A stretch of 54,212 nt of DNA from Bacteroidales bacterium. GTDB taxonomy: Bacteria > Bacteroidota > Bacteroidia > Bacteroidales > UBA932. Below, one piece after another: positions 1 to 54,212 of this stretch. The translations under genes and the position numbers were made by a program. The notes beneath the pieces were generated by a model. The model was not told the origin of the DNA. It worked only from the letters and a program-made list of their open reading frames with translations, and did no database searches. Each line of letters begins with the position of its first letter. Position 1 is the first letter of the stretch. The stretch covers positions 1 to 54,212 of the forward strand of contig JAFRXC010000087.1 in assembly GCA_017437825.1 (NCBI GenBank), read 5' to 3'.

Positions 1-584
1 CCGAGCTGCAGGTGGACGTCGCGATGCTGGTAGAGCCAGAGGAAATCATAGCCCTGGAGAAGCTGGTATGTGAACTCTGTGAAGGACATTCCCTCGGAGG
101 AGTCTCGGCTGAGGCGCTTCTTCACGGAGTCCTTGCTCATCATATAGTTGACTGTGATGAGCTTGCCTATGTCGCGGGTAAAGTTGATGAAAGTGTAGTC
201 TTTCATCCAGTCATAGTTGTTCACCAGCACTGCCTTGTTGGGGGCGTCAGAGTCGAAGTCCAGGAATCGTCCCAGCTGAGCCTTTATGCACTCTACGTTG
301 TGGGCGAGGGTTTCCTCGTCCAGCAGGTTTCTCTCCTGACTCTTCATGGAAGGGTCTCCAATCATTCCAGTAGCACCTCCCACAAGGGCTACGGGCTTGT
401 GTCCGCAGGCCTGGAAGTGCTTGAGTATCATTATGCTGACAAGGTGGCCTATGTGAAGGGAATCCCCGGTGGGGTCTATTCCCACGTATGCAGCGGCAGG
501 GCCTTTCATCAGTTCTTCCTCGGTGCCCGGCATAATGTCGTGGATCATCCCTCTCCACATAAGTTCCTGTACAAAATTCTTCAT
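1..584 (-). CDS. tyrS: Tyrosyl-tRNA synthetase, N-terminal part (cut by window edge)
   Basis: Class I aminoacyl-tRNA synthetase that activates tyrosine and charges tRNA-Tyr in the cytoplasm. Reading the reverse strand from ATG at 584 gives [20 protein letters not shown], then the [16 protein letters not shown] segment with the HIGH signature, [14 protein letters not shown] and the tyrosine-pocket region VNNYDWM. The 194 codons present cover about the first 45% of a normal TyrRS (about 430 residues); the KMSKS loop and S4 domain lie outside the window. A consensus -7 box sits 29 nt upstream, divergent from the next gene. No frameshift is seen. Identity is secure. Confidence 0.95.
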
Positions 585-613
585 ATCTGAATAGCGTTAA
601 ACTTGTTAGTCTG

Positions 614-621
614 CAAATTTA
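614..621 (-). promoter_or_regulatory. -7 box for tyrS
   Basis: TAAATTTG on the reverse strand fits the Bacteroidota TAnnTTTG consensus and lies 29 nt before the tyrS ATG. It is back-to-back with the forward promoter at 634-641. Confidence 0.6.
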
Positions 622-633
622 GTATAATAATTG

Positions 634-641
634 TATATTTG
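634..641 (+). promoter_or_regulatory. -7 box for the clostripain-like gene
   Basis: TATATTTG matches TAnnTTTG and ends 9 nt before the ATG at 651, so the predicted 5' leader is only a few bases. It also argues against the longer reading frame that begins at 603, upstream of this box. Confidence 0.55.
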
Positions 642-650
642 TGGATAGAA

Positions 651-1964
651 ATGAAGGGAAGATTCTTAATTATCCTGCTGGCAGCCTTGCTTGCAGTTTC
701 CTGCGAGGGCTGGTTCAATCCTGACAAAAAGAAGAGTTTTGACAGGGTTATGATTCTGTATTCCGCCGGATGCAACTCGCTCAACAGCAGTATGCTGGAG
801 AATATAGAGGAACTCAAGTCCGGTTACATTCCTGGCAAGAAAGACAGCAGGGCGCTGGTGGTAATCAGCCACGCTGCAGCCGGATACCTGAAATATGAGC
901 CCAATACAAATCCCTATATAATAAGGTTGTATAAAGACAAAAAAAAGGGAGTCGTGGCAGACACCATAAAGACCGTTGAGGCTGGTAAGTTCCTTACCCA
1001 GCCCTCCGTGATGAAGGAAGTCCTGGGATATGTTAAGGACAACTTCAAGTCTGAGCATTACGGGATGGTCTTTTCTTCACACGCTACGGGATGGCTCCCT
1101 GAGGGATTCTACAACAATCCAAAGTCCAAGTCTTCAGGCGGCTCCGATGCCACCTGGCTGGCTCCAAGGAGGGAGATCCCTCTGCCGGAGGGGGCCGTGC
1201 TCTATTACGAGCCCGAACAGGATGAGGGCGCCCCGCAGGTCAAGTCCATAGGTGAGGAAGATACCAAGTACGAGGGCACCAAGATCTCCTACGAGTTAAG
1301 CCTTTCCGATTTCGCTTCCAGCATCCCCATGCACCTGGATTACCTTATTTTCGACGCCTGCCTTATGGGATGCGTAGAGGTGGCTTACGAACTGCGCGGC
1401 GTCTGCGACAAAATAGCGTTCTCGCCTGCCGAGATTCTCGAGTACGGCTTCAGGTACGAGACCATAGCCTCCCAGCTTCTGGAGAGAGAATCCGACGTCT
1501 ACAGCGCCTGCAGGGACTATTTCGACAAGTATGACAAGCAGACTGACCAGTACCTTCGTTCGGCCACCATCACCCTGGTGGACTGCACCAAGATGGACAG
1601 GCTGGCTTCTCTCTGCAAGGATCTTGTTTCTGCATACCGCATAGACCTTGCGGGGGTCAACCCTTCCGAGGTCCAGCAGTATTACCGTTCCTACCACCAC
1701 TGGTTCTATGACCTTGAAGACATATTTGTAAAGGCAGGAATTTCCGATACTGAGAAGAACAATTTGAAGAACGCAGTTGACGCCTGCATCCTTTACAAAG
1801 CGGCCACTCCCACATTCCTTCTTTACAAAACCGGGGGAGGCAGCGGTTTCAAAATAGAGACTTATTCTGGTTTCAGCATGTACCTTCCGTGCAACGGAAG
1901 CGACTATCTTGACAATTATTACAAGTCATTGGCCTGGAATAAGGCCACAGGCCTTGTGCAATAA
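651..1964 (+). CDS. Clostripain-family (C11) cysteine peptidase lipoprotein
   Basis: Predicted surface or periplasmic cysteine peptidase of the clostripain/C11 family, which cleaves after basic residues. The 437-residue product starts with a lipoprotein signal (MKGRFLIILLAALLAVSCEG, lipid Cys at 18). The family dyad is visible: His about 144 in FSSHATGW and Cys about 237 in FDACLMGC. The start at 651 is chosen because a -7 box precedes it and it opens the signal peptide; the frame extends upstream to 603 but would cross the promoter. Monocistronic, divergent from tyrS. C11 enzymes are often self-activated by internal cleavage; the substrate here is unknown. Confidence 0.88.
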   Translation: MKGRFLIILLAALLAVSCEGWFNPDKKKSFDRVMILYSAGCNSLNSSMLENIEELKSGYIPGKKDSRALVVISHAAAGYLKYEPNTNPYIIRLYKDKKKGVVADTIKTVEAGKFLTQPSVMKEVLGYVKDNFKSEHYGMVFSSHATGWLPEGFYNNPKSKSSGGSDATWLAPRREIPLPEGAVLYYEPEQDEGAPQVKSIGEEDTKYEGTKISYELSLSDFASSIPMHLDYLIFDACLMGCVEVAYELRGVCDKIAFSPAEILEYGFRYETIASQLLERESDVYSACRDYFDKYDKQTDQYLRSATITLVDCTKMDRLASLCKDLVSAYRIDLAGVNPSEVQQYYRSYHHWFYDLEDIFVKAGISDTEKNNLKNAVDACILYKAATPTFLLYKTGGGSGFKIETYSGFSMYLPCNGSDYLDNYYKSLAWNKATGLVQ

Positions 1965-1975
1965 ATTATTTTTCC

Positions 1976-1983
1976 TAAATTTG
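1976..1983 (+). promoter_or_regulatory. -7 box for rplY-pth
   Basis: TAAATTTG just after the clostripain-like gene. It predicts a transcript with a structured leader of about 85 nt before rplY. Confidence 0.6.
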
Positions 1984-1996
1984 CGCCCGCATTAAC

Positions 1997-2046
1997 AAAA
2001 GCCCCGAGGCTTTTTGGTGCAATGGGTCCCCGGCCTGACTGGGGAT
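1997..2046 (+). promoter_or_regulatory. Structured 5' leader of rplY (two hairpins)
   Basis: Two stem-loops lie between the -7 box and rplY. The first pairs AAAAGCC (1997-2003) with GGCTTTT (2008-2014) around a CCGA loop and is terminator-like. The second pairs TCCCCGG (2027-2033) with CTGGGGA (2039-2045), with one G-U pair. CCCC in the first hairpin (2002-2005) could instead pair with GGGG of the second (2041-2044), giving mutually exclusive folds. Autoregulation by L25 is inference only. Confidence 0.4.
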
Positions 2047-2073
2047 GAGTAACACTTTTTAAAACTTTTTGAA

Positions 2074-2658
2074 ATGCAGCATTTTTCACTTAAGGGCCAG
2101 GTTCGCCAGGTCTCAAACAAAGCCGCCATCAAGGCTTTCCGCCGTCAGGGACTCGTTCCTTGCAATCTTTACGGAAACGGAGTAAACAACGTACTTTTCA
2201 CAGTTGACGCCAAGGAGCTCAAGGGTCTTACCAATACCCCTGCTTCATTCATCGTAGACCTTGCACTGGACAACGGACAGGCATTCACGGCAGTTCTTCA
2301 CGAGCTTCAGTTCCATCCGATTTCAGACGACTGCCTTCACGTAGATTTCCTTGCAGTTACCGCTGACAAGCCGGTTGCAATTGATGTTCCCGTGGCAATT
2401 ACCGGACACTCCATCGGTGTACGCCAGGGTGGTAAGTTCATCCAGAGGAGCCGCACGCTTCGCGTCAGCGGTCTTATGGACGCTATTCCAGACGAGCTTC
2501 CGATAGATATCACCAACCTTGGCCTTGACAAGGCTATCCGCGCAGCTGACCTCCAGTTCGACGGCATCAACATCGTTTCCAACAAGGGAACCGTCGTATG
2601 CATGGTCAAGAGCACACGTAACTCTGCCGCTGCCGCAGCAGCTGAGGCAACCGAGTAA
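2074..2658 (+). CDS. rplY: 50S ribosomal protein L25/Ctc
   Basis: 5S rRNA-binding protein of the large subunit, in the long CTC (general stress) form with an N-terminal L25 beta-barrel (about 1-95) and a C-terminal TL5-like domain (about 96-180). Features include the LVPCNLYGNG segment, HELQFHPISDDCLHVDF and VPVAITGHSIGVRQGG. The 194-residue length is normal for the CTC form. The C-terminus is a low-complexity alanine tail (NSAAAAAAEATE). It is cotranscribed with pth, which starts 2 nt after its stop; the rplY-pth pairing is conserved in bacteria. The leader is structured (see separate entry). Confidence 0.95.
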   Translation: MQHFSLKGQVRQVSNKAAIKAFRRQGLVPCNLYGNGVNNVLFTVDAKELKGLTNTPASFIVDLALDNGQAFTAVLHELQFHPISDDCLHVDFLAVTADKPVAIDVPVAITGHSIGVRQGGKFIQRSRTLRVSGLMDAIPDELPIDITNLGLDKAIRAADLQFDGINIVSNKGTVVCMVKSTRNSAAAAAAEATE

Positions 2659-2660
2659 TC

Positions 2661-3281
2661 ATGTTGTTCGGGCGCCGGAATAAGTCCGATGGGGACTCCG
2701 TGAACTTTTTGGTCGCGGGTCTCGGAAACATCGGGCCGGAGTATGCCCTCACAAGGCACAACATGGGCTTTATGATACTGGATTCCTGGGCACAGGAGTC
2801 CGGTATCGTTTTTTCTCCGGGCAGGTACGGTTCAACTGCCCAGATGTCCTACAAGGGTCGCAAGATATATCTTCTCAAGCCCTCCACCTATATGAACCTG
2901 AGCGGGAATGCGGTGCGTTACTGGCAGCGAAAGTACAAGATACCCCTTTCCAACCTGATAGTGATCTGCGACGACATCAATCTTCCATTCGGGACTATGC
3001 GCCTGCGCAAAGGCGGAAGTGCCGGAGGTCACAACGGACTCGAGCACATAGAGCTCTGTCTCGGAACCAAGGAATACGCCAGGATACGTCTGGGCATAGG
3101 TAAGGACTTCGAACAGGGGGGGCAGATTGACTATGTCCTCGGCCGGCTTTCCGACCAGGAACTTGCTCAGATACCGGAAATGGCGGCCAGAGTGTTGCAG
3201 GGAATAAGGGAATTCTGCACCGTGGGAGCCGACTTTGCGATGAACACGCTGAATATTAGGCCCGGAAAAGCAAATATTTAA
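2661..3281 (+). CDS. pth: Peptidyl-tRNA hydrolase
   Basis: Releases peptides from peptidyl-tRNA that drops off ribosomes, recycling tRNA. The family signatures are clear: FLVAGLGNIGPEY, TRHNMGF with the catalytic His, YLLKPSTYMNLSG, and VICDDINLPFG followed by RKGGSAGGHNGLEHI. The product is 206 residues; about 15 residues (MLFGRRNKSDGDSVN) precede the usual start, a modest extension. Second gene of the rplY operon. A downstream in-frame start giving a shorter form is not obvious, so the ATG at 2661 is used. Confidence 0.95.
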   Translation: MLFGRRNKSDGDSVNFLVAGLGNIGPEYALTRHNMGFMILDSWAQESGIVFSPGRYGSTAQMSYKGRKIYLLKPSTYMNLSGNAVRYWQRKYKIPLSNLIVICDDINLPFGTMRLRKGGSAGGHNGLEHIELCLGTKEYARIRLGIGKDFEQGGQIDYVLGRLSDQELAQIPEMAARVLQGIREFCTVGADFAMNTLNIRPGKANI

Positions 3282-3376
3282 GGTTTTTGCAAAAATCTTG
3301 TTGTTTTTTTTGTAACGATTTCATATATTGCAAGTTGGAAAAGAAATCTATCGAAAACCATTAAATAATTTGTTTT

Positions 3377-3553
3377 ATGAAAAAACTTGTAGCTAAAATC
3401 AAAGAAGAGATCGCAGCTTTTGAGGTAAACGCTGAGGCTCAGGTAGTTAAGGGAAACAAAGCTGCTGGCGCTCGCGCCCGTAAGGCTGCTCTTGCCCTCA
3501 TGAAAGACCTTAAGGAATTCCGCAAGGTTTCTGTTGAGGAAGCTAAGAAGTAA
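3377..3553 (+). CDS. Histone H1-like small basic protein (Hc1 family)
   Basis: A 58-residue Lys/Ala-rich protein, short enough to be missed by a 60-residue cut-off. It reads MKKLVAKIKEEIAAFEVNAE, then GNKAAGARARKAAL and ends in KVSVEEAKK. The GNKAAGARAR core and overall length match the small Bacteroidota proteins of the Hc1/histone-H1 family, presumed nucleoid-associated. It has its own upstream region (3282-3376, A/T-rich, with a poor TATATTG match to the -7 box) and a strong terminator downstream at 3630-3661. DNA binding is inferred from charge and family only. Confidence 0.85.
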   Translation: MKKLVAKIKEEIAAFEVNAEAQVVKGNKAAGARARKAALALMKDLKEFRKVSVEEAKK

Positions 3554-3580
3554 TTTTTTTTTTACAAGTATGCAACGTTT

Positions 3581-3620
3581 CTAAAACCGACTGCATCAAT
3601 AGAGTAGGTTTAGGTTTTAG
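3581..3620. repeat. 8-bp inverted repeat downstream of the Hc1-like gene
   Basis: CTAAAACC (3581-3588) and GGTTTTAG (3613-3620) form a perfect inverted repeat around a 24-nt loop, 28 nt after the stop codon and upstream of the terminator. The loop does not resemble those of the long repeats at 49441 and 54163. Confidence 0.45.
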
Positions 3621-3629
3621 TACACGTCT

Positions 3630-3661
3630 AAAGGTCGGCAGCCGTGATGGCGCCGGCCTTT
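3630..3661 (+). terminator. Intrinsic terminator of the Hc1-like gene
   Basis: AAAGGTCGGC (3630-3639) pairs with GCCGGCCTTT (3652-3661), ten pairs with one G-U, 12-nt loop, followed by a T-rich run (TTGCTTTTTG). Confidence 0.75.
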
Positions 3662-3690
3662 TGCTTTTTGTACGATTATTGCTATTTTTG
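3659..3690 (+). promoter_or_regulatory. Promoter of the M6 protease operon
   Basis: -33 element TTTTG (3659-3663), 19-bp spacer, -7 box TATTTTTG (3683-3690). The -33 element overlaps the T-run of the preceding terminator. The start codon follows 24 nt after the box. Confidence 0.6.
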
Positions 3691-3714
3691 GTATAGCAAA
3701 TAAGTGCGTGTAAG

Positions 3715-5778
3715 ATGAGATTTAAACCTGTCCTGACAGCAGTCCTGCTGATGTGCCTCTGTGCTGCAGCAAGCGCCGTCCCCGCAAAGAGGGGAGTGCT
3801 GCGCCTTGCCCAGCCGGACGGTTCCGTCCTCAAGGTCAGGATCGTAGGTGACGAATACTCCCATTTGGTATATACACAGGACGGCTCCGCCATAAAGATT
3901 GGCCGGGACGGCTTTTACCGTTATGCCAGGCTGGATGCTTCAGGCAAAGTGGAATCTACGGACTTCATTGCCGGGAAGCCTGCGCCGCAGGACATCATCT
4001 CGTCGAGTCACTCCGTCCCGGTAAGCATAGTCTCAAAGGCGGCAAAGCAGAATCGTCTGCGCCTTATGATGAAGTCTCGCACGCGCGCAGATGAGCGGGA
4101 AGAAGACGCCAGCAAGATGGTTCTGGTGATGCCGGTCCAGTTCCAGGACCTCGAGTTCAAGTTCCAGACCTCCGATATGGAGGCTCTCCTCACAAATGCA
4201 AAGCGGTATTACGACGACCAGGTAGGCGAGAAGATGGACATCATTTTCCAGCTGGCGCCTGTGGTTACCGTCTCCAAGGGATACGCATATTACGGGGAGG
4301 ATGACGCTGACGGCATTGACAGAAGGCCGCAGGAGGCTGTCCAGGAAGCCGTGAACCTGCTGGACGACCAGGTGGATTTCTCACAGATAGAGTCCCTGTT
4401 CATGCTTTACGCGGGAGGAAACCCCAGCGACGGCAGCGCCGACGACGACCATATCTGGCCTCATAGGATGTCTGCTCTCAGCATCAGCACCCAGGAGAAG
4501 ACTTTCAGCAGCTACGCCTCCTCTTCTGAACTCATTTCAAGCGAGAATACCGGCAGGGCCATCTTTACCGGAATAGGCCCCGTATGTCACGAATTCGGCC
4601 ACGAGCTGGGCCTCCAGGATATGTACGACTCCGACTATGAGGCCAGCGGCGGCTATTCCGAGGGCCTCTGGTACAGCACTTCTCTTATGGACGGCGGATG
4701 CTATAACGACAACACCAATACTCCTCCCTGTCTCAACGCCATAGAGCTGGACCAGCTGGGAATAATAGAGCCTGAAGTTTTGGCAGTAGGTGACTATGTG
4801 CTGAGGCCACTTTCCGAGAAGAAGCGCTTCCTGCGTATGGACACTGACAATCCAGGGGAGTATTTCCTTTTCGAGTGCAGGGCGGCAAGCGGATGGGACC
4901 AGTATATGGGCAGCTATGGCGGGTTTGTAGGCAGCGGCCTGCTGATTTATCACGTGGACAGGTCCGTGAATGCCGCCGGATACTCCCAGCAACAGGACAG
5001 GATCCTGTCCGCTGCCCAGAGATGGGTCTTCAACGAGGTGAACAACAATCCGGCATACCAGTGTGCGGATCTTCTGGAGGCATATCCTGCGGCAAACAAC
5101 ATATCAGAGATTTTCTTCCCCAACAGCAACCTGAACGAGTTCTCCGCGACCTCTCTCCAACCATTCAAGTTCAGGGACGGCCAGCCTTCGCCATTGTCCC
5201 TGATGAACATTAAGAAGAGCGGTACTTCCATCACTTTCACCGTAGCCGGTCCTATCGTGATGGATGTGCAGGATGTTCACCAGGACGCCTTCATACTTAA
5301 CTGGCATACAGACCTGAATGCATTCAAGGACGTGACAGCCAAGCTCGAGCTGGAGACTCCGGACGAGACATTCACCTATTTGGTGCCTCCTTATGAGAGC
5401 GGCAAGTATTCGTATACTTTCGAAGGTCTCAAGCCCAGGACCAAATACACCTTCACCCTTTCTTACGACGTAGACGCTGACGTGGACACCTCCGTTTCAT
5501 CCTCATTCACCACCAAGGCTTACAACGGATATCCGTATATTTATCTGAACGACACTTACAGGACCATCACGGGATATTTCACGGCTTCGTCCAAGATTCC
5601 GCTCAGGGTATATAACGTACCGGGAGTGTTGTCAGTTAGCTGGACCCTGGACGGGAAACCCATAAGCTGCGGCCCTGACGGGTACTATCATTTCCTCAAG
5701 GGCGGCCTGCTGAAAGCGGTGGTGAACTATGAAGACGGTTCCAGGGAAATCATAACCAAACAGGTTAATTACAAATGA
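3715..5778 (+). CDS. Secreted M6-family (immune inhibitor A-like) metalloprotease
   Basis: Zinc metalloprotease exported by an N-terminal signal peptide (MRFKPVLTAVLLMCLCAAAS, cleavage near residue 22). An N-terminal prodomain-like region (about 25-110) precedes the M6 domain. The metzincin-type motif HEFGHELGLQD (H292, E293, H296, D302) supplies zinc ligands and the catalytic Glu. After about residue 510 there is a fibronectin type III-like domain (YTFEGLKPRTKYTFTLSYDV) and a small C-terminal domain. Length 687. The last 4 nt overlap the start of the next gene (ATGA), so the two are translationally coupled. Substrate unknown; extracellular protein degradation is likely. Confidence 0.87.
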   Translation: MRFKPVLTAVLLMCLCAAASAVPAKRGVLRLAQPDGSVLKVRIVGDEYSHLVYTQDGSAIKIGRDGFYRYARLDASGKVESTDFIAGKPAPQDIISSSHSVPVSIVSKAAKQNRLRLMMKSRTRADEREEDASKMVLVMPVQFQDLEFKFQTSDMEALLTNAKRYYDDQVGEKMDIIFQLAPVVTVSKGYAYYGEDDADGIDRRPQEAVQEAVNLLDDQVDFSQIESLFMLYAGGNPSDGSADDDHIWPHRMSALSISTQEKTFSSYASSSELISSENTGRAIFTGIGPVCHEFGHELGLQDMYDSDYEASGGYSEGLWYSTSLMDGGCYNDNTNTPPCLNAIELDQLGIIEPEVLAVGDYVLRPLSEKKRFLRMDTDNPGEYFLFECRAASGWDQYMGSYGGFVGSGLLIYHVDRSVNAAGYSQQQDRILSAAQRWVFNEVNNNPAYQCADLLEAYPAANNISEIFFPNSNLNEFSATSLQPFKFRDGQPSPLSLMNIKKSGTSITFTVAGPIVMDVQDVHQDAFILNWHTDLNAFKDVTAKLELETPDETFTYLVPPYESGKYSYTFEGLKPRTKYTFTLSYDVDADVDTSVSSSFTTKAYNGYPYIYLNDTYRTITGYFTASSKIPLRVYNVPGVLSVSWTLDGKPISCGPDGYYHFLKGGLLKAVVNYEDGSREIITKQVNYK

Positions 5779-6188
5779 GAAAAGTACTGAACATATTGCT
5801 CTGCGTCGTTGTCGCATTATCTGTTGTCTGCTGCCACGGCAGGAACGGGTATGACAGGGACTTTCTGGAGTCTGATACCATTTCCCTTACTGTGAACAGG
5901 GAAAAGGTGTTCGAGTACGACCCTTTTACCTGTCAGCTGGGCTACAACGACGCCAAGCGGGAGTTCAGGGTCAGCACTGACAATATGTCGGACTATTTCA
6001 TAGTTACCCTCTCCAAGATTCCCACTTCCAAGGACGACCAGGTTACTGGAAGCATAACCTGGACGGGACCGGACTACACCAGAGACCTTAAGAATCTGAG
6101 TTTCAATACTGTAAAGGTAGAGCACGGAAAGATATGGCTCTGGAACCAGGCTAACAAGCTTGCCGTGATAATCCCCGTTATGGACTAG
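5775..6188 (+). CDS. Small hypothetical lipoprotein, coupled to the M6 protease
   Basis: A 137-residue protein with a hydrophobic leader and a lipobox-like LSVVCC around residues 15-20, so probably lipid-anchored. The mature part is beta-rich with no domain I recognise (EYDPFTCQLGY, SKDDQVTGSITWTGPDY). Its ATG overlaps the protease stop, which suggests it acts with the protease, perhaps as an inhibitor or surface partner; that is inference from coupling only. Its 3' end overlaps the convergent HhH gene by 11 nt. Confidence 0.7.
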   Translation: MRKVLNILLCVVVALSVVCCHGRNGYDRDFLESDTISLTVNREKVFEYDPFTCQLGYNDAKREFRVSTDNMSDYFIVTLSKIPTSKDDQVTGSITWTGPDYTRDLKNLSFNTVKVEHGKIWLWNQANKLAVIIPVMD

Positions 6189-7119
6189 CTATCCGGCATC
6201 GGGCCAGTTTGGGTCCTTTTTCTGCGTCCAGTATACCTGCTTTCAAAAGATTCTCCACTGTCCATTGTTCCTTGGGGCTGTTTTCCCTGAACAGGATTAT
6301 TGCGTGCGCCGAGTGCCTGTCCAGGTACGGGTGCTCCTGTAGTTCTTCTTCGGACAAGGTCCATAGGGGATATGGCGCGCTGTCGCCCACTTCTATGAGG
6401 TCAATCAGGCCGTCAAGTCTCTCCTGCCCGAAATTCCAGATATCCAGCAGCTGCTCAGGGAATGAATACCCCTGCAGCTCCTCTCTGTATTCCACCATCT
6501 TGGCGGCATAGTACGGGCCGATGCCGGGCAGCTGGTCGAATGCGGTGGAGTCGGCGGCGTTTATGTCCAGCGACGGAATCCGGATGAAAGGTTCCAGACG
6601 CCGATATACTGAATCTGCCACAACGAAGGATTTGGCAAAGTCTGACGGGCGGTGGAAGCGTCCTCCCGCCTGGCGGTAGTTGAGGATGCTCTGTGCCTGC
6701 TTGAGGCTGAATCCCAGCCGCTGGAGGTCTTCCAGGGTGGCCGTATTGGGGTCGAAGGGGAAGGATTCATAGCTGCGCCGGGCGTATTTCTCCACGACCT
6801 CCTCCCTGACGGCGGAGGTCCGGGAGGAGGCCTTGGCAGACTCATCCGTCATGGCCGGCTCTGACCGGCCATCTGAGATTCCCGGTCCCTGCCGGGAATG
6901 ACGTGAATCCTCCTGCCGGTAATGACGTGAATCCTCCTGCCGGGAATGACCAGAAGAAGGCCGGGAATGACCTGCGTTGCCCTCCTGCGCCACGATGGCC
7001 TCGACCGACGCCTGATGTATGAACAGCGCGGCCTGGTAACCTATAATCAAAAATGCAAGTGAGATTGCTCCTGTCTTGAATGCGGCTGAGAATTTACCGC
7101 TGGATCCTTTCTGTTTCAT
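6178..7119 (-). CDS. ComEA-like helix-hairpin-helix DNA-binding protein, membrane anchored
   Basis: A 313-residue protein with one N-terminal membrane segment (AISLAFLIIGYQAALFI, about 18-34), a low-complexity linker, and three successive HhH-type regions starting about FPFDPNTATLEDLQRLGFS, LDINAADSTAFDQLPGIGP and PLWTLSEEELQEHPYLDRHS. HhH modules bind duplex DNA non-specifically; ComEA proteins use them in DNA uptake, though most Bacteroidales are not shown to be competent. The start at 7119 has a good AGGAGA upstream and overlaps rsmI by 26 nt; an earlier start at 7173 would overlap by 80 nt. The linker contains an in-frame expansion of a palindromic DNA repeat (6851-6970). Confidence 0.82.
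   Translation of the reverse strand: MKQKGSSGKFSAAFKTGAISLAFLIIGYQAALFIHQASVEAIVAQEGNAGHSRPSSGHSRQEDSRHYRQEDSRHSRQGPGISDGRSEPAMTDESAKASSRTSAVREEVVEKYARRSYESFPFDPNTATLEDLQRLGFSLKQAQSILNYRQAGGRFHRPSDFAKSFVVADSVYRRLEPFIRIPSLDINAADSTAFDQLPGIGPYYAAKMVEYREELQGYSFPEQLLDIWNFGQERLDGLIDLIEVGDSAPYPLWTLSEEELQEHPYLDRHSAHAIILFRENSPKEQWTVENLLKAGILDAEKGPKLARCRIASP
6851..6970 (-). repeat. Palindromic repeat cluster inside the HhH gene
   Basis: Two perfect 22-bp hairpins lie 5 nt apart: ATGGCCGG/CCGGCCAT (6851-6872) and ATTCCCGG/CCGGGAAT (6878-6899). CCGG(G/T)AATGA then recurs at 6892, 6916, 6940 and 6961, spaced 24, 24 and 21 bp, encoding repeated HSRQEDSR/HYRQEDSR octapeptides on the reverse strand. All spacings are multiples of 3, so the frame is kept. 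Confidence 0.8.
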
Positions 7120-7831
7120 TGTCTCTCTCCTCTGTCTCTCGTCCTCTGTTTTTTCTGTTGCCGAGACCGGCAACTACAATTACTATCTCGCCTTTGGGCT
7201 CGTGTGCGCGGAACCACCCGGCAACTTCTTCAAGGGTGCCCCTGACGTGTTCTTCGTGTATCTTGGAAATCTCCCGTGCGACGGAGCATTCCCTTCCAGC
7301 TCCGAAGTACTGGATAAACTGCTCCAGCGTCTTTACCAGCCTGAATGGCGACTCATAGAACACCATCGTGCGGGTTTCCTCGGCCAGTTGCTTCAGCAGG
7401 GTCTGGCGGCCCTTTTTCTGGGGAAGGAAGCCCTCGAAGCAGAAGCGGTCGCAGGGCAGTCCCGAAGAAACGAGCGCCGGAATGCAGGCCGTGGCTCCCG
7501 GGAGGGTCTCCACGGTGATGCCCTCCGCGGCGCAGGTGCGCGCCAGCAGGAATCCGGGATCGGAGATCCCCGGAGTGCCTGCGTCGCTTATCAGCGCCAC
7601 GTTGGCTCCGGCAAGTATCTTCTCTTTGATGAGGCCGGCGGTCTGGTGCTCGTTGAACTTGTGGTGTGACTGAAGCGGAACGTGGATGTCGTAGTGCTTC
7701 AGCAGCACGGAGCTGGTACGTGTGTCCTCGGCCAGGATGAGGTCTGCTTCTTTCAGGACCTCGACAGCCCTGAAAGTCATGTCAGACAGGTTCCCCACAG
7801 GCGTGGGAACTATGTACAGCTTGCCCGGCAT
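7094..7831 (-). CDS. rsmI: 16S rRNA 2'-O-ribose C1402 methyltransferase
   Basis: SAM-dependent tetrapyrrole-methylase-fold enzyme that 2'-O-methylates C1402 of 16S rRNA. Signatures visible are LYIVPTPVGNLSDMT, ADLILAEDTRTS, ALISDAGTPGISDPG and MVFYESPFRL. The C-terminus is an unusual charged tail (NRKNRGRETEERDNETERIQ). At 245 residues it is shorter than the enterobacterial enzyme (about 286) but in range for Bacteroidota. Middle gene of a reverse operon: it starts 1 nt after the upstream hypothetical and overlaps the HhH gene. Confidence 0.94.
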   Translation of the reverse strand: MPGKLYIVPTPVGNLSDMTFRAVEVLKEADLILAEDTRTSSVLLKHYDIHVPLQSHHKFNEHQTAGLIKEKILAGANVALISDAGTPGISDPGFLLARTCAAEGITVETLPGATACIPALVSSGLPCDRFCFEGFLPQKKGRQTLLKQLAEETRTMVFYESPFRLVKTLEQFIQYFGAGRECSVAREISKIHEEHVRGTLEEVAGWFRAHEPKGEIVIVVAGLGNRKNRGRETEERDNETERIQR

Positions 7832-7832
7832 C

Positions 7833-8330
7833 TTATGATAACTTGCGCCTTACGGCCATCATGAAGCGGTAAACGGTATCTGATTCCAGGTTCCAGTCAG
7901 GGAAGTTCTGCTGGATATAGTCTTCGGCGGCTGCCAGATCCGCCATTCCGTTGAACCTGCGGATGGTGTCCTGGAACAGGACCGGATCTTTCTTGAAAAG
8001 GGAGTTGATGAACAGCAGCCTGTCGTTCAGCGATATTGCGCTGAGTATGTTGCCTACAGGGGCGCCGGGAATGTCTATTTCCCAAGCGCGCTTGCGGGTT
8101 ACCACGTCTATGATGGCAGGGCCCTGCGGAGGCATCTCCTCTTCCGGTTCTGGCTCGGGTACCGGCTCCGGCTGTGCCTCTTCGGGGAGGTCTATGTCCA
8201 GGTCTACGGGCTCGGACGGCACCTCTTCCAGGGCCGCGGGAGCCAGGCTTTCAAGCTCCGCTATGCTTTGCTCAATCTTTTGGAGATATTCTTTTATTTC
8301 GGCCAAAATAATGTCGGCAGTCCTTTCCAT
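7833..8330 (-). CDS. Conserved hypothetical protein with acidic-proline linker
   Basis: A 165-residue cytoplasmic protein with no enzyme motif that I recognise. Residues 1-35 look like a coiled coil (ADIILAEIKEYLQKIEQSIA). A Pro/Glu-rich linker follows (PEPVPEPEPEEEMPP). The C-terminal 90 residues form a helical domain with ISLNDRLLFINSLFKKDP and AAEDYIQQNFPDW, which resembles a domain I associate with small Bacteroidales proteins of unknown function. First gene of the reverse operon with rsmI, divergent from tdk. Confidence 0.7.
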   Translation of the reverse strand: MERTADIILAEIKEYLQKIEQSIAELESLAPAALEEVPSEPVDLDIDLPEEAQPEPVPEPEPEEEMPPQGPAIIDVVTRKRAWEIDIPGAPVGNILSAISLNDRLLFINSLFKKDPVLFQDTIRRFNGMADLAAAEDYIQQNFPDWNLESDTVYRFMMAVRRKLS

Positions 8331-8346
8331 AACCTGAAACTTTGAT

Positions 8347-8354
8347 TATATTTG
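8347..8354 (+). promoter_or_regulatory. -7 box for tdk
   Basis: TATATTTG 23 nt before the tdk ATG, within the 47-bp divergent region. No convincing -33 element at normal spacing. Confidence 0.5.
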
Positions 8355-8377
8355 TGTAGTAACACAAAAGTAACTAA

Positions 8378-8962
8378 ATGTTTTCAGAAATATTCAAAAA
8401 ATCAGGCTCCATAGAAGTTATTTGCGGCTCAATGTTTTCAGGCAAGACAGAAGAGCTTATCAGAAGGTTGCGCCGCGCCCAGTTCGCCGGACAGAAGATA
8501 GCCATATTCAAGCCTAAGCTGGATGTCCGCTATTCAGAAGACAACGTGGTCTCCCACGACCTCAAGTCCGTTCCGTCCACGGCCATCAAGAATCCTACGG
8601 AAATTTTCCTTATGGATTCTGACGTAAGGGTGGTGGGAATAGACGAAGCCCAGTTCTTTGACGATTCTCTGATAAAAGTGGTCCAGACCCTGGCAAACAG
8701 GGGAGTGCGCGTCATAGTCGCCGGTCTTGATACAGATTATATGGGCAAGCCGTTCGGCCCCATGCCGGCCCTGATGGCAGTTGCAGAAGAAGTTCAGAAG
8801 GTTCACGCCATCTGCGTAAAATGCGGCAACCTTGCCAACCACTCACACCGTCTCACAAAGGACCAGAACCTGGTGGTGCTGGGAGAGAAGGACGTCTATG
8901 AACCACTCTGCCGCGACTGCTATAACAAAGCAATCGCAGCAGAGAAAGCCTCAAAGAGGTAA
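8378..8962 (+). CDS. tdk: Thymidine kinase (type II)
   Basis: Phosphorylates thymidine to dTMP in the pyrimidine salvage pathway. The P-loop [10 protein letters not shown] lies at residues 17-26, [10 protein letters not shown] supplies the Walker B and catalytic Glu, and [13 protein letters not shown] follows the family pattern. A zinc site is formed by CVKCGN and CRDCY near the C-terminus. The 194-residue length is typical. Monocistronic; its terminator lies inside the 3' end of the converging DUF362 gene. Confidence 0.96.
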
Positions 8963-8965
8963 TTC

Positions 8966-10096
8966 CTATATCTTTATCAGTTCGTAAGATCGGCTCCCAA
9001 GGCCGATCTTTTCTGAATGTTGCAGGCAGGACCTCCATTCTGTCTCGGGACCGGAATTGGTGAAGTGGTCGTGATGGTCCACGAATCCCTTAGAATGGAT
9101 GTTGTCTGAGAGCTGGCTGTTGGGCATTGGGGCGCTGGCCTGGCAGGCGTCAACGCAGGCCTGGTCAAGAGCCAGGGGGTCGAATGAGGCGAACATTCCT
9201 ATGTCAGGAAGTATGGGGGCGTCGTTCTCGGAGTGGCAGTCGCAGTTGGGGGAGACGTCCACAATGAGGGAGATGTGGAACTGGGGTCTTCCGTCCACGA
9301 CGGCCTTGGCGTATTCCGCCATCCTGCGGTTGAGGAGCTGGGGCGCGTTCTCCTGGCTGAACTGGATTGCGTCGAAGTTGCAGGCGCCGAGGCAGCGTCC
9401 GCAGCCTACGCAGTTGTCGTAGTTGACAGTCATCTTGCGGGCTTGGGAGTCGAACTCCAGGCCTCCATTGGCACATTCCTTATAGCAGCGGCGGCATCCG
9501 CGGCAAAGTTCAGCATCTATCACCGGTTTGCCGCTGCTGTGCTGTTCCGTCTTGCCGGCGCGAGAGCCGCATCCCATTCCTATGTTCTTTATGGTGCCAC
9601 CGAAGCCGGTGAGCTCGTGACCCTTGAAGTGGGTCAGGGATATGAAGACGTCGGCATCCATTATGGCGCGTCCTATCTTGGCATTCTTGACATATTCTCC
9701 GCCCTGGACGGGAACTTCAATGTCATCGGTGCCTTTGAGACCGTCAGCGATGATTATGGGACAGCCTGTGCTCAGAGGGTTGAAACCGTTCTCCCAGGCG
9801 CAGTACAGGTGCTCCAGAGCATTCTTCCTGAAACCGGGATACATTGTGTTGCAGTCGGTAAGGAAGGGCTTTCCGCCGAACTCCTTGACCACGTCCACTA
9901 CGGCCTTGGCAAAGTTGGGACGGAGGAAACTGACGTTGCCCAGTTCCCCGAAGTGCATCTTGATGGCGACGAACCTGCCGTCCATCTCAATATTGCCGAT
10001 TCCGGCAGCTTTGATGAGCTTTTTAAGCTTTGTGGGAATGCCGTCACCGTACGCTGGGGTGCGGAAATCCGAGAAATAAACTTTAGACTTTTCCAT
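8966..10096 (-). CDS. DUF362 protein with two 4Fe-4S ferredoxin motifs
   Basis: A 376-residue cytoplasmic iron-sulfur protein. The N-terminal DUF362 domain (about 1-190) has VAIKMHFGELGN and FISLTHFKGHELTGFGG. It is followed by two classic clusters, CRGCRRCYKEC and CVGCGRCLGAC (about 197-240), the 2[4Fe-4S] ferredoxin layout. A C-terminal domain has SPNCDCHSEND. Homologues are widespread in anaerobes; an electron-transfer role is implied but the partner is not known. A consensus -7 box ends 5 nt before the ATG. No adjacent redox gene hints at a pathway. Confidence 0.88.
   Translation of the reverse strand: MEKSKVYFSDFRTPAYGDGIPTKLKKLIKAAGIGNIEMDGRFVAIKMHFGELGNVSFLRPNFAKAVVDVVKEFGGKPFLTDCNTMYPGFRKNALEHLYCAWENGFNPLSTGCPIIIADGLKGTDDIEVPVQGGEYVKNAKIGRAIMDADVFISLTHFKGHELTGFGGTIKNIGMGCGSRAGKTEQHSSGKPVIDAELCRGCRRCYKECANGGLEFDSQARKMTVNYDNCVGCGRCLGACNFDAIQFSQENAPQLLNRRMAEYAKAVVDGRPQFHISLIVDVSPNCDCHSENDAPILPDIGMFASFDPLALDQACVDACQASAPMPNSQLSDNIHSKGFVDHHDHFTNSGPETEWRSCLQHSEKIGLGSRSYELIKI
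8986..9010 (+). terminator. tdk terminator, within the DUF362 coding end
   Basis: AAGATCGGC (8986-8994) pairs perfectly with GCCGATCTT (9002-9010), 7-nt loop, then TT. It falls inside the last codons of the convergent DUF362 gene. Confidence 0.7.
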
Positions 10097-10101
10097 AAAG
10101 A

Positions 10102-10109
10102 CAAATATA
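10102..10109 (-). promoter_or_regulatory. -7 box for the DUF362 gene
   Basis: TATATTTG on the reverse strand, only 5 nt before the ATG at 10096. This predicts an almost leaderless transcript. Confidence 0.55.
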
Positions 10110-10119
10110 AGAAAAATGC

Positions 10120-10127
10120 TATATTTG
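10120..10127 (+). promoter_or_regulatory. -7 box for the DUF4290-ftsK-lolA operon
   Basis: TATATTTG 22 nt before the ATG at 10150. With the reverse box at 10102-10109 it forms a compact divergent pair. Confidence 0.55.
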
Positions 10128-10149
10128 TATAAATATAATGTGCATATAA

Positions 10150-10836
10150 ATGGAAGGGAAAGAAAACTCCGTCAAGCTGTATTACAACACCGAAAAAGAG
10201 AAACTTGCAATGCCGGAATACGGCCGCAACGTCCTTGGAATGGTAGAGCAGCTGAGGGAAATTGAAGACAGGGAAAAGCGTACGCAGCAGGCAAGGGCCG
10301 TCATCAAGGTGATGGAGATGCTCAATCCGCAGGTGCGCCAGCAAGAAGACTACGAACATAAACTATGGGATCATCTTTACCTCATCGCAGGCCTTGACCT
10401 GGATGTGGACTCGCCTTATCCGGCACCCAAGCCGGAGGTCCTCACGGCCAAGCCGGTGCCCATCCCTCTCAAGGGAAAGCCCATAAAGGCCACCCATTAC
10501 GGAAGGAACATAGAGAGCATCATAGACCTTATAGCAGGCGAAGAGGACGGCGAGGTCAAGACCGCCATGATCCGTTCCCTGGCCATCTATATGCGTCAGC
10601 AGTATCTTATCTGGAATAAGGACAGCGTGGCTGACGAGACCATCTTCAGCGACATAGAGAAGATGTCCGACTACCGCATACGCGTGCCTAAGGATCTGGC
10701 GCTGTCTAAGATCGCTTCCGACGCTTCCTTCTCACGCCCTGGAATGGGCATCAACGTAGGCCAGGTGGCTCAGAAGAAGAACAGGAACAAGAATTCCCGG
10801 AGGAACAATAACAACAAGAAGAACAACGGCAGATGA
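10150..10836 (+). CDS. DUF4290 family protein
   Basis: A 228-residue Bacteroidota-specific protein of unknown function. The conserved opening is LYYNTEKEKLAMPEYGRNV, followed by helical stretches with RQQEDYEHKLWDHLYLIA and HYGRNIESIIDLI. A highly basic, Asn/Lys-rich tail (QKKNRNKNSRRNNNNKKNNG) could contact nucleic acid. Its stop overlaps the ftsK start by 4 nt, so it is probably translationally coupled to the DNA translocase. No catalytic motif is visible. Confidence 0.85.
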   Translation: MEGKENSVKLYYNTEKEKLAMPEYGRNVLGMVEQLREIEDREKRTQQARAVIKVMEMLNPQVRQQEDYEHKLWDHLYLIAGLDLDVDSPYPAPKPEVLTAKPVPIPLKGKPIKATHYGRNIESIIDLIAGEEDGEVKTAMIRSLAIYMRQQYLIWNKDSVADETIFSDIEKMSDYRIRVPKDLALSKIASDASFSRPGMGINVGQVAQKKNRNKNSRRNNNNKKNNGR

Positions 10837-13187
10837 AATTGAAATGGGATGAAGACCAGAAGGCCCGCGCCATCAGGATCATTGGCATTCTGACGGCGGC
10901 TTTCGGGGTATTTGCGCTGCTTTCCACGGTGTCCTACCTGTTTACCTGGAAGGCCGATATGAGCCTCCTCTCCCATCCTGAAATGATGGATACGGGAGTG
11001 AAGGTGCACAACGCTGCGGGCAAGCTTGGATACAAGTTCGCCGACTTCCTGGTAGGGAAGTGCTTCGGCCTCGGCAGTTTCGCCTTCCTCGTCCTCCTGT
11101 TTGCAATCGCAGCCAGGCTTCTCCTTCACAAATGGAACCAGTCTCTGCTCAAGACCGCGCTCATCGTCCTCAGCGGAGCATTCACCACATCCTTGGTGTT
11201 CTCCTGCCTGGCAGGGCTCATAGGGACAGACAAGGCCTTCGGAACCGGCCTTGGGGGCCAGATGGGCTCATTCCTGGTAAACTGGTCCAACAACCTTCTC
11301 GGAAAGATTCTTACGGCAGTGATAGTCCTGCTTCTTTTCGTGGGCTGGCTGTTCCTGATAAACAAGAGTTTCGCCTCGCTTATGAAGCGTTTCTTCAAGA
11401 GCGATCCGATTGAAGAACTCCAAAAGGAGCCTGTAGCCGAGGAAGAGCCTGAACCGCAGCCCAGGCCAGAGCCAAAGCCTGTTCCTGTTGCGGCGCCCGT
11501 GGCCGCCCCGGTTCGCCAGGCTGCCAAGCCTGAACCTGAGCCCGAAAAGCCCGCGGAGGGCGCCGAAGAAGGCGAGGGCGGCATCAAGGTGGTAACAGAT
11601 ACCACTGTGACCGACCAGGTGACCCAGCAGTTGGAGCGCATCAACATAAGGGACGAACTTCCCAACTTCGAGTTCCCCTCGCTGGACCTTCTTGAGTCAC
11701 ACAACTTCGGCAAGCATTCCATCCCCAAGGATGAGCTTGACCGCAACAATAACAAGATTCGCGCGGTCCTCGCCAATTACAAGATCCAGATTGACGACGT
11801 GGTGGCCCAGGTTGGCCCTACGGTCACGCTTTATAAAGTGTACCCTTCCAAGGGAGTGCGTATAGCTGAGATCAAGCGCCTTCAGGATGACATTGCTATG
11901 TCCTTGAACGCCAGGGGAGTGCGTGTCACCACCCTGTCCGATTCCGTGGGAATAGAGGTCGCTAACGACAAGGCCGAGATAGTGCCTTTGAAGGCCCTGC
12001 TCAACGACGACTCCTACCGCGAGTCCAAGGCCGAGCTCCCCGTTGCCATAGGATACACCATCACCCAGAAAGTCAAGGTGTTCGACCTGGCAGAGGCTCC
12101 GCACCTCCTGGTTGCGGGAGCAACCCGCCAGGGTAAGTCCGTGGGCTTGAACGTGATTGTGGCGTCCCTGATCTACGCCAAGCATCCGTCCGAGCTCAAG
12201 TTCGTGTTCATAGACCCCAAGATGGTGGAATTCTCGGCCTACGGCCAGCTGCTGAAGCACTACCTCGCCGTCCTTCCCGCCAACAGTGACGAGGAAGAGG
12301 AGGCTAACGCCATAGTAAAGCGTCCCAAGGATTCCGAGAAGGTCCTCAAGTCCCTCTGTGTGGAGATGGACGCCCGCTACGAACTTATGAGCAAGGCCTA
12401 CGTGAATAACGTCAAGCTTTACAACGAGAAATACAAAGACCGCCACCTGCTGCCCACCAAGGGTCACAGGTATATGCCTTACATAGTGGTCGTGATTGAC
12501 GAGTACGCCGACCTCACAATGACGGTGGGCGGTTCGCAGGAGGCCAAGAATTCGGCCAGGAACATCCAGACGGCCATCGTCCGCCTGGCCCAGAAGGGCC
12601 GTGCCGCGGGCATCCACGTAATCCTGGCGACGCAGCGTCCTTCAGTGGACGTTATCTCTGGTGTCATAAAGGCCAACTTCCCTACCAGGATAGCCTTCAG
12701 GGTAACCTCCAGAGTGGATTCCGGAACCATCCTGGACACCCCGGGAGCGGAGAAGCTCATAGGAAACGGAGACATGCTGTATTACTCAGGAGCCGACATA
12801 GAGCGCGTACAGTGCGGATATGTATCGGGCAAGGAGGTACTGGCCATAACCACGTTCATAGGCGGCCAGCAGGGCTACAAGAAGTCTTACAACACTCCGT
12901 ATTACCTGCCTGACGTATCGGAGAGTGCCGAGGGATCCGGAATGGTGGATATGCACGACATAGACGAAAGGTTCGAAGAAGCGGCCAGGATGGTGGTGCT
13001 GAGCCAGAAGGGCTCAACCTCCGACCTGCAGCGCAAGCTGGGTATGGGATACTCACGTGCAGGCAAGGTCATGGACCAGCTGGAGGCCTCCGGAATAGTG
13101 GGTCCTCAGGAGGGCAGCAAGCCGCGACAAGTTTTGGTACAGGATTTGGAATCATTAGAGAAGATTCTTAAAGCCTATCTGAAATGA
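10833..13187 (+). CDS. ftsK: DNA translocase FtsK/SpoIIIE
   Basis: Septal motor that pumps chromosomal DNA during division and aids dimer resolution. Four hydrophobic segments in the first 180 residues anchor it in the membrane. A Pro/Glu-rich linker follows (EEEPEPQPRPEPKPVPVAAP, about 200-245). The RecA-like motor has Walker A GATRQGKS (about 429-436) and Walker B VVIDEYADL (about 552). A C-terminal winged-helix gamma domain (STSDLQRKLGMGYSRAGKVM) reads KOPS-type sequences. Length 784. Overlaps DUF4290 and lolA by 4 nt each. Confidence 0.96.
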   Translation: MKLKWDEDQKARAIRIIGILTAAFGVFALLSTVSYLFTWKADMSLLSHPEMMDTGVKVHNAAGKLGYKFADFLVGKCFGLGSFAFLVLLFAIAARLLLHKWNQSLLKTALIVLSGAFTTSLVFSCLAGLIGTDKAFGTGLGGQMGSFLVNWSNNLLGKILTAVIVLLLFVGWLFLINKSFASLMKRFFKSDPIEELQKEPVAEEEPEPQPRPEPKPVPVAAPVAAPVRQAAKPEPEPEKPAEGAEEGEGGIKVVTDTTVTDQVTQQLERINIRDELPNFEFPSLDLLESHNFGKHSIPKDELDRNNNKIRAVLANYKIQIDDVVAQVGPTVTLYKVYPSKGVRIAEIKRLQDDIAMSLNARGVRVTTLSDSVGIEVANDKAEIVPLKALLNDDSYRESKAELPVAIGYTITQKVKVFDLAEAPHLLVAGATRQGKSVGLNVIVASLIYAKHPSELKFVFIDPKMVEFSAYGQLLKHYLAVLPANSDEEEEANAIVKRPKDSEKVLKSLCVEMDARYELMSKAYVNNVKLYNEKYKDRHLLPTKGHRYMPYIVVVIDEYADLTMTVGGSQEAKNSARNIQTAIVRLAQKGRAAGIHVILATQRPSVDVISGVIKANFPTRIAFRVTSRVDSGTILDTPGAEKLIGNGDMLYYSGADIERVQCGYVSGKEVLAITTFIGGQQGYKKSYNTPYYLPDVSESAEGSGMVDMHDIDERFEEAARMVVLSQKGSTSDLQRKLGMGYSRAGKVMDQLEASGIVGPQEGSKPRQVLVQDLESLEKILKAYLK

Positions 13188-13678
13188 AACGCATAGTAAT
13201 GATCTTCACAGCGCTGCTGATGGCGGGAGCCGGACTGCAGGCACAGGAAATACTTACCCGCTTTTCTACTGACAGAATAAGCTGCAAGTATTCATATACC
13301 ATTGACATTCCCGTAACCCTCAATTACCAGGGCGACGCCCTTGTTCAGGGAGACTGCTACCACCTGAAAGGAAACGGAATAGAGATATTCTGCGACGGCG
13401 TAAGCCGCTGGACAGTGGATGCAGAGGCCAGGGAAGTCTACATCGAGAACGCAGAGGAGGTGGAGAATATCCTCAAGGAGTTCCTGACCTACTCAAAGGA
13501 CATCAAGGCTACCGGCAACACCGTTACCGGTACACTTATAGATCCGGAAGATGACACCAACATCAAGTTCGCACTGAAGGAGATCACTTATCTGCCTTTG
13601 AACGACGACCTGACGCCATTCAAGCTGGATGTCGAAAGCCTGGATGAGACTTACCTGGTTACGGATCTCAGATTCTAG
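13184..13678 (+). CDS. lolA: LolA-like outer-membrane lipoprotein carrier
   Basis: Periplasmic chaperone that carries lipoproteins from the Lol ABC transporter to the outer membrane. A signal peptide (MKRIVMIFTALLMAGAGLQA) is followed by an open beta-barrel-type sequence (ISCKYSYTIDIPVTL, FCDGVSRWTVDAEAREVYI). 164 residues, short relative to proteobacterial LolA (about 200) but like Bacteroidota homologues. Last gene of the DUF4290-ftsK operon. The family call rests on overall pattern and genomic position rather than on a short motif. Confidence 0.8.
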   Translation: MKRIVMIFTALLMAGAGLQAQEILTRFSTDRISCKYSYTIDIPVTLNYQGDALVQGDCYHLKGNGIEIFCDGVSRWTVDAEAREVYIENAEEVENILKEFLTYSKDIKATGNTVTGTLIDPEDDTNIKFALKEITYLPLNDDLTPFKLDVESLDETYLVTDLRF

Positions 13679-13687
13679 ATAAAAAGA

Positions 13688-13710
13688 AAGGGACTCACTC
13701 AGAGTCCCTT
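13688..13710. terminator. Bidirectional terminator between lolA and the FISUMP gene
   Basis: AAGGGACTC (13688-13696) pairs with GAGTCCCTT (13702-13710), 5-nt loop. It includes the stop codon (TGA, reverse strand 13695-13697) and last codons of the FISUMP gene. Confidence 0.75.
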
Positions 13711-14717
13711 ATGCATCTGATTGTCGTTGCGACAAATTCTTTATACAGCGGTTGTGCCTGCACATCCGCATTTTTTGAATTGTTGTAGAAGTAGCGGGCG
13801 TAGGCTTTGTCGGCGTCGGCTTCTGTGCTGGTCCAGTGGGCGGCGGACGAGAGGGAACTCTCGAAGTAATAGGTCTTTTCGCTGATGTTTGCGAAGCCCA
13901 CGGGCAGCAGGTTGATGTAGGAAGCCGTAGGGTCCGGTTTGCTTATGGTGTAGTATGTCCACAGGCGCTGGTCGTTCAGACGGGCGTTGCTCATAAGCTT
14001 GGGGGCTATTCCGGGGAATGTCTGAAGGGACGACAGGGGAGTGTCGGTGAGAGTCTGGCACATATCGGTCCAGTCCTGGTCTGAAGGCAGGCGCCAGCCG
14101 TCGGGACAGGCCTTGTTGGCTTCCTCCCAGGTGTAGTACATTCCAAATACGTCAGTCATTGCGTCGTATCCTGAATCTTCAATGCTCATATAGGCCTTGC
14201 CGAAGCCGCAGTAGGCCAGGTTCCTTTCCATCCAGTCCTTTCCGGCTATCTGGGTGTAGGGGTATCTGCGGGAGTCGCGGGGGTCTGTGAAGACGCCTCC
14301 GTCCTGGTCGTAATCTAAGTTGGAGAGAGACGTGGCGGGGTCAATGATGACTATTTCGTATTCTGATGACAGGGAATAATAGCCGGCGGCCGAAGCGTAT
14401 ATTGACAGCCTGATTGTACAGAGGGAGTCTGGAATGGTGTATACCCATTGGTCGGTGGTATCTCTCTTGGTCATGAAGGGCTGGGCCAGGAAGGAGTACT
14501 TTATTACCGGGGTATCTGGGTCGGAAGAGTCTTTGCGGACTCCTGAAGGAGTCATCTTTATTACTTGTCCGGGTGTAACGTATGAAGGGATGTATTCTTC
14601 GATTTCAATATTGCCCAGGAAGGTGAAGGAAGTAGTCTCTTCTTCCTTTTTCTTGCAGGATACAAGGGAGAGGGCGCAGAATACCAGTACGGCTATTATT
14701 GTCCTATTGAAATTCAT
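13695..14717 (-). CDS. FISUMP-domain lipoprotein
   Basis: A 340-residue surface lipoprotein (MNFNRTIIAVLVFCALSLVS, lipid Cys about 21, followed by KKKEEE, a charged stretch after the Cys). The C-terminal half holds the Fibrobacter succinogenes major paralogous domain: QIAGKDWMERNLAYCGFG, GMYYTWEEANKACPDGWRLP, then SAAHWTSTEADADKAYARYF. The N-terminal half appears to be an Ig-like beta domain (EYIPSYVTPGQVIKMTPSGV). FISUMP proteins are often surface-exposed and multicopy; function unknown. Monocistronic; a near-consensus box (CATATTTG) lies just upstream. Confidence 0.87.
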   Translation of the reverse strand: MNFNRTIIAVLVFCALSLVSCKKKEEETTSFTFLGNIEIEEYIPSYVTPGQVIKMTPSGVRKDSSDPDTPVIKYSFLAQPFMTKRDTTDQWVYTIPDSLCTIRLSIYASAAGYYSLSSEYEIVIIDPATSLSNLDYDQDGGVFTDPRDSRRYPYTQIAGKDWMERNLAYCGFGKAYMSIEDSGYDAMTDVFGMYYTWEEANKACPDGWRLPSDQDWTDMCQTLTDTPLSSLQTFPGIAPKLMSNARLNDQRLWTYYTISKPDPTASYINLLPVGFANISEKTYYFESSLSSAAHWTSTEADADKAYARYFYNNSKNADVQAQPLYKEFVATTIRCIRDSE

Positions 14718-14765
14718 ATCGTTATATTAGATTACAAATATGCATATTATAAATCGAAAAACCGC

Positions 14766-14773
14766 TAAATTTG
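14766..14773 (+). promoter_or_regulatory. -7 box for apbE
   Basis: TAAATTTG 23 nt before the ATG at 14797. It rules out the in-frame start at 14740, which lies upstream of the promoter. Confidence 0.6.
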
Positions 14774-14796
14774 TGCAAATACTTTACCATTCCAGA

Positions 14797-15747
14797 ATGA
14801 AATACGGCTATCTGCTGCTGTTGACGGCACTTTTTATTATGTCATGTTCCAGGGACAGGTACATAGCCCTGAGCGGTTATGCGCAGGGGGGGACGTATAC
14901 CGTCAAGATGAACCTGAAGGGAGTGTCGGAGAGTCCCAGTGCGATACAGATGGCGGTGGATTCCATACTGACGGAGGTGGACAACACCCTGTCAGGATAC
15001 AACAAATCCTCCATACTCAGCAGGTACAACGACGGCCAGGATGTGCGGCTCAACCAGATGTTCATAGACATACTCCGGCTTTCGGAAGACCTCAAGGAAG
15101 AAACCGGAGGGGCCTTCGACGTTGGGGCGGCGCCGCTTTTCGATATCTGGGGGTTCGGTTTTACAAGGGATTCCCTGCCTGATCCCATCCAGATTCAGGA
15201 GGCTATGTTCCAGAATGGCAAGAAACTGAATTTCAATGCTATAGCCCAAGGGTACACTTGCGATGCAGTAGCTTCATACCTGCGTGGAATAGGGGTGCAG
15301 GATATGCTTGTGGACATAGGCGAAATATATTGTCAGGGCCTGAATCCAATGCGCAGGAACTGGACCATAGGGATAGACAGCCCGGTGGACGGCAACGAGA
15401 ATCCCGGAGAACTGCTTCAGGGTGTGTACCAGTGCTCGACCGAGCCGCAGGGAATAGTCACCTCCGGAAACTACCGCAAGTTCTACCTGAAGGACGGCAG
15501 GAAATACGCCCATACCATAGACCCCCGTACTGGTTATCCTGTTGAGCACAATCTGCTCAGTGCAACGGTAAAGGCTCCTACGGCAGCCGCGGCCGACGCG
15601 TACGCCACCTACTGTATGGTGATAGGGCTGGAGGAGTCCAAGGCTTTCATTCAGGGCAGGCCTGACCTGGAGGCGTTTCTGGTGTACGACGACGGGGGAG
15701 AGATGCAGACCTGGGCGTCTGACGGATTCCAGGTTACATCCCGCTGA
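14797..15747 (+). CDS. apbE: FAD:protein FMN transferase (ApbE lipoprotein)
   Basis: Attaches FMN from FAD to Thr/Ser of extracytoplasmic flavoproteins such as RnfD/RnfG and NqrB/NqrC, on the outer face of the inner membrane. The product (316 residues) has a lipoprotein leader (MKYGYLLLLTALFIMSCSRD, Cys 17) and ApbE hallmarks: GTYTVKMN, TGGAFDVGAAPLFDIWGFG, LNFNAIAQGYTCDAVA, MLVDIGEIYCQG and YAHTIDPRTGYPVEHN. The last segment usually carries the Mg-binding region. Start chosen from the promoter position and the leader. Its end overlaps the convergent comEC by 14 nt. Confidence 0.94.
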   Translation: MKYGYLLLLTALFIMSCSRDRYIALSGYAQGGTYTVKMNLKGVSESPSAIQMAVDSILTEVDNTLSGYNKSSILSRYNDGQDVRLNQMFIDILRLSEDLKEETGGAFDVGAAPLFDIWGFGFTRDSLPDPIQIQEAMFQNGKKLNFNAIAQGYTCDAVASYLRGIGVQDMLVDIGEIYCQGLNPMRRNWTIGIDSPVDGNENPGELLQGVYQCSTEPQGIVTSGNYRKFYLKDGRKYAHTIDPRTGYPVEHNLLSATVKAPTAAAADAYATYCMVIGLEESKAFIQGRPDLEAFLVYDDGGEMQTWASDGFQVTSR

Positions 15748-16819
15748 TAATTTCCATAGAACGGATCAGAGCGTGTATGACCGCTTCGCTGGCGCTGACC
15801 AGGAAGGCGGGGCATATGCCTGTGCTGTGAAGTATCACCACCAGGACTGCCAGACTTATCATCACGGATGTCAGCGGCAGGGCTATGAGATTGGCCAGCA
15901 GGAAGTATTTGGGAAAAGTCCCGAAATGTATGTATGCGACAGGAGCGGTGAAGACCTGGCAGCTGAGGCTCATCGCCGTTATTTCCCATATCTTCTTGGG
16001 CAGGTTGAGGCGTGATCCCGTTTTTGAGACAGGTTGAGGGAACCATCCCTGCAGGATGGGGTTGAGGATTATTATGCCCGCCATTGCCGTATACGACAGC
16101 TGGAATGCGGCGGAGGTTATGACGCGCGGGCGCAGGGCCAACTGCAGCGTGAGAGCTGCGTTAAGCTTCTGCGCCGGCGAGCTTCGCCTCCGCTGGCTCA
16201 CGGCAGCCAGCTCGCTGATGATAATGAAGATGCACGCCCTTTGGGCGGAAGCAGTGGCCCCGGTGGCGATAGTGTAGAACAGGGCGAAGCCGCAGCATAG
16301 AGCGCAGCGGCTGTACCTGGCAGCGGGGCTGTTGCCCAGGACCAGCGTCCCGCGCCTGGCCAGGGCGCATACCAGCCCCATATGCAGGCCGGAAAGCGCC
16401 AGGATGTGGGAGGCTCCGCTGCTGCGGAACGCCGCCGTCAGGGCGGAATCCAGCAGGCTGCGGTCCCCGGTGAGGACTGCGCAGACAAGAGCCGCGCAGC
16501 GTCCGTCCCTGTAGGGAACGGACAGGATTCGCGCCCGCAGCCGCTCCGCCACCCTGGCTGGAAAGCCGGTGACGAAGTCCGGCAGCAACTGGTCAGGCAG
16601 CATTGAGTCGGAGCAGAAGCAGAAGAATCCCAGGAAGAAGAACAGCAGCATGTACGGAGCCTTGCGCTCCGGTTGACGGCACGCCAGGACAGCCGCCGTG
16701 GCGGCAAGGCAGAGAGATGTTCCGCTGAAGGGGGCCGCGGCTGCCGGGAACTGGCATAAACGCGCGCACAAGGCCCCTGCCGCCGCTCCTGCGACGAAGG
16801 GAATAGTTAGTCTTTCCAT
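15734..16819 (-). CDS. Minimal ComEC/Rec2-type membrane channel protein
   Basis: Polytopic membrane protein of 361 residues with the ComEC 'competence' domain. The signature ASHILALSGLHMGLVCALAR is present at about 135-155, followed by GATASAQRACIFIIISE and LAVLVVILHS-type helices. Full ComEC proteins run 650-800 residues with an N-terminal OB-fold domain and often a C-terminal metallo-beta-lactamase-like nuclease; only about 90 residues precede the channel core and nothing follows it here. The frame is intact, so this looks like a reduced family member rather than a decaying gene. Divergent from ackA. Confidence 0.8.
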   Translation of the reverse strand: MERLTIPFVAGAAAGALCARLCQFPAAAAPFSGTSLCLAATAAVLACRQPERKAPYMLLFFFLGFFCFCSDSMLPDQLLPDFVTGFPARVAERLRARILSVPYRDGRCAALVCAVLTGDRSLLDSALTAAFRSSGASHILALSGLHMGLVCALARRGTLVLGNSPAARYSRCALCCGFALFYTIATGATASAQRACIFIIISELAAVSQRRRSSPAQKLNAALTLQLALRPRVITSAAFQLSYTAMAGIIILNPILQGWFPQPVSKTGSRLNLPKKIWEITAMSLSCQVFTAPVAYIHFGTFPKYFLLANLIALPLTSVMISLAVLVVILHSTGICPAFLVSASEAVIHALIRSMEIISGM

Positions 16820-16830
16820 AGTTCAAGTTG

Positions 16831-16861
16831 TTGCTAAAGTACATATTATTTTGTATTTTTG
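16831..16861 (+). promoter_or_regulatory. Promoter of ackA-ptb
   Basis: -33 TTG (16831-16833), 20-bp spacer, -7 box TATTTTTG (16854-16861), 27 nt before the ackA ATG. A TTG codon in frame at 16859 lies within the box and is not the start. Confidence 0.6.
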
Positions 16862-16888
16862 GCCCGTTTTAAACGTTTATTCCAGAGT

Positions 16889-18103
16889 ATGATTATCCTA
16901 GTTATCAATTGCGGCAGTTCTTCAATAAAATACCAGCTTCTGGATATGAAGAGCGATGATATTTACAGCCTTCTTGCCAAGGGAATAGTAGAAAAGATAG
17001 GTCTGCCTATGGGAAGCATTTCCCACACTCCGGCAGGTAAGGACAAGATAGTAAGGGAACTGCCTATCGAAGACCATAAAGTAGGTATGCAGCTTGTTCT
17101 GGAAGAACTCGTCCACCCCGAGCACGGCGTCCTCAAGTCCTTCGATGACATAGAGGCAGTCGGCCACAGGATCGTGCAGGGCGCAGACTTCTTCTCCGGA
17201 AGCGCCATCGTCAACGACGACGTGATGGAAAAGATACGCATCTGCTGCGACTTCGCCCCTCTCCACAATCCCGCCCACATCCTTGGAATCAAGGCCATGC
17301 AGCAGGTTCTGCCCTCAGTGCCGCAGGTAGTGGTGTTCGACACCGCCTTCCATCAGACAATGCCGCCGTACAACTATATGTACGGACTGCCATACAGGTA
17401 TTATACAGATTACCATATCCGCAAATACGGAGCCCACGGCACCAGCCACCAGTTCGTAGCACAGAAGGGAGCCAAGATGGTCGGCCTTGACATCAACAAT
17501 TCCAAGATCATCACCTGCCACCTCGGGAACGGAAGCTCCATCACCGCCGTGCAGGACGGAAAGTGCCACGACACCTCAATGGGATTCACCCCGCTCGCTG
17601 GCCCCATCATGGGAACCCGCTGCGGAAACATTGACCCTAACATCGTGCCATATATTATGAAGAAGGAAGGCCTCACTCCTGACCAGATGACAGAACTCAT
17701 GAACAAGAAGAGCGGCTTCCTCGGCCTTTCAGGATATTCTTCCGACGTTCGCGACCTCAACGTAAAGGCAGAAGAGGGCGACCAGCGCGCTAAACTGGTG
17801 TTCAAGGTGTTCACACACGAAGTCATCAAGACCATAGGAGCATACATAGCTGAGATGTCCGGCGTAGACCTCATCGTCTTCACTGCCGGAATCGGCGAGA
17901 ACAACGCCCGCCTGCGCCGCAGGGTATGCGAGAACTTCGCGTTCCTGGGCCTGGCATTCGACTATGAGACCAACGCCGCCGCCCACGGTGACGCCATCAT
18001 TTCATTGCCTGACTCCAAGATCAAGGTTGCTGTTGTAAGCACCAACGAAGAGCTCGTGATCGCACGCGACACAATGCATCTTGTACAGGAAGCAGAAGAA
18101 TAA
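16889..18103 (+). CDS. ackA: Acetate kinase
   Basis: Interconverts acetyl phosphate plus ADP and acetate plus ATP, the energy-yielding last step of acetate fermentation. ASKHA-fold hallmarks: MIILVINCGSSSIKYQLLD at the N-terminus, AVGHRIVQGADFF, VVVFDTAFHQTMPP, ITCHLGNGSSITAVQDGKC and FTAGIGENNARLRR. The product is 404 residues, normal for acetate kinase and longer than butyrate kinase (about 355). The NCGSSSIKYQ loop also favours acetate kinase. It is followed 17 nt later by a Ptb-type phosphate acyltransferase in the same transcript. Confidence 0.95.
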   Translation: MIILVINCGSSSIKYQLLDMKSDDIYSLLAKGIVEKIGLPMGSISHTPAGKDKIVRELPIEDHKVGMQLVLEELVHPEHGVLKSFDDIEAVGHRIVQGADFFSGSAIVNDDVMEKIRICCDFAPLHNPAHILGIKAMQQVLPSVPQVVVFDTAFHQTMPPYNYMYGLPYRYYTDYHIRKYGAHGTSHQFVAQKGAKMVGLDINNSKIITCHLGNGSSITAVQDGKCHDTSMGFTPLAGPIMGTRCGNIDPNIVPYIMKKEGLTPDQMTELMNKKSGFLGLSGYSSDVRDLNVKAEEGDQRAKLVFKVFTHEVIKTIGAYIAEMSGVDLIVFTAGIGENNARLRRRVCENFAFLGLAFDYETNAAAHGDAIISLPDSKIKVAVVSTNEELVIARDTMHLVQEAEE

Positions 18104-18120
18104 TCAATAATCGACCACAT

Positions 18121-19029
18121 ATGATAACAAAATTTGATGATGTATTCGCCGAGCTTAAGGCTAAAGGCGTATGTAAGAGGCTCGTAGTTGCCTGGGGCGT
18201 AGACGAGCACAGTATCGAGGCCGCATACAAGGCCGTTGAGATGGGATTCGTAAAGGCTACTCTGGTAGGAGACGAGGCCAAGATCAAGGAAGTATGCGCA
18301 CAGAACGGCATGGACGTGGAGAAGTTTGAGATCGTGAACAATCCTGTCGAGATGAAGGCTGTGGCACAGGCCGTACAGCTTGTACACGACGGTCAGGGCG
18401 ACATGCTTATGAAGGGCTTGTGCAGCACAGACAAGTTCCTCCGCGCCATCCTCAACAAGGAGACCGGTCTTCTTCCCGCAAAGGGCCTTCTGAGCCACGT
18501 GGGAATCATAGAGAACCCTCTCTATCCCAAGCTTATGTTCCTCAGCGACATGGCAGTCGTTCCCCAGCCGGACTTCCGCCAGAAGGTGAAGATATCAGGA
18601 TTCCTCCTGGGAGTTGCCAAGTCATTCGGCATCGCCACTCCTAAGATTGCATTCGTAGCTGCTTCAGAGCAGATGCTCGACTCTATGCCTGCCTGCATCG
18701 AGGCTGCAATGCTGGCCAAGATGGCCGACCGCGGACAGCTTGGCGCCTGCATAGGCGACGGCCCTCTGGCACTGGACGTTTGCATAGACCAGGAGTCAGT
18801 TCAGATCAAGAAGCTCAAGAGCCCCGTAGCCGGTGACGCCGACTGCCTCCTCTTCCCCAACATCGAGTCAGCCAACGTATTCTGGAAGACCAATTCAAAA
18901 CTGGCTTCAGGCGTACGTCAGGCAGGTATGCTCGTGGGAACTACAGCTCCTTGTATCCTTGCCAGCCGTGCAGACAGCGTGGATACCAAGCTGAACTCCA
19001 TTGCAGAGGCTGCAATGTTCGTAAAGTAA
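18121..19029 (+). CDS. Phosphate acyltransferase (Ptb/Pta family)
   Basis: Transfers an acyl group between CoA and phosphate, supplying acyl phosphate to the neighbouring kinase. At 302 residues, the protein resembles the phosphate butyryltransferase branch of the Pta/Ptb family (MITKFDDVFAELKAKGVCKR, QGDMLMKGLCSTDKFLRAIL, LLSHVGIIENPLYPKLMFLS, IGDGPLALDVCID). The classical single-domain Pta is about 330 residues with different motifs. Paired with a true acetate kinase, it probably works on acetyl-CoA, but propionyl- or butyryl-CoA cannot be excluded. A strong terminator follows. Confidence 0.85.
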   Translation: MITKFDDVFAELKAKGVCKRLVVAWGVDEHSIEAAYKAVEMGFVKATLVGDEAKIKEVCAQNGMDVEKFEIVNNPVEMKAVAQAVQLVHDGQGDMLMKGLCSTDKFLRAILNKETGLLPAKGLLSHVGIIENPLYPKLMFLSDMAVVPQPDFRQKVKISGFLLGVAKSFGIATPKIAFVAASEQMLDSMPACIEAAMLAKMADRGQLGACIGDGPLALDVCIDQESVQIKKLKSPVAGDADCLLFPNIESANVFWKTNSKLASGVRQAGMLVGTTAPCILASRADSVDTKLNSIAEAAMFVK

Positions 19030-19031
19030 GA

Positions 19032-20327
19032 TTATTCTTTATAGAAAAGATTTCTTTTAGGAAGCAGGGGGGAGAATTCCTCCCTGCTTCTTTTAAACAG
19101 TTCCGAGGTCTCCCTTGAGAACCTGGCTCCCAGGTAGGTTCCGGGATTGGTGATGAACACCCAGCATTCTCCGTCCGGGTAACACTTGATGAGGGCGGAT
19201 GTGCCGGAGAGGGTGCCGGTACGGGTCCATTCTCCTGTTTCCTTGGTGTCCACCCATCCAATCGCGTATGTTACGCTGTCAGTAGGGATTGTCATCTGAG
19301 CGATGCTCTCCCTTTCCAGAATGTCCTTGACCTCGTCCTTGCCGTCTATTGAGGCTACCAGCTTGGCGACTTCGGGGGCAGAGGCGACCCATCCTCCTGC
19401 TCCCAGCAGGGCGGATATGTCGTTGCCTCCATATACCCTCTCCACCATCTGGCCGCTGTTGTCGTACTTCTGTACTTTCCCCTCGGTTCGGGTGGGGAAG
19501 TACCTGGTCTCGTTGGGGAAGCGTTGGTCATAGGAATTCTTTCCAATGTGCATGTCAAAGCATCCGGCGGGGTACAGGACGTTCTCGCGTATCCATCTCT
19601 CGTAATTCTCTCCCGTCACTTTCTCTATTATCATTGAAAGCAGCAGGTAGCCGTAATTGGAATAATTGGACGAGGTGCCGGGATCGTAGCCCAGACGCCA
19701 GGAAAGGACATGCTCTGAAAGCGTGGCTGCATCCGGCGGGACGTCCCAGTGGTTGCGTATTATCAGGGCGCGGGTGTTGAACATAGGGTCGCCGCTGCCG
19801 TTGGCGAGTCCCGCGCTGTGGCGCAGCAGCTGCTCTACTGTAATGTCGAAATATCTCCTGTCAGATATGGAGCCCGTGTACGGCTCGTCCCCAAGGATGC
19901 CCTGAGGGGTGAACACCTTGTCGTCCAGGCTCAGCATACCTCTTTCCTGCAGGATCATTATCCCAATTGCGGTGATGAGTTTAGAGACTGAAGCCAGCCT
20001 GAAAATGGTGCCTGGCGTGACGGGCCTGTGGTCCAGATCCGCCTCGCCGTATCCTTTGGCGTATACCAGGGAATCGTTGCGCATTATGGCAAGAGAAGCG
20101 CCGTGGATCTGCCACTGCCGCATGAAATGCCTGAACTCGGCATCCATTCCTTCCAGTTCTTCAATCGCGGAAACGTCGTTTGTCAGGACGTTGTTGAGCA
20201 CCACTGGAATCTTGGGCTGAGGTTCTTCCTCGGCCTCCTTGGACCTGAGAGCGGGGCTGAACAGGGCAAAGGAGGCTGCGCAGGCCCCCGCTGCAAGGCA
20301 AAGCAGTATTTTCACGGCTGTCTTCAT
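19032..20327 (-). CDS. Serine hydrolase, class C beta-lactamase-like
   Basis: Exported penicillin-binding-protein/beta-lactamase-fold hydrolase of 431 residues with a signal or anchor segment (VKILLCLAAGACAASFALFS). The catalytic SxxK is in IFRLASVSKLITAIG (about 112-127), followed by the YxN-type tyrosine in NYSNYGYLLLSMI. The third motif region is degenerate (RTGTLSGTSALIK rather than HTG/KTG). Such proteins include peptidases and esterases; peptidoglycan-related activity is possible but unproven. Last gene of a five-gene reverse operon, abutting the kinase-like gene with no gap. Confidence 0.85.
   Translation of the reverse strand: MKTAVKILLCLAAGACAASFALFSPALRSKEAEEEPQPKIPVVLNNVLTNDVSAIEELEGMDAEFRHFMRQWQIHGASLAIMRNDSLVYAKGYGEADLDHRPVTPGTIFRLASVSKLITAIGIMILQERGMLSLDDKVFTPQGILGDEPYTGSISDRRYFDITVEQLLRHSAGLANGSGDPMFNTRALIIRNHWDVPPDAATLSEHVLSWRLGYDPGTSSNYSNYGYLLLSMIIEKVTGENYERWIRENVLYPAGCFDMHIGKNSYDQRFPNETRYFPTRTEGKVQKYDNSGQMVERVYGGNDISALLGAGGWVASAPEVAKLVASIDGKDEVKDILERESIAQMTIPTDSVTYAIGWVDTKETGEWTRTGTLSGTSALIKCYPDGECWVFITNPGTYLGARFSRETSELFKRSREEFSPLLPKRNLFYKE
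19059..19092 (+). terminator. Terminator of ackA-ptb inside the convergent gene
   Basis: A long stem (19059-19073 with 19078-19092; core GAAGCAGGG/CCCTGCTTC) closes on a GAAT tetraloop, with two G-U pairs, followed by TT and then AAAC. It lies within the last codons of the reverse-strand hydrolase. Confidence 0.8.
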
Positions 20328-20930
20328 TTATATTTTGCCAATCAATTTGCCGAACTCGATGATGAGGTCAGCTGTCTTCTGCGTCCCGAGGGCGGACCTG
20401 TTGATGCAGAGGTCGTAGTTGGATGCGGCGCCCCAGTTCCTTTGGGTGAAGAAATTGTAGTACCTGGCGCGGTCGCGGTCGCGCTTGTCTATTATGTCCA
20501 CCGCTTCGTCCGGGGTGACGCCGTCGCGTTCGCAGACGAACTTGATACGGGATTCCATCGTAGCGCTGATGAATACGTTGAGGGGCTTCAGATCCCTCAG
20601 GACATAGTCCGAGGCCCTTCCGACGAATATGGCGCCGCCTTGCGAGGCAAGGTGGCGGATGGTCTCGCTCTGGATGCGGAACAGCTCGGCGTCGCCCAGC
20701 ATGTTGCGGCTGTAACTGTTGACTCCGAACAGGTTGGCAAGGAAGAAACTATGCTTCTTCTCGTCGCTGCGGATAAAGAATTCAGGGCTGTAGCCGCTCT
20801 GTTTTGCGGCTTCAGTAATGAGTTCATTGTCATATACGGGAATTCCGAGTTTTTCTGACAGGGCGTCTCCTACAGGTTTCCCGCCGCTGCCGAACTGTCG
20901 TCCCACGGTTATCAGTATGTGTTTTTCCAT
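20328..20930 (-). CDS. Cytidylate kinase-like protein
   Basis: A 200-residue P-loop protein of the cytidylate kinase-like (Cytidylate_kin2) family. The opening ILITVGRQFGSGGKPVGDAL carries a variant nucleotide loop (GRQFGSGGK), then KLGIPVYDNELI and FVGRASDYVL, and a lid-like RDRDRARYYNFFTQRNWG. Such proteins are common in Bacteroidales and Clostridia beside transporters; the phosphorylated substrate is not established. It follows the MATE gene by 4 nt. Confidence 0.87.
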   Translation of the reverse strand: MEKHILITVGRQFGSGGKPVGDALSEKLGIPVYDNELITEAAKQSGYSPEFFIRSDEKKHSFFLANLFGVNSYSRNMLGDAELFRIQSETIRHLASQGGAIFVGRASDYVLRDLKPLNVFISATMESRIKFVCERDGVTPDEAVDIIDKRDRDRARYYNFFTQRNWGAASNYDLCINRSALGTQKTADLIIEFGKLIGKI

Positions 20931-20934
20931 AGCG

Positions 20935-22329
20935 CTATTTTATGTTGCTTCCAAGGATGGACGGATCGTCCCCGTCATTCAGTCTGGAGAATTTCTTGAA
21001 CAATGCAGCGATGAACAACGCCGAGATCACGATGGTGATGGCGTCGGCTATAGGGAAGCTCATCCAGATTCCCTTCTCCTGGAACTCCAGTGGCAGGAGG
21101 TACAACAGGGGAAGAAGGAATATGAGCTGCCTGGACAGTGACAGGAATATGGATTTGTTCACCATTCCCAGGCACTGGAAGAAAGTGGTGGTCACCATAG
21201 AGAATCCCACCAGAGGCATCATTAAGTTTATCGTTCGCAGGCCCTTTTCTGCAAGGTCCAGAAGGTAGGGGTCGTTGGTGAATAGGCTGACCGCCGCCCC
21301 GGGGATAAGTTCCGAAATCAGGAAGCATACCGAGGTGGTCAGTATGGCCCACTTGCTTGTAAGCATAAATATCTCCCTCACCCTGCTGTATTGCCTGGCT
21401 CCGTAATTATATCCCGCAATAGGCTGCAGTCCCTGGGTGAATCCCATCACGATCATTATGAACATGAAGCTGATGCGGTTCACTATTCCGTACGCACCTA
21501 TTGCAAGGTCTCCTCCGTATTTGCTAAGCTGCTGGTTTACGAACAGGTTGACCATACAGGCGGCGGCGTTCATCAGGAAAGGTCCCAGGCCTACGGCTAG
21601 AGACTGCCTGGCTATTCTCCAGTCAAGCTTGAACAGGCCTTTGGGGAAGTGCGGGATCCTGTTCCTGTCCAGGAAGAAGCGGAAGGAGTATGTCAGTGCC
21701 ATGAACTGGCAGAGGATGGTGGCCAGGGCGGCGCCCTTTATTCCCATTCCGAAAGCGAATATGAAAATGGGGTCGAGGATTGCATTGGATATAACCGTGA
21801 ACAGAGTCAGGCCCATCGCTATCTTGGGCTTCCCACTGGCCCTGATGGCTCCGTTCAGTCCGAAATACAGATGGGTTATGACGTTTCCAATGAGAATAAT
21901 GGTCATATATTCCCTTGCGAAGGGGAGTGTGACGTCACTGGCTCCGAAGAAGCGCAGTATGGGCTCCAGGACGATCAGGGTGAACACCGTGAAGAGAATA
22001 CCTATGGCTACGTTCAGGGTGAGCACGTTTCCGAGCACCTTGTTGGCGTTGTCATAGTCTTTCTGTCCCAGAAGCACGGACATCAGGGTCATTCCGCCCA
22101 CACCCACGAGTGTGCCTAAAGCGGAAGACAGGTTCATCAGGGGGAATGTCACTGCGAGCCCGGATATGGCGTAGGAACCTACATCCTTTATGTGCCCGAT
22201 GTAGATGCTGTCCACCATATTGTACAGAGAAGCCGCGGTCTGGGCTATGATGCCCGGTACCGCGTACATCCTCAGAAGGGAACCTATCTTTTTGGTTCCC
22301 AGTTCGGTAGGTGCCGCTATCCCTGCCAT
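20935..22329 (-). CDS. MATE family efflux transporter
   Basis: A 464-residue inner-membrane antiporter with about twelve hydrophobic segments and MATE-type motifs: MYAVPGIIAQTAASLYNMVD, GLAVTFPLMNLSSALGTLVG and GFTQGLQPIAGYNYGARQY. Members export cationic drugs or metabolites in exchange for Na+ or H+. The substrate cannot be read from sequence. It sits 6 nt after the FKBP lipoprotein and 4 nt before the CMP-kinase-like gene. Confidence 0.93.
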   Translation of the reverse strand: MAGIAAPTELGTKKIGSLLRMYAVPGIIAQTAASLYNMVDSIYIGHIKDVGSYAISGLAVTFPLMNLSSALGTLVGVGGMTLMSVLLGQKDYDNANKVLGNVLTLNVAIGILFTVFTLIVLEPILRFFGASDVTLPFAREYMTIILIGNVITHLYFGLNGAIRASGKPKIAMGLTLFTVISNAILDPIFIFAFGMGIKGAALATILCQFMALTYSFRFFLDRNRIPHFPKGLFKLDWRIARQSLAVGLGPFLMNAAACMVNLFVNQQLSKYGGDLAIGAYGIVNRISFMFIMIVMGFTQGLQPIAGYNYGARQYSRVREIFMLTSKWAILTTSVCFLISELIPGAAVSLFTNDPYLLDLAEKGLRTINLMMPLVGFSMVTTTFFQCLGMVNKSIFLSLSRQLIFLLPLLYLLPLEFQEKGIWMSFPIADAITIVISALFIAALFKKFSRLNDGDDPSILGSNIK

Positions 22330-22335
22330 TGTATA

Positions 22336-23370
22336 CTAGTTGGAGTGTTTTCCGACCATCTCGATCTCGAATGCGAGAGGGCTGTATGGCGGAATGGTAG
22401 GTTCTGACCCGTTGTACATGTATCCCAGGTTGGAATAGAAGAATGCCACGCCCTTCTCACCCGGTCTCATCTTGGAGATAGCGTAGGCGAAGCCCTCGAC
22501 AGGAGTGACGCCATCGCTTCCCGTAGTAATCTGCTTGTACTCGTCGTTCCAGCTGATGTAGATGGGGCCGTAAGAAGATTTCTCCGGAAGGTTGTTGTCT
22601 TTGCAGACAATCTCGTCTGTGGTGTCGAATATATGGCCGTTCAGCAGGAATCCGGTATAGTTGATGTCGAACTTGTCGCCCGAATTCATCACTTCGTCAG
22701 GGCTTGTGGGCGGAGTAAGCTGATAGTAATAGAAACCGTACATTCCGGTGGTGTCCAGCGAGGCGGAAGGATAAAGCCTCTTCACGGCCTTTTCCAGGGA
22801 GTCTACCTGCCACTTGTATACGTCGGAGAAAGAGTCTTTGAGCGTGATGGTGTAGATTGCGGAACTGCTGCCTGACACTTTCATATAGTCTGAAGCGCTG
22901 TCACACCTGGCCGAAGTCATCAGCCATCCCGGAACGACTGCCTTGCGGGTGCCTCCGACCCTCATCCCCTGGAGAAGGTCGTTCTCTCCTGCAGTGCAGC
23001 TGCCTTCGCCCCTGAAAACGACGCGCGGGCCGTAGTAGTTCTCGTAAGCAAAGCTTCCGAGCTTCTTGGCATCCTGCTCCGATGTGCTCTGGATAATGTT
23101 CCCGTCAAGGTCGGAAATCACATATGTCACGCTTACGAAAGGAGAGGTCTCGAAATCGCCGATAAGGGCGCCGGTGCCTGTCTCTTCCTCGAGGATATAG
23201 CTTCCGAGAGGAGTCTCTTTCCACAAGTATTCAGGATGCTTCGCCTTCTGGGATATGACCCAACTCTCGTAGAAACGGATTTCTGAATCGTTGGGACCTT
23301 CCTGGGAGCTCTTGGCGCAACCGCTTGCGAGAGCCGCAGCCAGAAGGACAGGTAACAGTAATTTTCTCAT
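22336..23370 (-). CDS. FKBP-type peptidyl-prolyl isomerase lipoprotein
   Basis: Envelope prolyl isomerase or chaperone of 344 residues with a lipoprotein signal (MRKLLLPVLLAAALASGCAK, Cys 18). It appears to hold two FKBP-like segments: an N-terminal one with GDFETSPFVSVTYVISDLDG and LLQGMRVGGTRKAVVPGWLM, and a C-terminal one with GDKFDINYTGFLLNGHIFDT and PVEGFAYAISKMRPGEKGVAF. Start chosen at the signal peptide; the frame begins at 23394, which would overlap the previous gene. The preceding gene ends in another FKBP domain. Confidence 0.88.
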   Translation of the reverse strand: MRKLLLPVLLAAALASGCAKSSQEGPNDSEIRFYESWVISQKAKHPEYLWKETPLGSYILEEETGTGALIGDFETSPFVSVTYVISDLDGNIIQSTSEQDAKKLGSFAYENYYGPRVVFRGEGSCTAGENDLLQGMRVGGTRKAVVPGWLMTSARCDSASDYMKVSGSSSAIYTITLKDSFSDVYKWQVDSLEKAVKRLYPSASLDTTGMYGFYYYQLTPPTSPDEVMNSGDKFDINYTGFLLNGHIFDTTDEIVCKDNNLPEKSSYGPIYISWNDEYKQITTGSDGVTPVEGFAYAISKMRPGEKGVAFFYSNLGYMYNGSEPTIPPYSPLAFEIEMVGKHSN

Positions 23371-23377
23371 ATGGTAT

Positions 23378-24937
23378 CTACTTGTTTTCAACATCTATGA
23401 CCCAGATTCTGTAAATAAGGGGGGAGCCTGCAGGAATCGTGCCGACAATCTTGTCCCCCATTCCGTACCGGGCCGGGAAAATGACATAACATTCTTCTGA
23501 AGGACGTACCCCCAGGAGTCCTTTACGCAGTCCTTCCACCAGATTCTTGTCAGAAAGGTCCACCACGGAGCCGTTCTCATAGTCTGCTCCGGAAAGGACC
23601 CAGCCTGCTGACTGGGCGGTGGAAAGGTGGTTGGTGGCAAAGAGAAAGGCTGAGGATATCCCTTTGTTGAAGATATAGCCCGCATAGAACATCTTCACGA
23701 GCCCGTCTTCTTTTACGGCTTCTCCTTCTCCGGGCTGGACGGTGAGTCTGACTATGTCTCCGGAGTATTCGGCAGTATAATCGGGATTGTCCTCTATCTG
23801 CTTGTTCACATATTCAGTGATGGAGGTCAGCTGGCTGTCATAGCCGTTGTCCGCCTTGTTGCATGAAATGACGAAGAAACACAGCATCAGCGCCCCCAGG
23901 AAGGCCTTTATGCTGTGCTTCAGATATGCTCCGGCCCTGAATTTGGCCAGGATGTCCCTCTGGCAGAACAGCTTTCCTCCGGCGGCTTTTTCGTGACCGC
24001 CTCCGTGGAAGTAATCCTTTGCCATCTGGTTGGCTGAGACTCCTTCCTTTGAACGGATTGATACCCTGAAATGCCGGGGTTCCTCGCGCAGGAGGATGCT
24101 CAGCTTAACGTCCTTTATGGCCAGTGGCATATTGACGATTCCCTGGGTGTCACCTTCTTCCAGCTGGTATTTGCGGAGCATCTTTCGGGTAAGGATCATA
24201 TACGCGCCGCCTTCGGGGGTGATGGTGAGGCTTTCGCTCAGAAGCTGCCCGATGAGGCGGATTCTCCCTTCTGGATATTCGTTGTATACGTGCTCTATTA
24301 TTGAGTCGCGGTTCACGCCGGCGGCCATCAGTTCGGAGACAGCCGTGAGAGTGGAAGGGTATACGGAGTTGGCGAAGTTGTTGGTGTCGGTGGTGATGCC
24401 AGTAAGAATCGCCGTGAGGCATCTGGCAGGCAGCTTCTCCAGGTTCCCGTCCACGTCGGGCATAGCCTTGAGGACGTTGAACACAAGTTCGCACGCAGAG
24501 GATATCTCAGTCTCGGAAAAACAGAGGTCGAAAGCTTCGGTCTCGGGATTCAGGTGGTGGTCTATGAGTACCTTGGGGGACTTGGATCCGGAGAAAACCT
24601 TCTGGAATTTCTCCGTCCTCGAGAATGAGTTGCAGTCGACGCAGAAGATGAGTTCAGAGTTTTGAAGGGCTTTCCTGTACTGCCTTTCGTCGCTTTGCAG
24701 GAAGGCTTCGTTCTCCTTGTCGGCTCTGGTGAAAAGGAAGTCCAGCGAACGGCTGTAGTTGTCTTCGTGGCAGAAGAAAACCTTCTTTCCCCTTACCTGC
24801 TCCAGGTAAATCTTCACCGCCAGTCCGCTTCCTAGCGCGTCACCGTCAGGGTGCGTGTGCGTGACGACGGATATCACGTCGGCATTGTCAATCAGCGAAT
24901 TGAGGGTTGAGATCTTCTGTGCGGATAAAGCCTGCAT
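23378..24937 (-). CDS. DHH phosphoesterase fused to FKBP-type lipoprotein domain
   Basis: A 519-residue frame joins two normally separate proteins. Residues 1 to about 335 form a DHH/DHHA1 phosphoesterase (NrnA-like: HTHPDGDALGSGLA, LIDHHLNPE, TGITTDTNNFANS, GGGHEKAAGGK), which in relatives degrades nano-RNA or pAp in the cytoplasm. From about 344 the sequence KAFLGALMLCFFVISCNKAD is a textbook lipoprotein signal, followed by an FKBP domain (DGLVKMFYAGYIFNKGI, LVEGLRKGLLGVRPSEECYV). There is no stop between them; codon 343 (23909-23911) is ATA just where a start ATG would be expected. Start at 24937 because a -7 box lies upstream and the longer frame from 24970 crosses it. Confidence 0.85.
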   Translation of the reverse strand: MQALSAQKISTLNSLIDNADVISVVTHTHPDGDALGSGLAVKIYLEQVRGKKVFFCHEDNYSRSLDFLFTRADKENEAFLQSDERQYRKALQNSELIFCVDCNSFSRTEKFQKVFSGSKSPKVLIDHHLNPETEAFDLCFSETEISSACELVFNVLKAMPDVDGNLEKLPARCLTAILTGITTDTNNFANSVYPSTLTAVSELMAAGVNRDSIIEHVYNEYPEGRIRLIGQLLSESLTITPEGGAYMILTRKMLRKYQLEEGDTQGIVNMPLAIKDVKLSILLREEPRHFRVSIRSKEGVSANQMAKDYFHGGGHEKAAGGKLFCQRDILAKFRAGAYLKHSIKAFLGALMLCFFVISCNKADNGYDSQLTSITEYVNKQIEDNPDYTAEYSGDIVRLTVQPGEGEAVKEDGLVKMFYAGYIFNKGISSAFLFATNHLSTAQSAGWVLSGADYENGSVVDLSDKNLVEGLRKGLLGVRPSEECYVIFPARYGMGDKIVGTIPAGSPLIYRIWVIDVENK

Positions 24938-24958
24938 CTTTATTCTTTTTTTCAAGGG

Positions 24959-24966
24959 CAAATTTA
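24959..24966 (-). promoter_or_regulatory. -7 box for the five-gene DHH-FKBP operon
   Basis: TAAATTTG on the reverse strand, 21 nt before the ATG at 24937. It drives the operon running down to 19032. Confidence 0.6.
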
Positions 24967-24975
24967 ACAAGATTA

Positions 24976-25006
24976 TTGCATTTCAGAAATCATTTTTTTA
25001 ACTTTG
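24976..25006 (+). promoter_or_regulatory. Promoter of the 25039 gene, DUF3822 and rsmD
   Basis: -33 TTG (24976-24978), 20-bp spacer, -7 box TAACTTTG (24999-25006), 32 nt before the ATG. Divergent from the DHH-FKBP promoter. Confidence 0.6.
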
Positions 25007-25038
25007 TCTGGATTTAGAATTAAAAGTAAAATCAAGAT

Positions 25039-25746
25039 ATGAACAAGGTATTAAAAAATCTTTTGACTTGGTTGGTTCTTCCTGCCATCATCGTCCTTCT
25101 GGTCTATGTTATCGTAAGCAGCATCATGGAGCCTGTTAACTTCAACAAAGAGAAGGATTACCGTCAGGGAATAGCCGTACAGCAGATGACGGATATCCGT
25201 ACCCTTCAGGTTGCGTACAAGGGTGAATATGGAAAATTCGCTCCCTCAATCGACTCACTCAAGCAGTATTACAAGACTGGCGACATGTCTGTAATCATGC
25301 AGATCGGTTCAGCAGACGACTCTGTGGCAGTAGCCCACACAGACGCTGTAAAGAAGACTTTAAAGAACCTCAAGGGCAATGAGCTCAACCAGGCTCTCTA
25401 CCAGGCATACCTGGCAGGAGACAACAACCTGGTATTCACCGTTGCCAACAAGATCCCCGTTAGGGACACCCTCTTCCTCAACCGTCCTGATTTCAAGATT
25501 GACGAGCTTGACGTGATCCCCTTCTCAGGTGGCGACAAGGTTCAGATGGAAGAAATTGTAAAGACCGTATCCGGCGTGCCCGTTCCTCTCTTCGAGGCTA
25601 AGATGCCTTACAGGTCCCTTCTCAAGGGAATGGACAACCAGCTCCGCATCAACCTTGACGCTGAGCAGAGAGACATGAACCGCTACGAGGGTCTTCAGGT
25701 AGGAAGCATCACCGCACCTAACAACAACGCAGGTAACTGGGAGTAA
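25039..25746 (+). CDS. Conserved Bacteroidales protein with one membrane segment (pseudopilin-like layout)
   Basis: A 235-residue protein with a single N-terminal hydrophobic helix (LLTWLVLPAIIVLLVYVIVS) followed directly by a helical and then globular region (IRTLQVAYKGEYGKFAPSID). That order, including the 'Y...G.Y' stretch after the helix, resembles type II pseudopilins, but no prepilin peptidase site is obvious. The C-terminus GSITAPNNNAGNWE matches a family I recognise as conserved among Bacteroidales, function unknown. It leads an operon with DUF3822 (4 nt later) and rsmD. Confidence 0.75.
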   Translation: MNKVLKNLLTWLVLPAIIVLLVYVIVSSIMEPVNFNKEKDYRQGIAVQQMTDIRTLQVAYKGEYGKFAPSIDSLKQYYKTGDMSVIMQIGSADDSVAVAHTDAVKKTLKNLKGNELNQALYQAYLAGDNNLVFTVANKIPVRDTLFLNRPDFKIDELDVIPFSGGDKVQMEEIVKTVSGVPVPLFEAKMPYRSLLKGMDNQLRINLDAEQRDMNRYEGLQVGSITAPNNNAGNWE

Positions 25747-25750
25747 TCCT

Positions 25751-26206
25751 ATGGATCAAATACCTAAATGCACCTTGGTGCCTACCCGTCTTTGCGGGGA
25801 ATACGGCCCAAGGTGCTTTCTTTCTGAGGTAGCCACTCTGGACGCCGCCGAGAAAGTACATACAGCGGATCTTCCCGAATATGATTCCACCCTGGTCTAT
25901 GCCGGGGCGGAAGTTCCCGAATTATACAATGTGCTCAAGGCGCTCGGACGCTGCCCTGAGCATTACAAGACCGTTGCCTCAATAAAGTCCGGATGGCTGC
26001 ACCTAGCTGTGGCCAAGGGGGAAGAACTGCTTTTCGCCAACGTTTTCAGGGCTCCCGCGTTCTCCACTGCCCAGTATTTCATATTCAATGTGATGAAGTC
26101 ACTCCAGATGAACCTGGAGATGTCCTCGGTGTATTTCCTCTCACCTCTTACCAGGGAAGAGAAACTGTCGATGTACCGCTACCTTAAATCTGTGGAGCGC
26201 TTATGA
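25751..26206 (+). CDS. Short DUF3822-like protein
   Basis: A 151-residue protein with sequence traits of DUF3822 (ANVFRAPAFSTAQYFIFNVM, SSVYFLSPLTREEKLSMYRY), a Bacteroidota family usually encoded next to rsmD. Family members are often about 260 residues with an ASKHA-like fold, so this copy is shortened, mainly in the N-terminal half. The reading frame is clean and overlaps rsmD by 4 nt, so it is likely functional. Role unknown. Confidence 0.7.
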   Translation: MDQIPKCTLVPTRLCGEYGPRCFLSEVATLDAAEKVHTADLPEYDSTLVYAGAEVPELYNVLKALGRCPEHYKTVASIKSGWLHLAVAKGEELLFANVFRAPAFSTAQYFIFNVMKSLQMNLEMSSVYFLSPLTREEKLSMYRYLKSVERL

Positions 26207-26751
26207 GGATAATAGGCGGAAGGCTCAAGGGACGTACTATCAACCCTCCTGCAGGGTACAAGGCAAGGCCCACCACGGATTATGCCCGCGAGGGGCTTTT
26301 CAATATTCTCAATAACGAATATGAGTTCCAGGACCTGAAAGTGCTGGATCTGTTCGGAGGCACCGGAGCAGTGGCTTTCGAGTTTGCGTCGCGCGGCGCG
26401 TCAAGGGTCTATTGCGTGGAGATGCTGCGGGAAAATGCTACGTTCATAAAGACAGAAGCCAGGCGTCTGGGCCTGGACAACGTCACTATGGTAAGGGACA
26501 ACGTGTTCGACTTCCTGCCCTTGTGCCACGAGAAATTCGATATTGTGTTTGCCGATCCCCCCTATGCCCTGGACAATCTTCAGAGTCTTCCTGACAAGGT
26601 TTTGGGAGCCGGCATCCTGCATCCCGAGTGCTACTTCATCCTGGAGCACGGATCGGAGCATTCTTTCAGGGAGCATCCCTGTTTTGTTAAGGAACGCGTG
26701 TACGGGCGCGTACACTTCTCTTTTTTCGTCCCGGAGGCTAAAGTCCTTTAG
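26203..26751 (+). CDS. rsmD: 16S rRNA (guanine966-N2)-methyltransferase
   Basis: Methylates G966 of 16S rRNA using SAM. Visible motifs: MRIIGGRLKGRTI start, RPTTDYAREGLFNIL, SAM-binding VLDLFGGTGAVAFEFASRGA and catalytic FADPPY (about 119-124). The 182-residue length is typical. Third gene in its operon. Its stop and that of convergent mazG lie in one palindrome. Confidence 0.95.
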   Translation: MRIIGGRLKGRTINPPAGYKARPTTDYAREGLFNILNNEYEFQDLKVLDLFGGTGAVAFEFASRGASRVYCVEMLRENATFIKTEARRLGLDNVTMVRDNVFDFLPLCHEKFDIVFADPPYALDNLQSLPDKVLGAGILHPECYFILEHGSEHSFREHPCFVKERVYGRVHFSFFVPEAKVL

Positions 26752-26754
26752 CCT
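26735..26754. terminator. Palindrome with both convergent stop codons (rsmD/mazG)
   Basis: AGGCTAAAG (26735-26743) and CTTTAGCCT (26746-26754) are perfect complements around TC. The rsmD TAG (26749-26751) and the mazG TAG (reverse, 26738-26740) lie in opposite arms. Followed by TTCCTT on the plus strand. Confidence 0.6.
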
Positions 26755-27529
26755 TTCCTTCGTCCCATATCTCGTCCATCTGGGCAAGGGTCAGGTCAGT
26801 CAGCTTGATGCCTTTCTTAATGGTATTCTCTTCCAGATAGGTGAAGCGGCGTCTGAACTTGGAGCAGGTGTATCCCAGCGCCGTTTCAGGGTCTATGCCG
26901 TACAGGCGTGAGGCGTTGATAGTCGCGAAAAGAAGGTCTCCGAACTCTTCTTTCATATGCTCGGGATCGCCCTGGGCGCAGGCTTCCTCCACTTCGCCCA
27001 GCTCTTCGTGGACTTTGTCCCAGACGTCCTCGCGCTTTTCCCAGTCGAAGCCGCAGCCGCGGGCTTTCTCCTGCATCGAGAGTGCCTTGAGTATGGCGGG
27101 CATGGAGTCCGGGATTCCGGACATCACGGTCTTGTTCCCGTTCTTTTCCTTGGCCTTGACCAGTTCCCAAGTGTCTGCAATATCTTTTGCGGTGAGCTGC
27201 TTTCCGGCATCGGGACCGAATACGTGGGGATGCCTGAACACCATCTTGTCACATACTTTGTTTATGGCATCGGCAATGTCGAACGAGCCTTCTTCCTGGG
27301 CTATCCTGGAATAGAATACCATATGGTACAGCAAGTCGCCTATCTCGCCGGAGGTGGCGGCCTTGTCATCCTTGACTATTGCGTCGCTCAGTTCGTAAAC
27401 TTCCTCTTCTGTGAGGGGACGGATGGATTCCATTGTCTGGGCGGCGTTCCAGGGGCATTTTTCTCGCAACTGGTCCATTATGTCCAGCAGGCGCCCGAAG
27501 GCCTGGAGTTTTTCTTCTTTTGAATGCAT
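26738..27529 (-). CDS. mazG: Nucleoside triphosphate pyrophosphohydrolase MazG
   Basis: Hydrolyses NTPs and dNTPs to monophosphates and PPi, a house-cleaning and stress-related activity. Both MazG repeats are seen: the first with CPWNAAQTMESIRPLTEEEV and GEIGDLLYHMVFYSRIA, the second with EELGEVEEA and EEFGDLLFATINASRLYGID. The 263-residue length equals the E. coli enzyme. ATG at 27529 preferred over the TTG one codon upstream. Converges on rsmD. Confidence 0.94.
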   Translation of the reverse strand: MHSKEEKLQAFGRLLDIMDQLREKCPWNAAQTMESIRPLTEEEVYELSDAIVKDDKAATSGEIGDLLYHMVFYSRIAQEEGSFDIADAINKVCDKMVFRHPHVFGPDAGKQLTAKDIADTWELVKAKEKNGNKTVMSGIPDSMPAILKALSMQEKARGCGFDWEKREDVWDKVHEELGEVEEACAQGDPEHMKEEFGDLLFATINASRLYGIDPETALGYTCSKFRRRFTYLEENTIKKGIKLTDLTLAQMDEIWDEGKAKGL

Positions 27530-27540
27530 CAATTATTTCT

Positions 27541-27548
27541 TAAATTTG
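27541..27548 (+). promoter_or_regulatory. -7 box for the acyl-CoA transferase and tcdA
   Basis: TAAATTTG 25 nt before the ATG at 27574, with a TTTTG element (27518-27522) 18 bp upstream. Confidence 0.6.
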
Positions 27549-27573
27549 CGCATAAAGATAGAATAATAGTTCG

Positions 27574-28875
27574 ATGAATCCAATCCGTTTCGTGACTGCC
27601 GACGAGGCTGTCAGCCATATAAAGTCCAACAGTCACATCCATCTTAGCAGTGTAGCAAGCGTTCCCCACATCCTCATCCAGGCATTGTGCCGCCGTGCCG
27701 ATGCGGGAGACATAAAGGGCTTGAAGTTCCACCATTTCCATACAGAGGGCCCGGCTCCGTATTCCGAGCCAAAGTATGAAGGAATCTTCACGGAACAGGG
27801 TTTCTTCGTGGGGCCTAACGTGCGTGCAAATGTTAATACCGGCTACGCCGACTATCTTCCCGTCCACTTGGGAGAAAGCCAGGCTCTGTACCGCAGCGGA
27901 GTGATTAAGCTGGGCGCCGCCCTGGTGCAGGTCTCCCTGCCGGACGAGAACGGATACGTCTCTCTCGGAACCTCTGTAGACTGCTCCATTGCGGCCATAG
28001 AAAGTGCCGAGCTGCGCATTGCCGTAGTCAATCCCAACGTGCCCTTCGCCCACGGAGACCTCATCCACATAAGCAGTTTCGACTACCTGGTGGAGGATGA
28101 CTCCCCGCTTGTGACAAAGGATTTTGCAGTACCTACGCCTACGGAGGAAATCATAGGCCGCAACTGCGCCGCTCTTGTGGAGGATGGAGACTGCATCCAG
28201 ATGGGAATAGGCGCGTTGCCAAACGCCCTTGCAGCCCAGCTGTCAGGCCACAAGAACTTGGGCCTGCACACCGAGATGTTCGCCGACGGGCTTATGAGGC
28301 TCATCAAGGCCGGCGTCATAAACGGAGCCAACAAGGCTATAGACAAGGGCTGTGTCGTGGCTTCGTTCCTTCTTGGAAGCAAAGAATTATATTCTTTCAT
28401 AAACGATAATCCGGGCGTCCTGATGAAGGACATCCAGTATACCAACGACCCCTGGGTCATTTCCCGCAATCCGCATATGAAGGCCATCAACTCTGCTACG
28501 GAGGTTGACCTCACCGGGCAGATAAGCGCCGACTCCATTGGCACGCGCATCTTCTCCGGCACAGGAGGCCAGCTGGACTTCGTCCGCGGAGCCACTATGT
28601 CCAAGGGAGGAAAGTCCATAACGGCCTTCGCTTCCCGCACCCTCAAGGGCAAGAGCAAGATTGTGGCTGAACTGAATCCGGGCGCCGGCGTCGTAACACC
28701 ACGTGCGGACGCTCACTGGATTGTCACCGAGTACGGTGCCGTGGATCTTTACGGCCGTCCTTTGCAGGAGCGCGCTAAACTGCTTATCAGCATAGCCCAT
28801 CCTGACGACAGGGAGATGCTTGACAGGCAGGCTTTCGAACGCTTCGGCCCGCATTATCACAATTTCAGCATTTAA
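27574..28875 (+). CDS. Acetyl-CoA hydrolase/transferase family protein
   Basis: Family I-type CoA-transferase of 433 residues, related to 4-hydroxybutyrate and butyryl-CoA:acetate CoA-transferases. Landmarks: FVTADEAVSHIKSNSHIHLS, GNPVRANVN-like VGPNVRANVNTGYADY, CIQMGIGALPNALAAQL, LGLHTEMFADGLMRLI with the likely catalytic Glu, and ATEVDLTGQISADSIG. It moves CoA between short-chain acyl groups or hydrolyses acyl-CoA. The exact acid is not determinable. Second acyl-CoA-to-acid route in this window besides ackA/ptb. Confidence 0.87.
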   Translation: MNPIRFVTADEAVSHIKSNSHIHLSSVASVPHILIQALCRRADAGDIKGLKFHHFHTEGPAPYSEPKYEGIFTEQGFFVGPNVRANVNTGYADYLPVHLGESQALYRSGVIKLGAALVQVSLPDENGYVSLGTSVDCSIAAIESAELRIAVVNPNVPFAHGDLIHISSFDYLVEDDSPLVTKDFAVPTPTEEIIGRNCAALVEDGDCIQMGIGALPNALAAQLSGHKNLGLHTEMFADGLMRLIKAGVINGANKAIDKGCVVASFLLGSKELYSFINDNPGVLMKDIQYTNDPWVISRNPHMKAINSATEVDLTGQISADSIGTRIFSGTGGQLDFVRGATMSKGGKSITAFASRTLKGKSKIVAELNPGAGVVTPRADAHWIVTEYGAVDLYGRPLQERAKLLISIAHPDDREMLDRQAFERFGPHYHNFSI

Positions 28876-28878
28876 TTC

Positions 28879-29604
28879 ATGGCATGGACTGAGCGTACCG
28901 AGTTGCTGCTCGGGCCGGATGGCCTGGGCAGGCTGCGCGCCGCGGCGGTTGCCGTGGTGGGCTGCGGGGGAGTGGGCGCCGCCGCGGCGGAAATGCTTGC
29001 CCGCGCCTCTGTAGGCCACATTGCCCTCATAGACTCGGACTGCGTGTCTGAATCCAACATCAACCGCCAGCTCCCTGCTCTGCATTCTACGGTGGGGCTT
29101 TCAAAGACGCAGGTTCTGGGCAACAGGCTCAAGGACATTAATCCGGACCTGGATCTGGTCACAGTGGAAGATTATATGACCGAAGAAAACGTCTCCACAA
29201 TACTGGGGGCTCTTTTTCCCGGCATAGACCTCTTTGTGGTAGATGCCATCGACACGCTCTCTCCAAAGATAGCTCTCATACAGCATTGCCTCTCTGCCGG
29301 CATTCCTATGGTGTCCTCGATGGGTGCCGGGGCCAAGCTGGACGCCACTGCGGTGCGCGTGGCCGACATCTCCAAGACCTACGAGTGCCCTTTGGCGCAT
29401 ATGCTGCGCAAACGTCTCGGCAGGCTGGGTATCAGGACCGGCTTCCCTGCAGTATTCTCTACCGAGGTGCCCAGAAAAGAGTCCATCATCATAGAAGAGA
29501 CCCGTAACAAGAAATCCCAGGTGGGCACCATCTCCTATCTTCCCACCGTCTTTGGGTGCGTCTGCGCCCAGACTGCCATCAGGCATATAGTCGGAATAGG
29601 ATGA
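28879..29604 (+). CDS. tcdA: tRNA threonylcarbamoyladenosine dehydratase (ThiF/E1-like)
   Basis: E1-like ATP-dependent enzyme that cyclises t6A37 to ct6A in tRNAs. Contains the nucleotide-binding VAVVGCGGVGAAAAEMLARA, LIDSDCVSESNINRQLPALH, GLSKTQVLGNRLKDINPDL and VDAIDTLSPKIALIQHC. The 241-residue length is usual for TcdA. Starts 3 nt after the CoA-transferase. Other E1 proteins (MoeB, ThiF) differ in C-terminal motifs and neighbours. Confidence 0.9.
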   Translation: MAWTERTELLLGPDGLGRLRAAAVAVVGCGGVGAAAAEMLARASVGHIALIDSDCVSESNINRQLPALHSTVGLSKTQVLGNRLKDINPDLDLVTVEDYMTEENVSTILGALFPGIDLFVVDAIDTLSPKIALIQHCLSAGIPMVSSMGAGAKLDATAVRVADISKTYECPLAHMLRKRLGRLGIRTGFPAVFSTEVPRKESIIIEETRNKKSQVGTISYLPTVFGCVCAQTAIRHIVGIG

Positions 29605-29611
29605 TTTTTAT

Positions 29612-29619
29612 TATCTTTG
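29612..29619 (+). promoter_or_regulatory. -7 box for prfA
   Basis: TATCTTTG 18 nt before the ATG of prfA. Confidence 0.5.
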
Positions 29620-29637
29620 CAGGACTAAAGAAGACAT

Positions 29638-30726
29638 ATGGCAGAGAATACATTATTAGACAAGGTTCTTAGCCTGCAGGACAAGTTCAACAATCTCCAG
29701 GCGCAGCTCTCAGATCCGGAAGTGATTTCGGATATGAAAAAGTTCGTGCAATTGAACAAGGATTACAAGGAACTGGAGCCCATCATCCGCGCAGGCCACC
29801 AATATAAGAAGATGCTTGACGACCTGGCATCCGCAAAGGACATCCTCCTCAACGAGAAGGACGACGAACTTCGTGAGATGGCCAAGGAAGAGATAGGCGA
29901 AATAGAGCCCAAGATTCCTGAGATGGAGCAGAACATCAAGCTTATGCTCATCCCCGCCGACCCTGACGATGCAAAGAACGCAATGGTGGAAATCCGTGGC
30001 GGCACCGGAGGAGACGAGGCTGCCATCTTCGCCGGAGACCTTTTCAGGATGTATGCCAAATTTGCCGAGAAGAGGGGCTGGAAACTGGAGGTTACTGACC
30101 AGGCTCCCGGTACTTCCGGAGGCTATAAGCAGATAGTTTTCAAGCTTAGCGGAAACGACGGCGTCTACGGCGTAATGAAATATGAAAGCGGCGTACACCG
30201 TGTCCAGAGGGTGCCCCAGACAGAGACTCAGGGCAGAATCCAGACTTCCGCGGCTTCAGTCGCAGTATTCCCCGAGGCCGGTGAGTTTGACATAGACCTC
30301 AGTTGGGACGATATCCGCCTTGACCTTTTCTGCGCTTCAGGCCCGGGAGGTCAGGGAGTCAACACCACCTATTCTGCAGTCCGCCTAACCCATATACCTT
30401 CAGGACTTGTAGTCCAGTGTCAGGAAGAGCGTTCACAGCTCAAGAACAAGGACCGCGCTTTTGAAGAACTTCGAACCAGGCTCTACAATTTGGAGCACCA
30501 GAAGTATCTGGACGGAATTGCGGCAAAGCGCAAGACAATGGTTTCCACCGGCGACCGTTCTGCCAAGATCCGTACTTACAATTACCCTCAGGGCCGTGTT
30601 ACCGACCATAGAATCAACTGGAGCATGTACAACCTTCCGGTTTTTATGGACGGAGACATCCAGGAATGCATAGAGCAACTTCAGGTTGCCGAGAATGCAG
30701 AAAGGCTCAAGGAAGCAGGAGATTAA
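29638..30726 (+). CDS. prfA: Peptide chain release factor 1
   Basis: Recognises UAA and UAG and triggers peptide release. It contains the catalytic GPGGQGVN (about 237-244), the codon-recognition PxT tripeptide as PQT in RVQRVPQTETQGR (about 193-195) and EIRGGTGGDEAAIFAGDLFR. The 362-residue length is typical. PxT, not the SPF of RF2, fixes the assignment as RF1. Own promoter; converges on fabF. Confidence 0.96.
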   Translation: MAENTLLDKVLSLQDKFNNLQAQLSDPEVISDMKKFVQLNKDYKELEPIIRAGHQYKKMLDDLASAKDILLNEKDDELREMAKEEIGEIEPKIPEMEQNIKLMLIPADPDDAKNAMVEIRGGTGGDEAAIFAGDLFRMYAKFAEKRGWKLEVTDQAPGTSGGYKQIVFKLSGNDGVYGVMKYESGVHRVQRVPQTETQGRIQTSAASVAVFPEAGEFDIDLSWDDIRLDLFCASGPGGQGVNTTYSAVRLTHIPSGLVVQCQEERSQLKNKDRAFEELRTRLYNLEHQKYLDGIAAKRKTMVSTGDRSAKIRTYNYPQGRVTDHRINWSMYNLPVFMDGDIQECIEQLQVAENAERLKEAGD

Positions 30727-30748
30727 TCCTTCTATTTGATATTTCAAT

Positions 30749-32005
30749 TTAGATTTTCCTGAAGGCGAGGCAGCCGTCATGGCCGCCGAATCCGAAGGAA
30801 TCGCTGAGGCCGAGAGTGATCTCGGCTTTCTTAGCCTTGTTGGGGGTGTAGTCCAGGTCGCACTCGGGATCAGGGTTGTCCAGGTTGATGGTAGGAGGAA
30901 TGATACCGTTCTTGATTGCCAGGACGGTGGCAATGGCCTCTACCGCACCGGTAGCTCCGAACATATGACCGTGCATCGACTTTGTGGAGGAGATGTGGCA
31001 CTTGTATGCGAAATCTCCCATTGCCAGTTTGTATGCCCTGGTCTCGGAAACGTCGTTGAGACGGGTTCCGGTGCCGTGGGCATTGATGTATACGCAGTCC
31101 TTTGAGGGATCGAACTTGGCCTCTGCAAGGGCGTCGGAGATGCATCTCGCCTGGGTGGTTCCGTCCGGACGCGGTGCCGTGGCGTGGTATGCGTCGCAAG
31201 TGCTGCCGTATCCTACGATTTCGGCATAGATCTTTGCTCCGCGGGCCTTGGCGTGCTCGTATTCTTCCAGAATGATGGCGGCGGCGCCGTCTGCCATTAC
31301 GAAACCTGCGCGGTCAGCGTTGAAAGGCAGGGAAGCGTGCTTGGGGTTGGGCTCCTTGGTGATGGCCTTGCAGCTGTTGAAGGCTGCCAGTCCGATGGGG
31401 ATGGTGCAATGGTCGGATCCTCCTGCTATGATGGCGTCAGAGTATCCTTCCTTGATGTTCCTGTAGGCCTCTCCGATGGAGTGGGTGGAGGATGCGCAGG
31501 CGGTAAGGATGTCGATGCAAGACCCCCTGGCGTTGAACTTGATGGCAATCTGGCCTCCTGCGATGTTGGAGATCATAGTAGGGATGAAGTTGGGGGATAC
31601 CCAGCGTCCTGAAGGGTCTTCGAACATCTTCTGGGTTTCACGGTAGATTGTCTCGAAACCGCCGATTCCAGAACTTACGTAAACGCCAAGTTTGAACGGA
31701 TCTATGTTCTGGCCTTCGCCTTCCTGGGCGTTGAGGCCGGAGTCCTGCATTGCCTGCCACGCGGCGGCCATTGCATAGATGGTGAACTTGTCCTGCTTGC
31801 GGCAGAACGGTTTGTCCATTCCGTAATCTTCAGGGTTGAAATCTCTTATCTTGCCTCCTATCTTGACTTCAAGTTCGTCAGTAGGGAATTCTGTGATATT
31901 GTCTATTCCGCAGACTCCGTCTATGAGATTCTGCCAAAATGTCTTTACGTCATTTCCGACGGGGGTGATGGCACCCAGGCCGGTAACTACTACTCTTTTG
32001 CTCAT
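30749..32005 (-). CDS. fabF: 3-oxoacyl-ACP synthase II
   Basis: Condensing enzyme of fatty acid elongation (KAS II). The Cys-His-His triad is visible: Cys in ILTACASSTHSIGEAYR, His in INAHGTGTRLND and His in KSMHGHMFGATGAVEA. Opening MSKRVVVTGLGAITPVGNDV is standard. Product 418 residues, start at 32005 chosen by homology and the upstream -7 box; the longer frame from 32032 is rejected. No acpP neighbour; it stands alone between prfA and a LytTR gene. Confidence 0.95.
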   Translation of the reverse strand: MSKRVVVTGLGAITPVGNDVKTFWQNLIDGVCGIDNITEFPTDELEVKIGGKIRDFNPEDYGMDKPFCRKQDKFTIYAMAAAWQAMQDSGLNAQEGEGQNIDPFKLGVYVSSGIGGFETIYRETQKMFEDPSGRWVSPNFIPTMISNIAGGQIAIKFNARGSCIDILTACASSTHSIGEAYRNIKEGYSDAIIAGGSDHCTIPIGLAAFNSCKAITKEPNPKHASLPFNADRAGFVMADGAAAIILEEYEHAKARGAKIYAEIVGYGSTCDAYHATAPRPDGTTQARCISDALAEAKFDPSKDCVYINAHGTGTRLNDVSETRAYKLAMGDFAYKCHISSTKSMHGHMFGATGAVEAIATVLAIKNGIIPPTINLDNPDPECDLDYTPNKAKKAEITLGLSDSFGFGGHDGCLAFRKI

Positions 32006-32029
32006 AAGGGTATAAATGTATATAGACCA

Positions 32030-32037
32030 CAAAGTTA
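32030..32037 (-). promoter_or_regulatory. -7 box for fabF
   Basis: TAACTTTG on the reverse strand, 24 nt before the fabF ATG. Confidence 0.55.
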
Positions 32038-32048
32038 GTAAAAATTAA

Positions 32049-32056
32049 TATATTTG
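32049..32056 (+). promoter_or_regulatory. -7 box abutting the LytTR start
   Basis: TATATTTG ends only 3 nt before the ATG at 32060, so transcription should begin at or near the start codon. Confidence 0.5.
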
Positions 32057-32059
32057 CAT

Positions 32060-32863
32060 ATGTTTTCCCTGAGCGGCAAGGTCCCGGGCTATCTCCTGGG
32101 CAAGTATCAGATGACTGCTATAGTGGTGTTCACTCTGTTGTTCGCCACCGTGTTCATCCTGCTGGCCGCTCCTTATCCCGGGAATACTTTCTTTATTCTG
32201 GCAACACTGATCCTGGCATTAAGCCGCTTCATTCTTTACAGGGTAAGCCGCAGGTCAGCTCCTACTTACTTGAAATATATTGTCTGGTGTGTACTGGAGG
32301 CCGTTTCCATAAGTCTGCTCTACATTTTTCTCAAGAGTCCTGAAAAATGCTTCCAGATGCTTGGGGACACCTTTGTCAAGGCTGTGTTCGCCCTGGCTCC
32401 GCCTCATTTGATTGCGGGGCTGTATTTCTCTCTTCAGGAGAAGGACAACGTGATAAGGCTGATGAACTACGGCAACGTTGTCTCTGACGAGACGTTCACG
32501 CCCCAGAGCGGTCAGAAGATAACTCTGTTCGACAACAGCGGAGTGATGAAGCTTTCCATAACTGCCGCCAACCTATATTACATCGAATCTGACGACAACT
32601 ACATCAAGGTCTGGTACCGCGACAATGACGGTATGCTCAAGCAGTATATGCTTAGGTGCAAGCTCAAGACGGTGGAGGAAAGTTTCGCGGACAGCGACCT
32701 TGTGCGATGTCACCGCAAGTACATCGTGAATATGTCTCACGTGGAGATGCTGTACCGTGTCAAGGATTCTTATGAACTCCGCCTGGACATAGACGGCATG
32801 GACCCCATCCCCGTCACCAAGACATACGAGCCTGGCGTCCTCGCGCGTTTCAATTCCCGCTAG
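32060..32863 (+). CDS. Membrane-anchored LytTR transcriptional regulator
   Basis: A 267-residue protein with about four membrane helices in the first 130 residues (MTAIVVFTLLFATVFILLAA, FFILATLILALSRFILYRV, LEAVSISLLYIFLK) and a C-terminal LytTR DNA-binding domain (NLYYIESDDNYIKVWYRDND, DLVRCHRKYIVNMSHVEML). No response-receiver domain and no adjacent histidine kinase, so it may sense through the membrane part. ATG at 32060 preserves the conserved KVPGYLLGKYQ segment; an alternative start at 32111 would remove it but give a conventional leader. Target genes unknown. Confidence 0.85.
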   Translation: MFSLSGKVPGYLLGKYQMTAIVVFTLLFATVFILLAAPYPGNTFFILATLILALSRFILYRVSRRSAPTYLKYIVWCVLEAVSISLLYIFLKSPEKCFQMLGDTFVKAVFALAPPHLIAGLYFSLQEKDNVIRLMNYGNVVSDETFTPQSGQKITLFDNSGVMKLSITAANLYYIESDDNYIKVWYRDNDGMLKQYMLRCKLKTVEESFADSDLVRCHRKYIVNMSHVEMLYRVKDSYELRLDIDGMDPIPVTKTYEPGVLARFNSR

Positions 32864-32869
32864 GCTGTA

Positions 32870-33301
32870 TTACTTGCGGTTTTTCTTGCGGGAGCGGAGG
32901 CGGCCGTAGCTCTCTACCAGGAACTGGTCAGCCAGTATGCCTCGCAGGGCCAGGAAATCCAGGATGGCGGCCACCAGAGGCAGGATGGCCGTGAACTTGA
33001 AGACGATGCCCTCCGGTGCAGTGAAGTACCTTACGGCCAGCCAGATCTGGAAGCCCAGGAGAAGCAGGCCGGCAATCACCGTGACCCTCATCTGCAAACC
33101 CCTGTGCTTGAAGAGGATAAGAGCAAGCAGATTAGCCAGCGCTATGGAAATCATAAGGCACAGGAAATAGATGTTGTCAGTGAAGTTGATGGTTTCCTGA
33201 GCGCCGCCGTCACCAATGGCGACGGCAAGGGGACTGAAGAACAGAGCTGCTACAATGCCGCATGCCAGGGCCAGATATAATGTTTGAATCCTTTGCCACA
33301 T
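32870..33301 (-). CDS. DUF4293 family membrane protein
   Basis: A 143-residue Bacteroidota membrane protein with four hydrophobic segments. It opens with MWQRIQTLYLALACGIVAAL, the family start, and ends in the basic tail SYGRLRSRKKNRK. Start at 33301 is chosen because it gives the family N-terminus; the frame extends to 33343. Function unknown. Converges with the LytTR gene. Confidence 0.82.
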   Translation of the reverse strand: MWQRIQTLYLALACGIVAALFFSPLAVAIGDGGAQETINFTDNIYFLCLMISIALANLLALILFKHRGLQMRVTVIAGLLLLGFQIWLAVRYFTAPEGIVFKFTAILPLVAAILDFLALRGILADQFLVESYGRLRSRKKNRK

Positions 33302-33350
33302 AACTGTCAGTTTAAGTCCTGCAATAATAGGAAAAATCGGCATAATATGC

Positions 33351-33358
33351 TAATTTTG
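33351..33358 (+). promoter_or_regulatory. -7 box for the nucleoside phosphorylase
   Basis: TAATTTTG 24 nt before the ATG at 33383. Confidence 0.55.
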
Positions 33359-33382
33359 CTCTGACCGCAATTTTAACACTAT

Positions 33383-34252
33383 ATGAGAATTCCCGAATCA
33401 GAATTGATTATCCACTCGGACGGATCGGCCTTCCATCTCCATATGAAGCCTGAACAGCTGGCCGACGACGTAATACTTGTAGGAGACCCTGCAAGGGTTG
33501 ATATAATCGGCAAATACCTTCAGAACATAGAATGCCGCAACGCCTCCCGCGAATTCGTCTCCATCACCGGAACCTACAATTCCAAGAGGGTGACGGCCCT
33601 TTCCACAGGAATAGGCACAGACAACCTGGACATAGTGATGACAGAGCTGGACGCCCTTGCCAACGTCGATTTCAAGACCCGCGAAATCAAGCCTGAGCAC
33701 CGCACCCTGAACATTCTGCGCATAGGCACCTGCGGATCCATCCAGGCTGACGTCCCCCTGGGTGCCAACGTCTTCTCAGTCTATTCCATTGGCTGCGACG
33801 GCCTCATCAACTGGTACGCAGACAGGGACAAGATAAGCGATGTGAAGATGGAAAAGGCCTTCTGCAAGCACGTGCACTGGGACAAGCACCTTCCTGACCC
33901 TTATTTTGTAAAGGCCTCTGACTATATGATACAGAAGTTCGCAGACTGCACCGTCCCGGGACTTACCATCTCTGCCAGCGGCTTCTACGGCCCCCAGGGC
34001 AGGGTAGTCCGCATCCCATTGGCAATGCCCAATATGCTCGAAGACTTCGAGTCATTCCGCTACGGAGACTACCGGATAGTCAACTTCGAGATGGAAGGCT
34101 CAGCTCTTGCTGGCCTTGCCAAGCACCTTGGCCACAACGGAGGAACTGTATGCTGCGCCATAGCTAACCGCTATCTCAAGAGCAGCAATACAGACTATCA
34201 GCCCTATGTGGAGGGCCTTATAAAACTGTCTCTGGAAAAGCTTCTGGGATAA
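33383..34252 (+). CDS. Nucleoside phosphorylase (uridine phosphorylase-like)
   Basis: Cleaves nucleosides with phosphate to a free base and ribose 1-phosphate. PNP/UDP family features: VILVGDPARVDIIGKYLQ, TALSTGIGTDNLDIVMTELD (phosphate site), ILRIGTCGSIQADVPLG and FEMEGSALAGLAKHLGH (ribose-binding Met-Glu). 289 residues. The family includes uridine and purine nucleoside phosphorylases; the uridine branch is the best guess. Monocistronic and ends just before the convergent esterase gene. Confidence 0.88.
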   Translation: MRIPESELIIHSDGSAFHLHMKPEQLADDVILVGDPARVDIIGKYLQNIECRNASREFVSITGTYNSKRVTALSTGIGTDNLDIVMTELDALANVDFKTREIKPEHRTLNILRIGTCGSIQADVPLGANVFSVYSIGCDGLINWYADRDKISDVKMEKAFCKHVHWDKHLPDPYFVKASDYMIQKFADCTVPGLTISASGFYGPQGRVVRIPLAMPNMLEDFESFRYGDYRIVNFEMEGSALAGLAKHLGHNGGTVCCAIANRYLKSSNTDYQPYVEGLIKLSLEKLLG

Positions 34253-35209
34253 TTACTTGTACAAGTCCGAAGCTGTCGCCCTCGCCCACGAGGGTATAGG
34301 AATTGAAGGATCGTCGATCATAGCGTCCACGATCCTCTTTTCTTTGCGCATCACGTTGGTTTCCAGGAAACGGATTTCGTCGGAGAAGCTGATGATCATG
34401 TTGTTGGCAATCTCGTGACCGCTGCCCTTGAACCTGTAGATGTTCAGGTTGTAGCCGTTCTCCAGGAAGGTCTTTGCAAGTACGTCGGAGCCTGCGAAGA
34501 TCAGGTTGAGGAACTTGATCCTGGTGTAAGGCACCAGCTGGTCGTCCGTGCCGTGCAGCATCAGGGTGGGGGCGGGAGCTGACTGGTATTTGGGAACGCC
34601 TTTGTCTGAGTAGATGGCTCCGCTGAACGACATTATTCCCGCGAACCTGAAACCCTCCGGGAGTTCCTTGGCGTATTCGGTCTTGTTGGCGGACTCCCAA
34701 TCTGCCTGGAGGGCAGTGATGGCCCCTGCTGAAGAGCCGCTGAGCACTATGTTGTCTGGCTGGATGTCGAATCTGGCGGAATTCTGAACCAGGAAGGAGA
34801 CGGCGCTGAAGACGTCTTCAACTGCCATGTGGATGGCCTTGTCCAGGTGGCGTACCTGCTTGACTCCCATACCTTTCACTCCCTTGAGCCCCAGGCGGTA
34901 ATCTATGGCTATAACCTTGTAACCCTCGTCCGTTAGCATCTTGTACCAGGGCAGGTAGGTCTCGTTGTTCCTTTCTCCCATTTTGAATCCTCCTCCGAAT
35001 ACGAAGATGATAGCAGGCTTGGTTACGCCTTCTACGGACGTGACACTGCCAGGAGCAGGGTTGTATATGTCCAAGTACAGGTCGCAAGTATCCCTGTGGG
35101 CATACAAGCATGTTACTGAAGGGGTGATGACTTTCTCCTGTGCGGCGCATATCAGGCAGGTTGCCGCCAATATGCCGGTCATCAGAGCTGTTCTGAATGA
35201 GAGTCTCAT
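34253..35209 (-). CDS. Secreted alpha/beta hydrolase (carboxylesterase-like)
   Basis: Exported esterase-type hydrolase of 318 residues with a signal peptide ending near AAQE (about 23). Catalytic traits: oxyanion loop FVFGGGFKMGE, nucleophile elbow SGSSAGAITAL, a putative acid in MLHGTDDQLVPYT and a terminal His in FKGSGHEIANN. Substrate unknown; acetyl or feruloyl ester removal from glycans is possible but not shown. It follows the Clp-N gene by 4 nt in a reverse operon. Confidence 0.88.
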   Translation of the reverse strand: MRLSFRTALMTGILAATCLICAAQEKVITPSVTCLYAHRDTCDLYLDIYNPAPGSVTSVEGVTKPAIIFVFGGGFKMGERNNETYLPWYKMLTDEGYKVIAIDYRLGLKGVKGMGVKQVRHLDKAIHMAVEDVFSAVSFLVQNSARFDIQPDNIVLSGSSAGAITALQADWESANKTEYAKELPEGFRFAGIMSFSGAIYSDKGVPKYQSAPAPTLMLHGTDDQLVPYTRIKFLNLIFAGSDVLAKTFLENGYNLNIYRFKGSGHEIANNMIISFSDEIRFLETNVMRKEKRIVDAMIDDPSIPIPSWARATASDLYK

Positions 35210-35213
35210 TATT

Positions 35214-35738
35214 CTAGCTGTAAATCTTAGGCTTTCCTACAACAATGTGCAATATCCTTTGGACGGGGGCAGGCTTGGCCGGCTGCTGCGATCCGGCCCG
35301 GGCGGAGCTGTCCTTGAGGAACGAGGCTATGGAGTCCCTGCTGATGCCCTCCGCCTCGAGGTAGGTCTTGCTGGCAGCGGCCGAACTCCTGCAGATTGCC
35401 ATCAGCAGATGCTGGGAGCAGGTTTCGGGGTCGCCAAGCGTGGATGTCTCCAGTACGGACATATTGAGGGTGTTTCGGGCCTCGCGGGAGAAACGGAGCT
35501 TGCTTTCCTGGTCGTAGGGGACGCTCTCACGCTTGAATATGAGGGATTCCACGTAGTGCTTGAAGTCGTCCAGGTCCACGCCCAGGGAGGCCAGGACCTT
35601 GCATGCCAGGTTGTCGGAATGGCGCAGCAGTCCCAGAAGCAGATGGTCGGTGCCTATCTCGTAGGCGCCGGTGCGCATCGCCTCTTCTCTGGAGTAACCA
35701 AGAATGCGGCTTATTTCTTCTGAAACCTGTATTTCCAT
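35214..35738 (-). CDS. Stand-alone Clp N-terminal (Clp_N) domain protein
   Basis: A 174-residue protein composed of the double Clp_N repeat found at the start of ClpC/ClpA (ISRILGYSREEAMRTGAYEI, GTDHLLLGLLRHSDN; second repeat FSREARNTLNMSVLE, CSQHLLMAICRSSA). It stops where the AAA+ ATPase modules should follow (tail AKPAPVQRILHIVVGKPKIY). It may bind adaptors or substrates without unfoldase activity. It lies just upstream of and divergent from gyrA. The start at 35738 has a -7 box 6 nt upstream; a TTG 9 nt earlier lies in or next to that box. Confidence 0.85.
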   Translation of the reverse strand: MEIQVSEEISRILGYSREEAMRTGAYEIGTDHLLLGLLRHSDNLACKVLASLGVDLDDFKHYVESLIFKRESVPYDQESKLRFSREARNTLNMSVLETSTLGDPETCSQHLLMAICRSSAAASKTYLEAEGISRDSIASFLKDSSARAGSQQPAKPAPVQRILHIVVGKPKIYS

Positions 35739-35744
35739 CGCTAA

Positions 35745-35752
35745 CAAAAATA
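35745..35752 (-). promoter_or_regulatory. -7 box for the Clp_N gene
   Basis: TATTTTTG on the reverse strand, 6 nt before the ATG, predicting a near-leaderless message. Confidence 0.5.
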
Positions 35753-35788
35753 GGAAAAAATAATCTCAGATATGTAGATTTTTTTTGT

Positions 35789-35796
35789 TAAATTTG
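35789..35796 (+). promoter_or_regulatory. -7 box for gyrA-TPR operon
   Basis: TAAATTTG 45 nt before the gyrA ATG. The leader holds a small CTTCC/GGAAG hairpin (35814-35827, AAAA loop). Confidence 0.6.
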
Positions 35797-35841
35797 CGTG
35801 TTTATAAGATTGGCTTCCAAAAGGAAGATTGAGAAAAAGAT

Positions 35842-38373
35842 ATGGCAGAAGAAAACATCATAGAACACAATCACGGATACATAGAACCTGTGGAGATAGA
35901 TCACGAGATGCGGACGGCGTATATCGACTATTCAATGTCGGTAATCGTCTCAAGGGCCCTGCCTGATGCAAGGGACGGCCTGAAGCCCGTTCAGAGAAGG
36001 GTTCTGTTCGGAATGGACGGGATGGGCCTGAGGTATCAGGGAGCCACCCGCAAGTCCGCCGGAGTGGTCGGTGACGTGCTTGGAAAATACCATCCGCACG
36101 GAGATTCCAGCGTATATGATGCAATGGCCCGTCTTGCACAGTGGTGGAACCAGAGATATCCCCTCATATTCGGCCAGGGCAACTTCGGAAGTATGGACGG
36201 AGACCCGGTTGCGGCAATGCGATATACCGAGGCAAAACTCGAAAGGATAACGGAAGACGTCCTCGCAGACCTTGACAAGGACACCGTGGATATGCAGCTC
36301 AACTATGACGACCGTCTGGAAGAGCCCACAGTCCTGCCTACCAAGGTACCTCTGCTGCTGCTCAACGGATCGTCCGGAATCGCCGTGGGAATGGCCACCA
36401 ACATGGCTCCCCACAACCTGGGCGAGTGCTGTGACGCAATTTGCGCATACATAGACAATCCCGATATCACCACGGAAGAGCTGATGCAGTACATCAAGGG
36501 CCCCGATTTCCCTACGGGAGGAATCATCCAGGGCCGTCAGGGCATCATAGACGCATATGAGACCGGAAGGGGCAGGGTGGTTGTCCGCGCCAAGACAGAG
36601 ATCGAGGAGCTGGACAACGGACGCGAAGTCATCGTCGTCACCGAGATCCCCTATATGGTCAACAAGAGCGACATGATCAAGCGCATCGGAGAGATGGTGG
36701 AGGACAAGAAGTTAGAAGGCATCTCCGATATCAGGGACCTCTCCGCCAAGGGCGACGTCCGCGTGGAATTCTTCGTCAAGAAAGACGCCAACGCAAGCGT
36801 GGTGCTCAATACGCTCTTCAAATACACCGGACTGCAGTCCAGCTTCGCAATCAACAACGTGGCGCTGGTAAAGGGCCGTCCGCGCACGCTGTCCCTCAAG
36901 GACATGCTTGCCTGCTTCGTGGATTTCCGCCACGAGGTTGTAGTTCGCCGCACCCGCTTCGAGCTTGAGAAAGCCCGCAAGAGAGCGCATATCCTGGAAG
37001 GCCTCCTCAAGGCTATCGACGTAATTGACGAGATAATCGCGATAATCAAGCAGTCCCAAAGCGTGGACGAGGCAAAGGCCCGTCTGATGGAAGCCTTTGG
37101 CTTCTCTGAGGTCCAGGCCTCGGCTATAGTTGAGATGAGGCTCCGCCAGCTCACAGGCCTCGAGAAGGAGCGCCTGCAGGCAGAGTATGACGATCTTGAG
37201 AAATTCATCGCCCGCTGCGAGCAGATCCTCTCCAGCGAGACAGAGCAGATGAACATCATCAAGGCCGAATCCATGGAAATGAAGGCCAAGTACGGAGATC
37301 CCCGCCGCACCGAAATCACAATGAGCGCAGAGGAATTCAACCCTGAAGACTTCTACGCCGATGACGACGTGGTCATCACCATCTCCCACCTTGGCTATAT
37401 CAAGCGCACCCCGCTCACAGAGTTCCGCACCCAGAACAGGGGAGGCGTGGGCGTCAAGGGTGGCGCCACCAGGGACGAGGACTTTATCGAGCACATATAC
37501 GTGGCCAACATGCACTCCACAATGCTCTTCTTCACCCAGAAGGGCCTGTGCTATCGCCTCAAGGTATACGAGCTGCCGGAAGGCGCCCGTTCCTCCAAGG
37601 GCCGCGCCGTGCAGAACCTGCTCACAATTGATGCTGACGACAGCATAAAGACCTACCTTAACGCTAAATCCATCGAGGATCCTGAGTATACTTCAAGTCA
37701 TTTTGTAACTCTGGTATCCAGGAACGGTATAATAAAGAAGACATCCCTCGAGGCTTATTCCAACAAGCGCAGCCGCGCCAAGGGAATCATAGCCCTCACC
37801 ATAAAGGACGGCGACGCCCTGCTGGACGCAGTTCTGACCAACGGCTCTGAGCAGATAATGATCGCTTCCCGCGAGGGCAGGTGCGTCCGCTTCGAAGAGA
37901 GCGACCTTCGTGAACTCGGCCGCAGCGCTTCCGGCGTCCGCGGAATCAACATCGACCCGGGCGACGAGGTTGTCGGCGTAATCACCTACGACCCTGCTTC
38001 TGAGGATGCGTCACAGCATACGGTGCTGGTAGTCAGCCAGAACGGTTTCGGCAAGAGGTCCGATCCCGAGGACTACAGGCTCACCAACCGCGGCAGCAAG
38101 GGAGTACGCACCATGAACGTCACTGATAAAACTGGCAAGGTTGTTGCCATAAAGAATGTGACGCCGGCAAACGACCTTATGATAATAACTCAGTCCGGAC
38201 TCACTATCAGAATGAGTATCAAGGACATAAGGGAAACCGGAAGGGCCGCGCAGGGTGTCAAGCTGATAAACATCAGGGAAGGGGACAGCATAGCTGCAGT
38301 GTCAGCAGTAGCGGCTTCCGAGCAGGAAGAGACCCCGGAAACTGAAAAAAATGAAATAGAAAGTAGTAATTAA
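35842..38373 (+). CDS. gyrA: DNA gyrase subunit A
   Basis: Breakage-reunion subunit of DNA gyrase, which introduces negative supercoils. N-terminal part has [20 protein letters not shown], the helix-4 region [12 protein letters not shown] and the active-site Tyr 128 in [10 protein letters not shown]. The C-terminal wing has the GyrA-box-like [13 protein letters not shown]. Length 843. Residues matching E. coli S83 and D87 are Ser 89 and Asp 93, so the quinolone-resistance positions look wild type. A TPR-type secreted protein follows 18 nt later. Confidence 0.97.
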
Positions 38374-38391
38374 TCACAAAATTTTAGCATT

Positions 38392-39738
38392 ATGAAAAGA
38401 ATTCTTATCGCATTAGCATTTATCGCCTCACTGCAGGTCGGTTATGCTCAGCCTCCTATGGGACCCAGAGGAGGAGCTCCTGGTGCCGGCGGTGCCGCCG
38501 CTCGTGTCACAGCAGCTCTCGAAGCTGCCCAGAAAGATGCTGCCAATGCAAAAAAGGCTACCAAACTTGCCACTTGGACAAAGCTTGGAGAGGCCTATAT
38601 GGCAGCTTATACAGCTTCAGTCGGTGACGGTTGGAGAGGTGCAACCCAGCAGGATCTTGCGCTCGTGCTCAGGAACCTCAGGCCTCTTTCTCAGGAGACT
38701 ATCACTGTTGGCGGATCAAACCTGACCAAGACCGTTTATCCTGCTTACAATTATTATATGGACGAGGCCGGAACCCTCGTAGCCGTAGAAAGCACAAATC
38801 CTGTTGTGCCTGACGCCCTTGCAAAGGCTGTCGAGGCATACCAGAAGGCTGCTACTCTCGATCCTAAGGGCTCCAAGTCAAAGGATATCAAGGCTGCTCT
38901 GCAGACCATTTGCGACAAGTACGCCGACGAGGCTTTCAGCTACTATACCATCGGCAATATGGCTAAGGCTTGCGACGCATTCCAGAAAGCTGCTGAGGTA
39001 AGCGCAGCCGCTCCTCTCAGCGCACCTGACGGAGAGCTGTTCTACAGCGCAGGTTTCACTGCCCTCGAGTCCGGAGACTACAACCGTGCGCTGGACCTGT
39101 TCCAGAAGTGCATCGGCTATGAGTACTATCGCGACGGTGAGGTTTATGCAAAACTCGGTGACACTTATGGAAAACTCGGAAACAAGGCTCTCATGAAGAG
39201 CACCCTCGAGGACGCTTTCCAGAAGTTCCCTGAGAGCGAGGGTATCCTCGTAAGCCTCATCAACTACTATCTTGAGGAGAACTCAGATCCTAACAAACTC
39301 TTCGAGCTTATTACCGCAGCAAAGGCAAAGGATCCTTCTAATGCTTCCCTGTACTATGTTGAAGGCAACATCAACAAGGAGCTCGGCAATATCGAGGAGG
39401 CTGCTAAGTGCTACGCACAGTGCTCATCCGTAGATCCTAACTACGAGTTCGGCTACATCGGAGCAGGTGTTATGTACTACGACTATGCAGTTGAACTGCA
39501 GGAGAAGGCTCAGGAAGAGCTGGACGATGAAAAGTACGCTGCACTGGTAGAGCAGTTCGAAGGCGCTCTGAAGTCCTGCATCGAGCCTTTCGAGAAGGCC
39601 TTCAACGTTACCAAGGACGATGAGCTCAAGGTCAGCATCGCTGAGTACCTGAAGAATGCTTGCTTCCGCTTCCGCGACCAGGCAGACTTCCAGGCCAAAT
39701 ACGACAAGTACAACCAGTATTATACTGAGAACCTCTAG
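38392..39738 (+). CDS. Secreted TPR-repeat protein
   Basis: A 448-residue exported protein: signal peptide MKRILIALAFIASLQVGYAQ, a Gly/Ala/Pro-rich start (GPRGGAPGAGGAAARV), then repeated TPR helices (AFSYYTIGNMAKACDAFQKA, GDYNRALDLFQKCIGYEY, ALMKSTLEDAFQKFPESEG, LGNIEEAAKCYAQCSSVDPN). TPR proteins downstream of gyrA are, to my recollection, a recurring arrangement in Bacteroidales. Probably a periplasmic scaffold; partner unknown. Ends with a 4-nt convergent overlap with phoH. Confidence 0.85.
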   Translation: MKRILIALAFIASLQVGYAQPPMGPRGGAPGAGGAAARVTAALEAAQKDAANAKKATKLATWTKLGEAYMAAYTASVGDGWRGATQQDLALVLRNLRPLSQETITVGGSNLTKTVYPAYNYYMDEAGTLVAVESTNPVVPDALAKAVEAYQKAATLDPKGSKSKDIKAALQTICDKYADEAFSYYTIGNMAKACDAFQKAAEVSAAAPLSAPDGELFYSAGFTALESGDYNRALDLFQKCIGYEYYRDGEVYAKLGDTYGKLGNKALMKSTLEDAFQKFPESEGILVSLINYYLEENSDPNKLFELITAAKAKDPSNASLYYVEGNINKELGNIEEAAKCYAQCSSVDPNYEFGYIGAGVMYYDYAVELQEKAQEELDDEKYAALVEQFEGALKSCIEPFEKAFNVTKDDELKVSIAEYLKNACFRFRDQADFQAKYDKYNQYYTENL

Positions 39739-40676
39739 GATTCCTGTTGGCTGAACGCCTTCACTATCTTAGTGACTAAAGGGTGTCGCACGATATCTTC
39801 ATTGGTAAATGAGATAACTGCGACGCCCTTAATGTTTTCCAGCAGCGAGATGCCCTTGAGCAGCCCGCTGTCTGCTTTATTGGGCAGGTCTACCTGGGTG
39901 GCGTCACCGGTGACAATGAACTTGGCGTCATTTCCCATTCGGGTGAGGAACATCTTGAGCTGTCCCATATTGGTGTTCTGGGCTTCGTCCAGGATGACGC
40001 AGGCCCGGTCCAGGGTGCGGCCGCGCATATAGGCGAGAGGTGCTATCTGAATGGTGCCGTCGGCCATGAATTCCTGGAGTTTGCGAGATGGAATCATATC
40101 TCCAAGAGCGTCGTAGAGGGGTTGCAGGTACGGGTCCAGCTTGTCCTTGAGGTCGCCCGGGAGGAAGCCCAGGCGTTCGCCTGCTTCCACTGCGGGGCGG
40201 GTGAGGATGATCCGCTTTATCTCGCGGTTCTTGAGGGCGCGTACGGCCAGGGCTATGGCTACGTATGTCTTTCCGGTTCCTGCGGGGCCTACTGCAAAGA
40301 CGAGGTCGTTCTCGAAGTATGCCTTGACCATTTCCTGCTGGTTGACGTTGCGGGCCCTGATGGCCTTTCCGTCTGTGGAGTGAACTATCACGGCGTCTCC
40401 GTTGAGGAGGAACTTCTCAGGGGTATTCTCTCCGTCGAAAATATCCTCTACATCGTAGATGGTAAGGTTCATCTTACGGTGGCTCACGCGGATGAGCTCG
40501 TTCAATTTCATCTCGAATTCTTCAATCTGGGAGGGATTGCCGTCCAGGATTATGTCAGTTCCTCTGGCTATCACTTTAAGCCCCGGGAAATAACTGCAGA
40601 ATTCTTCCAATATCTTGTTGCCTGCTCCATATATTTCTACAGGCTCCACGGACTCCAGTTTTATGGTCTTCTTCAT
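39735..40676 (-). CDS. phoH: PhoH family ATPase
   Basis: A cytoplasmic P-loop ATPase of 313 residues with an N-terminal KH-like region (about 1-85) and the PhoH domain: Walker A VGPAGTGKTYVAIALAV, then RIILTRPAVEAGERLGFLPG and CVILDEAQNTNMGQLKMFL. Related proteins are linked to RNA metabolism (RNA helicase-like), though the exact role here is unproven. Start at 40676 follows a -7 box by 7 nt; the frame runs to 40922 but that would cross the divergent promoter region and next gene. Confidence 0.93.
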   Translation of the reverse strand: MKKTIKLESVEPVEIYGAGNKILEEFCSYFPGLKVIARGTDIILDGNPSQIEEFEMKLNELIRVSHRKMNLTIYDVEDIFDGENTPEKFLLNGDAVIVHSTDGKAIRARNVNQQEMVKAYFENDLVFAVGPAGTGKTYVAIALAVRALKNREIKRIILTRPAVEAGERLGFLPGDLKDKLDPYLQPLYDALGDMIPSRKLQEFMADGTIQIAPLAYMRGRTLDRACVILDEAQNTNMGQLKMFLTRMGNDAKFIVTGDATQVDLPNKADSGLLKGISLLENIKGVAVISFTNEDIVRHPLVTKIVKAFSQQES

Positions 40677-40683
40677 ACGTACG

Positions 40684-40691
40684 CAAATATA
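40684..40691 (-). promoter_or_regulatory. -7 box for phoH
   Basis: TATATTTG on the reverse strand, 7 nt before the phoH ATG. Confidence 0.55.
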
Positions 40692-40717
40692 GAGTTTTTT
40701 TCTCACGCAGAAATCAT

Positions 40718-40725
40718 TAACTTTG
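40718..40725 (+). promoter_or_regulatory. -7 box for the SPOR-M28-leuS-yitT operon
   Basis: TAACTTTG 23 nt before the ATG at 40749, divergent from the phoH box. Confidence 0.55.
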
Positions 40726-40748
40726 TAAGTTATATTTTTAACGATATT

Positions 40749-41270
40749 ATGAGAGTCAAGGGAACAGTGGTTGCGGCAGTCCTTATAGCCGCCCTGATGG
40801 CGTCCGGTTGCGATTTCATGCGCAAGGTGGCCGGCCGTCCCACCTCCGCCGACCTTGAGGCCATGGTGGCCGCAAGGGAGCAGGAGGAGGCAAGGGCAGC
40901 CATCGCCCTTCAGGAGCGTCAAAGGTTGGAAAAGGAGCGCCAGTACCAGGCCGATTCCCTCCTCGCCGTCCAGACCTTGGAAGGCATAGTCATAAACCGG
41001 CTCTCAGAACTTAACGTCAGGGTTGCGACGGAGCTTCCCGCAAAGTACAACGTGGTGCTGGGTGCTTTTTCGGACGCATCCAACGCCGATAACCTCATCT
41101 CCCGGCTCAAGGAGGCGGGGTACGAGGCGTCGGCTATGCGCTACCGCAGCGGAAAGACCGCAGTGCTGGCCTGCAGCACGGACAGTTTCGTGGAGTTGGG
41201 CAAGTCTTTTGCTTCTTTGCAGAAAGAAACATATTGCCCTAAAGATGTTTGGGTGATAGTAAAGGAGTAA
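40749..41270 (+). CDS. SPOR-domain lipoprotein
   Basis: A 173-residue lipoprotein (MRVKGTVVAAVLIAALMASG, Cys 21) with a charged coiled-coil segment (ARAAIALQERQRLEKERQYQ) and a C-terminal SPOR domain (KYNVVLGAFSDASNADNLIS, then RLKEAGYEASAMRY). SPOR domains bind denuded peptidoglycan at the division septum. The ATG at 40749 follows a consensus -7 box; the frame is open far upstream only as a shadow of phoH. First gene of an operon with the M28-like protein (3-nt gap). Confidence 0.88.
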   Translation: MRVKGTVVAAVLIAALMASGCDFMRKVAGRPTSADLEAMVAAREQEEARAAIALQERQRLEKERQYQADSLLAVQTLEGIVINRLSELNVRVATELPAKYNVVLGAFSDASNADNLISRLKEAGYEASAMRYRSGKTAVLACSTDSFVELGKSFASLQKETYCPKDVWVIVKE

Positions 41271-41273
41271 AGT

Positions 41274-42590
41274 ATGAAAAGAATCCTGACTATTTTCCTG
41301 GCCTTGATGATCTGCCTGCCCTCCGGCGCACAGTTCATCGGAGGCAGGTATCAAGACCTGGACGACAGCGAGACCGTAGCCGCGCTCAAGGAGCACATAG
41401 CATTCCTGTCATCTACATTGCTGGAGGGACGCGCTCCCGGATCCGAAGGAGAGGCTGAGGCAGCCGCATATCTGACGGAGCAGTTCGCCAAATACGGCCT
41501 GGACGTGCTTTCCGGCCAGTTCGGAGATGAATTCGGCATAAAGCAGGAGGCCGGCGACACATTGACTTCCCGCAATGTGATAGCGTATATTCCAGGGTAC
41601 GACAAAACCTTAAGAAACAAGTACATAGTCATAGGTGCAAGGCTGGATAACACAGGCTCTTCTACTTTGACAGTGAACGGAGAGCCGCGCAAGAACATAT
41701 TCTACGGCTCCAATGGCAACGCCTCTGGCGTGGCTATGCTTGCTGAGCTGGCCAAGAGGCTTTCCACCAATTCGTTGCTGCTGCGCCGCTCAATCCTGCT
41801 CATAGGCTTCGGCGCTTCCACCCAGTCCTACGTCGGCTCCTGGTATTTCCTTAACAGGGCATTCACGGCTACGTCAGACATCGACGCAATGATTAACCTG
41901 GATATGGTGGGTACCGGTGGAAGAGGCTTCTATGCCTATACGGCTTCCAACGCTGATTTGAACGCCCTGCTTCAGAAAGTCAACTCCACCCTTATCCCTA
42001 TAGTCCCTGAAATCACTGCAACAGAGCCGTTTGCATCAGACCACAGGGCTTTCTATGACAAGGAGATTCCGTCAGTCTATTTCACCACGGGAAGATATCC
42101 TGAATGGAGTTCTTCCAGGGACGTGCCCTCCATCATTGACTATGAGAATATGGAAAGGGAGTTGGAATACATATACAATTTCTCAATGGAACTGGCCAAT
42201 GGCCCCAAGCCGCTGTTCAGGCCCGCAGATGCTGTCGGAAAAGAAGGCGCTCCTGTAGTCATACCTTATTATGACTGTTCTACCAAGCCTTCCTTCCTTA
42301 ACAGCTACGACCCCAAAGTATTCCTGGAGCAGTGGGTCTACAAGTATGTGAAATACCCTCAGGCCGCGGTTGACCGGGGCATCCAGGGCAACGTGCTGGT
42401 AGGTTTCGTGATTGACGAGAAAGGAAAGATAACGGACGTACACGTGATCAGGGGAGTGGACGAACTGCTGGATGACGAGGCCGTAAGGGTCATCAGCGCA
42501 TCCCCCAGCTGGAAGCCCGGCACCCTGAACGGCAAGAAGGTGAAAGCCTCAATGTCCCTGTACGTCGAGTTCAGACTGGAAAAAAGATAA
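41274..42590 (+). CDS. M28-like peptidase with degenerate metal site, fused to TonB C-terminal domain
   Basis: A 438-residue exported protein (signal MKRILTIFLALMICLPSGAQ). Residues about 30-310 resemble M28 aminopeptidases, but key residues are altered: the GAHxD His is Arg in VIGARLDNTG (about 122), the zinc Asp of the 'DNASG' loop is Gly in YGSNGNASG (about 148), and the catalytic and metal Glu pair is Ser-Thr in FGASTQSYVGSW (about 181). Asp in NLDMVG and His in SDHRAFYDKEIPSV remain. A TonB_C domain (about 355-438, VDRGIQGNVLVGFVIDEKGK, WKPGTLNGKKV) follows. Probably a binding protein, not a protease. Confidence 0.85.
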   Translation: MKRILTIFLALMICLPSGAQFIGGRYQDLDDSETVAALKEHIAFLSSTLLEGRAPGSEGEAEAAAYLTEQFAKYGLDVLSGQFGDEFGIKQEAGDTLTSRNVIAYIPGYDKTLRNKYIVIGARLDNTGSSTLTVNGEPRKNIFYGSNGNASGVAMLAELAKRLSTNSLLLRRSILLIGFGASTQSYVGSWYFLNRAFTATSDIDAMINLDMVGTGGRGFYAYTASNADLNALLQKVNSTLIPIVPEITATEPFASDHRAFYDKEIPSVYFTTGRYPEWSSSRDVPSIIDYENMERELEYIYNFSMELANGPKPLFRPADAVGKEGAPVVIPYYDCSTKPSFLNSYDPKVFLEQWVYKYVKYPQAAVDRGIQGNVLVGFVIDEKGKITDVHVIRGVDELLDDEAVRVISASPSWKPGTLNGKKVKASMSLYVEFRLEKR

Positions 42591-42600
42591 AGATTGAAAT

Positions 42601-45321
42601 ATGGATTACGATTTTAAATCAATTGAGAAGAAGTGGCAGGCCTACTGGGCATCTGAGAAGACCTTCAAGGCCGTTACCGACGAGTCCAAACCTAAATTCT
42701 ATGTCCTTGACATGTTTCCGTATCCTTCAGGAGCGGGACTTCACGTGGGACACCCCCTTGGATACATTGCCAGTGACATTTTCTCCAGGTACAAGAGGCT
42801 GAAGGGCTTCAACGTCCTTCACCCTATGGGATATGACGCATTCGGCCTTCCTGCAGAGCAGTATGCAATACAGACAGGCCAGCATCCGGAGATTACCACC
42901 ACCAACAACATAAACCGCTACCGTCAGCAGCTTGACAGGATTGGCTTCTCTTTCGACTGGGACATGGAAGTGCGCACTTGTGACTCCAAGTACTACAAAT
43001 GGACCCAGTGGGCTTTCCTCAAGATGTTCGACAGCTGGTACGACCCTTCTGCCGACAAGGCCCGCCCCATAAGCGAGCTCATAGAAAAGTTCAAGACCAC
43101 CGGATACGACGGAATCACACCTGAAAAGTGGGCTTCCGCTACTGATAAGGAGAAATCCGACATCCTGATGAACTACCGTATAGCCTACCAGGGCGAGACT
43201 GCCGTAAACTGGTGCCCCCAGCTCGGAACCGTACTTGCTAACGACGAAGTCAAGGAAGGCCTCTCCGTACGCGGCGGCTATCCCGTGGAGCAGAAGAAGA
43301 TGACCCAGTGGCAGCTAAGGGTCAGCGCTTACGCCGAGCGCCTTCTCAAGGGCCTCGATACCATAGACTGGACTGACTCCCTCAAGGAGATGCAGCGCAA
43401 CTGGATAGGCAAGTCAGAGGGTACCGAGATGGTATTCAATACAATCTGCGGAGACAGGCAGATGCCCATCACAATATTCACCACCCGCGCCGACACCGTG
43501 TTTGGCGTAACATTCATGGTACTCGCCCCCGAGAGCGATTTGGTTCCGCAGCTCACCACCCCTGAGCAGAAAGTAAAGGTGGACGAATACCTCCAGTATG
43601 TAAAGAAGAAGACCGAAAGGGAAAGGATTGCCGAGACCCATACGGTTACCGGCGTATTCTCCGGCTCATATGCAATTAATCCCCTCACTGGAGAGAAGGT
43701 CCCCATCTGGATTTCTGAGTACGTGCTTGCAGGCTATGGCACCGGTGCCATAATGGCCGTTCCGGCCCACGACAGCCGTGACTATGCCTTTGCAAAGACC
43801 TTCAACCTTCCAATCGTACCTATCATCGAAGGCTGCGACGTTTCACAGGAGAGCTTCGACGCCAAGGAGGGCAGGATGTGCAACTCCGGATTCCTGAACG
43901 GACTTGACGTCAAGGAGGCCATAGAGGCAGCCAAGGACTACGTGGAGGCCCACGGACTTGGCCGTCGTAAGACTAACTACCGTCTGAGGGACGCCATATT
44001 CTCCCGCCAGAGATACTGGGGAGAGCCGTTCCCCATTTATTACAAGGACGGAATCCCAACGCCCATTCCAATGGACAAACTTCCTCTGGTACTCCCGGAG
44101 ATTACCGAGTTCAAGCCTACCGAGGCCGGAGAACCGCCTCTTGCAAGAGCCAAGGACTGGACCTGGGACGGATATCCCCTCGAGAAGAGCACGATGCCTG
44201 GATTCGCAGGCTCCAGCGCCTATTATCTCAGGTATATGGACCCTCACGATGACAAGGCCCTCGTAGGTGAAAGGGAGAACAAGTACTGGCGCGACGTAGA
44301 CCTATACATAGGCGGTACCGAACACGCCACCGGCCACCTCATCTACTCCCGTTTCTGGAACAAGTTCCTCTATGACCTGGGATATGTATGTGAGGAGGAG
44401 CCTTTCAAGAAACTCATCAACCAGGGAATGATCCAGGGCCGTTCCAATTTCGTTTACAGGATTGTCAATACCAACAAGTTTGTCTCAGTTGGTCTCAAGG
44501 ACCAGTACCAGACCACCGAGATACACGTGGATATCAACCTGGTAAGGAACGACAAGCTTGACCTTGAAGGCTTCAAGGCCTGGAGGCCGGAGTTCAACGA
44601 CGCCGAGTTCATCCTTGAAAACGGAGAGTACGTCTGCGGATGGGCCGTCGAGAAGATGAGCAAGAGTATGTTCAACGTTGTCAATCCTGACGACATCTGC
44701 GATACTTACGGAGCCGACACCCTTCGCCTGTACGAGATGTTCCTTGGACCTCTCGAGCAGAGCAAGCCTTGGGACACCAAGGGAATCGACGGCGTAAACC
44801 GCTTCCTGAAACGCTTCTGGAGGCTCTTCGACAACCTGAGCGAAGAGAAGGCTTCTCCTGAAGAGCTCAAGGTGCTCCACAAGCTCATAGGCAAGGAGCA
44901 GGAAGACATTGAGGCATTCTCATTCAACACCACCATAAGCGCATTTATGATTGCCGTCAACGACCTGATGGCCCTGAAGTGCAGCAAGAGGGAGATTCTG
45001 GAACCTATGGTAGTGCTCCTGAGCCCCTTCGCTCCGCATATCTCCGAAGAACTCTGGCATATGCTTGGCCACGGGGGAAGCGTTGCGGACGCATCGTTCC
45101 CTGAATTCATCCCCGCGCTTGCGGCAGAAGACGTGGTCACTTATCCCGTGCAGTTCAACGGCAAGATGCGTTTCACGGTGGAACTTCCCAAATCCGCTCC
45201 TGCAGCTGAGGTCGAGGCATACATCAGAGAGTATCCGCAGACGGCCAAGTACGTCGGTGACATGAAGATAATAAAGGTAATCGTGGTCCCTGGAAAGATC
45301 GTGAACGTTGTTATAAAGTAA
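42601..45321 (+). CDS. leuS: Leucyl-tRNA synthetase
   Basis: Charges tRNA-Leu. Class I signatures: HIGH variant [19 protein letters not shown] (about 40-60) and KMSKS in [19 protein letters not shown] (about 684). The CP1 editing domain carries [17 protein letters not shown] and [11 protein letters not shown]. 906 residues, near the usual 800-960. Third gene of its operon; starts 10 nt after the M28-like gene. A clear bacterial-type LeuRS. Confidence 0.97.
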
Positions 45322-45327
45322 TTCGAA

Positions 45328-46272
45328 TTGAAAAAGGCAGTAGCTAAAACTATCTGGGAGTATCTCGCTCTGACGGTAGCCGCTTTCATATTTGCATTTG
45401 CCTGGGAAGGCTTCATGATTCCCAACGGAATGTCCGCTGGAGGAATGATGGGTCTTTGCACGGTTGTCCAGTATGCTACCGGAGGCGTCATACAGGCATC
45501 TGTTTCTTACATAGTCATCAACGCAGTGCTCATACTTGTGGCGGTGCTCCTGGTTGGCATCGGCTTCGGTTTCAGGACACTTTACTGCATTGCGGTATCG
45601 TCTCTGGCAATGTCTCTCATAGCGGCCACTCCGGCCCTGCACAGTATCCAGGGGCAGTTCTTCTATGTCAGGGAGACCCTTGTAATCCCTGTTCTTGCAG
45701 GAGTCATGGAGGCAGTAGGAATAGGACTGATATTAAGGTATGGAGGCAGCACCGGAGGTACCGACATCGTGGCCCTTATGGTCAACAAGTACTGGCCGGT
45801 ATCACTCAGCAAGGTGTTCTTCTACACCGATTGCCTGGTTATATGCCTCATACTCTTACTTCCTGAGAAGACTTTTGCGGATATGATTTACGGCCTCATA
45901 GAGATTGTGGTCTTCACAATGTTCATAGATACCGTGGTGGGAGGCCGCCGTTCTTCATACCAGCTGCTCGTTTTCTCGGACAAGTACAATGAGATAGCGG
46001 ACCATATAATCAATAACATGGACAGGGGAGTGACTGTGCTCAAGGCTCAGGGCTGGTATACCAAGAAAGACAAGAATGTCCTGATGATTCTCATAAGCCA
46101 GAAGCAGTTCCCCGCACTCTCAAAGGTTATCCACGATTTGGACCCCAGGGCGTTCATGTCAGTCACCAATACACATAATGTCTATGGTGAGGGCTTCGAC
46201 GAGATAAAGACAGGTATTTCAAAGGCCGAAATCACCAGGAAAAAGAAGAACAAAAAAGCAGATGGAGACTAA
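45328..46272 (+). CDS. YitT family membrane protein (first of a tandem pair), TTG start
   Basis: A 314-residue polytopic protein of the YitT/DUF161 family: five or six helices (LALTVAAFIFAFAWEGFMIP), the family core RYGGSTGGTDIVALMVNKYW, and a C-terminal DUF2179 domain (GVTVLKAQGWYTKKDKNVLM). No ATG fits the homologous start; TTG at 45328 gives MKKAVAKTIWEYLALTVAAF, in register with its neighbour. It overlaps the second copy by 11 nt. Substrate unknown. Confidence 0.87.
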   Translation: MKKAVAKTIWEYLALTVAAFIFAFAWEGFMIPNGMSAGGMMGLCTVVQYATGGVIQASVSYIVINAVLILVAVLLVGIGFGFRTLYCIAVSSLAMSLIAATPALHSIQGQFFYVRETLVIPVLAGVMEAVGIGLILRYGGSTGGTDIVALMVNKYWPVSLSKVFFYTDCLVICLILLLPEKTFADMIYGLIEIVVFTMFIDTVVGGRRSSYQLLVFSDKYNEIADHIINNMDRGVTVLKAQGWYTKKDKNVLMILISQKQFPALSKVIHDLDPRAFMSVTNTHNVYGEGFDEIKTGISKAEITRKKKNKKADGD

Positions 46273-47212
46273 GAAGATACTGCTGGGTGTCAAGGAATAC
46301 TTCCTTATTACGCTGGGAATCCTTTGCTACGTGCTTGGCTGGGCTATATTTCTGGTGCCCAACAATCTCATCGGCGGTGGAGTCACCGGTATAGCTTCCA
46401 TCGTCCAGTATGCCACTGGAGGCGCCATCAAGATGGGCTATACCTACTTTGTGATCAATGCCGGACTCTTGATAGCCGCGCTATTCGTGATAGGCAGGAG
46501 TTTCGGAGTCAAGAGTGTATATGCAATTATCCTGGCATCCGTCGGCCTGAACATTTTCCAGGGCATCATCCCCCAGTCTTTCATCCAGAGCATGGCGCTT
46601 GACAACGGCAAGCTGATGAGCACCATAATGGGAGGAATAATGGTAGGTGTAGGAATAGGTATGTCACTTTCACAAGGCGGCAGCACCGGAGGTACCGACA
46701 TAATCGCATTGATGATTAACAAATACAGGAACATATCCCTTGGCAGGCTGATTCTTTTTATGGATGTCATCATAATACTGTCATCCCTGATAGTTCCTTC
46801 TTATACGGCAGACGGCCAGCTGGTTCCTTTCGTTCAGAAACTTACCACCGTAGTATATGGTCTGATTCTCATAGCGGTGTGTACATCAGTACTGGATATG
46901 TATATGGCTGGATCCAAACAGTCCGTGCAGCTATTCGTATTCTCAAAGAAATACAAGGAGCTGGCTGACGCTATTACCCGGGACCTCCACAGGGGAGTGA
47001 CCGTTCTCGAGGGGCAGGGCTGGTACACCAAGACAGAAGCCCACGTGCTTATGGTTCTTACAAGAAAGACGGATATGAGCATGTTGCTTAGATACATAAA
47101 GACTATCGATCCGGATGCTTTTCTTTCAATTACTTCTGTATCAGGTGTTTATGGCAAGGGTTTCGACAAGATAAAAGAGAAAGCCGCCAAACAGGCGAAT
47201 CATACGAAATAA
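46262..47212 (+). CDS. YitT family membrane protein (second of a tandem pair)
   Basis: A 316-residue paralogue of the preceding gene with the same layout: N-terminal helices (YFLITLGILCYVLGWAIFLV), core SQGGSTGGTDIIALMINKYR, C-terminal DUF2179 (GVTVLEGQGWYTKTEAHVLM). The stretch coding GGSTGGTDI is nearly identical at DNA level in both copies, while the rest has diverged, so the duplication looks old. A terminator follows at 47237-47261. The pair may form a heterodimer; inference only. Confidence 0.88.
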   Translation: METKKILLGVKEYFLITLGILCYVLGWAIFLVPNNLIGGGVTGIASIVQYATGGAIKMGYTYFVINAGLLIAALFVIGRSFGVKSVYAIILASVGLNIFQGIIPQSFIQSMALDNGKLMSTIMGGIMVGVGIGMSLSQGGSTGGTDIIALMINKYRNISLGRLILFMDVIIILSSLIVPSYTADGQLVPFVQKLTTVVYGLILIAVCTSVLDMYMAGSKQSVQLFVFSKKYKELADAITRDLHRGVTVLEGQGWYTKTEAHVLMVLTRKTDMSMLLRYIKTIDPDAFLSITSVSGVYGKGFDKIKEKAAKQANHTK

Positions 47213-47236
47213 AAAAACAGTTAATCTATTTTTAGA

Positions 47237-47261
47237 CCCCTTCCGGATAGCCCGGGAGGGG
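47237..47261 (+). terminator. Terminator of the leuS-yitT operon
   Basis: CCCCTTCCGG (47237-47246) pairs with CCGGGAGGGG (47252-47261), ten pairs with one G-U and a 5-nt loop, followed by ATATTTTG. It ends 25 nt before the regulator's ATG. Confidence 0.7.
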
Positions 47262-47273
47262 ATATTTTGTATT

Positions 47274-47281
47274 TATATTTG
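47274..47281 (+). promoter_or_regulatory. -7 box abutting the AraC-type regulator
   Basis: TATATTTG ends 5 nt before the ATG at 47287. No -33 TTG at normal spacing; the region there is the preceding terminator. Confidence 0.45.
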
Positions 47282-47286
47282 AACCA

Positions 47287-48288
47287 ATGAAAAAGGAGAC
47301 TCTCTGGAAGTATTTCAGAATCACTTCCATTGCGGGCATTTCCGCATTGTGTGTACTTGATTTGGTTATCTGTGGAAAGTCTTTCTCGATGACAAACGTC
47401 ATCGCGATACTGTTTTTTGCGGATAATCTGTTGCTTCTTCTGCCGACAGACAGACAAAGTCTGACGGTTTCTCTCTGTATGGGCGTTTTATCGCTTTTGA
47501 GCAACCTTGCCGCCAGTGTCTTCCAGTTGGCAGGCCCTGAGCTCACAGGTCTTGAATTCCGTCTTTTCCTCCCCATTGCCGCCGTACTCCTGACAACCCA
47601 GGTGGACGGAGCGTTGAAGACGCTTGGCAAGTACAGGAACATCAGGACGCTGTTCAAGAGCGCCCAGGTTCTGTCCAATATCGAAGACCAGGCCCTCTTC
47701 CAACGTACCCTGCAACTGTATATGAGCTGCATCCTGGCTTATGCGGCACGGGGCGTTGGAGGGGTACCGGGATTTGTCCTGAGTCTGGCAGTAGTGATCC
47801 AGCTTGTCCTGCTGTATATAATCCTTATGCAGCGTCGTGGGACTTACGTCTTTCTGGATAAACGAAAGTATCTGCAGGTGATGGCCCTGATACAAGGCCG
47901 CCTGAAAGACAATATCGTATTGGAAGAAAGCGAGGGCAAGGATATGGCAGTGACTTATCAGAGGGCCCAGGAATATATGGAAACCTGTCGTCCCTATCTC
48001 AAGCAGACGCTTTCTCTGGAGGACCTTGCGCATCAGCTGGGTACAAATAAAGTTTATTTATCCCGGACCATAAACGTGATTTCGGGGCGCAACTATTGTC
48101 AGTTCGTCAATTATTACAGGATTCAGTATGCAAAAGACCTTATGCGCAAGAACAGCGACAGCAAGATGATAGAAGTTGCCCTTGCTTCCGGATTCAATTC
48201 CGTGGTAACCTTCAATATGGCTTTCAAACTGAATGAAAGTCTGACGCCAAGTGAATGGCTTAGAGAGTATAATTCTGTTGACAATTAG
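47287..48288 (+). CDS. Membrane-anchored AraC-family transcriptional regulator
   Basis: A 333-residue protein. Residues 1-185 are mostly membrane helices (FRITSIAGISALCVLDLVIC, MTNVIAILFFADNLLLLL, FVLSLAVVIQLVLLYIILMQ). The last 100 residues are an AraC-type double helix-turn-helix (LSLEDLAHQLGTNKVYLSRT, MIEVALASGFNSVVTFNMAF, LTPSEWLREY). No sugar-binding or receiver domain, so the membrane portion is the likely sensor. It lies 41 nt upstream of the xylanase in the same direction, which suggests regulation of that gene; inference only. Confidence 0.87.
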   Translation: MKKETLWKYFRITSIAGISALCVLDLVICGKSFSMTNVIAILFFADNLLLLLPTDRQSLTVSLCMGVLSLLSNLAASVFQLAGPELTGLEFRLFLPIAAVLLTTQVDGALKTLGKYRNIRTLFKSAQVLSNIEDQALFQRTLQLYMSCILAYAARGVGGVPGFVLSLAVVIQLVLLYIILMQRRGTYVFLDKRKYLQVMALIQGRLKDNIVLEESEGKDMAVTYQRAQEYMETCRPYLKQTLSLEDLAHQLGTNKVYLSRTINVISGRNYCQFVNYYRIQYAKDLMRKNSDSKMIEVALASGFNSVVTFNMAFKLNESLTPSEWLREYNSVDN

Positions 48289-48291
48289 AAA

Positions 48292-48329
48292 AGGAATGAT
48301 TAACTTAGCGTAGTTCTTAACTGATTCCT
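48292..48329 (+). promoter_or_regulatory. Imperfect inverted repeat directly before the xylanase start
   Basis: AGGAAT (48292-48297) and ATTCCT (48324-48329) are complementary, with a second ATTAA/TTAA pairing inside. The right arm touches the ATG at 48330. It could be an operator for the adjacent regulator or a hairpin masking translation initiation. Confidence 0.4.
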
Positions 48330-49433
48330 ATGAAACGTATACTCTTTTTAGCATTGACTGCCGCCGTACTGTGTTCCTGCGGCGGTAAGAAAGACGAGAT
48401 TCCAGGACTGAAGGATTTCATAAAGAATGACTTCAAGATTGGTGTTGCTGTTATGCCTTCTTCCCTCGTCGGAGAAGAAGGAGAGATGATCAAGAAGCAT
48501 TTCAACTCGATGACTGCCGAGAACGTGATGAAACCGGCCAACGTAATCCGCCCGGACGGATCCTACGACTTTACAGAGGCCGACAAGATCATCGCTTTCG
48601 CCCAGGAAAACGGTATCAAGATGCGCGGCCACACTTTGGTATGGCACGGATCCACCCCCAGAGGCTATATGAACGATGCCGAAGGCAATCCTCTGACCAA
48701 AGAGCAGGTGATGGCAAAGCACGAGAATTACATCAAGGCCGTGTTCGACCATTATCCCAAGGATCTCATTTACGCCTGGGACGTTGTTAACGAGGCTCTT
48801 GCTGACGAGCCGGGCGAAACCATCTACCGCACCCGCTCCCCCTGGTACCAGGCTTTCGGAGGCCCCGAGTTCATCGAGTGGGCTTTCAAGACAGCAAAGA
48901 AGTATGCTCCTGAAGGATGCGAACTCATTTACAACGACTATAATCTGGTAGATCCCGCCAAGTTGGAAAGGGCTTGCACAATGCTCAAGGATATGCTGGC
49001 AAAGGGAGTTCCCATCGACGGCGTAGGTATGCAGGCTCACTGGGACAACTCTGTTACACAGGAGCAGATCCAGAATGCAATCGACAGGTTCTCAGCCCTT
49101 GGACTGGATGTCCAGATTACGGAGCTTGACCTTACCTGCTTCGACAATTATCACGGACCGGGAGCAGCAGAGCGCCAAAAAATCAGGCAGTCCGTTCAGT
49201 ATACCACCGAGCTGGCAGATGCACAGGCAGAGCAGTACGCCAAGATATTCACCACTCTTCACAAGAATGCTGACAAGATATCTTCTGTTACTTTCTGGTG
49301 CCTGACAGACCGCAACAGCTGGCTGAACAACTTCACCATCAGGGGAAGGCTCGACTATCCTCTCCTGTTCGATGCCCAGAATCGTCCCAAGAAGGCCTTC
49401 TTCGCCGTAAAGGACGTCTACACCAAGAAATAG
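48330..49433 (+). CDS. GH10 endo-1,4-beta-xylanase lipoprotein
   Basis: Hydrolyses beta-1,4-xylan backbones, presumably at the cell surface. 367 residues with a lipoprotein leader (MKRILFLALTAAVLCSCGGK, Cys 17). GH10 active site: acid/base Glu 155 in YAWDVVNEALAD and nucleophile Glu 265 in DVQITELDLTCF, plus HTLVWHGSTPRGY, IYNDYNLVD and the barrel-closing VTFWCLTDRNSWLNNF. No carbohydrate-binding module and no SusC/SusD neighbours, so this is not a full polysaccharide-utilisation locus. A membrane AraC-type regulator is immediately upstream and a long perfect inverted repeat begins 7 nt after the stop. Confidence 0.94.
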   Translation: MKRILFLALTAAVLCSCGGKKDEIPGLKDFIKNDFKIGVAVMPSSLVGEEGEMIKKHFNSMTAENVMKPANVIRPDGSYDFTEADKIIAFAQENGIKMRGHTLVWHGSTPRGYMNDAEGNPLTKEQVMAKHENYIKAVFDHYPKDLIYAWDVVNEALADEPGETIYRTRSPWYQAFGGPEFIEWAFKTAKKYAPEGCELIYNDYNLVDPAKLERACTMLKDMLAKGVPIDGVGMQAHWDNSVTQEQIQNAIDRFSALGLDVQITELDLTCFDNYHGPGAAERQKIRQSVQYTTELADAQAEQYAKIFTTLHKNADKISSVTFWCLTDRNSWLNNFTIRGRLDYPLLFDAQNRPKKAFFAVKDVYTKK

Positions 49434-49440
49434 CTTCCAG

Positions 49441-49524
49441 GCAATAATACAGTACCGGGAGGTATGTCGCAACAAAGCAGGCTTAACGCCGAAAGCGACA
49501 TACCTCCCGGTACTGTATTATTGC
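49441..49524 (-). repeat. 84-bp element: perfect 30-bp inverted repeat around a conserved-core 24-nt loop
   Basis: Left arm 49441-49470 and right arm 49495-49524 are exact reverse complements (30 of 30). The 24-nt loop (49471-49494), read on the reverse strand, starts TTTCGGCG and contains GCCTG. It lies between the xylanase (7 nt) and rluA (16 nt) stop codons. A second element with a related loop ends the window. Confidence 0.9.
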
Positions 49525-49540
49525 TACTCAATGACGATGG

Positions 49541-50242
49541 CTATAAAACAGGCCAGGAAGAAGGGAGGGGGCAGGTGATGCTGAGGGGCTCTTTCCGAAC
49601 CGGGTGGATGAATTCTACGGTGCGGGCGTGGAGGCAGATGCCGCCGTCCGGATTGGAACGGGGGGCGCCGTATTTAAGATCGCCCTTGATGCAGCAGCCT
49701 ATGTGAGAGAGTTGGCAACGGATCTGGTGATGGCGGCCTGTCAGAAGTTCAACTTCCACCAGGTGGTATCGTTGCGTACTCTGAAGATAGCGGTAGTTAA
49801 GGCGGGCGAGCTTGGCACCGCGGGCGCCTTCATTGGTTACGAAAGACTTATTCACCTTCTCGTTCCGCGTCAGCCAGTTCTCCAACGAGCCCTGTTCCGG
49901 CTCGGGCTTGGCGCAGCACAGCGCCCAGTAGGTCTTGTGCACCTGCCCCTCGCGGAACATCTCTGACAGGCGCTCCAGCGCCTTGGAAGTCTTTGCGAAC
50001 ACGCAGATACCGCTTACAGGCCTGTCCAGACGGTGGGGGATGCCCATAAAGACCTTTCCGGGCTTGCCGTCCCTCTGGGCTATGAAAGCCTTGAGCGTCT
50101 CTGCCAGGCACTCGTCCCCGGTCTTGTCACCCTGTACTATTTCACCCACATTTTTACCGAAGACAATCAGATGGTTGTCCTCGTAGAGAATCCTTGCGGC
50201 TATGTCATTGAATTCTGCCTGCCCGAGTGTCCTGTATTCCAT
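49541..50242 (-). CDS. RluA family pseudouridine synthase
   Basis: Isomerises uridine to pseudouridine in rRNA or tRNA. 233 residues with the catalytic Asp motif in GIPHRLDRPVSGICVFAKTS, then YWALCCAKPEPEQG and the RNA-binding LLTGRHHQIRCQLSHIGC. No S4 domain, so closer to RluA/TruC-type than RluD; the exact uridine target is open. The start at 50242 follows a -7 box by 9 nt; the frame opens earlier at 50353 but that part crosses the promoter. Its end lies 16 nt from the long inverted repeat. Confidence 0.9.
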   Translation of the reverse strand: MEYRTLGQAEFNDIAARILYEDNHLIVFGKNVGEIVQGDKTGDECLAETLKAFIAQRDGKPGKVFMGIPHRLDRPVSGICVFAKTSKALERLSEMFREGQVHKTYWALCCAKPEPEQGSLENWLTRNEKVNKSFVTNEGARGAKLARLNYRYLQSTQRYHLVEVELLTGRHHQIRCQLSHIGCCIKGDLKYGAPRSNPDGGICLHARTVEFIHPVRKEPLSITCPLPSSWPVL

Positions 50243-50251
50243 AATACGGCA

Positions 50252-50259
50252 CAAAGATA
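50252..50259 (-). promoter_or_regulatory. -7 box for rluA
   Basis: TATCTTTG on the reverse strand, 9 nt before the ATG at 50242. Confidence 0.5.
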
Positions 50260-50371
50260 TGAATATCTGCCAAATTGTCATAAAAAAAGAGATGGCACAT
50301 CTTTCGATGCTATCCTTCACGTCGCATAATTGTGACAGATATGGACGAAACAAATAAAACAGAATAATATT

Positions 50372-52288
50372 ATGGGAAAAATTATTGGAATAGACCTCGG
50401 AACCACCAATTCTTGTGTGGCCGTAATGGAAGGCAACCAGCCTACCGTTATCATCAACAACGAAGGCGAGCGCACCACTCCTTCAGTAGTGGCATTCGCC
50501 GAGGGAGGAGAAAGGAAAATTGGTAACCCTGCAAAGCGTCAGGCCATCACCAATCCTAAGAACACAATCTTCTCCATCAAGAGATTCATGGGAGAGAAAT
50601 ACGACCAGGTATCTAAGGAAATAGCCCGCGTACCTTATTCAGTACAGAGGGGAGACAACAATACACCGCGCGTGGACATCAACGGAAGGCTCTATTCTCC
50701 TCAGGAGATTTCAGCCATCATCCTCCAGAAAATGAAAAAGACCGCTGAGGATTACCTCCGTCAGGAAGTTACCGAAGCCGTCATCACCGTTCCTGCATAC
50801 TTCTCTGACAGCCAGAGGCAGGCAACCAAGGAGGCCGGAAAGATTGCCGGACTAGACGTGAAGCGTATCATTAACGAGCCTACCGCAGCCGCTTTGGCAT
50901 ACGGTCTTGACAAGAAGAACAAGAATATGAAGGTGGCCATCTACGACCTTGGAGGCGGTACCTTCGATATCTCCATCCTGGAGCTCGGTGACGGCGTATT
51001 CGAGGTTAAGTCAACCAACGGAGACACCCACCTCGGAGGAGACGACTTCGACCAGGTGATCATCGACTGGCTCGCAGGCGAGTTCGCCTCAGAGAACGGC
51101 GGAATTGACCTCAAGAAAGACCCTATGGCACTTCAGAGGCTCAAAGAGGCTGCCGAGAAGGCCAAGATAGAGCTCTCAAACCAGACCTCTACCGAGATCA
51201 ACCTGCCTTACATCATGCCTGTTGACGGTATCCCTAAGCACCTTGTAAAGACCCTCACAAGGGCCAAGTTCGAGATGCTCTGCGACGAGCTCTTCAACAA
51301 GAGCATCGAGCCTTGCCGCAAGGCCCTCGCAGATGCCCATCTCACCGCTTCCGACATTGACGAAGTCCTGCTCGTAGGTGGATCCACCCGTATCCCCAAG
51401 ATCCAGGAACTCGTAAAGAACTTCTTCGGCAAGGAGCCCAACAAGAGCGTTAATCCTGACGAAGTAGTTGCAATCGGAGCAGCCATCCAGGGCGGTGTAC
51501 TCGCAGGCGACGTTAAGGACGTGCTTCTGCTTGACGTAACTCCGCTTTCACTGGGAATCGAAACCCTCGGAGGTGTTATGACAAAGCTCGTGGAGGCCAA
51601 CACCACCATCCCTGTACACAAGGACCAGGTATTCTCCACCGCCGCAGACAACCAGCCTTCAGTTGAGATCCGCGTACTCCAGGGCGAGCGTCCTATGGCA
51701 AAGGACAACAAGCAGATTGGAATCTTCCATCTGGACGGAATCGCACCCGCACCGCGTGGAATCCCTCAGATCGAGGTATCCTTCGATATCGACACCAACG
51801 GTATCCTCAGCGTATCCGCAAAGGACAAGGCTACAGGAAAGGAGCAGAAGATCCGCATCGAGGCATCTTCAGGCTTGAGCGACGCCGAAATCCAGCGTAT
51901 GCGTGACGAGGCCAAGGCCAACGAGGCCGCTGACGCAGCCGAGAAGGAAAGGGTCGACAAGATCAACAATGGCGACGCCCTCGCATTCCAGTGCGAGAAG
52001 TTCCTCCGCGAGAACGGCGACAAGATTCCTGCCGACAAGAAGGGCGCCATCGAAACTCCTCTCGGAGCCCTCAAGCAGGCAGTCAAGGATCAGAACGTAG
52101 CTGACATCGACAGGTACACCGAGGAACTCAACAGGGTAATGAGCGAGGTTTACCAGAGCATGTCAGGCCAGGCCGGTCCTCAGGGTGGATACAACCCTGG
52201 CGCACAGGGCGGATATGATCCGGGTGCACAGGGAGGATACAATCCTGGCGGCAATCCGGGTGATAACCAGGGACCAGATGAGCAGTAA
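50372..52288 (+). CDS. dnaK: Chaperone DnaK (Hsp70)
   Basis: ATP-dependent Hsp70 chaperone of 638 residues. Actin-like ATPase: [67 protein letters not shown]; substrate domain: [29 protein letters not shown]. The C-terminal tail is unusual: a Gly/Pro/Asn-rich run with three 24-bp tandem repeats (see repeat entry), ending NQGPDEQ without the usual acidic EEV-type end. Not adjacent to dnaJ or grpE. No CIRCE-type palindrome or TAnnTTTG box was found in the upstream 129 bp. Confidence 0.97.
52181..52252 (+). repeat. Three 24-bp tandem repeats in the dnaK tail
   Basis: Units at 52181-52204, 52205-52228 and 52229-52252, each encoding an octapeptide of the form QGGY(N/D)PG(A/G). Multiples of 3 keep the frame; differences are mainly silent third-position changes. 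Confidence 0.85.
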
Positions 52289-52292
52289 TATT

Positions 52293-52889
52293 ATGAAAAT
52301 ATTTAAAATTGCAGGCATTTGCCTCTGCGCAGCGGCCCTTGCGGCCTCCTGTGGCAGAGGCAAGCCCGTTTTGAGCCCGCAGCAGCAGGCAGTAGTAGAG
52401 TACTTGGCCAAGGATATAGAAGGTGAGAGCAGTTTCGAGTTTACTTCTTTCGAAGTGACGGATTCCACCACAATGGCCACAGAAATAGACAGGAGGATAG
52501 AAGCTTTCAACTCCATCCTCCGTCAGAACTACAATCTGTACAACAACTACGTACAGACAGGCAAGAAGAGGAATGCGGCAAAGAAAGAGGAGGCCATCCT
52601 CCTGGATACGCAGATGCTCAAGATGCTCCAGGAGTACAAGGTTGACAATGCCGCTACAGTAGACAACATAGCCTATTACGTATACCGCTTCGCCTGCGAG
52701 GGCAAGAGCGAAGACGCCATCTACCGTTACAAGGAGGCTTATGCGGCCATCACTCCCGACAACAAAGTCATAGGAGTCTCTACTGACCTGAAAAACCTTC
52801 TCCGCTCCACTGGAAAGGTTATTCCCGGCTATTCAGAACTGCTTGCCGGTTCTGACGAAGAGGCCGACGAGACCGAGGTGGAAGAATAA
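52293..52889 (+). CDS. Hypothetical lipoprotein downstream of dnaK
   Basis: A 198-residue lipoprotein (MKIFKIAGICLCAAALAASC, Cys 20) with a largely helical mature part (EIDRRIEAFNSILRQNYNLY, AIYRYKEAYAAITPDNKVIG) and an acidic tail (GSDEEADETEVEE). No known domain recognised. ATG at 52293 is 4 nt after the dnaK stop, so it is cotranscribed; the frame starts earlier but lies inside dnaK. Confidence 0.72.
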   Translation: MKIFKIAGICLCAAALAASCGRGKPVLSPQQQAVVEYLAKDIEGESSFEFTSFEVTDSTTMATEIDRRIEAFNSILRQNYNLYNNYVQTGKKRNAAKKEEAILLDTQMLKMLQEYKVDNAATVDNIAYYVYRFACEGKSEDAIYRYKEAYAAITPDNKVIGVSTDLKNLLRSTGKVIPGYSELLAGSDEEADETEVEE

Positions 52890-52891
52890 TT

Positions 52892-52922
52892 TTTGACTAT
52901 TTCAGTATTATAGGTATCTTTA
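52892..52922 (+). promoter_or_regulatory. Promoter of the acyltransferase
   Basis: -33 TTTG (52892-52895), 19-bp spacer, near-consensus -7 box TATCTTTA (52915-52922), 19 nt before the ATG at 52942. Confidence 0.5.
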
Positions 52923-52941
52923 AGGAAACTATAGTACTGCA

Positions 52942-54138
52942 ATGTCTGAAAAAAACGTTTATCTGCCGTCCAAACCCCGCTATGAGATCCTTGACGGACT
53001 CAGGGGCGTGGCGGCACTTCTCATTCTCATATTCCATATCTTCGAGGACGAGTCCACCCGCGGGCCTGCGTTCCAGCACCTCAACCACGGATACCTGGCA
53101 GTGGAATTCTTCTTCCTGCTGTCAGGATTCGTGATAGGATACGCCTACGACGACCGCTGGGACAAGATGACCCTCGGCGGATTTTTCAAGAGGCGTCTTG
53201 TCAGGCTCCACCCTATGGCCATAATGGCCACCTTCATAGGAGTGCTGCTGTTCTACCTGGGAGGCGACGGCTTCCGCCTGGTAAATGATGCTCCCGCGTG
53301 GAAGATGATAGTCTGCTTCGTCTGTGCCCTATTCCTCATTCCGCTGGGGCCGAAGATGGACATCAGGGGCTGGCGTGAGATGTACCCCTTCAACAGCCCT
53401 CTATGGACTTTGTTCTATGAGTACATAGCCAATATCTTATATGCGCTCTTTATCAGGAAACTCCCCAAATGGGCGTTGAGGATAATAGTGGCCCTTTTCG
53501 CGGTCCTTCTTCTTGACAGGGCGGTGGGTCTTGGCATTTTCGGTGGCTATACATACAATGTGGGAAGCATGGCAGGAGGATGGTCTTGGGACAAGGCCGG
53601 TATCTATACTGGTTTCGCACGGCTGCTGTTCCCATTCTTCTGCGGTCTCCTAATACAGCGCTCCGGAAAGATGATCAAGATCAAAGGCGCCTTCTGGTGG
53701 TGTGCCCTGGCACTTGCAATTATGCTTTGTATGCCTAGGGTGGGAGCCCCTCCAACCTTCGACCGCGTTACCAGGACAATGGATCCGGGCGGCTCTGTTT
53801 ACAACGGTATCTACGAGTTCTGCTGCGTTGTCTTGATAATGCCTCTCGTGATAATGGCGGGAGCCGGCGGTCAGATACAAGGAAAGAGCCTCAAGTTCTG
53901 CAAGCTACTAGGCGATATCTCATATCCGCTGTACATCACGCACTATCCCATTATGTATATGCACGTGCAGTGGCTCGCCAAGCATCCTGAGGCGCCGCTT
54001 GGACAGCATATCTACGTGGCCATCTCCATCTGCGTAATCTCCATCCTTGTGGCCTATGCCTGCTTCAAGCTATATGACGCTCCGGTTCGAGAGTGGCTCA
54101 AGAACCACTGGCTTAAGGCCAAACCCGACAAAGCTTGA
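52942..54138 (+). CDS. Acyltransferase family 3 membrane protein (OatA-like)
   Basis: Integral membrane O-acyltransferase of 398 residues. Opening YEILDGLRGVAALLILIFHI carries the family's RGxA..V-type region with the His, followed by HLNHGYLAVEFFFLLSGFVI and about ten helices. The C-terminal part has LGDISYPLYITHYPIMYMHV. Members acetylate peptidoglycan or surface glycans using acyl-CoA; the acceptor here is unknown, and there is no fused SGNH esterase domain. A long inverted repeat begins 24 nt after the stop. Confidence 0.9.
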   Translation: MSEKNVYLPSKPRYEILDGLRGVAALLILIFHIFEDESTRGPAFQHLNHGYLAVEFFFLLSGFVIGYAYDDRWDKMTLGGFFKRRLVRLHPMAIMATFIGVLLFYLGGDGFRLVNDAPAWKMIVCFVCALFLIPLGPKMDIRGWREMYPFNSPLWTLFYEYIANILYALFIRKLPKWALRIIVALFAVLLLDRAVGLGIFGGYTYNVGSMAGGWSWDKAGIYTGFARLLFPFFCGLLIQRSGKMIKIKGAFWWCALALAIMLCMPRVGAPPTFDRVTRTMDPGGSVYNGIYEFCCVVLIMPLVIMAGAGGQIQGKSLKFCKLLGDISYPLYITHYPIMYMHVQWLAKHPEAPLGQHIYVAISICVISILVAYACFKLYDAPVREWLKNHWLKAKPDKA

Positions 54139-54162
54139 TGGCAACGCCGGAAGGCAGTTAGG

Positions 54163-54212
54163 GCTGGAAAATCGATTTCGGCGCGAGCCTGTTGTTATCT
54201 CGATTTTCCAGC
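54163..54212 (+). repeat. Second inverted-repeat element with the conserved-core 24-nt loop, at window end
   Basis: Arms 54163-54175 (GCTGGAAAATCGA) and 54200-54212 are exact reverse complements; the 24-nt loop 54176-54199 begins TTTCGGCG and contains GCCTG. The right arm finishes at the last base, so the stem could extend further. Confidence 0.8.

What the first reader, a model, noticed from the sequence alone, without database searches (positions are those of the whole stretch)
49441..49524. Perfect 30-bp inverted repeat whose loop, but not stem, is shared with a second element
Seen: a 30/30 inverted repeat flanks a 24-nt loop. The element at 54163-54212 has a different, perfectly paired 13-bp stem around a loop of exactly 24 nt. 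Read in the same orientation, both loops start TTTCGGCG, contain a GGC-(4-5 nt)-GCC mini-stem (GCGA, a GNRA loop, in one; GTTAA in the other), then TG and a T-rich run. In each case that orientation follows a stop codon by 16 nt (rluA) or 24 nt (acyltransferase). A conserved loop on divergent but perfectly self-complementary stems implies compensatory change or arm-to-arm templating. This is the opposite of REP or attC elements, where the paired ends are conserved. It may be a 3'-end RNA element or small mobile hairpin family; I know of no named one.
Basis: partly seen in the sequence, partly recalled or inferred. Interest (0 to 1): 0.82.

Follow-up and report, generated by a model that had tools for sequence, protein, structure and literature searches.

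The report
Mobile hairpins with freely changing stems
A small family of repeated DNA hairpins, found in one group of related rumen bacteria, keeps the same tip while the two sides of its long stem change together and stay matched, which makes it a natural record of how DNA copying may rewrite one arm of a palindrome from the other.

Summary
The window hairpin (49441-49524, 30/30 pairs, 24-nt loop) belongs to a dispersed family: 82 copies tabulated in five genomes that form one clade of rumen Bacteroidales. Among 395 other same-genus genomes, four gave one weak match each: one is a misbinned carrier contig, two look unrelated, one is open. The tip (inner stem plus a 22-25-nt loop with a GGC/GCC mini-hairpin) is conserved; the outer stem varies but stays paired (2069 of 2155 cells Watson-Crick). 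Copies sit at shared places, mostly between convergent genes, some in frame inside genes, while there the stem is replaced, doubly substituted, or the loop inverted. One site has empty counterparts in three relatives. Best reading: a REP-like mobile hairpin, one strand recognised through its tip, whose arms are kept complementary by template switching between arms plus selection. It lacks the GTAG tag, T-tract and any identified transposase. New variant of a known kind.

The parts
49441..49470 (-). Right arm of the hairpin as read on the loop (minus) strand; 30 nt, perfect complement of 49495-49524
49471..49494 (-). 24-nt conserved loop, TTTCGGCGTTAAGCCTGCTTTGTT on the minus strand
49480..49482 (-). 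GCC side of the mini-stem inside the loop (minus strand)
49488..49490 (-). GGC side of the mini-stem inside the loop (minus strand)
49495..49524 (-). Left arm of the hairpin as read on the loop (minus) strand
54163..54175 (+). Left arm of the second copy, part seen paired (13 nt)
54176..54199 (+). 24-nt loop of the second copy, TTTCGGCGCGAGCCTGTTGTTATC
54200..54212 (+). Right arm of the second copy, cut off by the end of the contig
48330..49433 (+). Convergent neighbour gene, 367 aa (xylanase-like by eye; no domain search run), stop 7 nt from the hairpin
49541..50353 (-).
52942..54138 (+).

Best explanation
The window holds two copies of a clade-specific, REP-like, non-autonomous mobile DNA hairpin of roughly 80-95 bp. 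Shown: it is a dispersed family with a conserved tip, a stem free in sequence but kept paired, recurrent placement between convergent stop codons or in frame in genes, presence against absence at one mapped site, and loop inversion between sister species. Inferred: one folded strand (the TTTCGGC strand) is recognised through the tip by a single-strand-type transposase that I could not identify. Also inferred: the arms are held complementary by replication template switching between arms (copying one arm from the other, and sometimes inverting the loop), with selection against broken hairpins acting as well.
For: Dispersed family in one clade. Unit size: of 51 pairs of similar copies at unlinked places, 26 share 27-40 nt on both sides of the loop and then diverge; the rest share less on at least one side or, in 5, more than 40 nt on a side. 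Covariation: 20 of 22 outer pairs change on both sides, 98.5% of cells paired against 64.6% in shuffles; RNAalifold predicts the same structure from the alignment alone. Arm co-evolution in 17 hand-chosen orthologous pairs with alignable stems: 20 double changes (10 transitions, 10 transversions) and 23 one-arm changes in 440 pair-sites. Loop inverted relative to the flanks in 3 of 22 orthologous site groups (my grouping), in two of them with the arms conserved. One-strand signal: G-U 40 against A-C 10 distinct events on the loop strand, p = 2.4e-5; where both genes run against the loop strand, 7 against 1 cells. Empty counterparts in three relatives. Published work: template switching homogenises inverted-repeat arms and inverts spacers (PMC8604942, abstract) and can fix pairing of existing stems (PMC8794818, abstract and opening text); TnpAREP binds one strand of a folded hairpin (PMC8266576, passages).
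Against: No transposase is tied to the family: the 12 Y1 loci matched in carriers bear other palindromes or none that I saw, and G001 gave no Y1 match. One-arm changes (23) are as common as double ones (20), so the correction is not instantaneous, and selection alone with GU intermediates cannot be excluded. The GU excess could partly be a mutational bias. At several shared sites the stems are unrelated, so replacement by new insertion or gene conversion also occurs. Only one of seven sites tested gave clear empty counterparts. Template switching itself was not observed.
Confidence: 0.58

Rival explanations
1. A 3'-end RNA element (bidirectional terminator or 3' mRNA protector) for convergent genes, whose stem is kept Watson-Crick because both strands are transcribed.
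For: 35 of 58 intergenic copies with a gene called on both sides lie between convergent genes and 0 between divergent ones, against 11 and 12 of 50 gene pairs in the window; often within about 25 nt of the stop codons; GU pairs are rare (50 of 2155 cells).
Against: No T-tract: at least 5 T in 8 nt after the stem in 1 of 80 and 2 of 81 cases; the T fraction is 0.22 and 0.32 on the two strands against 0.25 further out. Copies lie in frame inside genes. The same convergent pair lacks the element in G306, G308 and G335. Copies with both genes running against the loop strand still show more GU than AC on the loop strand (7 against 1 cells). This rival does not explain the conserved loop.
Confidence: 0.15
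2. Ordinary purifying selection on a structured mobile hairpin, with two independent compensatory mutations and no template switching.
For: One-arm changes and GU pairs exist; any structure-recognised mobile hairpin would show covariation.
Against: Half of the double changes are transversions (10 of 20), GU is only 50 of 2155 cells, a one-base indel appears in both arms (G001_C47 against G308_C22, read by eye; this pair was dropped from the totals), and loops invert between conserved arms.
Confidence: 0.22
3. A true REP family mobilised by one of the genus's REP-associated tyrosine transposases (RAYT), with a diverged tag.
For: Y1 matches in 4 of 5 carriers; REP-like siting; GGAG near the 5' foot in 29 of 81 copies; GGC/GCC mini-stem as in some GTAG-3 REPs.
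Against: GTAG near the 5' foot in only 7 of 81 copies; the Y1 genes are flanked by other palindromes or none seen; stems are longer than the 5-13 bp described.
Confidence: 0.3

Closest known systems
REP elements, GTAG and CGTC super-families (PMC3733652: abstract, section 5 and passages seen)
   Same: Dispersed palindromes downstream of genes and between convergent ORFs, some inside genes; alternative complementary stem residues; GTAG-3 loops with GGC/GCC termini set off from the stem by unpaired bases; inverted dimers.
   Different: Paired stem 18-34 bp in copies not cut by a contig end, not 5-13; loop 22-25 nt; no GTAG or CGTC tag; about 10-28 copies per genome; conserved tip, with the foot variable in G000 and G001; GU pairing rare.
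Rickettsia palindromic elements (known here from a passage of PMC3733652, otherwise recalled)
   Same: Palindromic repeats inserted in frame within protein genes.
   Different: Different host and sequence; most copies here are intergenic.
IS200/IS605 and TnpAREP single-strand hairpins (PMC8266576, passages seen)
   Same: Works-like only: one strand of a folded hairpin would be recognised; no clear target duplication.
   Different: No cognate transposase or guide motif identified.
Template switching between inverted-repeat arms (PMC8604942 abstract; PMC8794818 abstract and opening text)
   Same: Arm homogenisation and spacer inversion; patterns that fit both are seen here.
   Different: Described there in yeast coding DNA and in RNA genes; here in a bacterial repeat family at orthologous sites.

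Membership tests
GTAG-tagged REP | GTAG tetranucleotide at one foot of the palindrome | tested here: not met
   GTAG within a 16-nt window at the 5' foot in 7 of 81 copies and at the 3' foot in 4 of 80
GTAG-tagged REP | Stem 5-13 bp, short loop | tested here: not met
   Paired stem 18-34 bp (13 in the contig-cut copy), loop 22-25 nt over 82 copies; range for GTAG families from PMC3733652 section 5
GTAG-tagged REP | Multi-copy, mostly extragenic, downstream of genes | tested here: met
   82 copies; 35 convergent, 23 co-directional, 0 divergent, 19 inside an ORF of any size, 5 with one side missing (simple ORF caller)
GTAG-tagged REP | RAYT gene flanked by the same palindrome | tested here: not met
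   The 12 Y1 loci matched in carriers show other palindromes or none seen; genomes are incomplete and one search lists only matches at E <= 0.001
CGTC-tagged REP | CGTC (or variant) tag at one end | tested here: not met
   CGTC at the 5' foot in 4 of 81 and at the 3' foot in 10 of 80 copies; variants of the tag were not counted
MITE of a DDE insertion sequence | Conserved terminal inverted repeats | tested here: not met
   Outer arms vary between copies
MITE of a DDE insertion sequence | Target-site duplication | tested here: inconclusive
   One site against three empty counterparts: no longer duplication, but a 2-bp TG lies on both sides and the spacers differ between species; flanks of the tabulated copies show no consistent repeat by eye
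Intrinsic terminator | Stem followed by a T-tract | tested here: not met
   At least 5 T in 8 nt in 1 of 80 and 2 of 81
Rickettsia palindromic element (works like) | In-frame insertion in protein genes | tested here: met
   Open frames through the element in FolC-like genes of G001, G308 and G335, a methyltransferase-like gene of G306 and G308, and a pseudouridine synthase-like gene of G306; Pfam run on three of these six proteins
Known RNA family | Match to an Rfam model | tested here: not met
   0 matches at gathering score in the whole window
Single-strand transposon target | Binding and cutting of the loop strand by a transposase | not testable with these tools
   Only the indirect GU/AC asymmetry

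The most novel reading that the evidence does not exclude
A kind of mobile hairpin recognised by its tip instead of its foot: the protein sees the loop and the last ~8 stem pairs, so the rest of the stem carries no sequence information and is rewritten continually by arm-to-arm template switching, which also flips the loop. A second family in the same genus, with a different tip (TTTCTGCGTTACGCTTGAAAT and variants) and variable stems in seven other genomes, suggests that this is a general design.
Probability: 0.35. Interest if true: 0.74.

Novelty: new variant of a known kind. Interest (0 to 1): 0.57.

Why it matters
Orthologous copies in five related species show single-arm changes, double changes, a both-arm indel and loop flips side by side. 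This makes a long-standing question directly testable in bacteria: whether compensatory change in stems comes from selection on two independent mutations or from template switching in one event. It also warns that strong covariation is not by itself proof of a functional RNA, since a mobile DNA hairpin can produce it.

Tried and rejected
Viral carriage: a pattern scan of viral contigs gave 5 hits, none with a stem by eye. Wider spread: a pattern scan of genome contigs (84,980 species by the tool's description) gave 36 stretches; 23 with a stem all come from four Bacteroidales or Bacteroidia MAGs that are carriers, and 13 lack a stem. That pattern is narrow (AAAGTGC inner stem only) and the tool may leave out the window's own genome, so diverged relatives would be missed. 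Family-level model search: 3 of 398 genomes, all of them carriers. Searches over more than 40 genomes used stricter filters, and at most 12 candidates per genome were scored.

Weak model matches: G165 is a hairpin beside a tRNA-like end with another loop, and G127 has a short loop, so both were judged unrelated by eye. The G235 match had been printed from the wrong place; looked at again it is a true family copy on a 3.3-kb contig, and one search shows that this contig is 96% identical to G306 while G235 has its own 72%-identical counterpart elsewhere, so it is most likely a misbinned contig of the carrier clade. The G302 match (L067) has a partly paired stem and a TTTCGCCCGACAAGGCTGG loop and stays open.

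RAYT as cognate: the Y1 loci carry other palindromes or none seen. Empty sites: seven sites were sent and six compared (G335_C17_34769 was not compared further). Only G001_C33_12118 gave clear empty counterparts; at the G306_C6_63618 site G335 spans the junction at 78% identity and was not resolved; at the others only one flank matched.

Errors mended on the way: the first extraction of arms had a register error (redone, where one copy, L050, still showed its neighbour and was corrected by hand). In one search the G335 row was in the wrong orientation (redone). The regular expression missed two places that the model had found (G306:C28:20609 and G308:C65:398), so 82 is not the full count. G306_C2_40 and G306_C31_18494 lie at contig ends with nearly the same stem and might be one place.

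Dropped or hand-made steps: one search used 18 hand-chosen orthologous pairs with alignable stems; one was dropped from the totals by a preset limit (more than 10 changes); groups with fully replaced stems, among them most comparisons of the window element, were left out. The 22 orthologous groups and 3 inversions are my own grouping, and double sites are ambiguous for inversion. The 21 rows of the tree are the best matches. Gene contexts come from a simple ORF caller, and 'inside' includes small spurious ORFs.

Full report
Observation. The window element is as described: 30 of 30 pairs around a 24-nt loop at 49441-49524. The second element at 54163-54212 is cut by the end of the contig, because the window is the whole contig G000:C54, so its 13-bp stem is a lower limit. 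A loop pattern occurs 9 times in the 1.73-Mb genome and its reversed control 0 times. Six of the 9 have stems of 28-30 bp, one is the contig-cut copy, C87 is partly paired, and C18:22135 has no stem. A covariance model finds the hairpin places again plus C53, and a contig-end fragment at C28.

The family. With models built from 7 and then 19 copies, copies were sought in 400 same-genus genomes. G000, G001, G306, G308 and G335 have 9-12 matches each, with at most 12 candidates scored per genome; four others have one weak match each. Of these four, G235 is a true copy but sits on a 3.3-kb contig 96% identical to G306, while G235 has its own counterpart at 72% identity, so it is most likely misbinned; G165 and G127 look unrelated and G302 is open. 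An earlier sample of 61 genomes gave two weak matches in G029, which belong to another family (see below). A full scan of the five carriers gave 11, 15, 26, 28 and 15 rows, some being the reverse strand of the same place. From the fetched regions 82 copies were tabulated: G308 26, G306 25, G001 11, G335 11, G000 9; two further model hits were missed by that script. More exist at contig ends (G000:C28, G000:C91, G001:C31), so long hairpins seem to break assemblies and counts are low. The genus name is given by no call. In a tree of 21 dnaK fragments, the best matches, the five carriers form one branch with 100/99 support. They are the five best matches of the window locus by bit score among 400 genomes: 2011-4331 bits at 82-100% identity against at most 1335 bits; in the listed rows other genomes have 73-78% over the long stretch and up to 84% over dnaK alone.

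Anatomy. On the strand reading TTTCGGC the hairpin has a paired stem of 18-34 bp (13 in the contig-cut copy) and a loop of 22-25 nt. The loop is roughly TTT(C/G)GGC-N3-5-GCCT(G/C)-Y-W-TTGTN. GGC/GCC forms a mini-stem that never varies in 19 aligned copies and that RNAalifold predicts too; in the wider set a few copies depart from it, for example two in G335. A possible fourth pair across a bulged T is C-G in most copies and G-C in 12 of 15 TTTGGGC copies (by eye). The inner stem is also constrained: columns 16 and 21 of the alignment never vary; at 10 of the 22 stem pairs all four Watson-Crick pairs occur. In G306, G308 and G335 many copies have further feet (GGAGG......CCGGAGCG) with internal mismatches or a bulge. 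Of 51 pairs of similar copies at unlinked places, 26 share 27-40 nt on both sides of the loop and then diverge, 5 share more than 40 nt on a side, and the rest share less; one pair (G000_C61_35623 and G001_C3_2116) shares exactly the 29-bp stem. This sets the unit at roughly 80-95 bp.

Stem evolution. In the 19-copy alignment 98.5% of cells are paired, against 64.6% in column shuffles and 36-48% when the partner is slid; 20 of 22 stem pairs have double changes. Over 82 copies 2069 of 2155 stem cells are Watson-Crick, 50 G-U, 11 A-C and 25 other. Counting distinct events by cluster, position and pair, G-U outnumbers A-C on the loop strand 40 to 10 (p = 2.4e-5). Where both genes run against the loop strand the cells are 7 to 1, between convergent genes 17 to 8, where both run with it 12 to 2. 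An excess on the loop strand whatever the gene direction is what recognition of one folded strand would give, and does not fit a function only in the mRNA of the neighbours; the numbers are small. In 17 orthologous pairs with alignable stems there are 20 double changes (10 transitions, 10 transversions) and 23 one-arm changes in 440 pair-sites. Independent change at these rates would give about one matching double change (my estimate). One-arm changes are as common as double ones, so any correction is fast but not instant, and selection cannot be separated from templating by these numbers alone.

Position and inversion. Copies lie at the same places in several carriers while the element differs. 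The window element has counterparts in G306, G308 and G335 beside flanks 81-84% identical, with stems that I cannot align. G000_C61_21889 and G001_C50_16532 differ by four paired transitions. In G000_C12_10155 against G001_C60_458 and in G306_C5_1068 against G308_C22_6091 the arms are conserved and the loop is reverse-complemented relative to the flanks; in a third pair, G000_C53_15058 against G001_C98_20040, orientation and stem both differ. Template switching between the arms of inverted repeats is known to cause both arm homogenisation and spacer inversion (PMC8604942, abstract) and can fix pairing of existing stems (PMC8794818, abstract and opening text). Patterns that fit both occur here.

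Surroundings. Of 82 copies, 35 lie between convergent genes, 23 between co-directional genes, 0 between divergent genes, 19 inside an ORF of any size and 5 lack one neighbour; the window's own gene pairs are 11 convergent, 12 divergent and 27 co-directional (120-aa threshold). Several of the inside cases look like real genes: FolC-like in G001, G308 and G335, methyltransferase-like in G306 and G308, pseudouridine synthase-like in G306, all open through the element. Pfam was run on three of these six: PUA and methyltransferase domains on either side of the element, a pseudouridylate synthase domain after it, and Mur ligase domains on either side. At the G001_C33_12118 place, G306, G308 and G335 have the same convergent genes a few bases apart with no element; a 2-bp TG lies on both sides of the element in G001, so a very short duplication cannot be excluded; G000 has a 1.38-kb insert with a loop-only remnant. 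No T-tract follows the stems.

Mobiliser. Y1 transposase matches occur in 18 of 25 genomes tested, 16 of them over the curated cut-off, among them four of five carriers. The 12 carrier loci matched are flanked by other palindromes or by none that I could see, and not by this family, apart from one copy 1.4 kb away inside a neighbouring gene. The mobiliser is therefore unknown; that it acts on single-stranded DNA is an inference from the strand asymmetry.

A sister family. The two weak matches in G029 led to a second tip, TTTCTGCGTTACGCTTGAAAT and variants. It was found 18 times in 7 of 400 genomes (reversed control 0 in the rows listed), none of them carriers of the first family. Its copies have variable stems, largely paired over 12-25 bp in most and over only 6-9 bp in three, often with an inner AAAAGG/CCTTTT.

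Verdict. This is a new, clade-limited, REP-like family with an unusual division of labour between a fixed tip and a free stem. What is known accounts for the kind; what is unusual is the length and freedom of the stem and the record of arm co-evolution and loop inversion at orthologous sites. In the held library I looked for prior descriptions with two searches on REP/RAYT and palindromic repeats in Bacteroidetes or Bacteroidales and one on in-frame palindromic elements; none of the listed titles and abstract openings describes this family.

Noticed in passing
L101 (G306:C35) 2004-2069 and 3347-3412: Each of these two in-gene hairpins has a bare copy of its loop 59 nt upstream with the same apical triplet (TTT with TTT, TCC with TCC), although the triplets differ between the two places.
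   Followed up: partly
82-copy table: Apical triplets are species-biased: TTT in 10 of 25 G306 copies and 0 of 26 G308 copies, GGA in 6 of 25 and 13 of 26 (counted by eye), even at some orthologous places; suggests concerted change within a genome.
   Followed up: no
L131 (G308:C66, around 2300-2400 of the contig): At the place of the G306_C37 hairpin, G308 keeps the left arm and then carries a different family copy: a half-element.
   Followed up: no
L181, L183, L186, L187, L190, L191 (Y1 loci of carriers): RAYT-like genes carry their own palindromes (for example TGCTCCTTCCG..CGGAAGGAGCA), whose stems also vary but stay paired.
   Followed up: no
L306-L323 (G029, G092, G267, G315, G403, G407, G410): Second hairpin family with a different conserved tip, TTTCTGCGTTACGCTTGAAAT, and variable stems.
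   Followed up: partly
L118 FolC-like gene and flanks of several G306 and G308 copies: Another short repeat (GATCCTTCGCT..GCTCAGGATGAC) is common and is read in frame as VILSEAKDL in the FolC-like gene of G308.
   Followed up: no
window 54212; G000:C28 end; G000:C91 end; G001:C31 end: Several contigs end inside a copy of this hairpin, so these palindromes appear to break assemblies.
   Followed up: partly
L042 (G000:C78:12060-12083): Loop-only remnant without arms beside a 1.38-kb insert at the place where G001 has a full hairpin and three relatives have nothing.
   Followed up: yes
L066 (G235:C29:405-471): A family copy in a genome outside the clade lies on a 3.3-kb contig 96% identical to G306, most likely a binning error in that MAG.
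   Followed up: yes
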